From an uncultured Pedosphaera sp. (GTDB taxonomy: Bacteria; Verrucomicrobiota; Verrucomicrobiia; Limisphaerales; Pedosphaeraceae), in assembly GCA_903918755.1 (NCBI GenBank), contig CAIXFN010000030.1:1-64000 (forward strand): a stretch of 64,000 bases of DNA, given 5' to 3'. Shown piece by piece: positions 1 to 64,000 of the stretch. How positions within the stretch are numbered: position 1 is the stretch's first letter; each line of letters opens with the position of its first letter. Below the pieces are notes generated by a model. That model did not search any database and was not told the origin of the DNA. It saw only the letters and a program-made list of their open reading frames with translations. The position numbers and the translations under genes were made by a program.

Positions 1-118
1 GCATGAGCATGAGCATGAGCATGAGCATGAGCATGAGCATGAGCATGAGCATGAGCATGAGCATGAGCATGAGCATGAGCATGAGCATGAGCATGAGCAT
101 GAGCATGAGCATGAGCAT
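1..118 (+). repeat. Perfect GCATGA hexanucleotide tandem repeat inside hypB
   Basis: Nineteen uninterrupted copies of GCATGA (positions 1-114) followed by a partial GCAT. The array starts at the window edge, so its true length is unknown. In the hypB frame each unit reads His-Glu. The repeat is perfect at the nucleotide level, not only at the protein level. This suggests recent growth by replication slippage, because older repeats normally accumulate synonymous changes. Confidence 0.97.
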
Positions 119-811
119 TCCCACCAGCATGGTTCCGGACCGGCGTTCACCGGCGAAGTGGTGAATCTCAACCGCTCGTTGATGGAGAAGAACACCCGGA
201 TTGCGGAGCGCAACCGCGGTTATTTCCGGGCTAAGAATTTGCTCGTGTTAAACGTGGTTTCTTCCCCCGGCTCGGGCAAAACCACTTTCATCCGAGAGAC
301 GGCGGTCCGGCTCAATGGCAAGTTGCGGGTCGGCGTGGTCGTGGGTGATCTGGCTACGGACAATGATGCCGCCCGACTGAAGACGTCCGGGATTCCGGTG
401 ATCCAGATTACGACGGGCACCGTTTGTCATCTGGACGCGGACATGGTCGCCAAAGCCGCGGAGCAGTTGCCCCTCGATCAACTCGATGTGCTGGTGATCG
501 AAAACGTCGGCAACCTGGTTTGTCCCGCTGACTACGACCTGGGGGAAAACCTCCGGGTGGTGCTGCTGTCCACCACCGAAGGGGAAGACAAGCCCCTCAA
601 ATACCCGCCAATGTTTCATTCGGCGAACGTCGCGATTGTGACCAAGTCGGACCTGGCCGGAGCGGCGGGCTTCGACCGTGACCAAGCCTTGGGCAATCTG
701 CATCGGGTGAGCCATCACGCGCAGGTATTTGAGCTTTCTGCAAAATCTGGCGCCGGGATGGACGGGTGGCTTAATTACCTTGAAAAGCAATTGGCCGGCG
801 CGCGCGCGTAG
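2..811 (+). CDS. hypB: Hydrogenase/urease nickel incorporation GTPase HypB (5' partial)
   Basis: HypB is the SIMIBI-class GTPase that delivers nickel to [NiFe]-hydrogenase with HypA. The frame is open from position 2, so the gene starts upstream of the window; the internal GTG at 158 is not the start. The visible part begins with 19 His-Glu dipeptides, then HSHQHG, a nickel-storing tail typical of some HypB proteins but unusually regular here. The GTPase core follows: Walker A SSPGSGKTT, Mg-binding region VVGDLATDND, the ENVGNLVCP signature of HypB with its metal-site Cys, and KSDL for guanine recognition. The C-terminus looks complete. No other hyp or hydrogenase gene lies within the window, so the rest of the cluster must be upstream. 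Confidence 0.95.
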   Translation, partial: HEHEHEHEHEHEHEHEHEHEHEHEHEHEHEHEHEHEHEHSHQHGSGPAFTGEVVNLNRSLMEKNTRIAERNRGYFRAKNLLVLNVVSSPGSGKTTFIRETAVRLNGKLRVGVVVGDLATDNDAARLKTSGIPVIQITTGTVCHLDADMVAKAAEQLPLDQLDVLVIENVGNLVCPADYDLGENLRVVLLSTTEGEDKPLKYPPMFHSANVAIVTKSDLAGAAGFDRDQALGNLHRVSHHAQVFELSAKSGAGMDGWLNYLEKQLAGARA

Positions 812-871
812 GGCGGGTAGCTTACAGGGATCCCTGCCGGGCGGAATGGGGGCAGGGGATGATGGCCACAG

Positions 872-1174
872 TTACTTGCCAAAAAAATCTGTGATGTCGA
901 AGTATACGGTTTTGGCCCCTTCTTGAGTTGTAATCTTGATTTCGTCGTAGTTCTTCCCTTTTGAACCTAACAATGACTGCTGGCCCTGGTGGAAACCGGG
1001 ATACCGCTGCTCCAGCCAAGTACGTTCCGCGGCGACACCGGCCTCCTCGTCCCGGGCTCCCCGGATGATTACTGCGCTTTCCATCGAAGAGCCGTCGCCA
1101 CCCGAGAACCTAAAGGGCGCGGCCTGGCAGCCGATCAACAAGGAAGCGAGCAGGGTGAGCCGGAGTGTCTTCAT
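872..1174 (-). CDS. Small predicted lipoprotein, unknown function
   Basis: The 100-residue product begins MKTLRLTLLASLLIGC, a short signal peptide ending in a lipobox (LIGC), so it should be lipidated and membrane anchored. The rest is polar, with a segment around EQRYPGF and the ending YFDITDFFGK. I do not recognise the family. A longer frame opens at 1306, but the lipobox-bearing signal peptide fixes the start at 1174. It stands alone, convergent with hypB. Confidence 0.65.
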   Translation of the reverse strand: MKTLRLTLLASLLIGCQAAPFRFSGGDGSSMESAVIIRGARDEEAGVAAERTWLEQRYPGFHQGQQSLLGSKGKNYDEIKITTQEGAKTVYFDITDFFGK

Positions 1175-1552
1175 GGAGAATGTTGTATTATTTTGGCCAA
1201 GTTGAGCCCCTCGCGCCGGGCATGTCAAACCTGATCGAAATTCCGCGGTTTGAATTTCGACCGCGGCGAGCGTTATTCCCGGGATCCGGCCCGGGATTCG
1301 TTCCAAAAAGCCTGTTTACTTTCCACTTGCTCCGGCGGGACCCTGATTTATTGTGAGGCTAGGCAAGCGGCGGCCTGATCCCAACATGAAGTCAGAAGTC
1401 GACGGTGATGCGACGAGGTTGGCCGTGGGGCGGGCCAAGCCATCAGCGGAAGGCGCGTGCTCGTTTGATGGAGTGGCCTGGCGATCACAAATTGCAGCGA
1501 ACCAGGGCGCGGATGGCCGGTAGCGGAAGCCTTCACCCAAGCAGGATTTACT
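1175..1552. other. Intergenic region between divergent genes
   Basis: This stretch separates the lipoprotein gene (minus) from the PQQ-propeller gene (plus). Short frames on both strands have no family resemblance or signal peptide. It presumably holds promoters for both neighbours, but I see no convincing -35/-10 pair or RNA motif. Confidence 0.5.
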
Positions 1553-3364
1553 ATGAGCGATAAAACAGAAAGCACCGTCCCGGGCGCCTCCGGCACGGAG
1601 AGTCCAGCCAATTTGGCGAAATTCCGTCCTCTGCGCACCTGGCCGGCGTTGCTGTTGGTCGGGCTCATGTTTGTTCTGCGCTTTGGGCCGGAATTCCTGC
1701 CGGGCGGCCTATCCACCTACTGGATGCTCGCCGTGTTTGGACCGTTGCTCTGTTGCCTGCTGTTGTTGATTTGGTGGCTGGTGGCGAGTCGGGCGACCTG
1801 GCGGGAACGCGTGTTCGGCGCCCTGGGAGTGGTCGTTGCCCTCGGCATCACGTTGGTGCTCGTTGATCCCACCATGCGCGGGCCGGGCACGTCCTACCTG
1901 ACGCTGCCGATGGGCATGGCGCTTTTTGGGCTGGGTGCCGCGTGGCGGAGGAATGACCGCCCGGTGAGCCGGACGGGGATCGCGTTGCTGCTGGCATTGG
2001 CGGGCTTTGGATTTTCCGTGTTGCTCCGTAATGAGGGCATGACCGGAAGTTACGCCATGAGCACCCATTGGCGCTGGTCGCCGACGGCGGAAGAGGTGTT
2101 GCTCGCCGCCCCAAAACCGAAAGCTGCCGGGAAGACCGAACTTGCCGACTCCGGAAAGCTCGCGTCGGCGCTGGCAAATCCCGAATGGCCCGGTTTTCGC
2201 GGCGCCGATCGCGCCGCCCACGCGCGGGGGCCGCAACTCGGGACCAATTGGACCGCCCTTCCGCCCCGGTTGCTCTGGAAAGTCCCGGTCGGCCCGGCGT
2301 GGTCGTCGTTCGCGGTGGCGGGAAAACTGCTTTTCACCCAGGAGCAACGCGGGCCCAAGGAAACCGTGGTTTGCTATGACGGGGAAACCGGCCGCGAGGT
2401 CTGGACCCAACAGATCGAAGCCCGCTTGGACGATCCGCTCGGCGGTCCGGGCCCGCGGGCGACGCCGACCGTTGGGAATGGCGGATTATTTGTCACCGGC
2501 GCCACGGGAACGTTTCAACGGCTGAACCCGATCACCGGAGAAGTGGTTTGGAAACAAGACCTGACCAAGGCCGCCGCGTGCAAGGTTCCGATGTGGGGAT
2601 TCGCCGCTTCCCCCCTGGTTACGGGAGGGGTGGTAATCGTCTATGCGGGCGGTACGGAGGGCAAGCAAGTGCTGGCATTTGACGCCGCTTCGGGGGCGCT
2701 CCGCTGGTCCGCCGCCGCGGGCAATGATTCCTACAGTTCGCCGCAAATCAACAACATCCTGGGCGAAGATTTGGTGCTCATGTTGTCGAATGAGGGCTTG
2801 GTCATGCTGGACCCTGCCAGTGGCAAGGAACGCCTGAAATACGATTGGAAATTCATGAACTACCGGGCACTGCAGCCCCTGGTGATTGGCAACGACACTA
2901 TTCTGTTACCTACCGGAATGAACATGGGAACACGGGCGATTCGCGTCGCCAAGGCGAACGGGAAACTCGTGGCGGAAGAGTTGTGGACGTCGCGCAGCCT
3001 CAAGCCGGATTTCTCCGATCTCGTGAGTTATCAAGGTTACGCCTTCGGGGTGGATGGTGGCCTCTTTACCTGCATCGATCTCAAGACCGGCGAGCGCAAA
3101 TGGAAGGGCGGTCGCTACGGTAAAGGCCAGACACTATTGCTGGAAGATTCCGGCCTGATGCTCATCGCGGCGGAATCGGGACAGGTCGTGCTGGTCCGGG
3201 CGGATCCCAATGAGCACGTGGAAGTGGCGTCCTTCCAAGCGCTGGAGGGCAAGACCTGGAACCATCCCGTGGTGATCGGGGACCGGCTGTACCTCCGCAA
3301 TGCCCAGGAAGCCGGCTCCTATCAATTGCCGTTGGCGGAGGCAAAGACGGCGTCTACCCGTTAA
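1553..3364 (+). CDS. Membrane-anchored PQQ-binding-like beta-propeller protein
   Basis: 603 residues. The N-terminal ~190 residues contain about four or five hydrophobic helices (for example TWPALLLVGLMFVL and LLCCLLLLIWWLVA). After a linker comes WPGFRG, the usual opening of verrucomicrobial and planctomycetal PQQ-like propellers, then repeated blades such as VVCYDGETGREVWTQQI and VLAFDAASGALRWSAA. The propeller should lie on the periplasmic side. Such proteins resemble BamB or PQQ dehydrogenases in fold, but the dehydrogenase catalytic motifs are not evident, so a redox role is not supported; a scaffold or binding role is more likely. It appears monocistronic, ending against a convergent protease gene. 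Confidence 0.85.
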   Translation: MSDKTESTVPGASGTESPANLAKFRPLRTWPALLLVGLMFVLRFGPEFLPGGLSTYWMLAVFGPLLCCLLLLIWWLVASRATWRERVFGALGVVVALGITLVLVDPTMRGPGTSYLTLPMGMALFGLGAAWRRNDRPVSRTGIALLLALAGFGFSVLLRNEGMTGSYAMSTHWRWSPTAEEVLLAAPKPKAAGKTELADSGKLASALANPEWPGFRGADRAAHARGPQLGTNWTALPPRLLWKVPVGPAWSSFAVAGKLLFTQEQRGPKETVVCYDGETGREVWTQQIEARLDDPLGGPGPRATPTVGNGGLFVTGATGTFQRLNPITGEVVWKQDLTKAAACKVPMWGFAASPLVTGGVVIVYAGGTEGKQVLAFDAASGALRWSAAAGNDSYSSPQINNILGEDLVLMLSNEGLVMLDPASGKERLKYDWKFMNYRALQPLVIGNDTILLPTGMNMGTRAIRVAKANGKLVAEELWTSRSLKPDFSDLVSYQGYAFGVDGGLFTCIDLKTGERKWKGGRYGKGQTLLLEDSGLMLIAAESGQVVLVRADPNEHVEVASFQALEGKTWNHPVVIGDRLYLRNAQEAGSYQLPLAEAKTASTR

Positions 3365-3367
3365 GGA

Positions 3368-3397
3368 GCGGGCACCAGAAAGTTGCTGGTGTCCCGC
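3368..3397. terminator. Hairpin between convergent genes
   Basis: GCGGGCACCAG and CTGGTGTCCCGC form a GC-rich stem with a 7-nt loop, just past the stop of the propeller gene and just past the stop of the convergent protease gene. There is no clear U-tract on either strand, so it is a terminator-like or RNA-end-protecting hairpin, not a textbook intrinsic terminator. Confidence 0.5.
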
Positions 3398-3402
3398 CGG
3401 CA

Positions 3403-6400
3403 TTATGGCTGGCGGACGCGGTAAAAGCGCTGGGAGTAGTTGGTCCAGGCGGGGTCGGAAACCGGGAACGGAAGGGCTTCGATCACATTGGTGCTTATGG
3501 GTAACCAATCCAACAGGTTCGTGGACGCATCAATGATGACAGTTTGCCCAATGGTACCGTTCAGATTGAAGGCAAACCCGCCCACGCTGGGGCGCAAAGA
3601 GAGATTGGCAGGCGTTGGCGGTGGGGAGGTGGATGCGGAGGTGACGGATAGTCTGGCTGTCTGACTGATCACCCGTCCGTACGGACTGGTGATTACGACA
3701 GTGTAATTGCCGGTGTTGGTGCCCCCCACGCCATTGATTGCGAGTGTGGGATATCCGGCGTAGAGGAGCATTTTGCGAATCCGGTGGTTGCCGGTGTCGG
3801 CCAGCAGCATATCGCCGTGGGCATCCAAAGCCATCCCCAAGGGTTGGTTCAGGGAGGCGCTCAAACCAGCGCCGCCATCCCCGGAGTAACCAAGTGCACC
3901 CGTGCCGGCCACCGTGGTAATGATGCCTTGGGAATCCACCTTGCGGATGCGCTGCACGTTATAGTCGGCCAGGTAGATGTTGCCGGCTTTGTCCACCGCA
4001 ATCCCGCGTGGAGTTGTCAATCCGGCGTTCGTGGCCGCGCCTCCGTCCCCGGAGTAACCGAACGTGCCCTTGCCGGCCACGGTGCTGATCAATCCCCGGC
4101 TGTCCACCTTGCGGATGCAGCAGTTGAAGGTATCGGAGACATAGAGGTTGCCGGTGGCGTCAATGGCCACGCCGGTAGGTTGCTTCAGGCTCGCGTTGGT
4201 GGCGAACCCCCCGTCGCCGGAGTAATTGAAAGTGCCATTGCCGGCCACGGTGGTGATGATGCCGCGGGTATCCAGCAGGCGGATGCGGTTGTTTAATTTA
4301 TCGGCGATGAACAGATTGCCGAAAGCATCAAGGGCCAGCCCGGCCGGCAGATAGAGGGTGGCGTTCGTTCCCGGGCCGCCGTCGCCGGAATAGCCCTGAC
4401 CCCCGTTGCCCGCCAAGGTCGTGAGGATGCCGTTGGTGTCCACCCGGCAGACGCGTCCATGGGATTGGTCGGCGAAATAGACATTGCCCCGCGCGTCGAC
4501 AGCCAAGCCCGCGGGGGTGCTCAAATTCGCGTTGGTTGCCGCGCGCCCTTCCCCGGATTGGCCGTTCAGTCCCCCGCCCGCAAAGGTATGGATCAGGCCA
4601 TCGGAGCCAATGCGGCGAATGCGGCCATTCGCGGCATCGGCAATGAACAGGTTGCCCCGTTGGTCGATGGCCACCGCCACGGGGGAGTTGAAGCTGGCGG
4701 AAAGCGCGCTACCGCCGTCGCCAGAAAACCCTGGTGTGCCGGTGCCAGCCACCCGGAACATCACGTTGTTCGGCAGGTCGTCCCCGTTTAGCTGCCATTG
4801 GTAGGAAAGGGGGCCGGTGCCAGCCACCGCTACTCCCAGAACGACGGATTCACCGGCCCGGGCCGCCTGACTCGCGGGTTGGGTCAGGACGATCGGCGGT
4901 TCCACCACCGTCAAGGTGGCCGTCACACTGGTAACGCTGCCCTGGGCATTGAAAGCCAGCATTTGATAGGCCCCGGCGTCGGCCGGCTGGGACTGATTGA
5001 GCGCCATTTGGGAACCGGTTTGGCCCGGCAGATTGGTGCCGTTCAGACGCCACTGATAATTGAGGGTCGGAGCGCCACGCGCAACGGCTTGCAGGCTGGC
5101 GTGGCTGCCCCGGCTGACCACCGTGTTGGTGGGTTGCGTCGTAATGATGGGTGCGGCCGCCACTGCGCACAGGGCATTGATCAGGTTACTTCCAGCGGGG
5201 GAGCCCAGGCCGCTGCACAGATCGTATCCGGGACCCGCGAAATAATTTCCCGGACTGGCCGCGGATGTGTTGTTGCCGTTGGTGACGTCGTGGAAACAGG
5301 CGGCGTAGTTTGTCGATCGGGCGATGGCATACAAGGTGGGGTTAAGGAAGCCCAGGGGAGGGCCGCCATTGGCCAGCGATTGCTGGTTTACCAAAGCCAT
5401 GAATCCCGCCCACAAAGGCGCGGCGCAACTGGTGCCTTGCAGGCTGCCGGAGTGGCCATTTTCAAAAACGGCCCAAATGCCATCCGCCACCATCGACACA
5501 TCCGGCCGATTGAGCAGGTTCGTGGAACCACCATTGGACGTCAGGTTGATTCCTTGCTGCCAGAAGGGCAGGGCGTAGATGTCGCTCAATCCTCCCGAAC
5601 TACCCGTATTCCCCACGTTCCAAACGGTTTCGCCAACGTAGTTGCTGCCGGAAGCATCCGTTTTAAGCGTTGTGCCACCGACACTGGTGCCGTAGGGGCT
5701 TTCCATCCAGACGGTTTGAGGATTCACATAGGCATCGCTGTCGCCCGCGGCATAAAAGAACGTCTGGCCCTGCGCGGCCAATTTCAACAGGGCCGCATCA
5801 ATGCCCGGGCTTGAACCAAGTCCCCAGGAGCAACTGAACTGACTGATTTGATTGCTCTCGGAGAGTCGGTCCAGGAGGGCGAGCGTACTGGTGGAATCAG
5901 CGGCTTCAAAAACAACAATCCCCGCCAGTCCAGGGGCCATGGCGAGGCACATTTCAATATCCAGCGCGACTTCCGCACTGCCGACCCCCTGGCGCGCAAA
6001 GCCATTGATGGGAACATTGAGCAGAGGCACGGAGGGAAGACCGGCCAATTTTTCATAAGCGGCGATATCGCTGGCGAGGTAGCCGTCAAATTCGACCAGG
6101 CCGATCATTTGCCCGACACCGGTTAAGTTTACTCCGGGTACGTAAACGTCGCGGAAATTCTGCCCCAGCAGGCTTCCTCCGGGAGCGCTGCCAAACGCGG
6201 GTGTCAGCCTTTTGGCGGGCCGCGCCTGGTGAGGCTGCGCTCGCACGCTGGCAAAACCGTTTAACCCATTCACGTCCAGGATGGGCAGATCGCGATTGAC
6301 CGAGGGCGCGATGTTCGGGGCGTAGATTTCGCGCGATTCACCAGGATGCTGCAGCACCTGCATCTGGATTTGGAAGGCGCCCTCGATATCGGCCACCAAA

Positions 6401-6951
6401 CCCTCCAGTTCGAGCACCATGCGGCTGCGATGCGTGGCGACCACCTGCAAATGATTGGACCGGGCAAACTCCATGACGGCCTGATAATCCTCGTATGTGG
6501 GGCCAAATGTTTCGGTGAATTGGGCCGGCGTCAGGTAACGGCGCTGGTCTGGACCGGGGGCGGCGTAGAGTCGCTGCACAAAGGCGGCCAGTCCCGCGTA
6601 GTCACGGACGGGAAGGCTGATTTCCAAATGCATTTTTTCCGTTGCTGGCATGCGTTTCGTGGGTTGCCACCCCGCTACCGGGGATGGCCGTTGCGCAGCG
6701 AAGGAGCGTCGATGGATGGTCGGTTCCGCACTCGGAGAAGGAGGTTGTACCGCCACGGCCCAGAGCGAAAAGCCCGACCACAGCAGGCCAGCCAACAGCA
6801 TCGACCAAAGCCGGATGCCACCCGGAATGCGGGATGAGAAGCCGGCGACGCCTCGTTCATCGTAATTAGATGAAGCGCAGGTCGCTGGGATCGGCGGGCA
6901 AAACCCAGTTGAGTGGTTGGCCAGCCAGGAATAATACGTCTTGTTCTTCAT
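3403..6951 (-). CDS. Secreted sedolisin (S53) protease with Ig-like and NHL domains
   Basis: About 1180 residues. A hydrophobic segment (LWSMLLAGLLWSGFSLWAVA) acts as signal or anchor. It is followed by a pro-kumamolisin activation domain and an S53 catalytic domain: EVALD carries the Glu/Asp pair, AAGDSDAY the oxyanion Asp, GTSCAAP the nucleophile Ser, and FHDVTNG the calcium site. Two Ig-like domains follow. Inside the second sit six NHL repeats, each shaped like VAGxGxxGYSGDGG...GNLYVAD...RIRKV. The C-terminus ends ASTNLLDW...QRFYRVRQP, a tail shared with other secreted proteins here. The likely role is acid-active extracellular proteolysis. The frame opens at 6981; I prefer the ATG at 6951, which has GGAAAA upstream, but the start is uncertain. 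Confidence 0.9.
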   Translation of the reverse strand: MKNKTYYSWLANHSTGFCPPIPATCASSNYDERGVAGFSSRIPGGIRLWSMLLAGLLWSGFSLWAVAVQPPSPSAEPTIHRRSFAAQRPSPVAGWQPTKRMPATEKMHLEISLPVRDYAGLAAFVQRLYAAPGPDQRRYLTPAQFTETFGPTYEDYQAVMEFARSNHLQVVATHRSRMVLELEGLVADIEGAFQIQMQVLQHPGESREIYAPNIAPSVNRDLPILDVNGLNGFASVRAQPHQARPAKRLTPAFGSAPGGSLLGQNFRDVYVPGVNLTGVGQMIGLVEFDGYLASDIAAYEKLAGLPSVPLLNVPINGFARQGVGSAEVALDIEMCLAMAPGLAGIVVFEAADSTSTLALLDRLSESNQISQFSCSWGLGSSPGIDAALLKLAAQGQTFFYAAGDSDAYVNPQTVWMESPYGTSVGGTTLKTDASGSNYVGETVWNVGNTGSSGGLSDIYALPFWQQGINLTSNGGSTNLLNRPDVSMVADGIWAVFENGHSGSLQGTSCAAPLWAGFMALVNQQSLANGGPPLGFLNPTLYAIARSTNYAACFHDVTNGNNTSAASPGNYFAGPGYDLCSGLGSPAGSNLINALCAVAAAPIITTQPTNTVVSRGSHASLQAVARGAPTLNYQWRLNGTNLPGQTGSQMALNQSQPADAGAYQMLAFNAQGSVTSVTATLTVVEPPIVLTQPASQAARAGESVVLGVAVAGTGPLSYQWQLNGDDLPNNVMFRVAGTGTPGFSGDGGSALSASFNSPVAVAIDQRGNLFIADAANGRIRRIGSDGLIHTFAGGGLNGQSGEGRAATNANLSTPAGLAVDARGNVYFADQSHGRVCRVDTNGILTTLAGNGGQGYSGDGGPGTNATLYLPAGLALDAFGNLFIADKLNNRIRLLDTRGIITTVAGNGTFNYSGDGGFATNASLKQPTGVAIDATGNLYVSDTFNCCIRKVDSRGLISTVAGKGTFGYSGDGGAATNAGLTTPRGIAVDKAGNIYLADYNVQRIRKVDSQGIITTVAGTGALGYSGDGGAGLSASLNQPLGMALDAHGDMLLADTGNHRIRKMLLYAGYPTLAINGVGGTNTGNYTVVITSPYGRVISQTARLSVTSASTSPPPTPANLSLRPSVGGFAFNLNGTIGQTVIIDASTNLLDWLPISTNVIEALPFPVSDPAWTNYSQRFYRVRQP

Positions 6952-6981
6952 GGTTTTCCAACGGGAATTCCTGAACGGCAT

Positions 6982-7464
6982 TTGGTATGGCCGGCTGCAG
7001 GAGAATTCTCCGCGAGGGGGCGGATTGATTTGCGGGAACTTTTTCGGAGAGGCTGCGGTGGTTTTCGAGCCTCAAGTGAATGCAGAAGCAACAATGATGC
7101 CAAGCCCGGGACTCGCTTTGAGCTCGCGTGAATTCCTAAAAAAGCAAAGGTACTTTGGCGGGCTGAAAATTGCGGTTTTGCTCACGATTCGAGGCACTTC
7201 AACCAATACTGCGTTGGCAAAACGACAAATCGGTTACAATTCGGGTGTCGTGTTTGGGAACGGTTGTCTGGTCCTGAACGGCACGGAATGTGTACAAATT
7301 GTTTAAAATTAGACAGGACAGTTCGGCGAGGGATAGGCTGAAAACCGGGCTACCGCTCCGGATGGCTCGGCGGCGAATGAAGCGATCTCCGCGGAGATGA
7401 GGCGCCTTCAATCCTTCCGGGCGGTGGCGGCTTTTGCTAGACTGGGCAAAGCAAATTATATCCC
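6982..7464. other. Intergenic region without a recognisable gene
   Basis: It separates the minus-strand protease from plus-strand genes. Overlapping frames exist on both strands (for example 6941-7306 plus and 7199-7477 minus), but none has a recognisable domain, and they disagree with the flanking genes. No RNA hairpin or strong promoter was identified. Confidence 0.5.
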
Positions 7465-7760
7465 ATGAAATTTCCATTTTTTCTCCTGCTCAACAGCATG
7501 CTGATTGCGGCATCCAGTCGGGCGGAGAGCTTGCCACCGGACACGAAAACTTTGGAACGGATCACTGTGACGGTTGAACCCGGGTTGCTCAATCCAGTGC
7601 GCCAAACGAATGCGGAGGGCCGATTGATTTTGACCGGGTATTACAGCGATGATTGGAAAAGCGTATTCCGGTGTTGGACGGCCGCCTGCGCCTGACGCTG
7701 GAAAAGGAGGAAGCGGTTTCCATTCTGCCGGCGGGAGCGAAACTTTCCGGCCAAAATTGA
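7465..7760 (+). pseudogene. Small secreted protein gene broken by a frameshift
   Basis: The ATG at 7465 opens with a clear signal peptide (MKFPFFLLLNSMLIAASSRA) and reads to LILTGYYSDDW, then runs into nonsense and a stop at 7695. In another frame, beginning right after the TGG codon near 7655, the text continues sensibly as EKRIPVLDGRLRLTLEKEE and ends at TGA 7758-7760. One missing G after TGG would join them into a protein of about 98 residues. I do not recognise the family. It lies ahead of the disrupted fucosidase gene in the same orientation. A consensus error is possible. Confidence 0.6.
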
Positions 7761-7922
7761 AGCGCCGGGGCAGGCCGGAAACCAAATCTGGTCGATGGGA
7801 GGCGGTTGACAGGGAGTTCGGCGACCAGCCAATTTTTGCTGCCGGTCAAGCAAGACAGCCCGATTGGCATGAACCGCATTTTCTGTGAATGATGCTCCGC
7901 CCAACAGCACCATCGAAACACC

Positions 7923-8960
7923 ATGAATTTTCAAATCGCATGGGTGGCGTTCGCCATCCTCATCGGTTGCGTCCCGGGGGCGTTCGCGCAGGCAACGTCA
8001 ACGCTGCCTTCCGGAGGCGACCCTGTCACCGATAAACTTGGGCGGGAATTCTTGAAGTGGAAATTCGGCATGTTTCTCCACTTCAACATGGCCACGTTTA
8101 ACAACCAGGAGTGGGCGGGCGGCTATGAGGATCCGGCCACGTTTGCGCCGGACAAGCTGGACTGCGGACAATGGGCCGATGCCGCCGAGGCCGCCGGAAT
8201 GCAATATGCGGTCCTCACCGTCAAACACACCGGAGGTTGGTGCCTGTGGCCCAGCGCCACCACCACCCACGGCGTTGCCGCCTTTCAAAAATTCCAGCAG
8301 GGCAAGGGAGATGTCGTCCGGGAATTTGTGGACGCCTTTCGGGCGCGGGGACTCAAGGTGGGATTCTACTATTGCGCGCCGGGAAATTATGACGGGCAGG
8401 CCGGCAACACCTTGCCGCCGGGTAAACCCTCGTTGCACGGAATGCCGCCGTAAGCCGCCGGTGATTATGTTGGATTCATGAAGAAACAATTCACCGAATT
8501 GCTCACGGGGTACGGCCCGATCGATCTCATCTGGTGCGACCAATACAAGGTCCTAACCAGTCGCGACCAGTGGTATGAGCTCAAGGCGCACATCCGCAAG
8601 CTCCAGCCCAACTGTGTGGTCGTGGCCAACAATTCACACGATTTTAAGGAAACCGATATCCACAGCTACGAGTATCCCATTTACCGAAACGAAAACGGAT
8701 ATCCGCCTGTCGGCAACATCCGCCCGTCGGAAGTGTGCGACACCATTACCGCTAACGGCAGTTGGTTCTGGCATCCCGACTCGGAGCAGAAAATGCGCAG
8801 TGCGGAGGAGATTGTGGCCGTGTTGCGCAAATGCAACGAGCGCGGGGCCAATTACCTCCTGGACTTTGGGCCCGACCGGAGCGGTCGCCTCCCGGTTGCT
8901 TTTGTCAACCGCCTCCAGGAGATTGGTGTGTTGCGGAACGCGAGTAAATCCGCGCGTTAA
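7923..8960 (+). pseudogene. GH29-type alpha-L-fucosidase with an in-frame stop
   Basis: Two open segments (7923-8453 and 8478-8960) are in the same frame and separated by a single TAA at 8451-8453. Together they give about 345 residues. The start has a signal peptide (IAWVAFAILIGCVPGAFA). GH29-like landmarks run across both halves: FGMFLHFN, VLTVKHTGGWCLWPS, VGFYYC, the probable nucleophile region IDLIWCDQ, and the late ANYLLDFGPDRSGRLP. The sequence around the stop, MPP-stop-AAGDYVGFM, reads as a missing Glu codon (GAA to TAA). If intact it would release fucose from exported glycans, fitting the nearby sulfatase and esterase genes. Full GH29 enzymes often have extra C-terminal domains, absent here. 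Confidence 0.8.
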
Positions 8961-9124
8961 CTGGCTCTTATCCCGAAACATGGTTCGGCCGACCTTCGAG
9001 AAGAAACGATGGATCGGCGAACCGGAATCCTTCGGCGCAAAGACTCTTGATCAAACGGCCCTGAAAGATTGACTGCCCGGTGGCGCCCGACCGTTCGATG
9101 GGAATCAAGGTCCCCTTCCTGGTG

Positions 9125-10753
9125 TTACCGCTGACGACCGCCGAGACGTCGCCGCACCGCCCGGGCGTAGTACGCTATCGGGATGATGGAAAGCACTGCG
9201 GACACACTGAAAATGATCATCTCGGTCCGTGCCTCGTGGGGGGCGGCGAACATTTGCCGGGCCACCGAATCATTCGCATGGGGAGCGAAGGCAACCGGTC
9301 CGATTGCCGCGATCCGGGCGATGGCAAAACCGCCACCGGCCGCGGTGCTCCAACCAACCGCGTGCAACCACGCATAGACTTTAACGCCGGCCGCCATGCA
9401 GCCGATTCCGATCAAACCGACCGCCGCTGTCCCCAGCGAAATCACTCCCACGCTGAGCGAGCCGACTGCGAAGATGCCGATCGAAACCGCCCCGACACTG
9501 ATGGGTGCCACCGCGAAGCCGCCCCACGCGATGAGCAGTCCATAGGCGCGATCCCCGCCCGCAAACCAACCGAAGACGGGGGGAGCGCCATCATCCGGGG
9601 AAGAAAATCGCGCATGAACCAGGGGTACGCCGAGCAAGGTCAACCGGCTGCGATACTCCCCGGCGGAAGAACCCACTTGATCCCTGGGATCACTGAAATA
9701 CTGCGGGTGCTGCCGTCGTTCCGTTGAGCGTAATACCCGCGCGGCGCGCATCACCCGGAACAACGCGATGGGAAAGCCAACCATGAAGGCCAGCACGACC
9801 GCCTGGCTGAGCCAGGCGAAGAGCACGCGCTGTTCCCACCAATGAAACGCAGCGGCTCGCAGCAAGTACAGCACCCCCAGCAATCCCAGCGCGCCAAAGA
9901 ACACCCCCAAGGTGGTCTTCACCGCAGCGCGACGCTCCCGGGGCGTCCGCGCCTGATCCAGATTGGCACGCAACGTCAACACGGCGGAGACGACGCCGGA
10001 CGCCGAAGCCAACAGGGCTGCCAGGCCCGTGGTCTTGGCGAGGAAGCCGCCATGGGCCACCGCCGTGACACCGATCCCGGCGGCCCGGGCCGGGGTTACC
10101 GTTGCCGGCAGTGCCGCCAGCACGCCCAAAGTAAAAACGCGACCAGGGGTGCTGCGGGAAAGTGCGCCCTCCACAAAGGAAAGAATCCGCTCTTGCAGAA
10201 TCTTGCGACCACGGGCCAGCCGCTGCTTGACGGCATCTTCTGTGAGATCGAGCGCCGCAGCCACGTGCTCCACCGAACGATGCTCGCGGTAGTAGAGAAC
10301 CAGGGGTTCGCGATACAGTTCGGGAACCCGCTCAAGGGCGCTCCACAGAATCGCCTGTTCCTCTTTGTCCATCGCGAGATCCTGGGATGACTTGTCACCG
10401 GAAGGCATTTCCTCGGCCAGTTCAAGCCCTTCGGCCCGCCGCACCGGTTCGTGGCCTTCCGAACGATGCAACCGGCAGACCTTATAGCGCAGAATTCCGC
10501 ACAACCAGGGTCGCAGTTTCTCGGGCTCGCGCAACGTGGCCAGCTGGCGCCACGCGTCCACGAATGCTTCCTGGGCCAGGTCCTCACTATGGCTCAGGCA
10601 GCCGGTGGCGGAATAGGCCAGGGAGCAGAGGAGGCGTTGATAGCGCTGCACAATCCGGCCAAACGCCTCACGATCGCCGGCAAGTGACGATGCCACCAAT
10701 TCCGCATCCGTGATCAGTTCTAGGGAGATCATGTTTTCCGGTATTTGCATCAT
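9125..10753 (-). CDS. ECF sigma factor fused to a C-terminal integral-membrane domain
   Basis: 542 residues. Residues ~15-90 are sigma region 2 (AFGRIVQRYQRLL, DLAQEAFVDAWRQL) and ~130-185 sigma region 4 (LYREPLVLYYREHRSVEHVA, EDAVKQRLARGRKIL). The remainder is membrane protein: several long hydrophobic helices, then a low-complexity stretch of Gly-Ser/Ala-Val steps (VGAVSIGIFAVGSLSVGV). A fused membrane domain could tether the sigma factor or replace a separate anti-sigma. No anti-sigma gene is adjacent. AGGTGA lies just upstream of tandem ATGs at 10753 and 10750, supporting this start. It is divergent from the CIA30 gene. Confidence 0.85.
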   Translation of the reverse strand: MMQIPENMISLELITDAELVASSLAGDREAFGRIVQRYQRLLCSLAYSATGCLSHSEDLAQEAFVDAWRQLATLREPEKLRPWLCGILRYKVCRLHRSEGHEPVRRAEGLELAEEMPSGDKSSQDLAMDKEEQAILWSALERVPELYREPLVLYYREHRSVEHVAAALDLTEDAVKQRLARGRKILQERILSFVEGALSRSTPGRVFTLGVLAALPATVTPARAAGIGVTAVAHGGFLAKTTGLAALLASASGVVSAVLTLRANLDQARTPRERRAAVKTTLGVFFGALGLLGVLYLLRAAAFHWWEQRVLFAWLSQAVVLAFMVGFPIALFRVMRAARVLRSTERRQHPQYFSDPRDQVGSSAGEYRSRLTLLGVPLVHARFSSPDDGAPPVFGWFAGGDRAYGLLIAWGGFAVAPISVGAVSIGIFAVGSLSVGVISLGTAAVGLIGIGCMAAGVKVYAWLHAVGWSTAAGGGFAIARIAAIGPVAFAPHANDSVARQMFAAPHEARTEMIIFSVSAVLSIIPIAYYARAVRRRLGGRQR

Positions 10754-10787
10754 AGTTCACCTGCAAGTGCCCGGAAAGCCCCAACCG

Positions 10788-10884
10788 GTGACAGGATTTT
10801 TTTGTTCCCCTTGACCAGCCGGGCGGAAGGGGGCGTAAAGCTTTGATAATCAGGTCATTGCATTGGTGTAAAAAATTTTGTCAC
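10788..10884. promoter_or_regulatory. Long-spaced inverted repeat in the divergent promoter region
   Basis: GTGACAGGATTTTTT at 10788-10802 matches the reverse complement of 10870-10884 (GTGACAAAATTTTTT) at 13 of 15 positions. The arms flank most of the space between the membrane-fused sigma gene and the CIA30 gene. It could be a pair of binding sites for divergent control, but the T-runs inflate the match. Confidence 0.35.
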
Positions 10885-11004
10885 GGCGAGGCTGGATCTG
10901 GCCACCTATCAGGGACAGGGCATGCGAGCACTCTCCCATGGCTTGCAAACCAGCGGCAAGTTCCCGCATGACCCCACAACTCCAACAAAATACAGAACTC
11001 CATT

Positions 11005-11622
11005 ATGAAAACTCAATTGATTCCAGCTTCACCCAGAACCTGCCGAGCCCGGCGGCGCGCCACCTTGATCACCGCGCTGATCATTCTCACTTCGATCGCG
11101 GCGCAGCCCGCGACCACTCCGCTGTTGCTGGACGATTACGCGAATCCGAAGACGAACAAGAACGGAGTCGAACGGCGGCTCATCGACGACAAGGGCGCCG
11201 GCAGCAAGTCGCAGGCCACCGTGAAATGCGAGAATGGGGTACTCACCGTCAAAGGGGAATTGGTGCCGGGACGCGGAGTTCCGGCGTTTATCAGTGAGGT
11301 GTCCCCCCTTTCCGCGGATGGCAAACCGCAGGATTTGACGCGCTTCGAGGGCGTTCGCCTCCGGGTCAAGGTAACCAAGGGGCTTTTGGTCGTGCAAGTG
11401 GGCAGTACCGAGATTCAGAACTATGACTACCATGCCAGTCCGCCGATCACCGGCAAGCCAGGCGAGTTTCAGGAGGTTCGCATTCCCTTCAAAGCGATGA
11501 AGCGCGCGTGGTCGGAGCAAACCGCGCTCAACCTTAAATCCATCACCAGCGTCAGCCTGGTCTCGTTCGCCGTGGCCCGGGATTCGTTTGAGTACGCCGT
11601 GGACGAAATCGGCTTCTATTGA
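11005..11622 (+). CDS. Secreted CIA30-domain protein
   Basis: 205 residues with an Arg-rich N-terminus and a hydrophobic stretch (LITALIILTSIAA) that should direct export. The rest matches the CIA30/NDUFAF1-like beta-sandwich: an early LLLDDY, a middle FEGVRLRVK, the IPFKAM strand, and the characteristic end FEYAVDEIGFY. In bacteria these galactose-binding-like domains are of unclear function; the mitochondrial name comes from complex I assembly and should not be taken as the role here. It is followed within about 30 bp by an acyltransferase gene on the same strand, suggesting an operon. Confidence 0.75.
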   Translation: MKTQLIPASPRTCRARRRATLITALIILTSIAAQPATTPLLLDDYANPKTNKNGVERRLIDDKGAGSKSQATVKCENGVLTVKGELVPGRGVPAFISEVSPLSADGKPQDLTRFEGVRLRVKVTKGLLVVQVGSTEIQNYDYHASPPITGKPGEFQEVRIPFKAMKRAWSEQTALNLKSITSVSLVSFAVARDSFEYAVDEIGFY

Positions 11623-11649
11623 ACCGTGATGTTAAGAAATCTGAGATCT

Positions 11650-12948
11650 ATGAACTCATCCATTCCCCAGGGCCCGTTGGTCGCATTGCCAGGCACGGAA
11701 AACTCCCGACTGGATTATCTCGATGCGACGCGGGCCTTCGCGCTCCTGCTGGGCATCGTGTTTCACGCGAGCCTGTCGTTTACGCCGGCCTTCCTGGGCT
11801 GGGCGGTTCAGGATGTTTCGACCTGTCCGCTCGTCGCTCTGTTCATGACAATCAGCCACTCGTTCCGCATGGAGACTTTCTTCCTGCTGGCGGGGTTCCT
11901 CAGTCAACTGGCCTTTCACCGCCAAGGTGTCGGGGCCTTTGTTCGCTCCCGCCTGCTGCGCATTGTAGTGCCGTTTGTCGTGGGTTGGTTCATGCTCCAT
12001 CCGCTGGTGGTGTCGGGGTGGATCATGGGTGCCGCCAGTCTTCGCGGCCGCGTTGATGTTTTGGGTGCTCTGTTGGGAGGATTCCGGAGCTTGGCGACCC
12101 TTCCGCAAGGGCTCTTTACGGGCTCGCATCTCTGGTTTCTCTATTACCTCGCGCTGATTACGGCGCTGACGCTCGCCGTGCGGGGCTTGATGCGGACCGC
12201 CGGGTCTGGGCACACCGTAGGGCTTCGTCGGGCGGACGCTCTGGTCGCCTCACTGGCGAACTCCCCGGTTTCCGTTGTGATCCTGGCGATTCCGACGGCC
12301 AGCGCGCTCTGGTTTATGCGGTTCTGGGGCATGGATACGCCGGATCAGACGCTGGTCCCGCAACTGCCGGCGCTTTTCGTTTTCGGCAGCTTCTTCGTTC
12401 TGGGGTGGATGTTGAACCGGCAAGGCGAAGCGCTTTCCCAGATCACGCGGCTTACTCTGCCACGCGCGATCTGGGCGGGCCTGGGTCTCGCCGCCGTTCT
12501 CATTCTGGGCGACATCGAACGCGATCCCGCGCATCCCCATTACCTCGCGGCGCACGTGGCTTATGCCGCGGGCTACGCTCTCACCATGTGGTCGTTCGCC
12601 TTTCTGACCATTGGCGCTTTTCGGAAGCTCGCGGCGCGGCCCAGCGCGTTCATTCGCTACCTCGCCGACTCCTCCTATTGGATGTACCTGCTCCACCTGC
12701 CGGTCGTGGTCTGGCTCCAGGTGGCCGTAGCCGAATTGCCGCTGCACTGGTCGCTCAAGCTGGCGCTTATCTCCAGCGTCACCGTTGGCCTTTCCTTGTT
12801 GACCTATGACCTCTTCGTGCGCTCGACCTTTATCGGATGGTTACTGAACGGTCGTCGCCGGGAGCGCGTGATCGCACCCTGGTTGCTCAGCAGTATTGGT
12901 CTCCGGTGGCAAGTGAGAATCGGGATACGAACGTTCGCAAAAAGATAG
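11650..12948 (+). CDS. Acyltransferase family 3 (OpgC-like) membrane protein
   Basis: About 432 residues and roughly ten membrane helices. It opens with RLDYLDATRAFALLLGIVFHASL, where the early Arg-Asp and the following His mark the acyltransferase-3 family. Later segments such as LADSSYWMYLLHLPVVVWLQ match the family's C-terminal helices. These enzymes move acyl or succinyl groups onto exported sugars or lipids; the substrate cannot be read from sequence. Starts at GTG 11626, ATG 11629 and ATG 11650 are all possible; I chose 11650 because the preceding residues add nothing family-like. It is probably cotranscribed with the CIA30 gene. Confidence 0.85.
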   Translation: MNSSIPQGPLVALPGTENSRLDYLDATRAFALLLGIVFHASLSFTPAFLGWAVQDVSTCPLVALFMTISHSFRMETFFLLAGFLSQLAFHRQGVGAFVRSRLLRIVVPFVVGWFMLHPLVVSGWIMGAASLRGRVDVLGALLGGFRSLATLPQGLFTGSHLWFLYYLALITALTLAVRGLMRTAGSGHTVGLRRADALVASLANSPVSVVILAIPTASALWFMRFWGMDTPDQTLVPQLPALFVFGSFFVLGWMLNRQGEALSQITRLTLPRAIWAGLGLAAVLILGDIERDPAHPHYLAAHVAYAAGYALTMWSFAFLTIGAFRKLAARPSAFIRYLADSSYWMYLLHLPVVVWLQVAVAELPLHWSLKLALISSVTVGLSLLTYDLFVRSTFIGWLLNGRRRERVIAPWLLSSIGLRWQVRIGIRTFAKR

Positions 12949-13063
12949 TAGGCCGGATTTGGCAGTGCTATACAAAGGCGGCAACGGCCGGTTCACCGAA
13001 TTGATCTTTTCCTGAAGGTTTGCCAAAGAAATGAACTTCACCAGAAGCCGACCGAAGGAGACC

Positions 13064-14626
13064 ATGTGGGGACTCCTTCGCGCGCTCCTCGCCTTGGCCC
13101 TGCTGGCGCTGCCCAACAAATCCCGGGCGCTCGCGGTCACCTCGAAGGCAAGCCCCAATATTCTACTCATTCTCGCGGACGATCTCGGTTATGGCGATGT
13201 GGGGTGCTACAACCCAGAGGCAAAAATCCCCACGCCCAATTTGGATCGACTGGCCCGCAGCGGCATGCGGTTCACCGATGCGCACAGTTCCTCGACCGTT
13301 TGCACGCCCAGTCGGTATGGCATTCTGACCGGGCGGATGGGTTTCCGCGCCCGCTCCTGGAGCGTTTTCGAAGGGGTAGGGGGTCCGTGCCTGGTCGAGC
13401 CCGAACGTTTGACTTTGCCGCAAATGCTGCGGGCGCAGGGTTACGCCACCGCCATGACGGGCAAGTGGCACCTTGGTCTCACCTTTCTGGATCGTGCGGG
13501 ACAGCGCATCACGCAACCTGGCGTGGAAGGCGTCAAAATGATCGATTACAGCCGCGCGATTCCGGATGCCCCGATTCATCGGGGATTTGATCGTTTCTTC
13601 GGGACCGCTTGCTGTCCCACCACGGATTATTTGTATGCCTTCATTGAGGGCGATCGCATCCCGGTACCGCCCACGGGACCTTTGGATAAATCCAAAATAC
13701 CAAAGAACCCTTACACGGTGGACAACCGGCCCGGACTGGTGGCGCCGGATTATGATCTCGAGGAAGTGGACATAGTCTTTCTCAAGAAGAGTCAGGAGTT
13801 CCTGGAACAACACGTCAAGTCCAAGCCAGACCAACCGTTCTTCCTTTATCATGCCAGTTCCGCCGTGCACCTGGCCTCGCTTCCCGGCCGTGATTTCAAA
13901 GGCAAGACGAAAGCGGGGCCGCACGGCGACCTGATCGCCGAGTTCGACCTTATGGTTGGCGAGTTGCTGAAAACCCTGGAACGACTCCACGTGGCCGACA
14001 ATACGCTGGTTATCGTTACCAGTGACAACGGCCCGGAAACCACCACGGTCGTCCATATGCGCGCCGACTATGGCCATGATGGCGCCCGACCCTGGCGTGG
14101 CTTCAAGCGCGACCAGTGGGAAGGGGGCCATCGGGTGCCGCTGCTCGTTCAGTGGCCGGGTCGGGTGCGACCGGGCAGCGTTTGCGATCGCACCCTCTGT
14201 CTGACCGATTTGATGGCCACCTGTGCCGGTGTGAGCGGAGCCAGCCTTCCGGACAATGCAGCGGAGGACAGTTTTGATTTTTCCCCGGTACTTTTGGGGC
14301 AGGGGATCGAACAACCGGAACGCGGCTTCACCCTCCACCAGGCAGTGCGCAACCGTCCTCTGGCCATTCGGCGCGGCCCCTGGAAATACCTCGACCATCA
14401 GGGCTCGGGTGGCAACAACTACGACGAGTCCGAATTGAAACCTTTCGCTCTTCCCGACACCGCGCCCGCGGCTCCCGGCCAGCTTTACAATCTCACTTCC
14501 GATCCGAGTGAGCGGACGAATCGTTACTTTGAAAGCAGCGAAATCGCCAAAGAGCTGAAGGGCAAGCTCGAGGAGGTCAAACAATCCGGGCGCAGTGTGC
14601 CGCTACCCCGGCAAACGGCACATTGA
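13064..14626 (+). CDS. Secreted S1-family arylsulfatase
   Basis: 520 residues. The frame opens at 13031, but GAAGGAG sits 4 nt before the ATG at 13064, and this start yields a clean signal peptide (MWGLLRALLALALLALP). The metal site NILLILADDLGYGDVG and the CTPSR motif at residues 80-84 identify a type I sulfatase in which Cys80 is converted to formylglycine by a separate maturase, not in the window. ATAMTGKWHLG and TSDNGPE supply further active-site residues. It would remove sulfate esters from polysaccharides in the periplasm. A sialate esterase gene follows 26 bp after its stop, in line with a glycan-degradation operon. Confidence 0.93.
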   Translation: MWGLLRALLALALLALPNKSRALAVTSKASPNILLILADDLGYGDVGCYNPEAKIPTPNLDRLARSGMRFTDAHSSSTVCTPSRYGILTGRMGFRARSWSVFEGVGGPCLVEPERLTLPQMLRAQGYATAMTGKWHLGLTFLDRAGQRITQPGVEGVKMIDYSRAIPDAPIHRGFDRFFGTACCPTTDYLYAFIEGDRIPVPPTGPLDKSKIPKNPYTVDNRPGLVAPDYDLEEVDIVFLKKSQEFLEQHVKSKPDQPFFLYHASSAVHLASLPGRDFKGKTKAGPHGDLIAEFDLMVGELLKTLERLHVADNTLVIVTSDNGPETTTVVHMRADYGHDGARPWRGFKRDQWEGGHRVPLLVQWPGRVRPGSVCDRTLCLTDLMATCAGVSGASLPDNAAEDSFDFSPVLLGQGIEQPERGFTLHQAVRNRPLAIRRGPWKYLDHQGSGGNNYDESELKPFALPDTAPAAPGQLYNLTSDPSERTNRYFESSEIAKELKGKLEEVKQSGRSVPLPRQTAH

Positions 14627-14652
14627 GCAACGAGCCGCAAACAAACGAAAAA

Positions 14653-15870
14653 ATGAAAAATCCACCTCCATTCCTGCAATGCTGCCTGCTGGCGGCATTG
14701 ATCGCCGTCCCCGCGGTTACGGCGGGGCCGAAACCGCTGCAAATCTACATCCTGGCCGGGCAATCGAACATGCAGGGACATGCCAAAGTCAGCACGTTCG
14801 AGCACATCGGCATGGACCCGGCCACCCGGCCAATGCTGGCGGAAATGCAGAACCCGGACGGAACCCCCAAGGTTTGTGAGCGGGTTTGGATTTGTTCGAT
14901 TGGTTCCGCTGACACAGAGCAGACGGGAAAGTTGACGGCCGGCTTTGGCGCGAGCCAAAACGGGCCAAAAATCGGGCCGGAATTCACGTTTGGACTGTAT
15001 CTGCAGAAGTTCAACGACGCGCCCATTTTGCTCATCAAGACTGCCTGGGGTGGCAAGAGCCTGAATACCGATTTCCGTCCGCCGAGCGCGGGGCCGTATG
15101 TGTTCAATGAAAGGCAACTCGCCGCTTTCCAAAAGCAGGGCAAGGACGTCGCCGCCATGAAAGCCGCGAAGGAAAAGGAAACGGGCGTGAACTACCATCT
15201 CATGGTCGATTATGTGAAATCCGTGCTCGGTGATCTCCAGCGCGTCATGCCCGGTTACGACGCGGCGCAGGGCTACGAGCTGGCGGGATTCGTCTGGTTC
15301 CAAGGTTGGAACGACATGGTGGATGGCAGCACTTATCCAAATCGTGACCAGCCCGGCGGGTACGATGCCTACAGCGTGACGATGGCGCATTTCATCCGCG
15401 ATGTGCGGAAGGAATTGAACGCGCCGAAATTGCCATTTGTAATCGGCGTGCTCGGCATCGGAGGGCCCACGGCCGATTATGGTCCTGACCAGCTGCGCTA
15501 TCAGGGAATCCATCAACACTTCCGCGATGCGATGGCGGCCCCGGCGCACTTGCCGGAGTTCCGAGGCAACGTCGCGGCCATGCTGGCAGAAAAATATTGG
15601 GACCCCGAGTTGACCAACGCCAAGACGAAGGAAAACGAAATCCGGCAGCGGTCCAAGAAGCTCGCGACCTCGAATAAAATGACCCTTGCCGAGGAAGAAG
15701 CCGCGCTTGATAAACAGCTTGCCGAAGGCCTCACGGCGCACGAGCGCCTGGTGCTGGAAAAAGGCATCTCCAACCTGGAATTCCACTACCTGGGATCGGC
15801 AAAGATTCTCGGAGGAATCGGCAAGGGACTGGCCGAAACCATGGCCGAACTCAAACAGCTCAAAAAATGA
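14653..15870 (+). CDS. Sialate O-acetylesterase-like SGNH esterase (SASA domain)
   Basis: 405 residues. The signal peptide is MKNPPPFLQCCLLAALIAVPAVTA. IYILAGQSNMQGHA contains the SGNH nucleophile Ser, and FVWFQGWNDMV supplies the conserved Gly/Asn block of the DUF303/SASA family. A charged helical C-terminal extension (ENEIRQRSKKLATSNKM) is less typical and may be lineage-specific. It removes acetyl groups from sugars, freeing glycans for the sulfatase and glycosidases. The frame extends upstream to a TTG overlapping the sulfatase stop, but the ATG at 14653 gives the signal peptide directly. Likely an operon with the upstream sulfatase. Confidence 0.88.
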   Translation: MKNPPPFLQCCLLAALIAVPAVTAGPKPLQIYILAGQSNMQGHAKVSTFEHIGMDPATRPMLAEMQNPDGTPKVCERVWICSIGSADTEQTGKLTAGFGASQNGPKIGPEFTFGLYLQKFNDAPILLIKTAWGGKSLNTDFRPPSAGPYVFNERQLAAFQKQGKDVAAMKAAKEKETGVNYHLMVDYVKSVLGDLQRVMPGYDAAQGYELAGFVWFQGWNDMVDGSTYPNRDQPGGYDAYSVTMAHFIRDVRKELNAPKLPFVIGVLGIGGPTADYGPDQLRYQGIHQHFRDAMAAPAHLPEFRGNVAAMLAEKYWDPELTNAKTKENEIRQRSKKLATSNKMTLAEEEAALDKQLAEGLTAHERLVLEKGISNLEFHYLGSAKILGGIGKGLAETMAELKQLKK

Positions 15871-15981
15871 GGCGGAGGGAAGCCGCGATGGAAACTTGAT
15901 CGGTGGACGGCAAATGGTTGACCCAAACATCAAAAGCTGCTACCACTGGGATTGGCCGATTGCACGAACCATTTTGATTCT

Positions 15982-16257
15982 ATGCCAAAATACCTGATCG
16001 AACGTGAAATAACGGGAGCCGGGAAACTGACGCCGGAAGATTTGCGCGGCATTTCGCAGAAATCGTGCGGAGTACTCCGCAGCCTGGGGCCGCAGATCCA
16101 GTGGCTGGAAAGCTATGTGACCGATGACAAGGTTTACTGTGTATATATTGCGCCGGATGAGGCAACGGTCCGCGAACACGCGAGGCAGGGAGGTTTTCCG
16201 GCGAACCGGGTTTCCGAAATAAAGAGGATGATTGATCCCACTACCGCGGAGGCTTGA
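15982..16257 (+). CDS. DUF4242-family small protein (SCO4226-like)
   Basis: 91 residues starting MPKYLIEREI. Strand patterns such as VLRSLGPQIQWLESYVTDDKVYCVYIAPD followed by EATVREHARQGGFPANRVSEI are diagnostic of DUF4242. One characterised relative, SCO4226, binds nickel; whether this protein does is not shown by sequence. The start at 15982 drops ten poorly conserved residues present in the longer frame. It has no signal peptide, so it should be cytoplasmic. It stands apart from its neighbours. Confidence 0.8.
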   Translation: MPKYLIEREITGAGKLTPEDLRGISQKSCGVLRSLGPQIQWLESYVTDDKVYCVYIAPDEATVREHARQGGFPANRVSEIKRMIDPTTAEA

Positions 16258-16455
16258 CTCGTGCACTCGACCGCGCAAGGGGCCATCTTGTCCACGCCGG
16301 GACGCGATCCCGCCGTCGCGGGGCTGCCAGCGGGACGCTGCCAAAAGTCTGGCTTTTCGGGCGTCGTGAACTTGGTCAGACGCGCGATCAGCTTTTGATT
16401 TGGCGGATGTCTTTAGCCCCGCCGATGACTCGACACCGGGCCCCTCTCCCTGGGC

Positions 16456-16860
16456 ATGAAAGAAGAGCTTGATCCGCGATGCGTCATTCAGGGGATTGCC
16501 AGGCGCATTACCGTTTTGCACGACCGCATCCATGAAACCTTCAAGAAGCGGGACGACGGCCCGGAAGCACGCGCAGAGTGGTCGCAGGCCTGTGATGAAT
16601 TTCACCGTCAGTACGATGGTCTGGCATTTCCTGGTGGCTACGAGGCGGGGTTGGAGAAAATTCGGGCGGGGGACAGTCGGGCGATTGAGGACGCGCTCGC
16701 CTTTGTCGAGGTTCGTCCCTATTTCTTTCGTTCGCAGTATATGAGGAAAAAGCTCATGCGACGGTTGAAACACGCGCCGCTGACTCCGCGACAAAGTGAA
16801 CGATTTCAAACGGCATTGGCGGCCGACAAGAAGAAAGATCGTCACCAACGCCAAATGTAG
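16456..16860 (+). CDS. Hypothetical helical cytoplasmic protein
   Basis: 134 residues, charged and mostly helical, with no signal peptide. Distinct segments include RRITVLHDRIHETFKKRDD, EDALAFVEVRPYFFRSQYM and the basic end RKKLMRRLKHAPLT. I do not recognise the family. The choice over the long antisense frame (15940-16854) rests on its composition and compact size. It converges on the HEAT-repeat gene. Confidence 0.6.
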   Translation: MKEELDPRCVIQGIARRITVLHDRIHETFKKRDDGPEARAEWSQACDEFHRQYDGLAFPGGYEAGLEKIRAGDSRAIEDALAFVEVRPYFFRSQYMRKKLMRRLKHAPLTPRQSERFQTALAADKKKDRHQRQM

Positions 16861-16904
16861 AAGAATCGGTCAAAGCGAGGCAGACAGCTCGCGGATTCTG
16901 AGGG

Positions 16905-17546
16905 TTAAGGCTCTTTGCGCTTGGATTTTGGTTTGGGCGTTTTGCTTTTATCCGCCTGTACGGCGCCGGGATTTGTTGCCTTTCGCAGGTGGACCGGTGT
17001 GCGAGATTCTGTCGTTCGGCCGGCAATCCGTTCCAAGGCATCCTCCGCCTCTTCGCTGACGTACCACCAGCCAGGATACACGCTGGTGTCTTCCCGCGCG
17101 ATTTTGCGTAGCCGGGGAATGGCCTTTTGGCAGCGGAGCGAACCGAGACCAAAGCAGGCCCAGAAGCGCAGGGTGGCCGAAGGCGAGTCGAGCATTAGCA
17201 GCATGAGTTCTTCCGCTTTCAGCTGCAACTTGGTCTTGCGCGGGGCCAGGTCGAAGTGATTAGCGAGGCCCTCCACGGCTTGCGCCCTTACCGAGTCTTG
17301 CTCGCCGGAGTCCGTCGCACAGGTTAGCAAAGCTTCAGCCGCCTTGCGGTCCTTTCCCCAGGACAAGGCATAAGCCGCCGCCTCACGGGAGTAGGCTTGA
17401 TCGCCGGAACGCATCACCCGGGCTAAATTAGCGATCAATTTGGCGCCATTGCGATGGGAGAGCAACTTCGCCGCCTCAAACGCGTCCAACTGGTTGCGCC
17501 GTTCAAGTTGGGCCAATAGCTTGGCAGTGGTGGGAGCGGCGCTCAT
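16905..17546 (-). CDS. HEAT-repeat protein downstream of the giant helicase
   Basis: 213 residues composed of paired helices of HEAT or PBS-lyase type (SREAAAYALSWGKDRKAAEALL, SVRAQAVEGLANHF, TLRFWACFGLGSLRCQKAIP), ending in a Lys/Pro-rich tail (KSKTPKPKSKRKEP). HEAT proteins bind other proteins or nucleic acid. It lies 48 bp downstream of the 1854-residue helicase-nuclease on the same strand, so it may be the third gene of that transcript. It is equally compatible with an independent role. Confidence 0.75.
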   Translation of the reverse strand: MSAAPTTAKLLAQLERRNQLDAFEAAKLLSHRNGAKLIANLARVMRSGDQAYSREAAAYALSWGKDRKAAEALLTCATDSGEQDSVRAQAVEGLANHFDLAPRKTKLQLKAEELMLLMLDSPSATLRFWACFGLGSLRCQKAIPRLRKIAREDTSVYPGWWYVSEEAEDALERIAGRTTESRTPVHLRKATNPGAVQADKSKTPKPKSKRKEP

Positions 17547-17594
17547 TTTAGCTCGATCGAATACCTGCCGAGTGAACTGGTTTGTCGAGGCGTT

Positions 17595-20500
17595 TTACGG
17601 GCGTTTCAGAGTCGTTTCGACGTATCCCTTTTTCAATTTTTCATTGATCAGACGAGTGGCCTCCTCGTTTGTCCTGGCATGGTCGGCAAACGTCTTGGTC
17701 TGTGACTGCCCGGGGGTGCCAATGCGACCAAAACGCACCGTGAATGAGGTGTCGGAAACAGAAATTTCCCAGAATTTCTGTGATTGGTCACCCACGAATT
17801 GAAAATGGCGAACCAAGGGTGCGCTTGCGCTATTTGCCGGTGATTGCTTTGTCGCCGTGGAGGTGATCGGATTAATGGGCGGTGCCGGAGGCGGAGCGAC
17901 AGCCGGGGGAGCGGTCACAACCGTGGCAACCGGACGCGATATTTCCACGGGTTCATCGTCGACCGGCGTTGCCGAATCGCTCAATTCCAGGCCCTTCAGC
18001 TTTTTTTCAAGCGCGGCCAGCACTTCGTCCGGATGGTGATACCAATCCTTGGTCAGGACCAGCGCAAAGCGCCACCCGAACGCTTGCAGGATGGATGGCT
18101 GCATCAGGTAACGGTCAAGGAGATCGGTGTTGGCGTAGTGACCATCCGTATCCACCAGGATGCCGAGTTGATACAGGCCATCGGCGGTGCCGCGGACTGC
18201 CAGGTCGCAGCGGAATTTTGATTGGCCCACGTTTAAATCCACCGCATAACCGCGTCCGCGCAACGCCGTCGCCAACTGTTCCACGACGGCGTCGCCGTGG
18301 CTGAGGGGGGCGAGTGCTTTGCGCGCCAAGGGATTCAGACTTTCCAATACCCGACGCGCAGTGCCTTCGTCACCCTTGGACACGGCTTCGGCGTATTGGA
18401 GGAAGTTTTTCAGGCTGTTCGCGCCGTCGTTGTAGTCGTTCGTGATGGCGTGATGGCGGATGGAACTCACGATGGCCATGTGATGCCGCGCGCGGGAGAA
18501 GATGACGTTCAGTCGCTTTTCGCCACCCCGTTGGTTGATCGGACCGAAGTTCATCAGCATCTTGGCATTGGCGTCCGGGCCGTAACAGACGCTCATGATG
18601 ATGATGTCCCGCTCGTCCCCCTGGACATTTTCCAGATTCTTCACAAAAAGCCCGCAAAACACCTCATTGTCCTGCCGGGTATACTCGGTCTCCAACAACG
18701 CGGCGAAAGCGGGGTCCTGCCCGGCCAGTTGGTTTAACGCACTTTCGAGTTCGCCCTGTTGCGCCTCGGAAAAGGCCACGAGGCCGATGCTCAACTTGGT
18801 CTCGCGTTGGAGAATGGCGCGAACCATCTGGGCGATATAGGCGGCTTCGGCCGGGTTGCGGCGGTCCTCGTAAAGTCCGTTTTCCAGGAAGTGAAAGCTG
18901 ATGCTGCGGGCCAGCAAGGCATCCACGTTGGCGGTCCCTTGCTCAACATCCGTAATGACCAACTCCGGCCGCTCCGCCAGGGCGCGCTGGCGGTCAGGGA
19001 TGGTATAAAGATTGCCGCCGTAAAACGCCGCATTGGAAAAACTGATCAGCGATTCGTAACGGCTGCGGTAATGCCAGGCCAGCAGCGTGGAAGGCAGATT
19101 CCGGGCGGATTGGTTCAAGAAGCTGTCGGAATCCAGATCGACGCGAATGGACTCACCTTCCTCCTCGACGATCACGCTCTCGTCCTCAGTGCGGGAGGTG
19201 CCAAAGAATGTTGTTGGCGGCAATTGCATTTCGTCGCCCACCACAATGGCCTGATGCGAACGGTAGATGGCCGGGATCGCCTCTTCCAAGGGGATCTGGC
19301 TGGCCTCGTCGAAGATCACCACATCGAATAGATCAGGATCGAGGGGCAGCGTGTCGGAGACGCTTAATGGGCTCATCAACCAGATCGGCTTCAGATCCTG
19401 GATGACCTGCCCGGTATCACCTGCCGCGAGATCGCGGATGGATTTATACCGCATGGTTTTGCCGAACTCATGTTCCAAGTCGCGCCGCCCGGCGGTGTAG
19501 GATTTTTTGAAAGCCTTCTGGTCCGCAGGTACCTGGGAAACCGGTAACGAGGAAAGGCTGACGTGTTCAAGGAATCTTCGTCGCACCGCCTGGCGGAGGC
19601 AGCGGGCATTCAATCTGAGCCAATCACGGTTATGCTTTTCCAGTTGGCTCATCTTGCGGTCGAGGATAGGCCCGGAAAAGCGGTTGACGGCGCGATCCGC
19701 GCGGTAAACTCCATTCATGCTTTTGTGCCCCATGGCGGCTTCAAAGGCATCCAGCGCCACCGGCGCATGCCGGAGCGCGTGTGTGAAGGAACCAGGCAAT
19801 TCGGTCAGTTCCGCCAGAATGGGCGACAATTCCGCGAGCAGGCCGGTCTGTTCCCGCAGTTTCGCCAGCACCTCCGCCAATTCGGGGAAATTAAACTGTT
19901 GGTGTCCGGCCAGCAGGGAATTTAGGGTCGCGTCCAGTTTGTTAAACTGCTCCCGGATTTCGACCAGATTCTTGACCAGCAATCCCGCATCGGAGGATTT
20001 CGTCAGTAGTTGCAGGAGCGCCTTGACCGACGGGTGCGCGAGGCCGGGATTGGCCCGGAGCGCCGTGGTTTGCGCCTGGAAGGCCGGCACGTCCGCCACC
20101 CGCCACTCCGCCGCCGCCCGGGCGGAGAGAGTTTCCCAGGCGGCGAGCGCTTTGTGCCGGGCGGACAGTTCACCGAGAATTTTGCTCCTGGCGGGCGCGA
20201 TGGCGTGCTGCGAAAAGTCGTAACGCGCAGCCAGGATTTTCTTGAGCCGCCAGAAGGAGGGCTGGAGGAAGCGAAAAATGGATTTCTCGAATGACCGTGC
20301 TTGAGTCAACGCGTTTTCCGTGTCATCGGGGGACAAAGGATCACGCCAGCCCGTGGTCTTTTGCTTGATTTCATTTAGTGTTCTGGCTTGGTGATCCAGG
20401 TCGGCGGCCAGCGCATCGAAGCTTTGTTTGGCCGGTCCATGGGTCAGGACGCCGAGCAGGTTGCGCTCGGCCAGCGGAAGGGCAACGACGGCAAAGTCCA

Positions 20501-23159
20501 GGATCGCCCCAATCTCGGCGAAACTATCCCAAAGCTCGCCGGGAAGACCGGAAAGCTCGAGGGCGTTTTCGATGGCATCGAGCAAATTCTCGGCTTGGTC
20601 CAAGTGCTGGCATAATGTTTCCAAGGGCCGGTCGGCTTGCAAAACGCCCGGGCCGAGCCAGCGAAGCGGATGCTTGGCGAAGCACCGTTCCGCTTCCCCG
20701 AGATCAGTCAGGGCCGCGGCCAGGCGGGTGACCACCTCACCATGTTGCAACCAGAGGGGGTAGTCGGGCAGGAGATCTTCCACTTCCGGGGGCAGTTCGA
20801 AAGCGCGTCCGCGCAGGGCCACCAGCCGGTGAAGGAGCGAGCGTACTGGGACTCCGGTGAGTTCATGCGCTCCGTGCATCACCGCGGAGAAGCGCCCCAG
20901 ACTGGCGAGATCCTGTTCCATGGAACGCAGGACGGTCGCCCGCACACTTTCCGCCTCCGGATCGAGGTCCGTCTGGCTCAAAAACTTCTCGTAAGTCTGC
21001 TTGAGGTTTTGGATGAACGCCTTCTTGTCCGTTTGCGAGTCATGAATCAGGCAGCATAGTTCATCAAGCCCTTGTTGGCGCAGGCGATCAAAAACCACGT
21101 CGATAGCAGCGCGTTTTTCGCACACAAACAAGACGCGCTTGCCGCGCCCGACGTAGTCGGCGATCAGGTTGGTAATGGTCTGGGATTTCCCTGTGCCGGG
21201 AGGACCTTGAATGATGTAGCTGCCGCCGGCGCGCGCACGAGCCACGGCTGAGGCTTGGGTGGCGTCGCAAGGGATGACGAGGTGCTGATCGGATAGCGCC
21301 AGGGGTGGGGGCGCTGATTCCTCGGGTGGTTTCGGGGTCAGCGAAAAGACGGAATCAAAAGCCTGGCTGGGAGTGTCTGACTCGATGAGCCGGGCATAAT
21401 CCCGCACCAGCGTCATTTTGCGGTAGTTGAAATTGCCGAGCGTCAAGCTGCAGAGGTCAAAGTCCCAGGCATAAGGATTTTGGTTTTGTCCGTCGTGCAG
21501 GGCAAATGTTCGGGCTTCGGTTTCCAACACCTTGTCGGGTTCCGGCGCGGCGACCGGATCAACGATGTGCGGCAGGCGCGGCTGGGGTGCTGCTCCCGCC
21601 ACATCCCGCAGGGGCAGGGGCTGGGGGCGCACCTTCTCCAGGAACAGTTGCAGCCCCAAAGGCCGGAAATTGGTACGATCGTAGCTGTAAGCCGGTTTGG
21701 AGGCCACCCGGTGCTTGCGGGCCTGCACTTTCAGGCGGCGCCGGTACTGGTCCACGCGTTGGCGGGCCTTTTCGTGGATGAGTTGAATTTGCGGCCGATC
21801 AATCTTGTTAAGCGTCACCGCCGGTTCGCTCGCCTGGATCTGCGCCTTGAGGGCCTCGAAAAAGGCGTCGAGCGAAGTTTCTTTCAAATCCACGAACTCC
21901 GGGAGCTGCAAATTGTAGAGTTCTTTGAGATGATGCCGCAGCGCGGGATTCACCTCGGCTTCGCTCGTGGTCGGGTCCAGGACATAGCTATCCCGCACGC
22001 CCTTTTTCTTGGTCAGTTCCACCGGCAGGAGCAGCAACGGCGAATGGATTCGCTCGTGCTTGTCCTCCTTGAGATTGTTCCAGCGAAGGAAACACAAAAC
22101 GAGTCGGAGTTGGGCGAAACCATATTCGGCGCGGTTGCGCCGCGCTTCGCTGATGATCGTGTCCAGCACGCCGGGGATATAGGGGGAATCCTCGAAACGG
22201 AGGTATTTTCCCAGCGACAACGGGGCGCCTTCGGTCACGGCGGCGGCCAGGGTCGGATGCCAGACAAAGAGCTGCTCCAGCTTGATATTCCGATAATCCA
22301 GCAACACCGGGACGGAGGCGACGGTCAAATTCAACGTTTGCAGCACCGGCTTAAAGTAAATGAGCCGGTTTCGCCGGGAGATTTCAAACAGCCGGTCCCG
22401 CAGGTGGGATTGGATTAGCCGCCGCTTGCCGGTGAGCGGGGATTCTTTGAATTCTTTGCGGCCGAAGACACTGGTGCCAAAGTCCGCTGATTGTTCGCGA
22501 TAATTTTCCAGCCGGGAAATGATTTGCGCGAGATCAGGCGCGCGTTTGTGGCGGTTTAGTTCCGTCAAGACCACGATGACCGAGGCGACCACCGGGTTGA
22601 TCCGGCGGTTTAAGCCAAACAGGTTAAGGCGGTTGGCGGCGAATACCTCCAAATTACCCAGGTCGGTAAAATCCAATCCGCAGGCCAGGCTGGCGAGTAA
22701 CATTCCGAGCGAAAAAATGTCGGTCAACTCGTCATGATGCCCAATCGCATGTTCCCAGGAGCGGTAGTCCGGCAGATAAACCGGCTTGGTGATGTCGCTG
22801 CCGGTTGCTGCGACGCCGAGGTCCGAGATGGTCAGCGAAGCCTGGTCGATATCTGCTGTGCGGCGGGATTGCGACACGACTTCCACTGCCCGGCTGAGGG
22901 GGGCCTGCAGATCCGCCACTTTGCCGGGTTGCTTTTTCGGCAATTGGGCTTTGTCCGGCGCAAACGTCAGTTGGCTGGCTTCGTCGAGTCGCAAATCCTG
23001 GATTCCGTCCAGGGGTGCCACCCGACCGGATTGGTGGACCACCTGTACCTGCTTCAGGAGCGGAAGCAAAGCTGCCAGCGCGTCATCGGTCGCAAAGCCT
23101 CCTGACGAGATACCCGCTTCGAGGAACTTGATAAACGGAGACTCGGAGGGCTCGCTCAT
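17595..23159 (-). CDS. Pseudokinase-SF1 helicase-nuclease-WGR fusion (COG1112/DUF4011)
   Basis: 1854 residues. Residues 1-230 resemble a kinase C-lobe without an intact catalytic site: VVHQSGRVAPLDG replaces the HRD loop, TISDLG the DFG, and ELTDIFSLGMLL the helix-F region. Around 245 starts DUF4011 (SHLRDRLFEISRRNRLIYF). An SF1 helicase follows, with Walker A GPPGTGKSQ near 650, VIFDEASQIP near 1283, VVGDEMQLPP, AWHYRSRYESL and NVIFSRARHHMAI. Residues ~1620-1710 form an MTES_1575/Vsr-like nuclease (LGILVDTDGHYAN, ILQAFGWRF). A Pro/Ala linker leads to a C-terminal WGR domain (VRFGRIGTPGQ, LKKGY). The architecture recalls anti-phage helicases such as Mokosh. Its start overlaps the upstream peptidase stop (ATGA). 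Confidence 0.92.
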   Translation of the reverse strand: MSEPSESPFIKFLEAGISSGGFATDDALAALLPLLKQVQVVHQSGRVAPLDGIQDLRLDEASQLTFAPDKAQLPKKQPGKVADLQAPLSRAVEVVSQSRRTADIDQASLTISDLGVAATGSDITKPVYLPDYRSWEHAIGHHDELTDIFSLGMLLASLACGLDFTDLGNLEVFAANRLNLFGLNRRINPVVASVIVVLTELNRHKRAPDLAQIISRLENYREQSADFGTSVFGRKEFKESPLTGKRRLIQSHLRDRLFEISRRNRLIYFKPVLQTLNLTVASVPVLLDYRNIKLEQLFVWHPTLAAAVTEGAPLSLGKYLRFEDSPYIPGVLDTIISEARRNRAEYGFAQLRLVLCFLRWNNLKEDKHERIHSPLLLLPVELTKKKGVRDSYVLDPTTSEAEVNPALRHHLKELYNLQLPEFVDLKETSLDAFFEALKAQIQASEPAVTLNKIDRPQIQLIHEKARQRVDQYRRRLKVQARKHRVASKPAYSYDRTNFRPLGLQLFLEKVRPQPLPLRDVAGAAPQPRLPHIVDPVAAPEPDKVLETEARTFALHDGQNQNPYAWDFDLCSLTLGNFNYRKMTLVRDYARLIESDTPSQAFDSVFSLTPKPPEESAPPPLALSDQHLVIPCDATQASAVARARAGGSYIIQGPPGTGKSQTITNLIADYVGRGKRVLFVCEKRAAIDVVFDRLRQQGLDELCCLIHDSQTDKKAFIQNLKQTYEKFLSQTDLDPEAESVRATVLRSMEQDLASLGRFSAVMHGAHELTGVPVRSLLHRLVALRGRAFELPPEVEDLLPDYPLWLQHGEVVTRLAAALTDLGEAERCFAKHPLRWLGPGVLQADRPLETLCQHLDQAENLLDAIENALELSGLPGELWDSFAEIGAILDFAVVALPLAERNLLGVLTHGPAKQSFDALAADLDHQARTLNEIKQKTTGWRDPLSPDDTENALTQARSFEKSIFRFLQPSFWRLKKILAARYDFSQHAIAPARSKILGELSARHKALAAWETLSARAAAEWRVADVPAFQAQTTALRANPGLAHPSVKALLQLLTKSSDAGLLVKNLVEIREQFNKLDATLNSLLAGHQQFNFPELAEVLAKLREQTGLLAELSPILAELTELPGSFTHALRHAPVALDAFEAAMGHKSMNGVYRADRAVNRFSGPILDRKMSQLEKHNRDWLRLNARCLRQAVRRRFLEHVSLSSLPVSQVPADQKAFKKSYTAGRRDLEHEFGKTMRYKSIRDLAAGDTGQVIQDLKPIWLMSPLSVSDTLPLDPDLFDVVIFDEASQIPLEEAIPAIYRSHQAIVVGDEMQLPPTTFFGTSRTEDESVIVEEEGESIRVDLDSDSFLNQSARNLPSTLLAWHYRSRYESLISFSNAAFYGGNLYTIPDRQRALAERPELVITDVEQGTANVDALLARSISFHFLENGLYEDRRNPAEAAYIAQMVRAILQRETKLSIGLVAFSEAQQGELESALNQLAGQDPAFAALLETEYTRQDNEVFCGLFVKNLENVQGDERDIIIMSVCYGPDANAKMLMNFGPINQRGGEKRLNVIFSRARHHMAIVSSIRHHAITNDYNDGANSLKNFLQYAEAVSKGDEGTARRVLESLNPLARKALAPLSHGDAVVEQLATALRGRGYAVDLNVGQSKFRCDLAVRGTADGLYQLGILVDTDGHYANTDLLDRYLMQPSILQAFGWRFALVLTKDWYHHPDEVLAALEKKLKGLELSDSATPVDDEPVEISRPVATVVTAPPAVAPPPAPPINPITSTATKQSPANSASAPLVRHFQFVGDQSQKFWEISVSDTSFTVRFGRIGTPGQSQTKTFADHARTNEEATRLINEKLKKGYVETTLKRP

Positions 23160-24358
23160 AGGGCAGTTTCCGCCTTGGCCAGTTGCGCGCTCGCTTGATC
23201 CTTAAGCTTTTGCACCTCGCGCAGCTTCAGTTTGAGCTCTTTGGCAGCAAATTTCTCGAATTGGGTATCCATCTGCAACTGCCGACTCAGCTCCAGGGCG
23301 GCCATGAGCGGGAGGTCTTCCAGTTCGGGATCGGCGGTGACAAAATCCAGCAGCAACGAGCAAAAATATTCACATAGTGTGGCATCGCTAAACTTGAGAC
23401 TGGACAGGACCGAGGCATCGCGCACCTTGGCCGGCTGGAAGTCGGCAAAGAAAAGCCTGGCGTGACCCAGAGTGGCGGTGGTTTGAAACCATTTGGGCTG
23501 CAGAAAATATTCCAGGAAGCGGCGGGTCAGGGTGCTAATCCGGGCCTGGCCGAGCAAGTCCAGTGTGTCGAATGAGAGGGCTCCTTCGATCATTTCGGTG
23601 ATCTTCGGGGTCGCGTCGTCGCCGCAGTCGCGCCACAACGCCAGGGCGCGCGCCCGAATAAACGCCTCCGGATGGGACAATCCCTCCGTGGCGACGTTGC
23701 CTTTGGCGAATATTTCCTCCGCCTGTCGCAAATAGCTGGGCGCGCTGACCTGACTCAGTCCGGTCTGGATTTTTACCAGGCTGGCCACCACGGGATTGAG
23801 ATCACCCGTAACACAGAGGGAGCCGCGGTCGGCAAAGATCTCCGTGTAGAGTTGATAGCGTCGGGCGGTCTGTTCATGACTGCCAGCCGCGCGCGGATCG
23901 TTGCCAACGGCCTGAAGGAGGCGGTCGGCGATATGGAATTCGCCTACCGCGAGACTCCAAAGGACCTGATGCGCCAACTCATGGCCAATGACAGATTGGA
24001 CCTCCCCGGCATCCAATTGGGACAGCAGCGAGCCCGAAAATACAATGTGAGCTTCGCCCGGCATGAAATAAAGCGCGGCGTTGGGATGGGGGCTGTTCTG
24101 CGCCTGATAAAGCGTGACGGGAATCTCGAGTTGGAGTCGCTCCTTGGCCACCGCCACACCTTGGTAAAGTTCCGGATGCCCCTCGGCATCCAGGCGGTAA
24201 GTAGACCGGAGCAACTCCTGCCGCAAATTGTCGGTGTAATCAGCCTGCGCGCGCGCGGAGGCGAACCAATTCCACAATTCCCGCTCCTGCGACTTGAGGT
24301 AATCCCGCAATTCGAGGTGGTACGGCAACGGTTCCAGTTTTTTGTTTAGCGTTTCCAA
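23156..24358 (-). CDS. M48-like zinc metallopeptidase coupled to the helicase
   Basis: 400 residues with no signal peptide or membrane helices, unlike most M48 proteins. VIGHELAHQ supplies the HExxH zinc site near residue 125, and YTEIFADRG a plausible third zinc ligand (Glu) region. The C-terminal half is helical and ends in a charged coiled-coil-like stretch (KELKLKLREVQKLKDQ). The start is TTG at 24358, as no in-frame ATG fits. Its stop overlaps the helicase start by 4 nt, so the two are probably translated together. A cytoplasmic protease tied to a nuclease-helicase suggests processing or regulation of a partner. Confidence 0.82.
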   Translation of the reverse strand: METLNKKLEPLPYHLELRDYLKSQERELWNWFASARAQADYTDNLRQELLRSTYRLDAEGHPELYQGVAVAKERLQLEIPVTLYQAQNSPHPNAALYFMPGEAHIVFSGSLLSQLDAGEVQSVIGHELAHQVLWSLAVGEFHIADRLLQAVGNDPRAAGSHEQTARRYQLYTEIFADRGSLCVTGDLNPVVASLVKIQTGLSQVSAPSYLRQAEEIFAKGNVATEGLSHPEAFIRARALALWRDCGDDATPKITEMIEGALSFDTLDLLGQARISTLTRRFLEYFLQPKWFQTTATLGHARLFFADFQPAKVRDASVLSSLKFSDATLCEYFCSLLLDFVTADPELEDLPLMAALELSRQLQMDTQFEKFAAKELKLKLREVQKLKDQASAQLAKAETAL

Positions 24359-24385
24359 GGGGGCGCTGGGCTCATTTTGGAACGG

Positions 24386-24415
24386 AATTTAATCCGAAAT
24401 TAGAGCCCAGGTCAA
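24386..24415 (-). promoter_or_regulatory. Candidate promoter of the peptidase-helicase operon
   Basis: On the minus strand, TTGACC (24415-24410) and TAAATT (24391-24386) are separated by 18 bp. This would place the transcript start about 20 nt before the TTG start codon of the peptidase. The match is moderate and unproven. Confidence 0.4.
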
Positions 24416-24480
24416 ATTCCCTGACTGATTCTTTGCATAATAAAAATCAAGAACCGACCCCAGAGCGGGGATGTTCACAT

Positions 24481-24509
24481 TTGACATACATAGCGTTACA
24501 ATGTATAAT
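24481..24509 (+). promoter_or_regulatory. Consensus sigma70-type promoter with overlapping PadR-like operator
   Basis: TTGACA (24481-24486), exactly 17 bp, then TATAAT (24504-24509): a perfect consensus, unlike the weak signals elsewhere. Within it, ATACAT (24486-24491) and ATGTAT (24501-24506) form an inverted repeat with a 9-bp centre, of the ATGT/ACAT type bound by PadR proteins. The -10 ends 6 bp before the PadR ATG, so the transcript should begin at or within a base or two of the start codon. Confidence 0.8.
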
Positions 24510-24515
24510 GTTGCC

Positions 24516-24848
24516 ATGATCGAAAGAGAATTGGTGGCGGCTTCGACTGAGCCTTTGATCTTGTCCCTGTTGGCAAAAGGCGAAAGCTACGGTTACGAAC
24601 TGATTCAAGAAATAAAACGCCTCTCGGGCGACGAAATCCGGTGGACAGACGGGATGCTTTATCCCGTGCTGCACCGGATGGAGGACTCCGGATGGATCAC
24701 GGCGCGTTGGGTGGAGATGGAGAACGGCCGCAAGCGCAAATATTATTCCATCAAGGAGGGGGGCCATCAGGCTCTCAAGAAAAAGCGCGAACAATGGACC
24801 GTGATTTCCACGGTCCTCGGCGGGCTTTGGAAAGGACAACATGTTTAA
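24516..24848 (+). CDS. PadR-family transcriptional regulator
   Basis: 110 residues beginning MIERELVAASTEPLILSLLAKGESYGYELIQEI, the classic PadR winged helix. The wing and recognition region is WTDGMLYPVLHRMEDSGW followed by GRKRKYYSI. PadR proteins repress their own operon until released by a ligand or phosphorylation. Longer frames start at 24471 and 24501 but lie inside the promoter, so the ATG at 24516 is chosen; no Shine-Dalgarno precedes it, as expected for a leaderless message. Its stop overlaps the next start by 8 nt, so it is coupled to the HAAS/CcsA-like gene. Confidence 0.9.
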   Translation: MIERELVAASTEPLILSLLAKGESYGYELIQEIKRLSGDEIRWTDGMLYPVLHRMEDSGWITARWVEMENGRKRKYYSIKEGGHQALKKKREQWTVISTVLGGLWKGQHV

Positions 24849-25683
24849 TCTAGAATCTTCCATCACGGAATGGCGACGGCAGATGCGGGCCGCGGGTCTG
24901 AAAACCGGCCGGCGGTTGGATGAATTGGAAAGTCATCTGCGGGAGGAATTCAGTGCCTTGAAATCGGCCGGTGCCGCGGAAGCCGTGGCATTTGAGCAGG
25001 CCGTCGCCCGCCTGGGCAGCCCGCACTCGGTGTGCGCCGAGTTCAACAAGCTCCGCGTCGGGCATATCTGGGCGGTGAAAATTGGCTGGGGCATTTGGCT
25101 TGCTGCCATCCTGCTGGTCGGCGGCGCGCTGATGCGGCGCCTGCTGGGTGGCCGGTTGGATTTCGTGTTGGGCGCGCATGTCCTGAGTATCACCGCCGGG
25201 TACGGTGGGGCGATCCTGCTGGGCGGTTTTGGAAGTTTATTTGTCGTTTGGGGACGGTCTGGCCGGTTGTCGACGGCCCGTCGGCAATCATTGAACCGCG
25301 CCGTCCATCGGTTTGGACCGCTGGTCGCGGGTCTGGTAATCGCGGGATTACTCCTGGGCATGCTCTGGAGCCGGCAAAACTGGGGCCGTTATTGGGGCTG
25401 GGACCCCAAGGAAATCGGCGGTCTCTGCGCCTCCGCCTGGCTCGTTGCCTGGGTGGTGGTGCTACGATCTGGCCGTTTGCGTGATCAGGCGGTGATGCTG
25501 CTCGGCGTTGGCGGAAGCACGGTCGTCACCCTCGCCTGGTTTGGGGGCAACCTGTGGGACAATCATCGGCGACTGCGCGCCTATGGATCGGAAACTGGCT
25601 GGCTGTTGGCGGTTTTGCTGGCCATTCACCTCGTTTTTCTGGTGATGGGAATGACTTCGGCGCGCACGGCGAGGGAATCTTGA
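24841..25683 (+). CDS. Membrane protein with HAAS-like N-terminus and CcsA-type WWD motif
   Basis: 280 residues. The first ~70 (RLDELESHLREEFSAL...AFEQAVARLGSP) look like the HAAS/DUF1700 helical domain commonly paired with PadR regulators. Six or so membrane helices follow. The fifth region contains WGRYWGWDPKEIGGLCASAW, closely matching the Trp-rich WWD heme-handling motif of CcsA/CcmF cytochrome c assembly proteins, and His residues are available nearby (NHRRL, LLAIHL). Full CcsA is usually accompanied by CcsB, not seen here. A role in heme handling is therefore an inference. The gene starts inside the PadR stop region. Confidence 0.75.
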   Translation: MFNLESSITEWRRQMRAAGLKTGRRLDELESHLREEFSALKSAGAAEAVAFEQAVARLGSPHSVCAEFNKLRVGHIWAVKIGWGIWLAAILLVGGALMRRLLGGRLDFVLGAHVLSITAGYGGAILLGGFGSLFVVWGRSGRLSTARRQSLNRAVHRFGPLVAGLVIAGLLLGMLWSRQNWGRYWGWDPKEIGGLCASAWLVAWVVVLRSGRLRDQAVMLLGVGGSTVVTLAWFGGNLWDNHRRLRAYGSETGWLLAVLLAIHLVFLVMGMTSARTARES

Positions 25684-25722
25684 ACTTGGCTTGCGCGCTG
25701 GGATAAAGGACATTGTGAACGT

Positions 25723-26151
25723 TTGGGACATTCCATTACATATTTCCGTGGAGTAGGCTTTACCGCCAGGGACTGGAAGTTAGAGGTTTGGCTGCACCTT
25801 CTTGTTCGCGAGATTGACCAGATGCCGCAGTCGCCAGGGTGGCTGGCTGCTGCGCGAAATTATTGGCACGAGCAGGCGGTTTTGGCTGTCAATGGCTGTA
25901 TCGATCCGAATCTCGACGCACTATTGACCGATGATGACCGCCTTGCACTTCTCCGACGGCTCGCACAACGAATTTACAGCAAGCTGCTGCAATTTGGCGA
26001 ACGCATGCCGCGTGATTTCCTCAACGGACTATGCGACCTGCCAACTGAGAGTCAGTATTCTCAGGATGTGGAGACGGAGGCGTTTCTCAAGTGTGGCCGG
26101 GCACTCCTGAAACTGCTAGACGGCAAGATGACAGCACACGAGGTTGCCTGA
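25723..26151 (+). CDS. Hypothetical protein, possibly frameshifted at its 5' end
   Basis: About 140 residues, helical and acidic/Leu-rich (LEVWLHLLVREIDQMP, LLRRLAQRIYSKLLQFGE). I do not recognise it. The only in-frame start is a poor TTG at 25723. In a different frame AAAGGA lies 4 nt before GTG 25715, which reads VNVWDIPLHISVE then stops near 25756. Adding one G there would continue into VGFTARDWKLEVW, giving a better start. So the gene may carry a one-base deletion or a sequence error. Confidence 0.55.
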   Translation: MGHSITYFRGVGFTARDWKLEVWLHLLVREIDQMPQSPGWLAAARNYWHEQAVLAVNGCIDPNLDALLTDDDRLALLRRLAQRIYSKLLQFGERMPRDFLNGLCDLPTESQYSQDVETEAFLKCGRALLKLLDGKMTAHEVA

Positions 26152-26321
26152 CGAACGACATACCTTACCGCTTTTCTATTCCCAAAGGAAGGGTGGGGCA
26201 TATTGAGATCTCGGGCAGTCGAATTGAATCGCTTGACGGAGGCGCCGCCGCGCCATTGGGGTGCCTTTCGCACTCGGATTGTCGGGTACGGGAAGAGCGA
26301 ACCCACGGTCCCGGTTGGCCT

Positions 26322-27692
26322 CTACTGGGACAGGGATTTGAGGAGGTCGGGAAAATAGGCGTTGTCCGGGTCCAGCCGGAGAGACGTTTTCACCAGCAAG
26401 AGCGCATCATCCTGTCGTCCGTGACCAGTCAGGAAATTTGCATATCGATAAACCGCTTCCGGCGAGGCAGGGTAAAGGGCATAGGCTTGTCGGAAACTGA
26501 GGTCCGCCGCTTGTTGAAACCGCAGCTTTTCGCCGGGGTCATTGGCATGTTCCTCCCGCCAGGCATATAAGCCGGCAATGGCACTGCGGAGTTTGGAAAA
26601 GCACATTTGCGCTTCCCGGTTTTTGGCGAATGCGGGATCCCCTTTGTAGCCGGTCAGGTCCTTTCGGAGGTGAACCTTGTCCGCAAAACCGCAAATCTCG
26701 CGGACTGAGGTTTCCTTGGCGAGCCAATCCCCGATGGCATCACCGGTCGTCCGTTTCCAGTAATCGAGATCCTGCTGAACCTCTTGATTGCCCAATTCCT
26801 TGAGTGGTTTCGTGTGCAATTCGAAGATCAGACCTTGGGGTGACAAATGAGGATACATCCAATCCAGGGTAAAGCTTTCTTCGATATAAAACTTTCGATC
26901 GGGGTTGTTCGTGACGATGCATTTTGCAACCAAGCCGTTGATCTCCATCACGGCAACCTGGCCGCTGACCTCAACGCGACCATTAACTTTCCGGATATCC
27001 TCGCCCGGTTTGAGCTTGTCATGCTTCAATCGTTCCTGCACGTCAGCGATGTATTCCCCCATCGCGGTTGCCACGTCGTTCGAGGTGGGAAGGTGTAGTT
27101 GTTTCGAATAAAGTCGGCGCTGTCGTGCCAAATAGGATTCATCCACAAGTTGATTCTGAGTCAGGATGAAGAACGGTTTTTCCTCGCGCCGTGATTCCGC
27201 CAAAGCGGTGATGATGAAGCGGCCCGGATCGGTTCCGCCGAAGTAGATGCCATCGCGAGGAATGGATTCAATGATTTCGCGGCCGAAGCGGTGCAGCCAT
27301 TTTGTGTCCCAATTGTGAAATTGTTCATACGTGCCAATCATCTCGGAGATGGGTGGCCAGATGACCGTGCGCAATGCGGGTGAAAGGGTTTCGTTGGTCG
27401 CTGATTTTACGTAGCGGCCACTGGCGAGACTGAGACGATCGGCCAGATTCGTCGCCGTTTCCCAGTCGTCGACCCGCACAGCATCGAAGAAACTCCAGAC
27501 CAAGGCTGGCACCTTGTTCGTGGTGGTGTCCGCGAACTCCCGGATTTCATGCGCTTTGGCCGTGGCAAAGCGAGCGAGATCCAGATCTGTGGCGCCGGTG
27601 TTGGTTGCGGGAAACAATATTGCCAGCGCGAAAGCGAATAGCTTTGTTTTTCCGATTTTCCGAACCGTGTGTGTTTCGCAATCCCCAAGCAT
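26322..27692 (-). CDS. Secreted hypothetical protein with TPR-like C-terminus
   Basis: 456 residues. The N-terminus has a signal peptide (KTKLFAFALAILFPATNTGA). The middle includes GIYFGGTDPGRFIITALAES and RVEVSGQVAVMEINGLVAKC, suggestive of a conserved globular domain that I cannot name. The C-terminal ~80 residues fit tetratricopeptide helices (ADLSFRQAYALYPASPEAVYR, DDALLLVKTSLRLDPDN). It should be exported. It is divergent from the GH26 gene region, with only a few bases between start codons if the small frame at 27698 is real. Confidence 0.75.
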   Translation of the reverse strand: MLGDCETHTVRKIGKTKLFAFALAILFPATNTGATDLDLARFATAKAHEIREFADTTTNKVPALVWSFFDAVRVDDWETATNLADRLSLASGRYVKSATNETLSPALRTVIWPPISEMIGTYEQFHNWDTKWLHRFGREIIESIPRDGIYFGGTDPGRFIITALAESRREEKPFFILTQNQLVDESYLARQRRLYSKQLHLPTSNDVATAMGEYIADVQERLKHDKLKPGEDIRKVNGRVEVSGQVAVMEINGLVAKCIVTNNPDRKFYIEESFTLDWMYPHLSPQGLIFELHTKPLKELGNQEVQQDLDYWKRTTGDAIGDWLAKETSVREICGFADKVHLRKDLTGYKGDPAFAKNREAQMCFSKLRSAIAGLYAWREEHANDPGEKLRFQQAADLSFRQAYALYPASPEAVYRYANFLTGHGRQDDALLLVKTSLRLDPDNAYFPDLLKSLSQ

Positions 27693-27697
27693 GCCCC

Positions 27698-27898
27698 ATG
27701 ATTATTCCGCCGGAGGAAGCTTGTCCAGCAAAGGTGCGCTCCAGAAAAGCCTTCAACATCACCCCGCCTGATGCCATGGTGATTGTGAATGAAAAAGCAC
27801 CAGATTTTGATCCGGGCACGGCTGTCGACGACGCTGCTGGCGCAATCGTCGGGACGTACCACCCAGACCACGTGGAATACCTCCAACACCGCGACTAA
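27698..27898 (+). CDS. Possible small protein directly preceding GH26
   Basis: A 66-codon frame (MIIPPEEACPAKVRSRKAF...) whose TAA touches the ATG of the GH26 gene with no gap. Composition is protein-like (charged, few rare residues), but I see no family, signal peptide or ribosome site. It may be a leader peptide, a real small gene or chance. Confidence 0.25.
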   Translation: MIIPPEEACPAKVRSRKAFNITPPDAMVIVNEKAPDFDPGTAVDDAAGAIVGTYHPDHVEYLQHRD

Positions 27899-28891
27899 AT
27901 GAAAATCCGGCGATCGGTAACTTCACTCGCCTGTGCGATCGGAGCCATGGTCTTCGGTCAATTCCTTCACGCCCAAACTCAGAGCAATGCTCCCGCCGCA
28001 TTGGGCGTCTTGGATTATCTCAAAAGCATCAGCGGGCATGCCACCGTTGCGGGCATTCACAACCGGGAGCCGAACAGCCGGCCCGCCCGGCAAACGGACC
28101 GGATTTTCAGCAAAGTCGGCCGGTACCCGGGACTTTGGAGCGGGGATTTTCTCTTCGCCGCGCCGGACGTCAGCAATCGCTGGACGATGATCCACGAGTG
28201 CAAAAAGGAGTGGGACCAGGGAGCGATTGTCCAATTGATGGCGCACATCGCTCCGCCCAATCAACCCGAAAGCACCAGTTGGCGAGGCGGTGTGATGAGC
28301 CATTTGAGCGACCCGGAGTGGACCGAGTTGGTCACCGACGGCGGGAGCTTGAACCGGGTCTTCAAAACCCGCCTCGATGGATTCGCCGGTTACTTCCAAT
28401 ATTTGAAAGACAACGGGGTGCCAGTGCTCTTTCGCCCGTTCCATGAAATGAACCAAAAAGCATTTTGGTGGGGTGGGAGAAAAGGACCCGAAGGCACCGC
28501 CAAACTGTATCGCCTGACCCACGATTACCTGGTTGTGAACAAAGGGCTTACCAACATTATCTGGGTCTGGGATATGCAGGACATGAGCCGGGATTTTGCG
28601 GAATACAACCCCGGTGATGCCTATTGGGATATCTTCGCCTTTGATGTCTATGGCGACGGCTTCAATCAGAGCTGGTACGATTACATTTTGCCGATCGTCG
28701 GCAACAAACCAATGGCAATTGGAGAATGCGATAAATTGCCCACGCCCAGCATGCTGGTCGCGCAACCACGGTGGTGCTTTTTCATGAGTTGGGCCGAGTT
28801 GACTTTTAGCAAGAATTCAGACCAGCAAATCGCCGAATTGTATAATGCGACCAATGTGATCAGCCGAGACCGCTTGCCGAAGCTTAAATAA
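27899..28891 (+). CDS. Secreted GH26 beta-mannanase
   Basis: 330 residues with a signal peptide (SLACAIGAMVFGQFLHAQ). The glycoside hydrolase family 26 core shows VAGIHNRE, GLWSGDFLF, the acid/base Glu in VLFRPFHEMN (near residue 182), a Trp-rich strand TNIIWVWDMQ, and the nucleophile Glu in AIGECDKLP (near 275). It hydrolyses beta-1,4-mannan or related mannose-containing glycans in the periplasm or outside. Length is normal for a single-domain GH26, with no carbohydrate-binding module. Confidence 0.92.
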   Translation: MKIRRSVTSLACAIGAMVFGQFLHAQTQSNAPAALGVLDYLKSISGHATVAGIHNREPNSRPARQTDRIFSKVGRYPGLWSGDFLFAAPDVSNRWTMIHECKKEWDQGAIVQLMAHIAPPNQPESTSWRGGVMSHLSDPEWTELVTDGGSLNRVFKTRLDGFAGYFQYLKDNGVPVLFRPFHEMNQKAFWWGGRKGPEGTAKLYRLTHDYLVVNKGLTNIIWVWDMQDMSRDFAEYNPGDAYWDIFAFDVYGDGFNQSWYDYILPIVGNKPMAIGECDKLPTPSMLVAQPRWCFFMSWAELTFSKNSDQQIAELYNATNVISRDRLPKLK

Positions 28892-28965
28892 GCAGCGCAC
28901 CGGGGCGGAAATTGACCCTTTACGAAAAAGGTTGTGGCGTCGGTTAAAACCTCTTTAATTGCGTC

Positions 28966-29628
28966 ATGGTGTCGAAGCCGCTCTGCCCGAAATGTCGCAA
29001 GGAGATTCCGTTGGATGACGTCAATGTCGCCAAGGACATCGCGCTCTGCCGAAGGTGCGGCGAATCCTACCCATTTTCCGACTTGGTGGATTCCGCTCCC
29101 GTCCGGTCCGTGGATCTCGCCAATCCACCGCGCGGAGCCTGGTTGGTGCAGAATCCGCCCGTCGGTTTTGAAGTGGGCGCTTCCACCCGCTCCGGGGTGG
29201 CGTTTTTCCTGGTCCCGTTTATGTGTGTCTGGTCGGGTTTCTCCCTGGGCGGGATTTATGGAACCCAGATTTACAAAATGGAATTCAATCCCATGATCTC
29301 GCTCTTTGGAATACCTTTCCTGCTGGGAACGGCGTTTTTCGGCAGCTACGCGCTGATGACCGTTTGCGGCAAGGTCGTGGTGCGCGTGGCGGGCGATGAG
29401 GCGGTGGTTTTTGTCGGGGTTGGCCCCATCGGCTGGCGGCGGTGCTTCAATTGGCGTAAGGTTTCGAGTATCAAACGCACCGAAAAGCTCAACAATGGCA
29501 ACACCTCGCAACGCCTGACCATCGAAGGAGAGAAGCGCATTGATTTCGGCACCGGCCTCAAAGCCGAACGACTCGATTTCATGCTTGGAGCTTTGCAACA
29601 AATGCGGGCGCGAAGAGGGGTTTTGTAG
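28966..29628 (+). CDS. Zinc-ribbon membrane protein, unknown function
   Basis: 220 residues. The N-terminus has two Cys pairs (CPKC, CRRC) forming a zinc ribbon. Two membrane helices follow (VAFFLVPFMCVWSGFSLG; LFGIPFLLGTAFFGSYALM), then a soluble beta-rich C-terminal domain that looks PH-like (VVVRVAGDEAVVFVGVG, TSQRLTIEGEKRI). It ends RLDFMLGALQQMRARR. I cannot assign a function. Part of its 3' end reappears as a remnant near 37.85 kb, implying a former second copy. Confidence 0.75.
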   Translation: MVSKPLCPKCRKEIPLDDVNVAKDIALCRRCGESYPFSDLVDSAPVRSVDLANPPRGAWLVQNPPVGFEVGASTRSGVAFFLVPFMCVWSGFSLGGIYGTQIYKMEFNPMISLFGIPFLLGTAFFGSYALMTVCGKVVVRVAGDEAVVFVGVGPIGWRRCFNWRKVSSIKRTEKLNNGNTSQRLTIEGEKRIDFGTGLKAERLDFMLGALQQMRARRGVL

Positions 29629-29861
29629 TCTTGCCCGGGGAAAGGGCCCTTGCGGAGGGTTCGCTTGAAGGTCTTGCCGTTAACGCACTTGAGATTTGCG
29701 TGCCTTGGCGGCAAGGCACCCAAACCGCGGTGCCAGCTCTCAATAAACAGGCTCAAGAACTCCGGGACGGTCGGGAACATGGATGGCAACCGCCGTGAAA
29801 CGGGTTCCGCAGTGTCCCGCTTAGATAATCAACGCCATGACACCCATTACAACCAGTTCGG

Positions 29862-30200
29862 TTAAAGTGGCTTTTTCAGTAGGGCTTCTCTGAGTTGCTG
29901 AGACGCCAAAATCTTGCTGCCGATTGGCACGTCCTCCTTCGTGGTTTTCGTCAAACGGATCGTCACCCTCCATCGCTTGTCCATGGAAGCATACGGGTCA
30001 CGAATATTGAAGTGGGTCAGTTCGAAATGGGCCGTCGCCTCAAACTCCTGCCCGTCAGGTCTGCGCACCACTACCGTTTCGGTGCGCGTCTGCCAATTCC
30101 TTCTTGGAGCCGAAAAGATGGGTTGGATTATCAGTGTTCTGGCGGCGGCCCATTCAATCCAGAACGTGTCTTCCACTATTATTAGTTCGCAGCGCTCCAT
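29862..30200 (-). CDS. Small hypothetical protein, second gene of a pair
   Basis: 112 residues starting MERCELIIVEDTFWIEWAAA, an alternating beta pattern with RRPDGQEFEATAHFEL and RWRVTIRLTKTTKEDVPIGS. No signal peptide is seen and I do not recognise the family. The start lies 2 nt after the stop of the upstream membrane gene, so the two are cotranscribed. A longer frame opening at 30425 simply runs antisense to nothing useful and overlaps that upstream gene. Confidence 0.6.
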   Translation of the reverse strand: MERCELIIVEDTFWIEWAAARTLIIQPIFSAPRRNWQTRTETVVVRRPDGQEFEATAHFELTHFNIRDPYASMDKRWRVTIRLTKTTKEDVPIGSKILASQQLREALLKKPL

Positions 30201-30202
30201 TG

Positions 30203-30520
30203 CTAGCCAGTGTAGGGTTTGGCAAAAATCCTCATCTCCAGGGCGGACGCGTAAAAGCTCGCAGCGGAACCAGCGAAAATCGCCAAACCAGCGGGTGGAT
30301 GGAACCGCATCAGAATGAACCCAGCGATCATAGACAGATAGGAAGGCATCCCGTTTATCAAGTTGAGATTGGGCGCAGTGAACAGGTTTCCCACGGCGAC
30401 GAACGGAATCGAAAGCAACCACCAAGGAGACACGAAAACGGCGGCGAGAACCGCCGCGATAAGCAGGAGCACCGGGACGAACCTCGCTCGCCGCACGATG
30501 AAGACTTTTTCAGTTCCCAT
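30203..30520 (-). CDS. Small membrane protein
   Basis: 105 residues beginning MGTEKVFIVRRARFVPVLLL. Three or four hydrophobic helices (VPVLLLIAAVLAAVFVSPWW, YLSMIAGFILM, AIFAGSAASFYASALEM) separated by short loops. No family recognised. A longer frame starts at 30568, but this ATG gives a short basic N-terminus before the first helix. First gene of a two-gene unit. Confidence 0.65.
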   Translation of the reverse strand: MGTEKVFIVRRARFVPVLLLIAAVLAAVFVSPWWLLSIPFVAVGNLFTAPNLNLINGMPSYLSMIAGFILMRFHPPAGLAIFAGSAASFYASALEMRIFAKPYTG

Positions 30521-30641
30521 GAGTAGCGCTTGCGAGGATAAAGCTGGCGGTTTGCGGATGGAAAGCAAATCCGCAGAGGTCTGATTCGGTAGGTTTGAAT
30601 AAGCTGGCTTCCGCGGAACAAATTAAGGTAGACTTCTATTA

Positions 30642-31403
30642 ATGATTCCTTCGAGCCCAAACGACCATTCGCTGGCAGGCCTGGCTGACCGAAGGCAGGA
30701 TTTTCCCACCACGCAGTGGACACTGGTGATGCGGGTGCAGCAAAGCGGCGAGGTGCGGCAGGCCGCGCTCGAAGAATTGTGCCGGCTTTACTGGTATCCC
30801 ATTTACGCCTTTCTCCGCCGACGTGGCTATCCGCAACATGATGCGGAGGATTTCACGCAAGGGTTCTTCATCAAGCTGCTGGCGGAGGAAAGTCTTTCCG
30901 CTGTGGACGGAAGCAAGGGCCGGCTGCGCACCTACCTGCTTCACCACCTCAAGCGGCACCTCACGGATCAAAAGCGTTTCAACGGGGCGCTGAAGCGCGG
31001 CGGCGGCGTGAACACCATTTCCTTTGACGAAATGCGCGCCGAGGAACGCTATGCGCACGAACCGCAAGACGAGCGCGATCCGGAGCGCCTCTTCACCCGC
31101 GCCTGGGCCCATGAACTGCTGGCGGGCGTGCGCGAAAAATTGCGCGCGGACTTTGAAGGCGCGAAACGGCCCCATGCTTTTGAGGTGCTGCTGCCGTTTC
31201 TGCTGCTCGATGACGACCCGCCGTCGTATCGCGAGGTCGCGGCGCAACTGTGCGCCACCGAGGTCTCCGTCCGGCTCATGGTCAGCCGGTTGCGCGCGAA
31301 ATTCCGCACCCTACTGCGCGAAGAGGTGGCCCGTACCGTGCTAACGCCGGAGGATTTGAACGGGGAAATGGAATCGCTGAAGTCCGTCCTGACGGCGGCA
31401 TGA
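30642..31403 (+). CDS. ECF sigma factor coupled to a Ser/Thr kinase
   Basis: 253 residues. FPTTQWTLVMRVQQ is the characteristic opening of the kinase-associated ECF sigma factors of Verrucomicrobiota and Planctomycetota. Sigma region 2 contains YWYPIYAFLRRRGYPQHDAEDFTQGFF. The C-terminal helix-turn-helix is SYREVAAQLCATEVSVRLMVSRLRAKF. Its stop overlaps the kinase start (ATGA), a strong sign of coupled expression. In this group the kinase usually controls the sigma factor by phosphorylation; no separate anti-sigma is present. Confidence 0.9.
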   Translation: MIPSSPNDHSLAGLADRRQDFPTTQWTLVMRVQQSGEVRQAALEELCRLYWYPIYAFLRRRGYPQHDAEDFTQGFFIKLLAEESLSAVDGSKGRLRTYLLHHLKRHLTDQKRFNGALKRGGGVNTISFDEMRAEERYAHEPQDERDPERLFTRAWAHELLAGVREKLRADFEGAKRPHAFEVLLPFLLLDDDPPSYREVAAQLCATEVSVRLMVSRLRAKFRTLLREEVARTVLTPEDLNGEMESLKSVLTAA

Positions 31404-33433
31404 GTTCGCCTGCACCCCCATCTGCCGGGCCGGGTGCAAAGCGCGACTGGCAGCCGCCTTCGCTGGCGGAGTTGCAGTTGTTGCTGCCGGCGTATCAGTT
31501 TCTGGCGCTCCTCGGGTGCGGCGGCATGGGAGCGGTTTTCAAGGCCACGCAGCTTTCGCTGAACCGGCCCGTCGCCATCAAAGTCCTGCCGGCAAACCTG
31601 CTGGAAGATGCCGAGGCCAATTTCGCCGCGCGCTTCCGGCAGGAGTCGCTGACCATGGCCAAACTCGCGCATCCCGGCATCGTAGGCGTGTTCGAATCGG
31701 GCGAGGCGGGCGGGTTGCTCTACATCGTCATGGAGTTCGTGGACGGCACGGACGTGGCGCGCTTGATTCAGAGCGAGGGAAAACTTGCGCCGGAACGCGC
31801 GACGATGCTGCTCACGCAAGTCTGCGACGCGCTGCACTACGCCCACCAGAACGGCGTGGTGCATCGCGACATCAAGCCAGCGAACCTCCTGCTCACGCGT
31901 GGCGGCGTGGTGAAGATTGCCGACTTCGGACTGGCGAAGCACCGCGACGATGCGTTGCAGGGGTTGACCAAAACCAACGTGGCGATGGGCACGCCGGACT
32001 TCCTCGCCCCCGAGGCATGGACGCCGAACACGCCACTCGACCGGCGGGCGGACGTGTTTGCCCTGGGCGTGACCCTCTACCAGATGCTGACGGGCGAAAT
32101 TCCGCGCGGCTTCTGGGAAATGCCCAGCGCGCTCGTGGCCACGGACGCGCGCTTCGATGCGATCATCGAGCGCGCGCTACAGCCCAAACCCGAGGCGCGC
32201 TACCAGTCTTCCGTTGAGCTGCGCCGGGACCTGGAGAAGATCCAGGCCGAACCCTGGAGCGCCGGGCAACTTTCGGCCCTGGATAAGCACCCTATTTCCG
32301 GGGCAAGCGATACCCGCCTTTCGCGCTCGGTGGCTGCGCCAACAAAACGGCGGGCGCTGATCGCGCTGATCGCAGTGGCCGTGGTGATCGCGGGTATTCT
32401 GGTGGCGATCCGCAGGCCGCACCTGCCGAAAGAGACCGCCAGCAGCTCACCCGGTCCTTCCGGCAAATGGACCGTCACCACCGCGACCGACGGCGGTCCC
32501 GGTTCACTGCGACAGCTGCTGGCCGAAGCCGCCGCTTCGCCGGGTGCGGACACCATCACCTTTGCCGCTGGACTCTCCGGCTATCTCAAACTGACCAACG
32601 AATTGGTGGTTGAGGACGTCGGAGGCGTGACGGTGGACGGAAGCGGATTGCCCGGCGGTGTGACGATTGACGGTCGTGAAGGAAAACACCGCATCTTCTC
32701 GGTGAACGCGGAGGCCGTTCTGGCGCTGAAGAACCTCACCCTCACGGGCGGCAATGGTGACGGGGTGGCGGGTAAAACTCACGGCGGGGCCATCTTCAAT
32801 TACGGTGTCCTGACGGCCACTGGCTGCACTTTTGCCACTAATACTGCCATTGGCAATGGCGGGGCCGTACACAATGGTCAGCGCGGCATGGCGAGTTTCA
32901 CCAACTGTACTTTTTTCGGCAATAACCAGACCGGTAAGAGAAGGGGCGTTAAGACCGGCGGCGGAGCGCTTAACAACTCCGCCACCAGCCACAGTTTGAC
33001 CCTGGTTCATTGCACCATTGTGGGAAATATCTCCACGGGGAGCGAAGGCGGTGGCGGCGTCCGCAACCACGGTTTCAGGTTCACGCTGCAGAACTGCATT
33101 GTCGCGGGTAACCAAAGCGATCTCGGCCCGGACATCAGCGCCGGATTACCGGTCTTTATTTCCGCGGGCGGCAATCTCATCGGCAACAACGCGGGACTCC
33201 GCTGGAAACCGATTGCCAGCGACCTGGTGGGTTCAGAGGTTTCCCCGCTCGACCCCCGGATCGCCCCGCTAGGCCGCTACGGCGGTTCGACGCCGACCAT
33301 GCCGCCATTGCCCGGTTCGCCGGCGATTGACGCCGCCAGCGCCAGTAATGTTACCACCGACCAGCGCGGATTTCTGCGTCCCCTGGGGGCCGCGCCGGAT
33401 ATCGGCGCAGTGGAGTTTCGCGTGGCCAAGTGA
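31400..33433 (+). CDS. Transmembrane Ser/Thr kinase with extracytoplasmic beta-helix
   Basis: 677 residues. Kinase domain: P-loop LLGCGGMGAVFKA, Lys in VAIKVLP, HRD loop VVHRDIKPANLL (~153), DFG in KIADFGLAKH (~172) and FLAPEAW (~201), all intact. One membrane helix follows (RRALIALIAVAVVIAGILVAI, ~317-337). Residues ~350-677 are outside: a parallel beta-helix with Asn/Gly turns (FNYGVLTATGCTFATNTAIG, SLTLVHCTIVGN) and the closing SPAIDAA...PDIGAVEF of choice-of-anchor Q/CSLREA proteins. The beta-helix is a likely glycan or surface sensor. The longer frame from 31250 overlaps the sigma gene and is rejected. Confidence 0.92.
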   Translation: MSSPAPPSAGPGAKRDWQPPSLAELQLLLPAYQFLALLGCGGMGAVFKATQLSLNRPVAIKVLPANLLEDAEANFAARFRQESLTMAKLAHPGIVGVFESGEAGGLLYIVMEFVDGTDVARLIQSEGKLAPERATMLLTQVCDALHYAHQNGVVHRDIKPANLLLTRGGVVKIADFGLAKHRDDALQGLTKTNVAMGTPDFLAPEAWTPNTPLDRRADVFALGVTLYQMLTGEIPRGFWEMPSALVATDARFDAIIERALQPKPEARYQSSVELRRDLEKIQAEPWSAGQLSALDKHPISGASDTRLSRSVAAPTKRRALIALIAVAVVIAGILVAIRRPHLPKETASSSPGPSGKWTVTTATDGGPGSLRQLLAEAAASPGADTITFAAGLSGYLKLTNELVVEDVGGVTVDGSGLPGGVTIDGREGKHRIFSVNAEAVLALKNLTLTGGNGDGVAGKTHGGAIFNYGVLTATGCTFATNTAIGNGGAVHNGQRGMASFTNCTFFGNNQTGKRRGVKTGGGALNNSATSHSLTLVHCTIVGNISTGSEGGGGVRNHGFRFTLQNCIVAGNQSDLGPDISAGLPVFISAGGNLIGNNAGLRWKPIASDLVGSEVSPLDPRIAPLGRYGGSTPTMPPLPGSPAIDAASASNVTTDQRGFLRPLGAAPDIGAVEFRVAK

Positions 33434-33560
33434 GGTGGGGGCAGCTCCCGGCGCGCCGGCGACCGGCCGGACTCACTGCCTCCGCAAAACTTTTTTCACC
33501 ATTTTTTGACACAATGGCCGACAATTTCCGTAAGGAGCGGGTGAAAGAACACCCATCTTT

Positions 33561-35453
33561 ATGAATATCAGAAAACTGCTCGCCCAGCTCGGCCTTGCCG
33601 CCATTGTCCTCGCAACCCTCAATCTGCAACTCGCAACCGCTCGCGCCCAAGGCACTGCTTTCACCTACCAGGGGCGGCTCGACATTGCCGGCATGCCGGC
33701 CAATGGCTCGAACGATCTTACCTTCACGCTTTACGATGCCGCGACGGCCGGATCCACGGTGGGCACGAGTAACACGATCAATGACCTCGTCCTTTCCAAC
33801 GGACTCTTCACCGTCACGCTCGACTTCGGGGCGGGCGCGTTCAATGGAGCGGCGCGCTGGCTGCAAATCGCGGCGCGGCCCGGCTCGAGCGCGGGCGCTT
33901 ACACCAATCTCGCCCCGCGCCAGCCCATCACCCCCACGCCTTACGCGATGTTTGCGAGCGGCGCGGCGGCTTCCGGCGTCACCGGCACGCTGCCCGCCAG
34001 CGCGCTTTCCGGCGCTTACAGCGGGGCGGTGAACCTGGGCAATGCGGCCAACTCCTTTGCGGGCAACGGCGCCGGACTCACGTCGCTCAACGCCGCCAAT
34101 CTGTCCAGCGGCACCGTGGGGGATGCCCGGCTCTCCGCGAACGTAGCTCTGCGCACTGGCGGGAATACGTTTAGCGGAACGCAAGTGATGACCAGCGGCA
34201 ACGTCGGCATTGGCATCACCGCGCCGTTGGCACAACTGGATGTGCGTGGTCCTTCCACCGTCGTCGGCGGCATCGCGCTCGGCGATTACAACATTACGAA
34301 CTCGCGCTACATCGGCATCATCGGGGCTGGCCAGCCGGCGAACATTGCGGCCGGCTCAGGATTCTCCGGCGTGGAATTTGGCGGTCCCTCAGGCAATACG
34401 AATAGCGGCATGCTCGCGTTTCACACGCACAACTTTGGCGCGGGATCTGCGGAAAGGATGCGGATTACCAAGACGGGGAATGTGGGCATTGGCACCACCA
34501 CTCCGGCGACGTCGCTCGACGTGAACGGGGTGGGGACGATGACGAGCCTGGAGCTGCGCGCGGTTGGCAGCACCCCACACCTTGATTTCTCCGGGGCCAA
34601 TGTGGATTTCAACGCGCGAATTATTTACACCGGCACCAATGACAATGGGCTATTCTATACGGCTGGCAAACACATGTTCGCGGGCGGCAAAGTCGGCATC
34701 GGCACCACCACCCCCAACTTTCCCCTGTCGTTTCCCGACACCGGGGGCGAAAAGATCAGCCTTTATGGGCAGGACATAACTTCGCTGCACGGAATTGGCA
34801 TTGGCGGATCGCGCATGGAGTTTTACGTCCCCACCACCGGCCATGATTTCGTTTTTGGGGTCGGCAATAACACGAATTTTGCGGAAAAGACGCGCCTTGC
34901 CGGTAACGGCAACATCTACGTCGGAAATGGCGCGGCTTTTTACTCCGCCGGCCGCTTGCATATCCAGTCGCAGGCGAACGAACCTTTATATCTCAATCCC
35001 TTCACCGGCGGTGGGGATGTGATCATCGGCGGGGGTGGGGCGGCCCCCAATTTGCAGGTAATCGGCGAAGTCACCTGCGTGGCGGTCAACCTGACCAGCG
35101 ACCGCAACGCCAAGGAGCAGTTCAAGCCCGTGAACGCCCGCGAGGTGCTCGATAAGGTGGCCCGCCTGCCGATCACCGAGTGGCAGTACAAGGGCCGGGA
35201 ACAGCAATCCTCCGACGGCGCCCGGCACATCGGCCCCATGGCGCAGGATTTCCATGAAGCCTTTGCGCTCGGCCATGACGATAAACACATCACCAGCGTG
35301 GACGCCGACGGCGTGGCGCTGGCGGCGATCCAGGGCTTGAAACAGGAAGCGGATCAGAAGGACGAGCGGATCCAGCAGTTGGAAAAGTCCGTGGCGGAAT
35401 TGCGCGAGTTGGTGACCAAGCTCGCCCGCCAGCAGAATGGAGGTGGGAAGTGA
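33561..35453 (+). CDS. Secreted tail-fibre-like protein with S74 self-cleaving chaperone
   Basis: 630 residues. Signal peptide (LGLAAIVLATLNLQLATARAQG), then FTYQGRLDIAGMPANGSNDLTFTLYD and PYAMFASG, a pattern common in bacterial surface fibres. The middle is repetitive beta-rich fibre (NVGIGTTTPATSLDV, KVGIGTTTPNFPLSF). At the end is the S74 intramolecular chaperone: LTSDRNAKEQF carries the Ser-Lys type self-cleavage site, ITEWQYKG and HIGPMAQDF follow, then a coiled coil (KDERIQQLEKSVAELRELV). It should trimerise and cleave itself after export. The stop overlaps the M4 peptidase start (GTGA). Confidence 0.88.
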   Translation: MNIRKLLAQLGLAAIVLATLNLQLATARAQGTAFTYQGRLDIAGMPANGSNDLTFTLYDAATAGSTVGTSNTINDLVLSNGLFTVTLDFGAGAFNGAARWLQIAARPGSSAGAYTNLAPRQPITPTPYAMFASGAAASGVTGTLPASALSGAYSGAVNLGNAANSFAGNGAGLTSLNAANLSSGTVGDARLSANVALRTGGNTFSGTQVMTSGNVGIGITAPLAQLDVRGPSTVVGGIALGDYNITNSRYIGIIGAGQPANIAAGSGFSGVEFGGPSGNTNSGMLAFHTHNFGAGSAERMRITKTGNVGIGTTTPATSLDVNGVGTMTSLELRAVGSTPHLDFSGANVDFNARIIYTGTNDNGLFYTAGKHMFAGGKVGIGTTTPNFPLSFPDTGGEKISLYGQDITSLHGIGIGGSRMEFYVPTTGHDFVFGVGNNTNFAEKTRLAGNGNIYVGNGAAFYSAGRLHIQSQANEPLYLNPFTGGGDVIIGGGGAAPNLQVIGEVTCVAVNLTSDRNAKEQFKPVNAREVLDKVARLPITEWQYKGREQQSSDGARHIGPMAQDFHEAFALGHDDKHITSVDADGVALAAIQGLKQEADQKDERIQQLEKSVAELRELVTKLARQQNGGGK

Positions 35454-37327
35454 AACGGGGCTGGCTAATCCATTGCACCATTCTGCTGGTGGTGGCGGTG
35501 GTTCGGGCGCCTGGTGCCGAAGCCAACAAGGTCAAGTTTGCCGAAATCATTCCGCTGCTGGAGAGTGGTTACAACTCCCCCAAGGCGCTGGCCAGCCGCG
35601 CGGTCGGCGGGCCAAATGCAGCGCTGGAACGCCATCGTTTCACGCAGACACCCGAAGGTTACCTGGAGTCGCTGGGGGCCGCGCCGGGCACCGAGTTCCC
35701 CGCCGTCGCCGGCCCGGCCAGTCAGCCGGAAATCACCGCCAAGAACTTCCTCAAGCAAAATGGCCGGCTCTTCGGCATCACCAGCCCGTCGGTGGATTTC
35801 ACGTTGCGGAAGAAGAACGCCGGCAATGGGCGGCACTCGGTTCGCCTGACCCAAACCTACGCCGGAATCCCCGTTTTCGGCGGTGAACTCGTGGTGCAGG
35901 TGAACAACGGCGGCGGCGTGGAACATGTCGCGGGCAAATTGGATCGCGACACCACCGATTTGGACACACAGCAGCTCTCGACCAAGGCCAGTTTGACGGC
36001 GGACGAGGCGGTCACCATCGCGCGCACGCATTATGCGCCTGCTGCCGCCGGGCAGGAGTTATCCATGTCCGCACCCGAACTGAGCCTGTTTGTCCCCGGC
36101 CTGCTGCAATTGCAAGGCCCCAAGCGGTTGACCTGGAAGCTGGACGTCTGGAGTGCGGATCATCAAACCTTGGGAAAGCAGGTTTTCATTGACGCCCATT
36201 CCGGCGAGTTCGTGCAGGAGATTGCACTGATGTATGAGCTGCTCACCCGCCAGATTTCCGATGCCAACAATACGTCCGCCAGTCCCGGTACTCTGGTGCG
36301 TTCCGAGGGAGGGGCGCCGGCAGCCTTGCCGGAGGCCAACTACGCCTATGACTACATTGGCGACACCTACAACTTCTACGCCGCCCACTTCGGCCGGGAT
36401 GGCATCGCGAACGACGGGGCCGCGCTGCTTGGTTTGGTCAGGTATTGCGACCCGGCCAAGCCCTGTCCCTTGAAAAACGCCTTTTGGAACGGGGTGCGTA
36501 TGGTATTCGGTGAAGGCTACGCCGTCGGCGATGACGTTTGCGGCCATGAATTGACCCACGGTGTCACGGGCAATGAGTCGGGATTGATCTATTTGAACGA
36601 GTCGGGAGCGATCAACGAATCGCTCTCGGACGTTTTTGGCGAGTTCATCGATTTAACAAACGGCAAGGGCAATGATGCCGCCGGAGTGCGCTGGGAAATT
36701 GGGGAAGAATTGCCGGGCGGATACATCCGCTACATGAAGGATCCAACCTCATTTAGCGATCCGGATTGGCGAGGCAGCAGCTACTACAAGGCTGGGGAAA
36801 CGGCCCCCGGCACTGACGCTGGCGATCATGGAGGGGTGCATTCCAACAGCGGCATCAACAACAAGCTCTGCTATCTGCTCACGGATGGGGACACGTTCCG
36901 GGACATCCCCGTCACCGGCATGGGCATCGATCTGGTGGCCATCCTTTACTACGAAGCGAATGTGAACCTGCTCACGTCCAGTTCCGGGTGGAATGAGCTG
37001 GGCACCGCCTTGCGACAAGCCGCCGTCAACCTGGGCTGGAGCGCTGCCCAAAGAGCCAACCTGGAGCATGGTTTGCTGGCGGTGGGTATTGGCACGCCTC
37101 TCGCGCAGTATTTCGTGGATGAGAACGCCTCAGGTGCGTGCTATCACACCGGCGACTCCTATTGCGCCTTCTTATTCGACAACGGGCCCTACAACAGTCT
37201 TGGCACCGCGGTCACGGAACATGCCGGTGCCAAGACCCTGCTTTTGCGTGGAACCGCGCATCAAACACGCCTCGCGGGGCAGGCGAGAATTGTCGCCTGG
37301 GACGGCAGTGCCCGGATTCAACCGTGA
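35450..37327 (+). CDS. Secreted M4 (thermolysin-family) metallopeptidase
   Basis: 625 residues starting at GTG, with a signal peptide (GWLIHCTILLVVAVVRAPGA). An FTP/PepSY propeptide region precedes the catalytic domain. VCGHELTHGVTGNESGLIY (HExxH at ~366) and NESGAINESLSDVFGEF give zinc ligands and the catalytic Glu; DAGDHGGVHSNSGINNK holds the catalytic His region. A short C-terminal extension follows. It would degrade or process proteins outside the cell. The GTGA overlap with the S74 gene indicates linked translation; processing of the fibre is a reasonable guess, not shown. Confidence 0.92.
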   Translation: MKRGWLIHCTILLVVAVVRAPGAEANKVKFAEIIPLLESGYNSPKALASRAVGGPNAALERHRFTQTPEGYLESLGAAPGTEFPAVAGPASQPEITAKNFLKQNGRLFGITSPSVDFTLRKKNAGNGRHSVRLTQTYAGIPVFGGELVVQVNNGGGVEHVAGKLDRDTTDLDTQQLSTKASLTADEAVTIARTHYAPAAAGQELSMSAPELSLFVPGLLQLQGPKRLTWKLDVWSADHQTLGKQVFIDAHSGEFVQEIALMYELLTRQISDANNTSASPGTLVRSEGGAPAALPEANYAYDYIGDTYNFYAAHFGRDGIANDGAALLGLVRYCDPAKPCPLKNAFWNGVRMVFGEGYAVGDDVCGHELTHGVTGNESGLIYLNESGAINESLSDVFGEFIDLTNGKGNDAAGVRWEIGEELPGGYIRYMKDPTSFSDPDWRGSSYYKAGETAPGTDAGDHGGVHSNSGINNKLCYLLTDGDTFRDIPVTGMGIDLVAILYYEANVNLLTSSSGWNELGTALRQAAVNLGWSAAQRANLEHGLLAVGIGTPLAQYFVDENASGACYHTGDSYCAFLFDNGPYNSLGTAVTEHAGAKTLLLRGTAHQTRLAGQARIVAWDGSARIQP

Positions 37328-37340
37328 GCTGATGGAAACC

Positions 37341-37832
37341 ATGTCCACGATTAACCCTATGAAAATTCCCCGTCAGTTCGGCATTCTCGTGATAATTGCC
37401 CTGCTCACTTGGAGCGGACTCTCCGCCCAGGCCCAATACAGTCTCGGCCCATCGAAGATCGCCGGTGGTGGCGCGACCACGCCGAGCACCGGCGGCGTCT
37501 ATGCCGTGAGCGGCACCATCGGCCAACCGGACGCGAGCGGCACACTGGCCGGCGGGCCGTACGCGGTGAGCGGCGGCTTCTGGCCCAGCTTGATTCAGAC
37601 GCCCGGCGCACCGTTGCTCAGCGCGCAATCCCTGGCCGGCGGTAACGTGCGGATTTCCTGGCCGCTGTCCGCCGCCAGCTTCGTGCTCGACCAAACCGTC
37701 GCGCTCACGAACGCCCCCGCGACGAACGTCTGGAGCCAAGTGCCGTTCCCTTACGCGACCAACGCCACGGAAATCTCCATCACCGTGCCCGTGCCCGCCG
37801 GCAATAAATTCTACCGCCTGCGCAAACCTTGA
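37341..37832 (+). CDS. Small secreted protein with shared C-terminal tail
   Basis: 163 residues; start ATG at 37341 with GGAAACC just upstream (37332 and 37359 are alternatives). Signal peptide MKIPRQFGILVIIALLTWSG. The mature part has YSLGPSKIAGGGATTPSTGG, GTIGQPDASGTLAGGPYAVSGGFWPS, a pattern seen often in verrucomicrobial exported proteins, and ends NKFYRLRKP like two other secreted proteins in this window. No enzyme motif. It follows the M4 gene by 13 bp, so it is probably the last gene of the cluster. The 5' part of the longer frame (from 36993) is antisense-free shadow of the M4 gene. Confidence 0.75.
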   Translation: MSTINPMKIPRQFGILVIIALLTWSGLSAQAQYSLGPSKIAGGGATTPSTGGVYAVSGTIGQPDASGTLAGGPYAVSGGFWPSLIQTPGAPLLSAQSLAGGNVRISWPLSAASFVLDQTVALTNAPATNVWSQVPFPYATNATEISITVPVPAGNKFYRLRKP

Positions 37833-37849
37833 TGGTGGCATATCCGAAC

Positions 37850-38025
37850 GACGCGACTTCATGCTCGGGGCGTTGCAACAAATGCGGGCGCAAAGAGGGG
37901 CTCCTAGTCGTGCCGATTGAAATGGGTCTCCCGCAAGGTTAAGCTCCAGGTTTTTCCAGTCAGCGAATTTGAGGCCGGCGCGGTTTTTCAGCAAGGCGCT
38001 CAAACCTCGGGCCGTGGCACACTTA
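37850..38025 (+). pseudogene. Remnant of a second copy of the 28.97-29.63 kb gene's 3' end
   Basis: This intergenic stretch is visibly similar to 29571-29750: both read RLDFMLGALQQMRARRG-like protein (here RRDFMLGALQQMRAQRG), continue past the stop with related untranslated sequence, and share the GGCAAGGCxCxCAAACC block. No gene body precedes it here. It is a leftover of a duplicated or displaced gene. Confidence 0.6.
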
Positions 38026-38109
38026 ACAGGTCATAGCATGAAATTACCCTTGCATCATCCAGCTTTGACAGGGTTAGCAAGATGTTTTGACGATGTTCGA
38101 ACGCGAGAA

Positions 38110-40338
38110 TTATTGGGGGAGTTTTACGCGGAAAAACTGATTTTCATGAACTGGTTGAAGTATGAATGGCGACTGCGCATTCGTGACTTCATTGAAATGC
38201 CCCAGGAGATCTGACGATGATTCAAGCACTCCACCTTGGAACTCGATGATTACGTTCGTTCCATTGGGGTGAATTGATAATTGGATGATCGGCGTACTTT
38301 GGAGGAATAGAGTGGAGCCATTAGCTAATGCCGCGGTTGAAATGCTTGATACTGTGCCTTCGACAATTGCAGAGCAAGTTACCCCGTCGATTGTTTGTGG
38401 AACCGCGGTAACGTAAACCGCTCCGGGGGCAAGTGCAGGAAGCGATTCAAAGCCCATTCCTCCAAACTCTGGAGCACGCTCGAAACCTCCCTGTAACAAA
38501 TTGGTGCCGGCGAAATTGGGCCCAAGGCCAAGTTTTACATCTAACAAGTTTTTTGTGGAGAGATTAACCAAGAACACGAGGTCAAATCCAGGGAGTTCAG
38601 TTGGGAGATAGCTTGGAACAGTGTGCGCTCGGTGCAAAGCAATTAGGGATCTGGGTGGGGCATTCGAGATTCCGTCGGTCGATTCGCCAAGAGATAGCAA
38701 ATTAGATTTCAATACTCCGAAGGTTTCCGCGCCACCAACGAGTTTCGGCAGGAGCGGGGTTTGGGGAAAGCCGGCAATGAAGAAGTTTGATCGAAGCTGA
38801 CCGGGGAAAAACTCAATTCGTGAGTTTGTCACAGTAATGGAGAATCCGTTGGTCCCGTTTTCAGCTAAAATGACTCGGCCCAACTGTCCGCCCGAAGTGT
38901 CGTATGCCCCAACGTCCTTAGCAAGAATTGCAGCAACAAGTTTTATTGTACCGCCACCCCCGTCGCCACCAAATCCTCCTCGTCCACCAGTTCCACCTTT
39001 ACCACCAGGCCCACCAAGTCCGCCAGTCCCCCCTGGACCAGCAATGGCACAAGAGGCGTTTGCTCCCGGTCCAGCAGCGCCGCCAGAACCACCGCCGCCG
39101 CTTCCAGAACCAGCGGTCCCAAGTAGACCACTTTGGCCGGTACCGCCCCGTGAGAGTAGCTTCCCGAAATTTAAGACTTCGCCGCGAACAGTCAGTTCTA
39201 GCGCACCACCACCACCACCACCGAATCCGCCTGCTGCTCCGTCACCTCCCCGGCCACCTTCGCCGCCGCTTCCGCCACCGCCTCCTCCTCCGCCATATCC
39301 GATCCCTTGTTTTGATCCGCATCCTCCAGAGCCCCCTCCAGCGCCGTTTCCTCCATTAATTGCTCCCGCTGCCCCTCCGGGTGCGTTATACGTCTGACCA
39401 GTTCCAGTACCGGGTCCACCGCCACCGCCACCGCCCGCCCCTCCACCACCCCCAGCGCCCGATCCGCCTGCTCCACCACCGCCACCGCCACCGCCACTTC
39501 CCGCGGTCAGAACCAGCCCACTCCCGGTGTTTTGTCCTGGCAGACCATCGTTTCCTGGCGCTCCGTCGGTCCCAGGACTCCCTGGTCCTCCTGGATTTCC
39601 TGCAAAACCGGCGTTTCCGTTTGGCGGTTGGCCCGCGTTGCCCCCGCTTCCAGTCGCCCCTCCAGTTCCAACCTGAGTGGTGTCCGAGTTTGTTTGGCCC
39701 CCGTTTCCTCCTTGGGCACCCAGTAAGCCCGCGCTGCCTGGTCCTCCAGCTCCACCCTTGCGTCCTAATTGCCCTGCATCACCCGATGCTCCACCATTTC
39801 CCGGCATGGAATAGTAAGGTCCGCCGAATACCCCAGATGTGCTTCCTTGGCCTCCCCGCCCTCCAAGTCGGCCAATTCCTCCAGGTCCGCCGGTGCCACC
39901 ATTTCCACCAAAGCCACCCTTTCCGGCACCTGGTCCGGGAGTTGCCCCGATTCCCGACACGTCAATCAGGGCGTTCGTGGCAACCAAGAGGTCATTTCCG
40001 ATCAATAAACTAAGGGGATTCGTCCCAAAAGCGGTAATCCGATCCCCATCGAGCAATAAAAGATCTCCGTGAACGCGCCAACGGGGAAAGGGCACGGCGG
40101 TGAATTCGTAATCGACGGCAACTCCATTGATCTTGTTGGTCGGAACGGTGTCAACGGTTAGTGAGCCCGAAGAAGTGTCGAAGCGAATCTCCCCACCGTT
40201 AGCAACGGAAGAACACTCAAAAAAGCAAAGCAACCCAAAAGCGCAAGTGAAAAGAATCCAGTCTCGGCGCGCAAGAGTCATGCCAATTTCGCTGGCCGTT
40301 TCGTCGGTCGAAACATTTCTATCTAATCTTGATTTCAT
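38110..40338 (-). CDS. Large Gly-rich secreted protein
   Basis: 742 residues. A signal/hydrophobic region (WILFTCAFGLLCFFECSSVA) precedes a short beta domain (RFDTSSGSLTVDTVPT). Residues ~135-470 are dominated by Gly with Ala, Ser and Asn (GGGGGAGG, GGTGGPGG runs), like PE-PGRS or collagen-like surface proteins. The C-terminal ~220 residues are a normal globular region ending ESSSDLLGHF...NQFFRVKLPQ, the tail type shared by other exports here. It may be an adhesin or matrix protein. Codon and base use outside the Gly tract look more AT-rich than the neighbours. The start could also be the ATG at 40281. Confidence 0.8.
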   Translation of the reverse strand: MKSRLDRNVSTDETASEIGMTLARRDWILFTCAFGLLCFFECSSVANGGEIRFDTSSGSLTVDTVPTNKINGVAVDYEFTAVPFPRWRVHGDLLLLDGDRITAFGTNPLSLLIGNDLLVATNALIDVSGIGATPGPGAGKGGFGGNGGTGGPGGIGRLGGRGGQGSTSGVFGGPYYSMPGNGGASGDAGQLGRKGGAGGPGSAGLLGAQGGNGGQTNSDTTQVGTGGATGSGGNAGQPPNGNAGFAGNPGGPGSPGTDGAPGNDGLPGQNTGSGLVLTAGSGGGGGGGGAGGSGAGGGGGAGGGGGGGPGTGTGQTYNAPGGAAGAINGGNGAGGGSGGCGSKQGIGYGGGGGGGGSGGEGGRGGDGAAGGFGGGGGGALELTVRGEVLNFGKLLSRGGTGQSGLLGTAGSGSGGGGSGGAAGPGANASCAIAGPGGTGGLGGPGGKGGTGGRGGFGGDGGGGTIKLVAAILAKDVGAYDTSGGQLGRVILAENGTNGFSITVTNSRIEFFPGQLRSNFFIAGFPQTPLLPKLVGGAETFGVLKSNLLSLGESTDGISNAPPRSLIALHRAHTVPSYLPTELPGFDLVFLVNLSTKNLLDVKLGLGPNFAGTNLLQGGFERAPEFGGMGFESLPALAPGAVYVTAVPQTIDGVTCSAIVEGTVSSISTAALANGSTLFLQSTPIIQLSIHPNGTNVIIEFQGGVLESSSDLLGHFNEVTNAQSPFILQPVHENQFFRVKLPQ

Positions 40339-40890
40339 AACGATATTGGAAGGGAGTCAAAAAACGTCCTATCATTTGCATTAGGAATGACATGCGATAA
40401 ATGTTTGATGATTTTGATCTCTTGACCCATTGTTCAATAATTCAGATGGAATAAGCTTCTTGGGTAAATTGTAAACGAACTCTTTTCCAGTAAATCATAT
40501 ACAGGATTGCATGAGTCCGCGCAAGAGTTTTTGTGTGACAAGATTGTGCTTTTTGAATTACGAATAGTGCCAAAAGTATTGTTACCGGGAAAGGGGGTAA
40601 AGTGGCGGAAAAACAAGCCTTGTGCCAGAAGTGGGTGTTACCATGGCCGATCGTCGGAATGGGTAAACGATGAGCCAGGCGACCCGAAAGGAGGTTTTGC
40701 AAAAGTTGGGGCAGGATTTAAGTATGTCTAGGTAATGGAGTTGGAAGGCTTGGGTTATGAACTTCGCGGGTATTCCCTCAGACGACAATTGGCCTGTGAA
40801 GAATTTCTGTCGTTTGTGGGGTATGTCGCATTATGGGGTGAAGAAAATAGCTTAGGGACTTACCGGAAATTGTCTTTTCAGTTGAAGCGT
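40339..40890. other. AT-rich intergenic stretch with no recognisable gene
   Basis: About 550 bases of visibly lower GC between the Gly-rich gene and the broken GIY-YIG gene. Several short frames overlap on both strands (60-86 codons), none with a signal peptide or familiar motif. I see no tRNA or transposase fragment. It could hold promoter and remnant sequence. Confidence 0.5.
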
Positions 40891-40970
40891 TTAAAGGGTG
40901 CTCGATTGCTTTGGCACGCGGTCCGTCGGCACTGAGGCTTCCTCATTCGCAGAGGCAGCGTTGGCGGACA

Positions 40971-40999
40971 GGATGCCTGACAGGATGCCTGACAGGATG
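40971..40999. repeat. 12-bp tandem repeat (ACAGGATGCCTG)
   Basis: Two full copies and a partial third of ACAGGATGCCTG sit beside the duplicated hairpin repeat. On the minus strand this codes for repeated Ile-Leu-Ser-Gly in the tail of the broken GIY-YIG frame, which indicates recent slippage or repeat insertion. Confidence 0.7.
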
Positions 41000-41000
41000 G

Positions 41001-41038
41001 CGCGGCAAGAATCATTGTGTTTGCAATGTTTTTTGAAA
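41001..41038. repeat. Imperfect direct repeat, copy 1
   Basis: CGCGGCAAGAATCATTG and the following TTTGCAATG and T-run match the sequence at 41427-41462 at about 31 of 35 positions, with one single-base gap. Copy 2 is the hairpin at the 3' end of tRNA-Cys. The broken GIY-YIG core lies between the copies. Confidence 0.65.
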
Positions 41039-41426
41039 AGGAGGTGCTTTTTGGAGAAGGCGCGTCCGGAGGGTGATTTGAGGTAGTGTTCGAAAACGGC
41101 TGCTTTTTCGGGATTGCTGAAGGCGATGGCGGTTTTTATGCGCCAGGGGCGATATTGGGCGGTGTGGGGGACGGCACCACGGTTGTGGCGGGCGAGGCGG
41201 TCTTGGAGGTCGGTGGTTAGGCCGATGTAGAAGTGGGGGGCGGCGGTGAGGGATTCGAGAATGTAGACCTAGTGGAACGTGGGGGGCGGTGGCGGCGGAT
41301 CTTCGGGGGGGATGGGAGTTTCCATTTTTCGCAGTAGCTTAATTGAAAGCCCACAAATTAGCAATTTGGGTGGGGCGGTGCCGTTTTGGGTGTTCGAGGA
41401 AGCCCGTCTTCGCTGGGAAGCTACGG

Positions 41427-41462
41427 CGCGGCAAAAATCATTGCTTTGCAATGATTTTTGGA
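41427..41462. repeat. Imperfect direct repeat, copy 2 (tRNA-Cys terminator)
   Basis: Partner of the copy at 41001-41038. It contains the perfect tRNA-Cys terminator hairpin, so either a terminator was duplicated with the GIY-YIG segment or both are members of a dispersed palindromic repeat family. Confidence 0.65.
41433..41459 (-). terminator. Intrinsic terminator of tRNA-Cys
   Basis: A perfect 12-bp inverted repeat, AAAAATCATTGC and GCAATGATTTTT with a 3-nt loop, directly abuts the tRNA 3' CCA on the minus strand and ends in a T-run. Confidence 0.8.
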
Positions 41463-41533
41463 GGCGAGGGTCGGAATCGAACCGACGAATGCAGCTTTTG
41501 CAGAGCCGTGCCTTACCACTTGGCTACCCCGCC
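41459..41533 (-). tRNA. tRNA-Cys (GCA)
   Basis: Folded by eye: acceptor GGCGGGG pairs with CCTCGCC, anticodon arm CGGCT-CTGCAAA-AGCTG gives anticodon GCA, and the T-arm loop is GGTTCGATTCC. The 3' CCA is encoded. Confidence 0.95.
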
Positions 41534-41626
41534 GTGAGGCGCAAATACTTTAGGCCAGGACCGGAAACACGCAAGTGTTTAGTTGGGGCATTTTTTCCGG
41601 CCCGCGGCCTCGGTCAACCGGCCAGT

Positions 41627-44359
41627 TTAATGCGGTTTTTGGGTTTCCTGCTCGCCGCGGCGCAGGACGCTGTCCACTTCGTCGTCGTCGTCCATGGTGA
41701 CGGAGCGGGTGCGGCGGGCCTGGCCGTAGTTGGGGTCCTTGGGGTCTTTGGCCTTTTCGGGGTCGAAAATGCGGGGATCGACGGGCACGCATTGGTAGGG
41801 GCGGAAATCGGGGGTGGTGGTGAAGCAATCGGAGAAATCGTTCGCCAGCGCGTCGAAGAGGTTCAGGGGTGGCAGGCCCAGGATCTCGTAGAGGGTGCGG
41901 TGCATGCTGACGATGGTGGTGTGGCGGTGGGAAACGTAGCCATGCCGGGCCCATGGGCTGATCAGCAGGAGTACGCTGCGCTGGCTGTCCACATGATCTG
42001 GTTCACCGCCGGAATCATCCTGAGTGACGAAAATGGCCATGTTTTTCCAATATTTGGTGTGGGAGAGGAATTCGACGATCCGCCCCAGCGCCAAGTCGTT
42101 GTCCGCCATCCAGGAGGCGAGGTAGGGGTAGCCGCGTTCCGGTTTCGGGCCGGTGCCGTGGTCGTTGCAAATGGCGATATTGAGGAACGAGGGAAACCGA
42201 TGCAGGCCATGGAGGAATCGTTCCCGGACATCCTTCTCAAACCAGTAGGCCCGGTATTGGTCCGGGATGTTCATATTGAAGATGGGGTAGCCGAAACAGG
42301 TATTGTCAAAGAGCACCTTGGGCATCGGCGTGTTCACCACTTCGCGCGCTCCGGTGGGGTGTTCATCCTCATCCTCCAGCACGCCGGGAAATTCAAAGCC
42401 TTCGCCGTAGTTGCGGAAGCGGATTTTGTGCGCCGCCAGATGATCCCACATCGACCCCGCCTCGGGGTAATCTTCGGGCAGGAGGGAGCCATTGGAGCCC
42501 ATGGAATAGCGGCGGCCGGGGGCTTTGCTGTTCTTGTCGAATGACCAGCCCACGGAATAGGTCATTTGCATGAGGTTGTTCGGCTGCACGCCCACGAGCC
42601 AGCGATGGCCCACGCCGGACGCCTCAGGTTCCATGTAGAAGTTGTCGCTGACCGTGAACTGGCGCGCGAGGGCGTTGTGGTTCATCATCACCCCGACGTT
42701 GGTGAGGGTGGGTTGTCCGGACTGCCGGATCGTCTGGTGCAGGCCCCAGCGCAGGAGGGAGGGATCATCATTTGCGCCGGGGATTTGGTCAAAAATCGTG
42801 TCGTAGGTGTGGTTTTCCTTGGTGATAAACACCACATACTTGATTTCCCGGGAAGCCTGGCCCGCCCGCGTCGGGATCACCGGCGACGACAGCGCGGCGC
42901 GGTCAGCTTCGTGATCCTCGATGCCGTTATTGTGCAATACCTGGGCGGTCATTTTTTCCAATTCCGCTGCGGACGGTATATCGATGACGCTCAAGACCCC
43001 GCGCATGTGGAGGAAGTCGCTCTGGGGAATGTTCGCGCCGGCGCTGGGTCCGTTGCCGAAGCCGCGAAAGCAAATGGTGGCCAGTTTCCGGCCATCGGGG
43101 GAAACCACCACGCGATAGGGATACCAGGCGGTGGGGATGTGGCCCCGGACTGCCATGGTTTCGGCGTCCAGTACGGCGATGGCGTTGATGCTCAACTCCG
43201 CGACGTAAAGCTGCTTGCCGTCGGGGGACAGGGCCATTCCCGCCGGGCCCACGCCACGCAGACTGGCGACCAATGGCGAGGGGGACAGGCGCGCGTGGGC
43301 GGTGATCCGGTTGGCTTTCAAATCGACGCGTTCGATCAGATCATTGTTGCCATTCGAGACAAACAGGGTGTCGCCCCGGGCGCAGAGGTAATTGGGGGCG
43401 CTGCCGCCAACGGTTTTGCCGTTCTCCGCGGGGGCGCCGATGAGGCGACCGGTTTTCAACCGGCTCATCACGCGGGGATTTTCCGGTTGCGCCGCGTCCA
43501 CGCCCCAAATTGAGAAAGATTCCGGCACGTTGGGCTCGCCCAAGCCGGGAATTTTGCGGCCTTCAAACTCCACGCCGTCGCGCGCCTCCCGGCTCGGAAA
43601 ACCGTAGGGTGGGCGGGTGAGTCCGCGGGGGTCAAAGCCGTTGGTGGTCGGAAGTCCGATCGGGCTGTATTCAAAGAGCCCGATGTTCGCGGCATACACC
43701 TGGTTGCTCGTCACGGCCAGGGCGTAGGGATAGCGCCCCACGGGAATCGATCCGACCATCTGGCGGGTCGTCAGGTCCAAGATCACGAGGCGGAAGTTGG
43801 TAACGTCCGCGCAGTAGAGTAGTCGGCCGTCGTCGGAAACTTTCAAATCCACAATGAAACTGCCTTCGAATTTGTTGGTGCCCAGGGCGCCATTCAAAGC
43901 CACGTCGGCGACGTGGTTGCCCGAAACGGCATCGAAAATCATCACCCCACCGCTTTCCCCGCCGCTCCAATAGAGCGTCTTGCCATCGGGAGAAAAATCC
44001 GCGCCGCCAGTGTTACTGTTTTTTTTGCGTCCTTTTCCGGGTTCCGGTTTGACGGCGGTGATCCTCCGCGGGCCGGACTGCCAGTCCTGGACGAGCTGGC
44101 CGGCACCTTCGCTGGCGATGAACAGGGTTGTCCCGTCGCGGGTGATCGCGAGGCCATAGGGATCGTGGGCCACCGGCACGTGAGTGCCCGCCGGGGTGAG
44201 TAATCGGCCGTTCGAAAGAATCGTTACACCGGCGGGATCGTGCTTGGCGAACGAATCTACCGAGGGGGCATGGAGGTAGGGAATCGGTGGTGCCGCGTGA
44301 ATGGCCGCGCCGGACAGGGCAAGAGTGGCAGCAAGAAGGAGGGAAAACGGTTTATGCAC
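41627..44359 (-). CDS. YncE-type beta-propeller fused to a phosphoesterase (PF04185-like)
   Basis: 910 residues with a signal peptide (SLLLAATLALSGAAIHA). Residues ~40-460 are seven-bladed propeller repeats (LAITRDGTTLFIASEGAGQL, ADFSPDGKTLYWSGG, MALSPDGKQLYVAELS). From ~520 comes the alkaline phosphatase-superfamily domain: YVVFITKENHTYDTIFDQ with the metal/nucleophile region, ICNDHGTG, and VTQDDSGGEPDHVDSQRS. Proteins of this fusion type are exported; substrates may be phosphodiesters or phospholipids. It appears to be transcribed alone. Confidence 0.9.
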   Translation of the reverse strand: MHKPFSLLLAATLALSGAAIHAAPPIPYLHAPSVDSFAKHDPAGVTILSNGRLLTPAGTHVPVAHDPYGLAITRDGTTLFIASEGAGQLVQDWQSGPRRITAVKPEPGKGRKKNSNTGGADFSPDGKTLYWSGGESGGVMIFDAVSGNHVADVALNGALGTNKFEGSFIVDLKVSDDGRLLYCADVTNFRLVILDLTTRQMVGSIPVGRYPYALAVTSNQVYAANIGLFEYSPIGLPTTNGFDPRGLTRPPYGFPSREARDGVEFEGRKIPGLGEPNVPESFSIWGVDAAQPENPRVMSRLKTGRLIGAPAENGKTVGGSAPNYLCARGDTLFVSNGNNDLIERVDLKANRITAHARLSPSPLVASLRGVGPAGMALSPDGKQLYVAELSINAIAVLDAETMAVRGHIPTAWYPYRVVVSPDGRKLATICFRGFGNGPSAGANIPQSDFLHMRGVLSVIDIPSAAELEKMTAQVLHNNGIEDHEADRAALSSPVIPTRAGQASREIKYVVFITKENHTYDTIFDQIPGANDDPSLLRWGLHQTIRQSGQPTLTNVGVMMNHNALARQFTVSDNFYMEPEASGVGHRWLVGVQPNNLMQMTYSVGWSFDKNSKAPGRRYSMGSNGSLLPEDYPEAGSMWDHLAAHKIRFRNYGEGFEFPGVLEDEDEHPTGAREVVNTPMPKVLFDNTCFGYPIFNMNIPDQYRAYWFEKDVRERFLHGLHRFPSFLNIAICNDHGTGPKPERGYPYLASWMADNDLALGRIVEFLSHTKYWKNMAIFVTQDDSGGEPDHVDSQRSVLLLISPWARHGYVSHRHTTIVSMHRTLYEILGLPPLNLFDALANDFSDCFTTTPDFRPYQCVPVDPRIFDPEKAKDPKDPNYGQARRTRSVTMDDDDEVDSVLRRGEQETQKPH

Positions 44360-44380
44360 AAAGATTGCTTCGTTTAATTT

Positions 44381-44429
44381 TCGAGTGTCGCCAAGGGACG
44401 GCCATGGGTTCGAACCCCGGCCGATTCCA
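44381..44429 (+). other. tRNA-like 3'-half remnant
   Basis: TCGAGTGTCGCCAAGGGACG is like a long tRNA variable arm (Leu/Ser class), then GGGTTCGAACCC is a perfect T-arm, and CGGCCGATTCCA ends like an acceptor strand plus CCA. No matching 5' half with a D-arm is present upstream; the position coincides with the start region of the neighbouring gene. It may be a decayed tRNA or an integration footprint. Confidence 0.35.
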
Positions 44430-44813
44430 GCGGAGATTAGATAGCCGGGGCTTTTATCGCCAGCGTCGAAGTGAAAACTTTGAAAATTTCACCCAACCGT
44501 CACGCGGGGCTAGTTCCCGGGGGAGCGGTGGGGGAGGGGGTATTCAACGAGCATTCGAACACCCTTGTTTCACAACGATTGGTTTTCCGCGGATGACCAT
44601 GCCGCTCCTACGGAGCTTGGCGGGCATTAGCTTGGGAATTGCTATAAACATGGCGCTCCTACGGAGCTGGGGGCGGCGCCGGCCATCGCGAGAGCGCGCG
44701 GGGCTCAAATTGGTGACGCCGCCGGCACGGGGAGCGGTTTCCCAACGATGGACGGATCCCTTGAGGCGAATGAGCGAGTTCCCGCCCGCGATGGGCCGGG
44801 CGGGAAGCGAAAT
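44430..44813. other. Intergenic region with CTACGGAGC repeats
   Basis: No gene is recognisable between the YncE and dihydroorotase genes. It contains the two palindromic repeats described separately and a G-rich stretch near 44515-44540. Confidence 0.5.
44599..44669. repeat. Two copies of a GCTCCTACGGAGC palindromic element
   Basis: ATGCCGCTCCTACGGAGCTT (44599-44618) and ATGGCGCTCCTACGGAGCTG (44650-44669) match at 18 of 20 positions. Each contains the hairpin GCTCC-TAC-GGAGC. GCTATAAACAT precedes the second copy. They look like a dispersed intergenic repeat, perhaps a REP-like or small mobile element. Confidence 0.7.
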
Positions 44814-46184
44814 TCAAACTTCGCGCCAGACCACTTTGCCGCCGACCATCGTGAGCACCGCCTTGCCCTTCATGGGCCAGCCGAAAAAGGGGCTGTTGGC
44901 CGATTTGCTGGCCGTGAAGCTCCGTTCGTAGGTCCAATCCCGGTCCGGATCGAGCACGGTGACATCGGCATCCGCGCCCACGCGCAGCGTGCCTTTATCG
45001 AGGCGCAGGAGCCGCGCCGGGGCGATGGTGAACTTGGCCAGCAAATCCGACAAGCCCAGGCGCTTGGAGTGATACAACTGCATCAGCGACAAGGTTAGCT
45101 CCGTTTCCAGACCCGTGATGCCGAAAGGGGCGTAGTCGAATTCAACTTCCTTTTCAAAACCGCAATGCGGGGCGTGATCGCTGCACAGGATTTCGAGAGT
45201 GCCATCCACCAATCCCTCCAGAACCGCCTCGCGATCCGTCGCGGACCGCAACGGCGGGTTCATCTTGAAATTGGTGTCGTAAACCGGCCATTGGGGCCGG
45301 GGGCCGCCGGGCGTGGCAAAGCCGAAAACCCCGGCGCCGTCCGTGCTCCAAAATTTGTCGCTTCCGCCGATGGCCGCGTCCGTCAGCACAAAATGGTGGG
45401 GACACGCTTCGCCCGAGATGGTCACGCCGCGTTTCCGGGCTTCGCGCAATAATTTCACGCTGCCGGCCGCGCTCACGTGCTGGCAATGGACGGAGGCGCC
45501 GGTCAGTTCCGCGAGCAGGATATTCCGCGCGACAATCATTTCCTCCCCGGCGGAGGGCCAGCCGCGCAGCCCCAGGACCGCGCTCCAATACCCTTCATTC
45601 ATGACGCCTTCGGTGACCAGGGAGTAATCCTCGCAATGGTCCATGATAGGCAAATCGAACATTTTGGCGTACTCCAGGGCCCGCCGCATCAAGTCGTTGT
45701 TTTGCACGCATTTGCCGTCGTCGGTGATGGCCACGACCCCGGCCTTTTTAAGCGAGCCGATGGGCGCCATTTCCTCGCCCGCAATGTCCTTGGTGATGGC
45801 GCCGGTCACGAACACATTCACCACCCCTTCGCGTTCCGCCCGCTCCCGGATCAGGGCCACGGTGCTGGAATTGTCAATGCGCGGCTGGGTGTTCGGCATG
45901 CAGACAATCGACGTGAAGCCGCCGCGAGCGGCGGCGGTGGTGCCGGTTTTGATGGTTTCCTTGGCCGATTGGCCAGGTTCCCGCAAATGCACGTGCAAAT
46001 CGATCAAGCCCGGGCAAACGACCAGCCCATCCGCGGCGAAGCGACCAGCGTCAGGGGGGGCTTGTTCGGACGCCGTCGAACCGATGGCGGCAATCTTGCC
46101 GTCCACGATCAGGACATCCGCCACTGCGTCAAATTGGCTGGCCGGGTCGATCACCCGTCCGCCCGTAAGGAGCCAGGAATTCAT
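44814..46184 (-). CDS. pyrC: Dihydroorotase
   Basis: 456 residues. Third step of pyrimidine synthesis, closing carbamoyl-aspartate to dihydroorotate. Metal site DLHVHLREPG (~64-73), GFTSIVCMPNT, the later His metal ligands in MDHCEDY and VHCQHVSAAG, and the catalytic Asp in LCSDHAPH. Its length and LREPGQ pattern fit the class I (B. subtilis-type) enzyme. The start at MNSWLL (46184) is better than the frame's first codon at 46217. No pyrB lies next to it. Confidence 0.95.
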   Translation of the reverse strand: MNSWLLTGGRVIDPASQFDAVADVLIVDGKIAAIGSTASEQAPPDAGRFAADGLVVCPGLIDLHVHLREPGQSAKETIKTGTTAAARGGFTSIVCMPNTQPRIDNSSTVALIRERAEREGVVNVFVTGAITKDIAGEEMAPIGSLKKAGVVAITDDGKCVQNNDLMRRALEYAKMFDLPIMDHCEDYSLVTEGVMNEGYWSAVLGLRGWPSAGEEMIVARNILLAELTGASVHCQHVSAAGSVKLLREARKRGVTISGEACPHHFVLTDAAIGGSDKFWSTDGAGVFGFATPGGPRPQWPVYDTNFKMNPPLRSATDREAVLEGLVDGTLEILCSDHAPHCGFEKEVEFDYAPFGITGLETELTLSLMQLYHSKRLGLSDLLAKFTIAPARLLRLDKGTLRVGADADVTVLDPDRDWTYERSFTASKSANSPFFGWPMKGKAVLTMVGGKVVWREV

Positions 46185-46210
46185 TCTTGCAAAACATACA
46201 CGGTTGCGGA

Positions 46211-46238
46211 TTGACAAGGCAAGCGCGAGCGGTAGTAT
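46211..46238 (+). promoter_or_regulatory. Candidate promoter of tRNA-Gly
   Basis: TTGACA (46211-46216), 16 bp, then TAGTAT (46233-46238), placing a start a few bases before the mature tRNA at 46252. The -35 is perfect and the -10 matches 4 of 6. Confidence 0.55.
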
Positions 46239-46251
46239 TGGGTCCGTAGCT

Positions 46252-46325
46252 GCGGGTGTAGCTCAATGGTAGAGTTCCAGTCTTCCAAACTGGCCACGCG
46301 GGTTCGATTCCCGTCACCCGCTCCA
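46252..46325 (+). tRNA. tRNA-Gly (TCC)
   Basis: Acceptor GCGGGTG pairs with CACCCGC; D-arm GCTCAATGGTAGAG; anticodon arm CCAGT-CTTCCAA-ACTGG gives TCC; T-arm GCGGGTTCGATTCCCGT. The 3' CCA is encoded. Confidence 0.97.
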
Positions 46326-46347
46326 CTTTCCCCCCAAAACCAGGCAA

Positions 46348-47301
46348 TTACGCCATCGGTGCCGGCTGGTGATAGCGCTGCAGAAAGTCTTGGTAGGCCA
46401 GCGGGATGCCGGTCTCAAAATCCGTCTTGGGCCGCCAACCCAGCGCGAACAGGCGCGAGCTATCCATGATTTTGCGCGGGGTGCCGTCCGGCTTCGTGGT
46501 ATCCCAGACAATGGTGCCCTGGTAGCCGACGACTTTTTGCACCAATTCGGCAAGCTGCTTGATCGTGATTTCCGTGCCGGAACCCACATTGATAAATTGA
46601 TCTTCGCTATAGTTTTCCAGCAGGAAAACGCAGGCGTCCGCGAGGTCATCCGCCCAAAGAAACTCGCGCAAGGGTGAGCCGGATCCCCAGCAAGTGATCG
46701 TTGGCACACCTGCCGCGCGGGCTTCGTGGAATTTCCGGATCAAGGCCGGCAGGACATGCGAGCCCATCGGATCGTAGTTGTCATTGGGGCCGTACATGTT
46801 GGAAGGCATGACGGCAATGAAATCCCGGCCATATTGGCGGCGAAAGGCCTGGCACAATTTAATGCCGGCAATTTTGGCGACGGCATACCATTCGTTGGTG
46901 GGTTCCAGCGGGCCGGTGAGAAGGTGCTCTTCCTTGAGCGGCTGCGGGGCGTGCTTGGGGTAAATGCAGGAGCTGCCCAGGAAGAGCAATTTGCGAACCC
47001 CGAATTCATGCGCCGCATGGATCAGGTTATTTTGGATGGTGAGATTGTTATAAAGGAAATCGACGGGTTGGGTGCTGTTGGCCATGATGCCGCCAACTTT
47101 GGCGGCGGCGATCAGGACGCATTCCGGCTTTTCGGTGCGATAAAAGTCCCTTACCGCAGCCGCGTCGAGCAAGTCCAACTCGGCATGGGTGCGTCCGACC
47201 AGGTTGCGATGTCCCAAACTTTCCAGTTTTCGCCAGAGGGCGCTGCCGACCAAACCCCGGTGTCCCGCAATGTAAATGCGCGTGTCGCTTGCCAATTTCA
47301 T
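46348..47301 (-). CDS. fcl: GDP-L-fucose synthase
   Basis: 317 residues. Converts GDP-4-keto-6-deoxymannose to GDP-L-fucose with NADPH for surface glycans. The N-terminal IYIAGHRGLVGSAL is the Rossmann dinucleotide site; LGSSCIYPK supplies the catalytic Ser/Cys region and NEWYAVAKIAG the Tyr-Lys pair; MPSNMYGPNDNYD is highly typical of the family. Full length. The partner GDP-mannose dehydratase (gmd) is not in the window. It lies downstream of the NRPS-like gene on the same strand with an 89-bp gap. Confidence 0.96.
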   Translation of the reverse strand: MKLASDTRIYIAGHRGLVGSALWRKLESLGHRNLVGRTHAELDLLDAAAVRDFYRTEKPECVLIAAAKVGGIMANSTQPVDFLYNNLTIQNNLIHAAHEFGVRKLLFLGSSCIYPKHAPQPLKEEHLLTGPLEPTNEWYAVAKIAGIKLCQAFRRQYGRDFIAVMPSNMYGPNDNYDPMGSHVLPALIRKFHEARAAGVPTITCWGSGSPLREFLWADDLADACVFLLENYSEDQFINVGSGTEITIKQLAELVQKVVGYQGTIVWDTTKPDGTPRKIMDSSRLFALGWRPKTDFETGIPLAYQDFLQRYHQPAPMA

Positions 47302-47390
47302 GTTGCCCGGATGCTAACCGGACCGAACCGGCCGCGCAAGTAGCGACGCCGCAACGAAAGGGCAAAAATGAGACGCGGTCCGGCAGGCGG

Positions 47391-50300
47391 CTAATTTTCG
47401 CGCTCGACCCGGCGGGCGGGAATGCCCTGCCAAGATGTCCGAGCCGGCAAAACTTCCCCCTTCATGAGTAAGGAGAGCGTTCCCAGCGAAGCGCCGGATT
47501 CCATCCGGGTATCGTAAAGCACAAGCGTGCCCGCGCCGACCGTGGCCCGCGCCGCGATATCGATGGTGGACATTTTCATGACCCGATCCTCAAATAGATG
47601 GGTTTGGATGGTGCAATCCGCGTTGAGTTCCACGCCGTCGCCAATGTGGGCGAGATCAAATTCACTGAAATCCGTGGTTTCCATGTAAACCCGGTGGCCG
47701 ATGCGGGCGCCGAGCAGTCGGAAGTACCAGCAGACGAAGGGGGTGCCCGTCAGGGCTCCCACCAGAAACGGCTCCGCAAGATGCTCATGCAGGGCGTTGA
47801 TCAATTCATTACGCCATACGAAGGTGCTCCAAAGCGGCCGTTCACAGGGGCGGTAGCGACCCACCAGGATCCACTTGAGCGCGACCGTGAAAGCGCCTGC
47901 CGCCAGTCCACAAGCGATATAAAGCGCCGGAAACAGGAGCAGCGTCTGCAAAACGGTGTATTGATCGCGCAACAAAAGCACCGCGGAAAAGAGGAGGCTC
48001 AGGAGGATGATGAACCCGGTGGAAGGCAGGATGACCCGCACGAATTCAATGACCGCCCGTTGGATCCGCAATTTGAGCGACGGGTGAAACGTGGTTTCCA
48101 CCGGAAAATCCCCGGTGGCCTGCCGCTGGGGTAGGAAGATGGCGGGGGAGCCCAGCCAGGAAGTGCCCCGGCGCAAGGCGTCTGCCGGATTGCGGGGAGG
48201 AGCCGAAAGGCAACCGATGAGGCAATCGTCACCGATTACCGTTCCCGGGGGCAGCATGGCGCTGTTCCCGATAAAGGAACGTTTCCCGACATGATTTCTG
48301 CCCAGGGTGATCCAGCCGTTGCGGACGCGGGGGGCCCCGAGCGACACGCTGTCGGCGATGAAGCTTTCATCGTCAATCGAGAGCAGATCGGGGGAAATGA
48401 ATGAGGCCGTGGAAATCTCGGCCCCGACGCCGATTTTCGCACCCAACATCCGGTACCACGGCGCGAGGTAGAGGGATCCGTATAACGGCCCGACCACGTC
48501 GAGACTGAGATCCAGCGTCTGGTCCACGAACCATTTGCGCAGGTAAAGAAAACTGTCCACGCGAAACCGGCCCGCGGCCACCCGTCCCAGGAGCAGCCAC
48601 TTCAAAATTGTGATCTCCGCGCACAACAGCACCAGGAAAGACAGGGCTGCCAGCGGTGCCACCCCCAGGTACCAATAATAGGGGTCGATGTAATTCAATT
48701 TGTTCATCACCACGATGCCCGGGAAGATCGCGGCGGACACCAGCACGGGAAAAATCAACACGCCCACGGCGTGCAACAGGCCGAAGCAGAAACGTCGCAT
48801 TGCGCTCACCGGCAGTTCCGGATCTGGCTCGACGGGTGTCCGGTCGGCGGCCGTGGCGGGCCGGGCGGGTGAGCCTAGCCAGGTCTGCCCGCGAGGAATC
48901 CTCCCGCCCGCGGGCAAGAGGGAGAGATCCTCCAGCGCAGTGGTATCCTCCATCCGGGTGTTGATACCCACGGCGGAACGCGTGCCCACGAAGCAGTTAT
49001 TTCCGATCGTGATCGAACCGAGGTGCAACTGGCCGTCCGCGATGAGATAACCCGCCAGGTTGGCATCGACATTGATACTGGAATTGTCGCCGATGGTGAG
49101 CAGGTCGTAAATCGCGCAGGCATCGTTGTCCAGGTGCACGTTTTTGCCCAGCCGCGCGCCCATCATCCGGAAATAGATGTTGAGCAGGGGCGTGCCGGCC
49201 AGGTAGGCCACGGGCACGGCGGCCTCCAGGGTCGTGATCAACCACCAGCGGAAATAGTAAGGGCCCCACAACGGATGCGATCCGGCCCGGTAGCGACCGA
49301 TGATGATCCATTTGAGCGCAACGACCACGAGCAACATGATGGGATAGAGACCAACCAGGCCCGCCAGCGCGCTGAGAATCGATTCCGTGCGGTCATAGCC
49401 GTCCTCGATCATGAAGGTGTAAACGAGGTACGGGGTCATCCACTGCGCCGCGAAAAAGGTCAGAATGAAAGGCAGCGCCAGCAATTGGGCCAGTCCGCAC
49501 CAGAAATGGCGCGCAAAAGGAACCGCTCCCGGGGCCGGCGCCCCGGCGGGCGAGGAATCGGGTGGGGCGGAACGGGCGGGGGAGGCAGCCGCGGCTTCCC
49601 GGCGGGCCAATTCGGCGGCCAGCCCCTTGATGGTGGGATGCTGGTAAACATCCAGCATCGAGAGTTGTCCGCATCCCGGCTGGGGGCGCAATTGCGAGAC
49701 CATGCGGGCGGCGAGCAGGGAGTGCCCGCCCAGCGCGAGGAAGAAATCATCCTCCAGCGCGACCGGCAGCGGGGCGAACAACTCCTGCCAGACGGCACTG
49801 ATCCTCTGCTCGCCCTCGGTCAGGGGCTCGTTCGTGGCCTGGTCGGGCAGGGGAGTGCGGGGACGGGGCGCCCGCAGTTGCTGCCGGTCCACCTTGCCAC
49901 TGGGAAGCGTGGGCAGTGCACCCAGGGATTCGATCAAGGCCGGCACCATGTAAACGGGCAGGCGCTCCCGCAAGCGGTTGCGCAAGTCAGATTCGATCCA
50001 GGTCATTCCGGCCCGCGGCACGATATAGGCAATCAACTGCGGCAGGCCGGTAACTTCCTCGCGCACGGTTACGGCAGCGGCCTGGACGGCGGGAAAATCC
50101 AGCAGGGCGGCCTCAATTTCTGCCAATTCCACCCGGAAACCGCGGATTTTGACCTGGGTGTCGATGCGCCCGAGAAACTCCAGTTCGCCCTTGGCGTTCC
50201 AGCGCGCCCGGTCGCCGGTGCGGTACCAGCGGTCTGGGCCATTGGGGCCGAGTAAATTGGCGGTGATGAATTTCTCGCGCGTCAAATCCGGCCGCGCCAC

Positions 50301-51407
50301 ATAGCCGCGGGCCAGGCCGATACCGCCGAGACAAAGTTCGCCGTCGGCGCCGGGGGCGCAGGGACGCAGCTCCGCATCCAGCAGGGCGGCGAAATAATTG
50401 GGCACGGTCCGGCCGATCGTCACCGGTTGCTCCGGATGGCAGTCGGTCCAGGTGGCGATGACGGTGGCTTCGGTGGGACCGTAGGTGTTCACCAGCCGGC
50501 GGTGGGGCCGCCACCAGCGGCGCACCAGATCGGGGGGGCAAACTTCCCCGCCCAGGATCAGCAAGCGCACCGAGGGAAGGTCCTCCTCGAGCATCGCGAG
50601 CAGGGTGGGCACGCAACTCAAGACGGTGACTCCCGCGGCGGTCAATTGCCCGGACAACGCCGCGCCCGCGTGGCGCATACCGTCGTCCCCCACCACCAGG
50701 GTGGCACCGGCGAAGAAGGCCAGCCAGATCTCCTCCACCGAGGCATCAAAGGCCAGGGAAAACCCCTGGTAAACGCGGTCCGTCGCCAGCACCTGAAAGA
50801 TCCGGGATTCGGCGCGCACCAGGTGGCAGACGCTGCGGTGCTCCAATTCCACGCCTTTGGGCCGGCCGGTCGTGCCGGAGGTATAAATGATGTAGGCGAG
50901 GTCACCGGGGGTGAGGCCGGTGGTGGCGCGCGCCAGGTTTTCGGATGGTTCGGCGGCCAGTGAGGTGGTGGTGGCGGACAGGTCCAGGATTGCACCAGCG
51001 AAGCTCCCGGCGCGGGAGACCAGATCGCCGGTGGTGACGAGGGCCTTCGCCTGACAATCCGCCAGGATGAAAGTGACGCGCTCAGCGGGGTAATCCGGGT
51101 CCAGGGGGACGTAGGCCGCACCCGCCTTGAGGATGCCAAGGAGGGCGAGCAACATCTCCTCCGAGCGGGGCAGCAGGAGGCCGACGGCATCCCCGGGGCC
51201 GACGCCCCGGCGGCGGAGCCAGTGGGCGATTTGGTTGGCGCGCCGGTTTACTTCGCCATAGGTGAGCTGACGCTCCCGGCAGACCAGCGCCAGGTGGCCA
51301 CTGCGGGCGGACGCCTGATGCTCGAACAGATCAGGCAGGCATTCGGACTGGATGAGCTCCGGTGCAATCGCGGCACCGCCCAAGCCCTCGGACATATCAT
51401 TCATCAT
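47391..51407 (-). CDS. Pls/PosA-type NRPS-like polyamino-acid synthetase
   Basis: 1338 residues: one adenylation domain (YIIYTSGTTGRPKG ~172, NTYGPTEATV, YRTGDRARW, PSGKVDR), one carrier domain (LALGGHSLLAAR, Ser ~562), and then a membrane C-terminus with three repeats, each of two helices and a left-handed beta-helix-like soluble domain (FRMMGARLGKNVHLD, YRMLGAKIGVGAEIS, FRLLGARIGHRVYME). This is the architecture of epsilon-poly-lysine synthetase and relatives. By eye-alignment to GrsA the specificity residues are D-A-E-S-I-G-T-V-I-K, close to the lysine code. It probably joins a basic amino acid into an exported peptide polymer. No condensation, TE or phosphopantetheinyl transferase gene adjoins. 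Confidence 0.92.
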   Translation of the reverse strand: MMNDMSEGLGGAAIAPELIQSECLPDLFEHQASARSGHLALVCRERQLTYGEVNRRANQIAHWLRRRGVGPGDAVGLLLPRSEEMLLALLGILKAGAAYVPLDPDYPAERVTFILADCQAKALVTTGDLVSRAGSFAGAILDLSATTTSLAAEPSENLARATTGLTPGDLAYIIYTSGTTGRPKGVELEHRSVCHLVRAESRIFQVLATDRVYQGFSLAFDASVEEIWLAFFAGATLVVGDDGMRHAGAALSGQLTAAGVTVLSCVPTLLAMLEEDLPSVRLLILGGEVCPPDLVRRWWRPHRRLVNTYGPTEATVIATWTDCHPEQPVTIGRTVPNYFAALLDAELRPCAPGADGELCLGGIGLARGYVARPDLTREKFITANLLGPNGPDRWYRTGDRARWNAKGELEFLGRIDTQVKIRGFRVELAEIEAALLDFPAVQAAAVTVREEVTGLPQLIAYIVPRAGMTWIESDLRNRLRERLPVYMVPALIESLGALPTLPSGKVDRQQLRAPRPRTPLPDQATNEPLTEGEQRISAVWQELFAPLPVALEDDFFLALGGHSLLAARMVSQLRPQPGCGQLSMLDVYQHPTIKGLAAELARREAAAASPARSAPPDSSPAGAPAPGAVPFARHFWCGLAQLLALPFILTFFAAQWMTPYLVYTFMIEDGYDRTESILSALAGLVGLYPIMLLVVVALKWIIIGRYRAGSHPLWGPYYFRWWLITTLEAAVPVAYLAGTPLLNIYFRMMGARLGKNVHLDNDACAIYDLLTIGDNSSINVDANLAGYLIADGQLHLGSITIGNNCFVGTRSAVGINTRMEDTTALEDLSLLPAGGRIPRGQTWLGSPARPATAADRTPVEPDPELPVSAMRRFCFGLLHAVGVLIFPVLVSAAIFPGIVVMNKLNYIDPYYWYLGVAPLAALSFLVLLCAEITILKWLLLGRVAAGRFRVDSFLYLRKWFVDQTLDLSLDVVGPLYGSLYLAPWYRMLGAKIGVGAEISTASFISPDLLSIDDESFIADSVSLGAPRVRNGWITLGRNHVGKRSFIGNSAMLPPGTVIGDDCLIGCLSAPPRNPADALRRGTSWLGSPAIFLPQRQATGDFPVETTFHPSLKLRIQRAVIEFVRVILPSTGFIILLSLLFSAVLLLRDQYTVLQTLLLFPALYIACGLAAGAFTVALKWILVGRYRPCERPLWSTFVWRNELINALHEHLAEPFLVGALTGTPFVCWYFRLLGARIGHRVYMETTDFSEFDLAHIGDGVELNADCTIQTHLFEDRVMKMSTIDIAARATVGAGTLVLYDTRMESGASLGTLSLLMKGEVLPARTSWQGIPARRVEREN

Positions 51408-51651
51408 TGACCCACTGCGGGTGACTCAGTTCCGGGGTGCGCGCATTCCAACCCGGGAATGACCAGCCGGCCCGTTTCGTCCATGCTGCGCCGGGACCAG
51501 AGGAAAGGCGAGTCGAATCCGATGCGGAGACGGCCGCGGCCGGCTGGTCGGAAAGGCGTGGTGGTGGCCGCCGAATATTTGCGGGAGGGAAATAACAACC
51601 TGCTTGGCAGGGGTGGGTTCAACGGTTAGGTTTCCGTTGCATTACTATCAA

Positions 51652-54600
51652 ATGATATTCCGACCCGATGCCATCGCTTTGCGCGCGGCCCTGCATGAGT
51701 GGTTCGATGCCACGACCCTCGCCCAGGGCCATGTCTATTACTCCCAAAAACGGGTTAACGGCTGTGTCGTTCACTGGGAGGAAGAGCTCGGCTGGGTGGT
51801 GACGGCTTCCATCCGGGGATCCGAGGCCGAGCCCTATGTGGTGTACCTCGAATTATCACTGAATGGCCCGGATCTGGCGATCATGGGCTTTTGTTCCTGC
51901 GCCCGCCGGACCGAGTGCAAACATGCGGCGGCGACACTTTATCACATCGTGGAACATCCCGAGGTCTGGTTCCAGCAACCCGTGGCGGCGATCCCGGGGC
52001 CCCGGGTATTGCCGGCTTTGGCGGGCCAGACGGGGCCCCGGCCGGTTCCCCGATTGGGCGAAGATTGGCAAACCTGGCTGCAGCACGCGGAGCAAGTGGC
52101 CGCTCCGGCGAACCTTCTGGCCGGGGGCGCCGGTCTGGAGTTGGCGCTCCGGCCTGCGCCCGAGAAACTGGTGTATGTTTTGAAACGGGCGGGAACCTTG
52201 ACGCGGGTGGAACTCGCCGTGTTGCGCCAGCTCAAGAATGGGGACTTCGGCCAGCCGCGCGTGCTCTCGGTGAGCGGCCTCTTTTACGGCGTCGCACCTT
52301 CCGTCATTACCCCGGCGGATCGGGAACTGATGGCCCAATTGCTGCTGGCCCAGCGCACGATGGGGGCGCAGGAATGGGTGCTGGAAGGCCCGGCCGGGGC
52401 GGAGAACCTGGCGCGGTTGATGGCCACCGGCCGGCTCTACTGGCGCAGTGCCGGGAAAGCCCGGCAGCCGCTGATCCTGGGCCCGACGTTGGCCGCCCGG
52501 CCGTCCTGGCGCATGAATGAAAAGGGCCTGCAACAGGCCGTGTTGGACATGGGACCGGAAAAGCGGGAGATGCTCCTGGTCGAGCCGCCCTGGTACGTGG
52601 ATGAAACCGCCAACACCTGCGGCCCGGTGGCTACCGAATTGCCGGCGGGAATGACCCTGGCCTGGCTGGCAGCGCCGCCCATCCCGCCGGATCAGGCCGG
52701 ACTGGTTTCCGCGGAACTGACGCGGAGATTTGGCGCCGCCCGGCTGCCCGCGCCCCAGCCGGTGGAGATCGAAATCGTCACCGACTGCAAAGTGACGCCG
52801 GTGCTCCGGCTGTTTTCCGCGCAAATGAAGCGCTATTACTGGATGTCCTACCGGAGCTTCAACGAACCCAACGAGATGGAAATCAACCTGGCCTCGCTAG
52901 AGTTTGATTATGGCGGGGTGCGGAAGCGGCGGAAGGACAACCAGCCGATGATCGAGCAATTTGAGGCGGGCAAGTTGCGCCGCGTGCAGCGCGATCCCCT
53001 GGCTGAGGACGGGGTGATCGAGTTTCTCTACGGCACCGGGCTGACCCCGGTGCGGGAGGTGCTGGAAGACTTTGACCTGGGCAAGCATGGCGATGACCTG
53101 TGCATGGATCCGGCGGATCGGTGGCTCGATTTTGTGCTGGTGGAATTGCCGAAACTGCGGGAAGCGGGCTGGATCATCGACACGGAGCCTTCGTTTCAAT
53201 TTCGGCTGGCCGAGCCGGAGTCCTGGTATACGGATGCGCAGGCGCAATCCGGGAATGATTGGTTTGGGGTGGAACTGGGCGTGATGTTGGGTGGTGAAAA
53301 GGTGAATTTGCTGCCCGTGCTTTTAAAGCTTTTGCAGCAAAATCCCCAGAAGCTTTCCAGCAGCACACTCGCGGCCCTGCCCGATGACGCGGTTTTCCCG
53401 GTGCCGTTGCCGGATGGACGCACACTGGCTTTTCCGGTCGGGCGGGCGCGCACGGTTTTGGGGGTCATGCTCGACCTGATGGAGCCCAATGCGCTGGACA
53501 AGAAAGGGCGTTTAAAGCTCAGCAAATTGCGCGCGGTCGAACTCGCGGGAGATGCCAATTGGCGTTGGCTGGGTAACGAGGAATTGCGCGCCATGAATGA
53601 GCGCCTGCGCTCGTTTACCACCATCCGTTCCGTGCCGCCGTCGCCGGCCTTGCGGGCCAAGTTGCGTCCGTATCAACAGGAAGGTTTGGACTGGCTCCAG
53701 TTTTTGCGGGAGTACGACCTGGCGGGAGTATTGGCGGATGACATGGGGTTGGGCAAAACCGTACAGGCGCTGGCGCATTTACTGATCGAAAAGGAGAGTG
53801 GGCGCATGGACCGGCCCAGCCTGGTCATAGCCCCCACCAGTTTGATGACCAACTGGCGGCAGGAAGCGGAGCGATTTGCGCCGGATTTGCGGGTGTTGGT
53901 ATTGCATGGCGCCGACCGGAAGCAGCACTTTGAACGGATCGCGGAGCATGATCTCGTGATCACGTCCTATCCGCTGCTGCCGCGGGACCAGGCCATGCTG
54001 CTGGAACAGCAATTCCATTATGTCATTCTGGATGAGGCCCAGTACATCAAAAATCCCAAGACCCAGTACGCGCAGATCGCCTGCGCGCTGAAGGCCCGCC
54101 ATCATCTTTGCCTCACCGGCACCCCCATGGAAAACCACTTGGGGGAATTGTGGTCGCTTTTCCATTTTCTGCTGCCCGGATTTCTGGGGGATGAGCAACG
54201 GTTTAACGCGATTTTCCGGCGGCCGATTGAGAAGGGCAAGAACAACGAGCGGCGCCAGATCCTGGCCCATCGCGTCCGCCCCTTTGTGCTGCGGCGCAAA
54301 AAGGACGAGGTGGTTAAGGAACTGCCGCCCAAGACCGAAATCATCCAGAACGTGGAATTGGGCGGGGCGCAACGGGATCTATATGAAAGCGTGCGCCTGG
54401 CCATGCATGAGCGCGTGAAGGCGGAGGTGGCCAATAAGGGGCTTTCGCGGGCGCACATCATCATTTTGGACGCCTTGCTCAAGTTGCGGCAGATTTGCTG
54501 CCACCCGCAATTGCTCAGCCTGCCGGCCGCGCAAAAGGTGAAGGAATCGGCCAAGTTGGAACTGCTCATGGATCTGGTGCCGCAAATGATCGAGGAAGGC

Positions 54601-55059
54601 CGCCGGATTTTGCTGTTTTCGCAATTTACCAGCATGCTGGCGATCATTGAAGGCGCGCTCACCGCGCGGGCGATTCCCTACGTCATTCTGACGGGGGAAA
54701 CGCGAGACCGGGCCACCCCGGTGAATCGCTTCCAAAACGGCGAAGTGCCCATCTTCCTGATTAGTCTCAAAGCGGGCGGCACCGGGTTGAACCTGACGAC
54801 CGCCGACACGGTGATTCATTATGATCCCTGGTGGAATCCGGCGGTGGAAAACCAGGCCACGGATCGGGCGCACCGGATTGGCCAGTCCAAGAATGTGTTT
54901 GTTTACAAACTGATGACCGTCGGAACGGTGGAGGAAAAAATCGGCGCGATGCAGGCCCGGAAGAAGGAATTGGTGGAAGGATTGCTGGACGCCGAGCGCG
55001 CGCAAAATCTCAAACTCACCCCCGATGACCTGGACGTGTTATTCGCGCCCCTGGCTTGA
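51652..55059 (+). CDS. SWIM-type SNF2-family helicase/ATPase
   Basis: 1135 residues. SWIM zinc finger CSCARRTECKH at ~82-92. A long middle region of unknown fold follows. The Swi2/Snf2 ATPase starts near 675: DDMGLGKTVQALAHL (Walker A), SLVIAPTSLMTNW, VILDEAQYIKN (DEAQ), LTGTPMENHLGELWSLFHFL, then the C-terminal lobe with ILLFSQFTSM, LISLKAGGTGLNL and QATDRAHRIGQ. It uses ATP to move along or remodel duplex DNA-protein complexes. I chose the ATG at 51652 because upstream residues do not belong to the SWIM region. It is divergent from the NRPS-like gene. Confidence 0.94.
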   Translation: MIFRPDAIALRAALHEWFDATTLAQGHVYYSQKRVNGCVVHWEEELGWVVTASIRGSEAEPYVVYLELSLNGPDLAIMGFCSCARRTECKHAAATLYHIVEHPEVWFQQPVAAIPGPRVLPALAGQTGPRPVPRLGEDWQTWLQHAEQVAAPANLLAGGAGLELALRPAPEKLVYVLKRAGTLTRVELAVLRQLKNGDFGQPRVLSVSGLFYGVAPSVITPADRELMAQLLLAQRTMGAQEWVLEGPAGAENLARLMATGRLYWRSAGKARQPLILGPTLAARPSWRMNEKGLQQAVLDMGPEKREMLLVEPPWYVDETANTCGPVATELPAGMTLAWLAAPPIPPDQAGLVSAELTRRFGAARLPAPQPVEIEIVTDCKVTPVLRLFSAQMKRYYWMSYRSFNEPNEMEINLASLEFDYGGVRKRRKDNQPMIEQFEAGKLRRVQRDPLAEDGVIEFLYGTGLTPVREVLEDFDLGKHGDDLCMDPADRWLDFVLVELPKLREAGWIIDTEPSFQFRLAEPESWYTDAQAQSGNDWFGVELGVMLGGEKVNLLPVLLKLLQQNPQKLSSSTLAALPDDAVFPVPLPDGRTLAFPVGRARTVLGVMLDLMEPNALDKKGRLKLSKLRAVELAGDANWRWLGNEELRAMNERLRSFTTIRSVPPSPALRAKLRPYQQEGLDWLQFLREYDLAGVLADDMGLGKTVQALAHLLIEKESGRMDRPSLVIAPTSLMTNWRQEAERFAPDLRVLVLHGADRKQHFERIAEHDLVITSYPLLPRDQAMLLEQQFHYVILDEAQYIKNPKTQYAQIACALKARHHLCLTGTPMENHLGELWSLFHFLLPGFLGDEQRFNAIFRRPIEKGKNNERRQILAHRVRPFVLRRKKDEVVKELPPKTEIIQNVELGGAQRDLYESVRLAMHERVKAEVANKGLSRAHIIILDALLKLRQICCHPQLLSLPAAQKVKESAKLELLMDLVPQMIEEGRRILLFSQFTSMLAIIEGALTARAIPYVILTGETRDRATPVNRFQNGEVPIFLISLKAGGTGLNLTTADTVIHYDPWWNPAVENQATDRAHRIGQSKNVFVYKLMTVGTVEEKIGAMQARKKELVEGLLDAERAQNLKLTPDDLDVLFAPLA

Positions 55060-55108
55060 TTCAAAAACGTCGTCAGTTACTGACTGTCTACTCGTTGGAT
55101 TTGCCGGA

Positions 55109-55131
55109 GGGTGCTGCCGCACCCAGTTTTT
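55109..55131 (+). terminator. Intrinsic terminator after the SNF2 gene
   Basis: GGGTGC-TGCC-GCACCC hairpin followed by AGTTTTT, about 50 bp past the stop codon of the helicase. Confidence 0.75.
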
Positions 55132-55149
55132 GGCTGCTTTTCTGACCGG

Positions 55150-56139
55150 CTAAATAATCCTGCCAGTCCACCACCATCTCACCCCGATGGCCAGACCGAA
55201 AAAAATTGACCAAGTCACCAGGATGGAAAGCCACATCATCGGTTCGCTCAAGATCATAAAATAACCCGGGCCGATGTAAAAGCCTCCATGCCCCGACGCC
55301 GCGCCCGGGGCCAGAAAAAACGCGGCGATGCCGCTGGCTGCGCCCAGCCGCCCCAGAGCAGGTCGAATGCGCGGCGTCAAGAGCAACAAGAGCAAGGCCG
55401 GCACGACCGCCATTCCCAAAGGCACAGCCCCCATTCCCAGATACATTCCGACCAGGGGCATTCCCTCATATATTACGGCTTCAATAATGCCCATGGCCCG
55501 GCTCTTTACCGTAACACCGGCGCCCCCGTGAACCATGGCGTCATCCAGTCGCTTTGCCACTGCTTCCACTTCCAGTTGATCCAGTTCCGGTGTGCTCCCC
55601 CCCATCAGATGTCCCGGCTTTAATACGCAAACCTGCACGTTTAACCGGCGAAACCATAATTCCGCACCCTTTGTCCCGGAGGCTACGACACTATAGCTGG
55701 CTTGTTCACCGATCGCCTCGGCGGGAGCGGGTCCCCCGGTGATGATCATTTCACTTCGGGCTGCCGCCGTAGTAGCATGGCGATGAAACTTAACTGAAAA
55801 TGCGTCACCGTGCCACAGCACATTTCCCTCCATAAAGCCACCTTGTTTTGGGGCGAGTTTCACTGAACTCTCCCGGAACAGGACACCCAAATCAATTCGG
55901 CTCACTTCGCGGTCACGGTTCGGGAAGGCCATGAGCAAAACGACCAATAGAATCATTCCGCCCGCCAGGATGGCGGAACGCCGAGTCCGACTTAGCGCAA
56001 TCTTCGATGGGGAGGCGAGGTTCATTTTATGGATTTGGCGACGAAGCACTATGCCAAATAAAATTCCCGCGACCATCAGGAAAAACAAATTTATTGATTT
56101 TTCAAGGTCATGCCGATAGTCATCGGACATGTGGTTCAT
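55150..56139 (-). CDS. Hypothetical multi-helix membrane protein
   Basis: 329 residues using the start MNHMSDDY; the frame runs upstream, but those residues look untranslated. Two N-terminal helices (INLFFLMVAGILFGIVL, AILAGGMILLVVLLMAF) flank a short loop; then a ~150-residue soluble domain (MEGNVLWHGDAFSVKFHRHA, ELWFRRLNVQVCVLKPG), then about three C-terminal helices ending WSIFFGLAIGVRWWW. No family recognised. Its start almost overlaps that of the divergent ankyrin gene, so both are likely controlled from within each other's 5' regions. Confidence 0.65.
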   Translation of the reverse strand: MNHMSDDYRHDLEKSINLFFLMVAGILFGIVLRRQIHKMNLASPSKIALSRTRRSAILAGGMILLVVLLMAFPNRDREVSRIDLGVLFRESSVKLAPKQGGFMEGNVLWHGDAFSVKFHRHATTAAARSEMIITGGPAPAEAIGEQASYSVVASGTKGAELWFRRLNVQVCVLKPGHLMGGSTPELDQLEVEAVAKRLDDAMVHGGAGVTVKSRAMGIIEAVIYEGMPLVGMYLGMGAVPLGMAVVPALLLLLLTPRIRPALGRLGAASGIAAFFLAPGAASGHGGFYIGPGYFMILSEPMMWLSILVTWSIFFGLAIGVRWWWTGRII

Positions 56140-56182
56140 GATCAAATTACCATCGCGTCTGGGCGAGTTTTTGTGTTCCTCG

Positions 56183-56815
56183 ATGATCAGCAGTTGGCTT
56201 GGCCTGGTCGCATTGATCCTGCTGCCCGCTGGCACAACGGTATTGGGAGATGAGATCCATGTTGCGGCCCAAGACGGTGATTTGCCGAAAATCAAAGTGC
56301 TGCTGCAAGCCAATCCCAGCATGCATTCCAGACCGGGCCCATTTGGAGCTACGCCTTTGCACTTTGCTGCGGCATTTGGCTATCAGGAAATTGTCGAATT
56401 GCTGCTGGCGAAACATGCCAGCAGTAATGCCCGAACGGTGGCTGGCAAAACGCCTTTACACTGGGCGGCTTCCGAAGGTCGCACGAACGTTGTGCGCTTC
56501 CTGCTTGGTCATGGCTCCATGGTTAACGTCCAAGACGAGCACGGCAATACGCCACTGCATGACGCCGCGCTGAACGGTAGAAATGAGGTGGTCAAATTAC
56601 TCCTTAACAGCTCCGCCGATGTCAATGCCAAGGACGTCTGGGGGTGGACCCCGCTGCACTTTGCCGTGGTTGCGGGCGACCTTGAGGAGGTGGAGACGCT
56701 CGTCCAGCATCACGCGGATATCAATGCGAAAGGGCTGCTTGGCAATAAACCCTTACGCTACGCCAAGGAGGTAAAGCTGGCGGAGTGGTTGCGGCAGCAT
56801 GGTGCCGAAAATTAA
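56183..56815 (+). CDS. Secreted ankyrin-repeat protein
   Basis: 210 residues from the chosen start MISSWLGLVALILLPAG, a signal peptide (longer starts at 56129 and 56138 overlap the divergent gene). It then contains about five ankyrin repeats: TPLHFAAAFGYQEIVELLLAK, TPLHWAASEGRTNVVRFLLG, TPLHDAALNGRNEVVKLLLN and TPLHFAVVAGDLEEVETL. It is a protein-binding scaffold, presumably periplasmic. No enzymatic part. Confidence 0.85.
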   Translation: MISSWLGLVALILLPAGTTVLGDEIHVAAQDGDLPKIKVLLQANPSMHSRPGPFGATPLHFAAAFGYQEIVELLLAKHASSNARTVAGKTPLHWAASEGRTNVVRFLLGHGSMVNVQDEHGNTPLHDAALNGRNEVVKLLLNSSADVNAKDVWGWTPLHFAVVAGDLEEVETLVQHHADINAKGLLGNKPLRYAKEVKLAEWLRQHGAEN

Positions 56816-56961
56816 TCGCGCCGGGCGGAAATGCGGATTGTCCACGGTCGGTGAACCCGGAGGAAATTTACGAGAATATTGGCAAACCATGATGGATTCA
56901 CCGTTGTTTGCAAGGAGTTGTGCTATTCTATCCGCGGCTGATGCGAGTTCGCAGATCGGTT

Positions 56962-57852
56962 CTAGAGGTGGCTCAAGGCCAGCCACCAGGTGGCGGTGAC
57001 GAGGGCGGCGCAGATGAGCCCGGCGAAAAAACTCAGGGCCAAACCGCGAATCCGGCGAACCGGCACCGCGGCCAGGGGAAATCCCAGCGCCAGGCCGCTG
57101 ACAAATCCGCCGAAGTGGGCGGCCAGATCGCTGCCGGGCGAGAGACCAAACAGCACGAAGAGCATGATGCCCGCCATGATGCCGCCGAAAAGCAGGCGGG
57201 GGGGCACTTTTTGCGCGGACCGGAAGGCAAACGATTGGGCGGCCAGCAAGCCCAGCGCCCCCATGACCATGCCGGAAGCTCCGAGGCCGTGGAAAGGCTT
57301 GTGGTTGAAAGTCAGAGAGAGCAGGTTGCCGCCGATCCCCGCCGCATAAGTGGCGAGCATCCCGACGCCCAAGCCAAAGCGTCCCATGACCAGCCCCAGC
57401 AGCAGAACCCCGATGGAAAGATTGGCGGCCAGGTGGCCGACGTCCGCATGCAGTTGCATGGCGGTGAACACGCGCCACCACTGGCCTGCCGCCACGGCGG
57501 CCGAATCCATCACTCCGGCGGTGACAATTCCGGGGCGCGCGCTGGCCAGCCAATGGAAGTAGGCCAGCAAGGCCGCCCAGACCAGGCTGCTCCAGTCAAA
57601 CCGGGCGACGGGCCAACGGGTGGCGGGTGGCCAGGACCAACCCCGGTTTTCCACCTGGTATTGCCGGAGAGCGGCGAGGGCCGCGGTTTGGTGCGGCGGA
57701 TCCACCAGCAATTCCCAGCCCTCGCCTTCGGGTTTCGGCAACACCGTGCTTTGGATTCCCTGACTGAGCAGCACCAGGCTCCAATCCATCGCTTTGCGAC
57801 GGGAGCGGACCGGGATCCGGGTAGGGGTGGCATCCATGAGCGCAGGGTGCAA
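56962..57852 (-). CDS. Rhomboid-family intramembrane serine protease
   Basis: 296 residues. Six or more membrane helices; HADVGHLAANLSIG resembles the conserved His-Asn helix, GLGASGMVMGALG holds the catalytic Ser in the GxSG motif, and DLAAHFGGFVSGLALG the catalytic His with a GFxxG motif. The N-terminal ~90 residues form a soluble extension (GEGWELLVDPPHQTAALAAL). The enzyme cuts membrane proteins within the bilayer. The start may be the ATG at 57837. Confidence 0.9.
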   Translation of the reverse strand: MHPALMDATPTRIPVRSRRKAMDWSLVLLSQGIQSTVLPKPEGEGWELLVDPPHQTAALAALRQYQVENRGWSWPPATRWPVARFDWSSLVWAALLAYFHWLASARPGIVTAGVMDSAAVAAGQWWRVFTAMQLHADVGHLAANLSIGVLLLGLVMGRFGLGVGMLATYAAGIGGNLLSLTFNHKPFHGLGASGMVMGALGLLAAQSFAFRSAQKVPPRLLFGGIMAGIMLFVLFGLSPGSDLAAHFGGFVSGLALGFPLAAVPVRRIRGLALSFFAGLICAALVTATWWLALSHL

Positions 57853-58065
57853 AATTAGGCGGCGTGGCCAAATCGGGGCAATCCCCGCCGGCCGTTCCCA
57901 TCATTGCGAGTTCCGTTGATCCCCAGCCAAACATTCATTTCGCGCAGATTAACCGAGTTTTCGCATTTTGTCAGGTGCGGATCGCGATGGTATCATTTCT
58001 GCTAAGTGATTGCCGTTAGATGGGAATGCGGATGACGGGGTGAAACTGGGATTAAACTGCATCAG

Positions 58066-58218
58066 GTGGATAATGTGTTGTTGACTCTCGCGGAGAGATT
58101 CCAGGCCACGCGCCGCGCGCTGAATGACATGGCCGACCGGCTGCTGTCACTCGGGGAACCGGATTACGCCGTCCATGCCATCCTCGGTGGCGACCCGGAA
58201 CCGATTGGCGGTAATTAA
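58066..58218 (+). CDS. Possible 50-residue protein
   Basis: From a GTG start, the frame reads VDNVLLTLAERFQATRRALNDMADRLL, then LSLGEPDYAVHAILGGDPEPIGGN, a coherent helical-looking product. I do not recognise it; the ERFQATRRALNDMADRLLSLG segment recalls Dps/ferritin-type helices but is too short. Its stop overlaps the stop of the convergent HAD gene. It could be a small gene or a fragment. Confidence 0.4.
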   Translation: MDNVLLTLAERFQATRRALNDMADRLLSLGEPDYAVHAILGGDPEPIGGN

Positions 58219-58826
58219 ACTGGCAATCCGGCCTTCCTTAGCGCCGCGTGGCTTTGCTCGGGGGTTTCGTGCAAAATGGCGTGCCAGCCACGCGTCAAGG
58301 CGGTGGCGATGTTCTCCGGGCGGTCGTCGAGGTAAGCCAATGCCGGGCCGCTTCGGCCGGTAACGGATTCGACCACTTCGTACAATTTCGTCTGCGGCTT
58401 CATGGCCTGGTGCTCATAAGAAAGCACGTAGCCGTCAAAATGGTGAAAGAAGGGATAGTTCGCCCGGATGTGGTTGATGGCCAGATCGTTGGTGTTGGAA
58501 AAAATGTAGGTGGGAATGCCCTTTTGCCGGAGCAGGCCATGGAGTTCGATCATCCCGGTGATGGGGGTGAAGATGTTGCTGAACAGCGGGTCAAAAGCCG
58601 CCAAATCCCCCCGAAAGCCGATGCCGGCTTGCACTTCCGCAAAAAATTCCGCCGTGGTCAGCAGCCCGGTTTCGTAGCGATAGAGGGACGGGGTTTCCAG
58701 CAGGAAATGGCGGATTTCCGCCGCATTGGCGGAAGCCAGGGGCGCGAGGCTGGCTGCGGCCCGCGTCCAGTCAAATTCCACCAGGACTTTGCCCAAATCA
58801 AAAACCACAGCTTCAGGTGTCTTCAT
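58215..58826 (-). CDS. HAD-superfamily hydrolase (YihX-like)
   Basis: 203 residues. Motif I is VVFDLGKVLVEFD, where the second Asp of DxD is replaced by Gly, as in the YihX-like HAD-IA group; motif II is YIFSNTND, with Lys in MKPQTKLY and motif IV YLDDRPENI. Likely phosphatase on a sugar phosphate or nucleotide; the substrate is unknown. Upstream neighbour of recR but separated by about 55 bp. Confidence 0.85.
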   Translation of the reverse strand: MKTPEAVVFDLGKVLVEFDWTRAAASLAPLASANAAEIRHFLLETPSLYRYETGLLTTAEFFAEVQAGIGFRGDLAAFDPLFSNIFTPITGMIELHGLLRQKGIPTYIFSNTNDLAINHIRANYPFFHHFDGYVLSYEHQAMKPQTKLYEVVESVTGRSGPALAYLDDRPENIATALTRGWHAILHETPEQSHAALRKAGLPV

Positions 58827-58882
58827 CGCGCGCGGATTGTAGCCACGATTTTAGGGAAGGCAAATCGGAAGCAAGCCCGGGA

Positions 58883-59485
58883 TCAATCCATCTGCCGACG
58901 GCCCGCGAGGGCATGGGTCAGGGTCAGTTCATCGGCGAATTCGAGACCGCTGCCCGCCGGCAGGCCGTGCGCAATGCGCGTGATCCGCAAGCCGGGACGC
59001 GCCAGTTGTTTGGCCAGGTAATGACTCGTGGCGTCACCTTCCACATCGGTCCCCAGCGCAATCACGATTTCCTGGATCGGCTCCCGGTCCAAGCGGGTCG
59101 CCAATTCGGCAATCCGCAGATCTTCCGGGCCGACGCCGTTCATGGGGGAGATTTTACCGCCCAGCACATGGTAGCGTCCCCGGAAAGTGCCGGATTTTTC
59201 AATGGTGATGGTATCCACCGGACGTTCCACCAGGCAGATCAATCCGGCATCCCGCCGGGAATCCGCGCAAATGCCGCAAGGGACAATTTCGGTGAGGGCG
59301 CCGCAATTGGGACAAGTTTGGATGCGTTCCCGCGCGTGCAACAACGCTTCCGCGAGTTGGCGGACGGTTCCCGGATCACTTTGCACGAGGTGCAGCGCCA
59401 GCCGTTCCGCGGAACGCGGTCCAATGCCGGGGAGTTTCCCCAGCACAGCCGTCAACATTTGAATCGGTTCCGGAAGTGAGGCCAT
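58883..59485 (-). CDS. recR: Recombination protein RecR
   Basis: 200 residues. Helix-hairpin-helix LPGIGPRSAERLALH, the four-Cys zinc finger CPNCGALTEIVPCGIC, and a Toprim domain (LICLVERPVDTITIEKSG, IALGTDVEGDATSHYLA). RecR acts with RecO and RecF in loading RecA at single-strand gaps. It forms the normal dnaX-ybaB-recR array, with the YbaB gene 45 bp upstream. Confidence 0.97.
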   Translation of the reverse strand: MASLPEPIQMLTAVLGKLPGIGPRSAERLALHLVQSDPGTVRQLAEALLHARERIQTCPNCGALTEIVPCGICADSRRDAGLICLVERPVDTITIEKSGTFRGRYHVLGGKISPMNGVGPEDLRIAELATRLDREPIQEIVIALGTDVEGDATSHYLAKQLARPGLRITRIAHGLPAGSGLEFADELTLTHALAGRRQMD

Positions 59486-59530
59486 GCGGGCGGGGAGTCC
59501 CGGAATATCCGCCGGGCGATTAAAGGCGAA

Positions 59531-59842
59531 TCAGGTCAGACCCGGAATATTCAGGCCGGCGGTCAATTTGGCCATTTCCGAGCTGGAGATTTCCTTGGCT
59601 TTGGCCAGCGCTTGATTGGTCGCCGCCAAAATCATGTCCTCCACGAGTTGGGCGTCACCCGGATTCAGCGCTTCCGGATTGATTTTGATCGAGGCGAGCG
59701 TGCCATCGCAACGCGCGATCACCCGCACCGTGCTGCCGCCACTGGTTGCTTCGACGGTGCGTTGGGCCAGGGCGGCCTGGGTGGCCTCCATCTTCTGCTT
59801 CATCTGGGCCGCCTGTTTCATCAAGTTGGCAAAATTTGACAT
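59531..59842 (-). CDS. YbaB/EbfC-family nucleoid-associated protein
   Basis: 103 residues starting MSNFANLMKQAAQMKQKMEA, with the characteristic GGSTVRVIARCDGTLASIKINPEAL and a late LVEDMILAATNQALAKA. A DNA-binding dimer, usually encoded between dnaX and recR, as here. The gap to dnaX is only 3 bp, so they share a transcript. Confidence 0.95.
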   Translation of the reverse strand: MSNFANLMKQAAQMKQKMEATQAALAQRTVEATSGGSTVRVIARCDGTLASIKINPEALNPGDAQLVEDMILAATNQALAKAKEISSSEMAKLTAGLNIPGLT

Positions 59843-59845
59843 AAA

Positions 59846-61744
59846 TCAATTTCGGACATCAATGATCTGGCCCTTGAAAATTTCCAGGGCTTTTTGAATG
59901 AGTGGGTCGTTCTTGAAATCGTCCTTGTTGAAGGGGACGGAGACCGTGCGTTCGGCTGCAACCACCGCGGGCGGATTCGCGGCGCGGGTCGGGGCCGGAT
60001 TGGGCCGGGAGCTGGAACCATTCGCGGTGGTGGCCGGGGCCGGGGGCCCCGGCGTGGGTGGCGGAGTCGGCGGGGGCACCGGTCCAGAGGTGGGCGCGGG
60101 TTTGGGCGCCCCCCCCCAATTGGTCGGGCGGTCGGCTTTCACGAACCGGATTTGCAGGTTGGGGTGGCCGAGTTCCGACAATTTGGTTTGGAGCAACGTG
60201 TGATTGCGGGGATTGTCCACCAAGCCGATGTGATCCTCAAACTCCGGGTCAAAGCCGATCGTAAACATTTTTCCCGTGAGGGAAACCGGGTGGGCCTCCA
60301 GCAAATACGTCCGCGTGAAGGGACTGGCCCGTCCGACCGCCTCCAGCAGCTTGCGCCACATTTGGTCCAAAGTGGGAACTCCGCCAACCTCCTCGGTCGG
60401 CACCGGACTTTCCAGGAAGCTCGGCGGCGCGGAAACCAGGGGCGCGACCGGGTGAAACTCCACCGGCGGCGCGCTCGGACGAGGAGCGGGAGCGGCCGTT
60501 GGCGCGGGGCTAGGCGGGGCAGTCGGTGCCGCCCGTTGCGGCGCGGCTGGGGCGACAGAGGGGACGGAGGGGACGGAGGGGACGGGCGCCGCGGCCGGGC
60601 CGGCACCGCCGCGCAGGGACTGCAACTGCTGCAAAACACTGTCCAAACTGACGGAATTCCGGGCCTGGATGGCTTTGAGGAGCGAGACCTCCACGGAAAT
60701 CTTTTTGGAGGCGGATTCCCGCAGGCGCACCTCGGCATCGCTGAGCGCTTCCATCACGCGGGTGAGGGCCTCCGCGGTTACCCCGGTGGACTGTTCCTTC
60801 AGCGCGACGGCTTCCACCTCCGAGACTTCGAGGAGGTCCAGATCGCCGCGGGAAACCTGGAAAAGCAGGAGATTCCGGAAATGCCCGAGCAGATCCGCTA
60901 CTAAACGACCCAGATCCTTGCCCTGCCGGGCCAGATCATTCAATTGGCGCAAGCCGCTCTCGGCATCGCCCGAAAGGATGGCCTTGGCCAAATCCAAAAT
61001 GCGGGGGCGGGCGGTGAGGCCGAACATGGCCAGCACATCGGGTTCCTCTATGCGGTCCCCGCAAAAACTGATCAATTGATCCAGCGTGGACTCCGCATCC
61101 CGCATGCCGCCGTCCGCGCCGCGGGCAATGGCATCGAGCGCCGGGGCGTCGATTTGCACGTTCTCCAACCCGGCGATGTGGGCCAGGTGTTTGGTGATCA
61201 GGGCCGCCGGAATCCGGCGCAGGTCAAACCGCTGACAGCGGGAGAGGATGGTCGGCAGCACCTTTTCCGGTTCGGTGGTGGCGAACATGAACTTCACATG
61301 CGCGGGCGGTTCCTCCAACGTTTTCAACAGGGCGTTGAAAGCCGCGGTGGTGAGCATGTGAACTTCGTCGATGATGTAGATCTTGAATTTCGACGAGGCG
61401 GGGGAGTATTTGACGGTTTCCCGCAACTCGCGCACCTGTTCCACGCCGTTGTTGCTGGCGCCGTCAATTTCCAGCACGTCGATCGAGCGTCCCTCGGTGA
61501 TTTCAATGCAGCGCGGATCATCGTCCGGGAAATCAATTTTGGGACCGCCGGTGCAATTCAGGCACTTGGCGAAAATCCGGGCGATGGTGGTCTTGCCGGT
61601 GCCCCGGGGACCGACAAACAGGTAGCCGTGGGCAATACGGTTTTGTTCGATCGCATTACTAAGGGTCCGGGTGACATGCTCCTGCCCGACCACGTCGGCG
61701 AACCGTTGGGGACGATATTTTCGCGCTATGACTTGGTAGGACAT
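59846..61744 (-). CDS. dnaX: DNA polymerase III subunit gamma/tau
   Basis: 632 residues. AAA+ clamp-loader subunit: YRPQRFADVVGQEHV, Walker A GPRGTGKTT, DEVHMLTTAAFNALLKTLEEPP, SRCQRFDLRRI and a sensor region. The usual four-Cys zinc module is degenerate: CLNCTGG...PRCIE retains fewer Cys than the C-x8-C-x2-C-x2-C pattern. After ~370 a long Pro/Ala-rich tail leads to a tau-like C-terminal domain. No A-rich slippage site for a gamma product was noted. First gene of the dnaX-ybaB-recR operon, downstream of the SRP RNA. Confidence 0.97.
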   Translation of the reverse strand: MSYQVIARKYRPQRFADVVGQEHVTRTLSNAIEQNRIAHGYLFVGPRGTGKTTIARIFAKCLNCTGGPKIDFPDDDPRCIEITEGRSIDVLEIDGASNNGVEQVRELRETVKYSPASSKFKIYIIDEVHMLTTAAFNALLKTLEEPPAHVKFMFATTEPEKVLPTILSRCQRFDLRRIPAALITKHLAHIAGLENVQIDAPALDAIARGADGGMRDAESTLDQLISFCGDRIEEPDVLAMFGLTARPRILDLAKAILSGDAESGLRQLNDLARQGKDLGRLVADLLGHFRNLLLFQVSRGDLDLLEVSEVEAVALKEQSTGVTAEALTRVMEALSDAEVRLRESASKKISVEVSLLKAIQARNSVSLDSVLQQLQSLRGGAGPAAAPVPSVPSVPSVAPAAPQRAAPTAPPSPAPTAAPAPRPSAPPVEFHPVAPLVSAPPSFLESPVPTEEVGGVPTLDQMWRKLLEAVGRASPFTRTYLLEAHPVSLTGKMFTIGFDPEFEDHIGLVDNPRNHTLLQTKLSELGHPNLQIRFVKADRPTNWGGAPKPAPTSGPVPPPTPPPTPGPPAPATTANGSSSRPNPAPTRAANPPAVVAAERTVSVPFNKDDFKNDPLIQKALEIFKGQIIDVRN

Positions 61745-61850
61745 GGGAACAGGCGCGAATTAGGGGCGGGGCGGGACACAAATGGCCGTTGACCCGGAAA
61801 CCCGGGCCGCTGCGGGTGCCTGCCGTTCGTCGATTGCCATGCGAAAAATC

Positions 61851-61951
61851 AAAAAATGCCAGGGTGACCACGGCGGATGCAGAGCAAACTACCGTTGCTG
61901 CATTCCTGCCCTGGCGGGGTTCGTAAGTCCACATTCCATGGGCCCTGGCAC
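61851..61951 (-). ncRNA. ffs: Bacterial small SRP RNA (4.5S-like)
   Basis: Read on the minus strand, TGCCAGGG (61950-61943) pairs with CCCTGGCA (61864-61857), giving an 8-bp closing stem. The apical helix has CCAGG-GCA-GGAA-TGC-AGCA: a GGAA tetraloop with the AGG/AGCA asymmetric loops that bind Ffh. A T-run follows directly (TTTTTT), acting as terminator. Length about 95-100 nt is the usual short bacterial form. Placement upstream of dnaX is a known arrangement in several bacteria. Ends are approximate. Confidence 0.85.
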
Positions 61952-62008
61952 CAGAAATCTGCCGCACCGGCGCGCGGTCAGCAAGCAGAAATCCGGAAAA
62001 TCTTCAGG

Positions 62009-63337
62009 TCAATGAGCGAACCATCCCAGGGCTTCCCGCCGGGTGTGGTATAACACCCCCAGGACCCGCATTTGCACCGTGAGGAAGTACATGGCCGCAA
62101 ACCCCTGCAAGAGGGTCGGAAGGATCGGAATACCCCAGGCGGCGAAAACGTTGTTCAGCGCATAACGGGCGGCCAGGACCAACCCGAGGAAGGCGCAAAC
62201 CACGGCATATTCCCGGTAGACCCGGAAGATGGAAGGCAGCACGAGCCGCGGGTCCAGCGCCCCCAGATTGTCGAACATGGCCACCGCCAGAAACGCCATC
62301 GGCAGGTACCCCGCTCCGAGCAGCAGGCCCGTGACCAAGCCGTAAACCCGAACCGTGCCTTCGGCGAACACCCCGAAAAGGATCGCGGGCAGAAAGCACG
62401 CGAACAATGTTCCCATCCCCATCAGGAACGGCCCGACGACATCGGACCAATCCGAAAAGTCCGGCCAATCGGGCAAATGGCTCTCCCCGGCGGCCGTCGC
62501 CGTGACGATGCTGTTCAGGTAAGCCAGCAAATACCCGGTGCCAAAGATGCCCAGGATCAGGCTGGCCCCGGCGGCCAGACCGCCCACCCCGAAACCCCGG
62601 AGGTTGATCAAGCAGTAAAACAGGGTGCCGGCGACCAGGAGGATGACGCCATCGCCCTGCAAGGGGTAGCGGAAACTTCCGACCATGGCCGCGAAGAAAC
62701 CCGGTTCCCGGGGTTGGCGCGCCTTGACCGGGGTTTGCAAACGGAAGCATTCACCGCCGCAAAGCGGACATAACCGCATGCTGGTGCCAGCCACCGGCGT
62801 CGGCGGGAGCAGGCAGGCTTCACAATACCCGGAATGGCAGTCACGGCACTCGAGTCGGGCGATGATTTGGGGGTGGTTGCGGCAAATCCTGGATCGCGAA
62901 ACCGGCACGGGAGGGGCGAGCGGAGGCTCCAACCGGGCGGCAACTGGTACCGGTGGGGGAAGGGGCGGGGAAAAGAGCGGCGGCAACTCCCGGGGGAGCG
63001 GAATCGTCGACGGTTCGGGAGTTACCGCGCGGGGGGAAGCGGCGGCGGGGGCCTCCGCGCAAAACAACAATTCCACCGCGCCGAGGCGCACGATCTGGCC
63101 ATCCCGCAGGACGGTTTCCTTGACGGGTTGCAGGTCGATGGAGGTTCCCTTTCCGGAACCGAGATCACGGAGTCGGGCGGTACCGTCAGTGAGCGCGATC
63201 CGGCAGTGCTGGTGGGCCACCGACTCGTGGTGGAGCGGAATATCGTTGGCATCGTCCCGCCCCAGGGAGTTCTCCCCGGGATGGAGTTCAACCTCCCAGG
63301 CTTCGGACGTCCCATGATTAACCAGCAAGCTTGGCAT
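62009..63337 (-). CDS. FHA-domain protein with zinc motif and membrane domain
   Basis: 442 residues from the chosen start MPSLLVNHG. FHA phosphothreonine-binding fold at 1-95: ENSLGRDDANDIPL, ESVAHQHCRI, LRDLGSGKGTSID. A Pro-rich linker leads to a B-box-like cysteine/histidine cluster (CRNHPQIIARLECRDCHSGYC, CPLCGGEC). The C-terminal ~230 residues are membrane helices of the DUF4013/YIP1 sort. It may read kinase signals at the membrane; the kinases of this window are candidates but are not linked to it. Confidence 0.8.
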   Translation of the reverse strand: MPSLLVNHGTSEAWEVELHPGENSLGRDDANDIPLHHESVAHQHCRIALTDGTARLRDLGSGKGTSIDLQPVKETVLRDGQIVRLGAVELLFCAEAPAAASPRAVTPEPSTIPLPRELPPLFSPPLPPPVPVAARLEPPLAPPVPVSRSRICRNHPQIIARLECRDCHSGYCEACLLPPTPVAGTSMRLCPLCGGECFRLQTPVKARQPREPGFFAAMVGSFRYPLQGDGVILLVAGTLFYCLINLRGFGVGGLAAGASLILGIFGTGYLLAYLNSIVTATAAGESHLPDWPDFSDWSDVVGPFLMGMGTLFACFLPAILFGVFAEGTVRVYGLVTGLLLGAGYLPMAFLAVAMFDNLGALDPRLVLPSIFRVYREYAVVCAFLGLVLAARYALNNVFAAWGIPILPTLLQGFAAMYFLTVQMRVLGVLYHTRREALGWFAH

Positions 63338-63417
63338 AAGGAGCCGTTTCCCGGCCCGCGAACCGCGAAACAACTGGAGGCGTTTCCTGATCCGGTAGTC
63401 CGGGGCGGGGCGGTGAC

Positions 63418-64000
63418 CTATTTTCGGGCTTCGGGAACTACCGTGACCGAGACCCGCTCCCCGTTGCGGAGAACCACCACCAGCACCGGTTGGCCGATTT
63501 TGACCGCGTCCATGGCATAGGTGTAATCGTAAATATTGGTGATTTTGGTGGCGCCAAATTCCACAATGACATCCCCGCCCTTGAGCCCGGCTTTCTCCGC
63601 CGGACCGCCGGCGCGGACACCGCTGAGTTTCACGCCCTGAACCTCGCTGGCGTAGTCCGGAATGGTGCCCAAATAGGCGCGCAGGGTTTCCCGGCTGCCT
63701 CCGCCTTCATCTTTGCGGGCGACTTGCGCGTACGCCGGCCGGGTTCCGGCCTCCAATTCCACCACAATTCCCCGGGCGAACTTGGCCACCCGTTCGGTTC
63801 CCGGATAATTCAAGGTTTCGGGCCGATCGGCGGGCCGATGGTATTCTTCGTGGGAGCCGGTAAAGAAGGCGAGCACCGGGACGCCTTTGGGATAAAGCGA
63901 GGTGGTGTCCGTGGGGAGGTAGGGATCCTCCTGCAAAGTCAGATCGAAACCCGCGGCCACGTTGCGCTTCTCGATCACCTTGGGCCAGACGGGCGAGGAG
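63418..64000 (-). CDS. M28-family aminopeptidase with C-terminal PDZ domain (5' partial)
   Basis: The visible end of a gene that continues beyond the window; the frame is open to its edge. It includes late M28 zinc-site text (FFTGSHEEYHRPADRPETLNYPG) and, after a linker, a PDZ domain (GVKLSGVRAGGPAEKAGLKG, GDVIVEFGATKITN). M28/PDZ enzymes are exported aminopeptidases or PA-associated peptidases. The start and signal peptide are outside the window. Confidence 0.85.
   Translation of the reverse strand, partial: SSPVWPKVIEKRNVAAGFDLTLQEDPYLPTDTTSLYPKGVPVLAFFTGSHEEYHRPADRPETLNYPGTERVAKFARGIVVELEAGTRPAYAQVARKDEGGGSRETLRAYLGTIPDYASEVQGVKLSGVRAGGPAEKAGLKGGDVIVEFGATKITNIYDYTYAMDAVKIGQPVLVVVLRNGERVSVTVVPEARK

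What the first reader, a model, noticed from the sequence alone, without database searches (positions are those of the whole stretch)
17595..24358. Defence-like operon: M48 peptidase + pseudokinase/SF1 helicase/nuclease/WGR giant + HEAT protein
Seen: an ATGA overlap joins a cytoplasmic HExxH peptidase to a 1854-residue protein with, in order, a kinase C-lobe lacking HRD/DFG residues, DUF4011, an SF1 helicase with intact ATPase motifs, an MTES_1575/Vsr-like nuclease and a WGR domain; a HEAT-repeat gene follows 48 bp later. Known: COG1112 helicases with kinase-like or nuclease parts occur in anti-phage systems such as Mokosh, and WGR domains sense DNA ends or breaks in PARP-like proteins. Inference: the set is an undescribed nucleic-acid-sensing system in which the peptidase processes a partner or is regulated by the giant protein.
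Basis: partly seen in the sequence, partly recalled or inferred. Interest (0 to 1): 0.85.

Follow-up and report, generated by a model that had tools for sequence, protein, structure and literature searches.

The report
Protease paired with pseudonuclease helicase
In some Verrucomicrobiota bacteria a zinc protease gene is locked to the gene of a giant helicase related to known anti-phage proteins, whose own DNA-cutting site looks worn out, which suggests a helicase-triggered protease rather than a helicase-nuclease.

Summary
Two of the three genes form a real unit; the third does not belong. The peptidase (window 23156-24358, minus strand) is M48-type with intact zinc ligands and, tentatively, a TerB-like C-terminal domain. 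The giant (17595-23159, minus strand) is a degenerate kinase, DUF4011, an intact SF1 helicase, an MTES_1575/Vsr-type nuclease domain and WGR. In 13 of 13 testable loci (window included) the giant lies directly downstream of the peptidase; 13 of 14 clade giants found have the peptidase. A further genome encodes a related M48 peptidase fused to a DUF4011 helicase-nuclease in one 1902-residue protein. The HEAT gene was not found beside the giant elsewhere. All 14 M48-linked proteins with a readable nuclease domain lack the glutamate of the nuclease motif that 28 of 34 other fetched relatives keep, while peptidase and helicase sites stay intact. Best reading: the helicase is a nucleic-acid-triggered ATPase and the protease has become the effector. 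No clear defence-island context was found, so antiviral function is inference. Nearest families are ProA and Hhe, but this is a separate clade with different ends: a new variant of a known kind.

The parts
23156..24358 (-). M48-family metallopeptidase gene, 400 aa, TTG start
   Evidence: PF01435 30.7 bits; partner of the giant in 13 of 13 testable loci
23609..24241 (-). M48 catalytic domain (about residues 40-250); HELAH at residues 126-130, third ligand E173, HPE 229-231
   Evidence: invariant in 12 peptidases and the G220 fusion; structural matches Ste24/ZMPSTE24/BepA Z 9.1-9.6
23174..23599 (-). TerB-like helical domain (residues 254-395), tentative
   Evidence: 2ou3 Z 7.8, rmsd 5.4, 135 aligned
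23156..23159 (-). ATGA stop/start overlap
17595..23159 (-). giant helicase gene, 1854 aa
22500..23123 (-). degenerate kinase C-lobe (about residues 13-220)
   Evidence: hhalign 96.1%, E 3.6e-9, 172 columns
21927..22394 (-). DUF4011 (residues 256-411)
   Evidence: PF13195 51.2 bits
18462..21266 (-). SF1 helicase core (residues 632-1566)
   Evidence: PF13086, PF13087; motifs
17997..18281 (-). MTES_1575/Vsr-type nuclease domain (residues 1627-1721), usual Glu replaced by Leu
   Evidence: PF18741 57.9 bits; alignment
17613..17795 (-). WGR domain (residues 1789-1849); not detected in L047 and L052
   Evidence: PF05406 61.7 bits
16905..17546 (-). HEAT-repeat gene, neighbour judged not to be part of the unit

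Best explanation
A two-subunit, helicase-triggered protease of the DUF4011 anti-phage helicase family. Shown: peptidase and giant are one unit; the peptidase and ATPase sites are intact; the nuclease site is eroded throughout the clade while the domain itself stays conserved; the unit is accessory. Inferred: the SF1 helicase engages foreign or damaged nucleic acid, with WGR (where present) and the nuclease-derived domain as binding parts; ATP-driven rearrangement is passed through the pseudokinase/DUF4011 region to the M48 subunit, which then cleaves a protein target (of the phage, or of the host to stop growth). The protease takes the effector place that the nuclease has in ProA- and Hhe-type relatives.
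For: Giant directly downstream in 13 of 13 testable peptidase loci (a 14th, L048, ends inside the peptidase gene). ATGA coupling in 10 of 13 as called and 11 of 13 with a later start in L052. In G220 a related M48 peptidase (hhalign 98.5%, 27% identity over 201 columns) is fused to DUF4011-helicase-MTES_1575 in one frame. H126, E127, H130, E173 and D177 invariant in 12 peptidases and the fusion. Walker A in 14 of 14 giants; all seven motif patterns in 10 of 13 giants that are long enough. Nuclease Glu: 0 of 14 M48-linked, 28 of 34 other fetched helicases. The domain is still 77% identical to L042, beside 80% for the helicase. G001, same genus, has no peptidase and keeps the neighbouring sulfatase and esterase without the cassette. 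G007 (window's family) groups with G026 (another family), 98/89, which hints at transfer. TerB is listed for the Shango and Bunzi defence systems (passage of PMC10952713). An M48-annotated gene lies in an E. coli R-M/DarTG island that protects against phage (passages of PMC12255303; the passages do not give the M48 gene's own role).
Against: No defence-island signal: 117 neighbours scanned (individual tracing of 20) gave one specific-looking hit, SWIM_XIII in L042. G182 has a clade giant but no peptidase in its genome, and it too lacks the Glu. Glu loss occurs in 6 of 34 relatives without M48; only 2 (starred) to 3 independent contrasts exist and the tree test is not significant. Vsr-type nucleases need not use a Glu there (recalled). 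The fusion's place in the tree is unsure (long branches). L042 and L045 share a housekeeping neighbour and G217/G290 share the peptidase-side flank, so part of the distribution may be vertical.
Confidence: 0.45

Rival explanations
1. A DNA-protein crosslink repair machine, working like SPRTN/Wss1: the helicase runs along DNA, WGR recognises breaks, and the metallopeptidase removes proteins stuck to DNA. Stress repair rather than immunity.
For: SprT-like (PF10263) is the second Pfam hit, E 1.8e-4, under its cut-off; a Spartan-type entry (6mdw) is among the weak Foldseek hits, E 2.5; WGR belongs to break-sensing PARPs (recalled); neighbours are mostly ordinary genes (25 of 88 families shown).
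Against: The third ligand position is the M48 Glu (E173), not a His as in SprT/WLM (recalled). Sparse distribution and mostly different flanks. The nearest named families are annotated anti-phage. WGR is not found in 2 of the pair giants.
Confidence: 0.2
2. One reading: the giant is the effector (a nuclease with an unusual active site) and the peptidase only matures, releases or degrades it, as a regulator.
For: Two Asp of the nuclease motif are mostly kept (first Asp in 13 of 13 clade rows, second Asp in 11 of 13, Glu in 2); Vsr-type sites vary (recalled); G182 has the giant alone.
Against: Glu and the DRD..R residues are lost in the whole clade. The fusion places a related peptidase in the same chain.
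Confidence: 0.2
3. A non-defence nucleic-acid or stress function (for example RNA surveillance or replication stress) that some Verrucomicrobiota lineages keep.
For: Neighbouring genes are mostly housekeeping; DUF4011 proteins can be core genes (P. aeruginosa flank gene, passages of PMC10250203).
Against: Absent from most sampled genomes; relationship to ProA and Hhe.
Confidence: 0.12

Closest known systems
ProA (NCBIfam NF058533 'anti-phage protein ProA'; PADLOC PDC-S37 matches residues 565-1735 of the giant)
   Same: Homologous helicase-MTES_1575 core: 687.6 bits, best stretch residues 618-1770 on profile 637-1743
   Different: Below the 1500-bit cut-off; best stretches begin at profile position 552-637 and end by 1743 of 1903. 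Own kinase-like N-terminus, WGR end, M48 partner, Glu lost
Hhe (NCBIfam NF042953, PADLOC Hhe)
   Same: DUF4011 + SF1 helicase + MTES_1575 core, 464 bits
   Different: Cut-off 2000 bits; Hhe L087 starts with DUF4011 (motif at residue 30), keeps IECDG, and its listed neighbours hold no peptidase (the plasmid gene table is incomplete)
Mokosh (MkoA/MkoC)
   Same: Related helicase part, 125.6 bits to MkoA; the window's true kinase matches the N-terminal part of a MkoA profile
   Different: Here the kinase part is degenerate; no PLD partner seen; M48 instead
SF1 helicase giants with transglutaminase-like peptidase, Vsr-type nuclease, wHTH and HEPN (MTES_1575 type; passages of PMC3710099)
   Same: Peptidase + SF1 helicase + Vsr-type nuclease
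   Different: Other peptidase fold (recalled); here M48 as a separate subunit or separate fusion, pseudokinase and WGR, no HEPN hit
Hachiman HamAB (passages of PMC12278908)
   Same: Works-like: sensor helicase gating an effector subunit
   Different: Its effector is a nuclease; no homology tested

Membership tests
ProA (NF058533) | score over the curated cut-off of 1500 bits | tested here: not met
   687.6 bits; clade giants 633-652 bits where 31 of 387 genomes are over the cut-off
Hhe (NF042953) | score over the curated cut-off of 2000 bits | tested here: not met
   464.3 bits
M48 metallopeptidase | HExxH, downstream Glu ligand, Pfam M48 over cut-off | tested here: met
M48 metallopeptidase | proteolytic activity | not testable with these tools
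   needs enzyme assay
TerB domain | TerB fold | tested here: inconclusive
   2ou3 Z 7.8 on a moderate helical model; no Pfam TerB hit; phmmer of the fusion's stretch against PDB found nothing
SF1 helicase | Walker A/B and further motifs | tested here: met
Active MTES_1575 nuclease | conserved IECDG glutamate | tested here: not met
   0 of 14 M48-linked proteins
Active Ser/Thr kinase (as in Mokosh) | HRD and DFG residues | tested here: not met
   HRD position reads VAPL, DFG absent in the alignment
SPRTN/WLM protease | SprT-like profile over cut-off | tested here: not met
   21.8 bits, cut-off 25.6
Anti-phage defence system | co-location with known defence genes | tested here: inconclusive
   117 of about 130 listed neighbours within 7 kb; one specific-looking hit; no control set of loci was scanned, so no enrichment test
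Anti-phage defence system | protection against phage | not testable with these tools
   needs plaque assays
   0 of 11 other pair loci with downstream sequence

The most novel reading that the evidence does not exclude
A helicase-family immune system that swapped its effector: the ancestral nuclease became a non-catalytic DNA-binding or allosteric adaptor, and an M48 (probably M48-TerB) protease gated by the helicase through a pseudokinase does the work. This would be a nucleic-acid-activated metalloprotease immune system.
Probability: 0.35. Interest if true: 0.82.

Novelty: new variant of a known kind. Interest (0 to 1): 0.6.

Why it matters
Helicase-based defence is usually read as helicase plus nuclease. 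If a whole clade kept the motor, lost the nuclease site and took a protease instead, the motor would be the sensor and the effector would be exchangeable. That makes a simple question testable: does DNA or infection switch on an M48 protease? The one-chain G220 fusion offers a convenient form for structural work.

Tried and rejected
AlphaFold of giant residues 1-620 failed (mean pLDDT 41.2) and was not used. The peptidase model is moderate (63.7); Foldseek gave no match at E <= 0.001 (best 4aw6, ZMPSTE24, E 0.022), so the fold statements rest on Pfam, motifs and VIA-align. Mobile collections: the pattern scans of IMG/VR found no relative of the peptidase or of the giant's first 620 residues; no peptidase match in the plasmid collection; the giant has one phage record and 415 plasmid records with partial, under-60%-identity matches. 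An empty site in G001 was sought: one flank is syntenic, the other is not, so no clean site. The HEAT gene as a member: rejected. 'Glu loss is unique to protease-linked giants': rejected, 6 of 34 others lack it; those 34 rows are the ones fetched as loci (24, 6, 4 plasmids), not all 120 of 374 genomes with a match. Dropped before that count: L003 (fragment without the domain), L048 (peptidase start only), duplicates of the same gene. No HExxH was seen in the chosen frames of 15 non-M48 helicase loci. Three further weak M48 matches (G214, G234, G104; E 1.5e-6 to 2.1e-4) are unrelated-looking; the two looked at with wide flanks have no such helicase beside them (L054, L055). Control for the kinase match: of 12 proteins 5 had N-termini too short to compare; the other 6 helicases and the first 300 residues of the fusion gave probabilities of about 1% or less. 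Flank synteny of G217/G290 is on the peptidase side only; my notebook says both sides, which is wrong. The notebook also says that only 12 'others' lack the kinase part, which holds for the 7 compared. Literature searches on ProA, PDC-S37, DUF4011, MTES_1575 and M48/TerB with helicase and phage terms listed no paper on an M48-DUF4011 pair; subscription journals and most preprints are outside that library. I did not find a paper that describes ProA. Papers seen as passages: PMC10250203, PMC3710099, PMC12278908, PMC10952713, PMC12255303; all others in listings only.

Full report
Observation. The genes lie on the minus strand in the order peptidase (24358-23156), giant (23159-17595), HEAT (17546-16905). 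Pfam gives M48 for the first; DUF4011, AAA_11/12, MTES_1575 and WGR for the second; HEAT_2 for the third. Stop and start of the first two share ATGA. The kinase C-lobe, not reported by Pfam, is backed by hhalign of 14 clade N-termini against 22 kinases of the own genome (96.1%, E 3.6e-9, 172 columns): the DIFSLG region and the following helices are there, HRD and DFG are not. Six other long-N-terminus helicases and the first 300 residues of the G220 fusion gave about 1% or less; five more helicases had N-termini too short to compare.

Unit. Clade-type peptidases were found at 14 loci including the window. L048 ends inside the peptidase; in the 13 others the giant follows directly. Ten overlap by ATGA as called, L052 could with a later start, L044 overlaps by 11 bases and L047 has a 24-base gap. 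In G026 the peptidase is split over two contigs with an identical 42-residue overlap, so it counts once. Of 14 clade giants 13 have the peptidase; G182 has none in its genome. In G220 a related M48 peptidase is fused to a DUF4011 helicase with an MTES_1575 domain in one 1902-residue frame. In the helicase tree that fusion lies outside the clade beside another long branch, so whether the link arose twice is unsure.

HEAT gene. Only the own genome gives a strong match among 40 relatives; G002 and G028 give weak ones. It is not beside the giant in 11 other pair loci with downstream sequence nor in G182. It is a neighbour, not a member.

Peptidase. H126, E127, H130, E173, D177 and the HPE motif at 229-231 are invariant in 12 peptidases and the fusion. 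The AlphaFold model is moderate (pLDDT 63.7). By VIA-align, residues about 40-250 match Ste24/ZMPSTE24 and BepA (Z 9.1-9.6) and residues 254-395 match a COG3793 tellurite-resistance protein (2ou3, Z 7.8, rmsd 5.4). The tool's own note says that Z of this size in helical parts can be a common arrangement, so TerB is tentative. TerB (PF05099) is listed for Shango and Bunzi (passage of PMC10952713).

Nuclease. Aligned without gaps to G001's protein, the window reads GILVDTDGHY where that protein reads GVECDGATYH. The Glu column holds L, M, F or I in 13 of 13 clade rows with a peptidase, F in the solitary giant, L in the fusion; E in 28 of 34 other fetched helicases. Fisher's p (1.7e-7) ignores kinship; the tree offers 2-3 independent contrasts and no significance. 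The domain stays conserved (77% identity to L042, helicase 80%), which suggests a kept binding or structural role. That the Glu is catalytic is inferred from its conservation and from recalled PD-(D/E)XK knowledge.

Known families. The 14 clade giants are separated at 99/98 from 33 other helicases, among them Hhe (L087) and ProA-type proteins; L031 and the fusion lie elsewhere. Against ProA the giants score 676-692 bits by hmmscan and 633-652 in the genome search, cut-off 1500; against Hhe the window scores 464, cut-off 2000. ProA proper passes its cut-off in 31 of 387 phylum genomes; the M48 pair is in 5 of 387, own included, and in 3 of 40 relatives, own included. Giants with an SF1 helicase, a transglutaminase-like peptidase and a Vsr-type nuclease are in print (passages of PMC3710099), so a peptidase in such proteins is not new as an idea. 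An M48 pair or fusion of this kind was not found in my searches (named under Tried and rejected).

Context. G001, same genus, has the sulfatase and esterase that stand near the cassette, but no cassette. G007 (window's family) groups with G026 (another family), 98/89. Shared flanks were seen only for G217/G290 on the peptidase side, and for L042/L045, which share a neighbour that reads as coaD; some further cross-matches are short or between common families. About 130 neighbours were listed and 117 scanned with PADLOC; L091's eleven and a few cut frames were dropped, and several window frames were swapped for likelier ones. Hits: SWIM_XIII in L042, an intact kinase in the window, one DinG-type helicase, and some ATPase-type families in 2-4 genes each that I did not trace one by one (25 of 53 families shown; 20 of 81 genes traced). 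This speaks against a strong defence-island reading, though no control loci were scanned.

Mechanism. Shown: unit, intact protease and ATPase sites, worn nuclease site, accessory distribution. Inferred: nucleic-acid-driven ATPase activity gates the protease, as the sensor helicase gates its effector in Hachiman (passages and abstract lines of PMC12278908). Confidence 0.45; rivals are crosslink repair (0.2), a regulatory peptidase with a still-working nuclease (0.2) and a non-defence role (0.12).

Noticed in passing
window 24481-24509: A perfect sigma-70 consensus (TTGACA, 17, TATAAT, 12 of 12) at the start of the PadR-type regulator gene that is divergent from the cassette; the PadR start is probably the later ATG.
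   Followed up: no
L042 11219-14737: About 1 kb beyond the giant a same-strand set of genes ends in a protein matching the retron XIII-associated SWIM profile (E 2.2e-132).
   Followed up: partly
L053 7269-12977: One-frame fusion of M48 peptidase, possible TerB-like stretch, DUF4011, SF1 helicase and MTES_1575 domain.
   Followed up: yes
L099 3505-8154 and L100 8585-13267: Helicases that lost the nuclease Glu without an M48 partner; both stand next to a gene that reads like thymidylate kinase.
   Followed up: partly
L025 7690-13211: The giant of G007 is split by a frame change near residue 1570; real or an assembly error is unknown.
   Followed up: no
G026 contigs C237, C152, C655: Peptidase and giant are spread over three short contigs; the two peptidase pieces share an identical 42-residue overlap, so it looks like one gene cut by assembly.
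   Followed up: yes
window 31250-33433: An intact Ser/Thr kinase (HRD and DFG present) with a long C-terminal extension; the genome has 33 Pkinase matches.
   Followed up: no
G000:C30:173056-174495: A second, distant COG1112-like helicase (open frame 1175 aa) on the same contig as the window.
   Followed up: no
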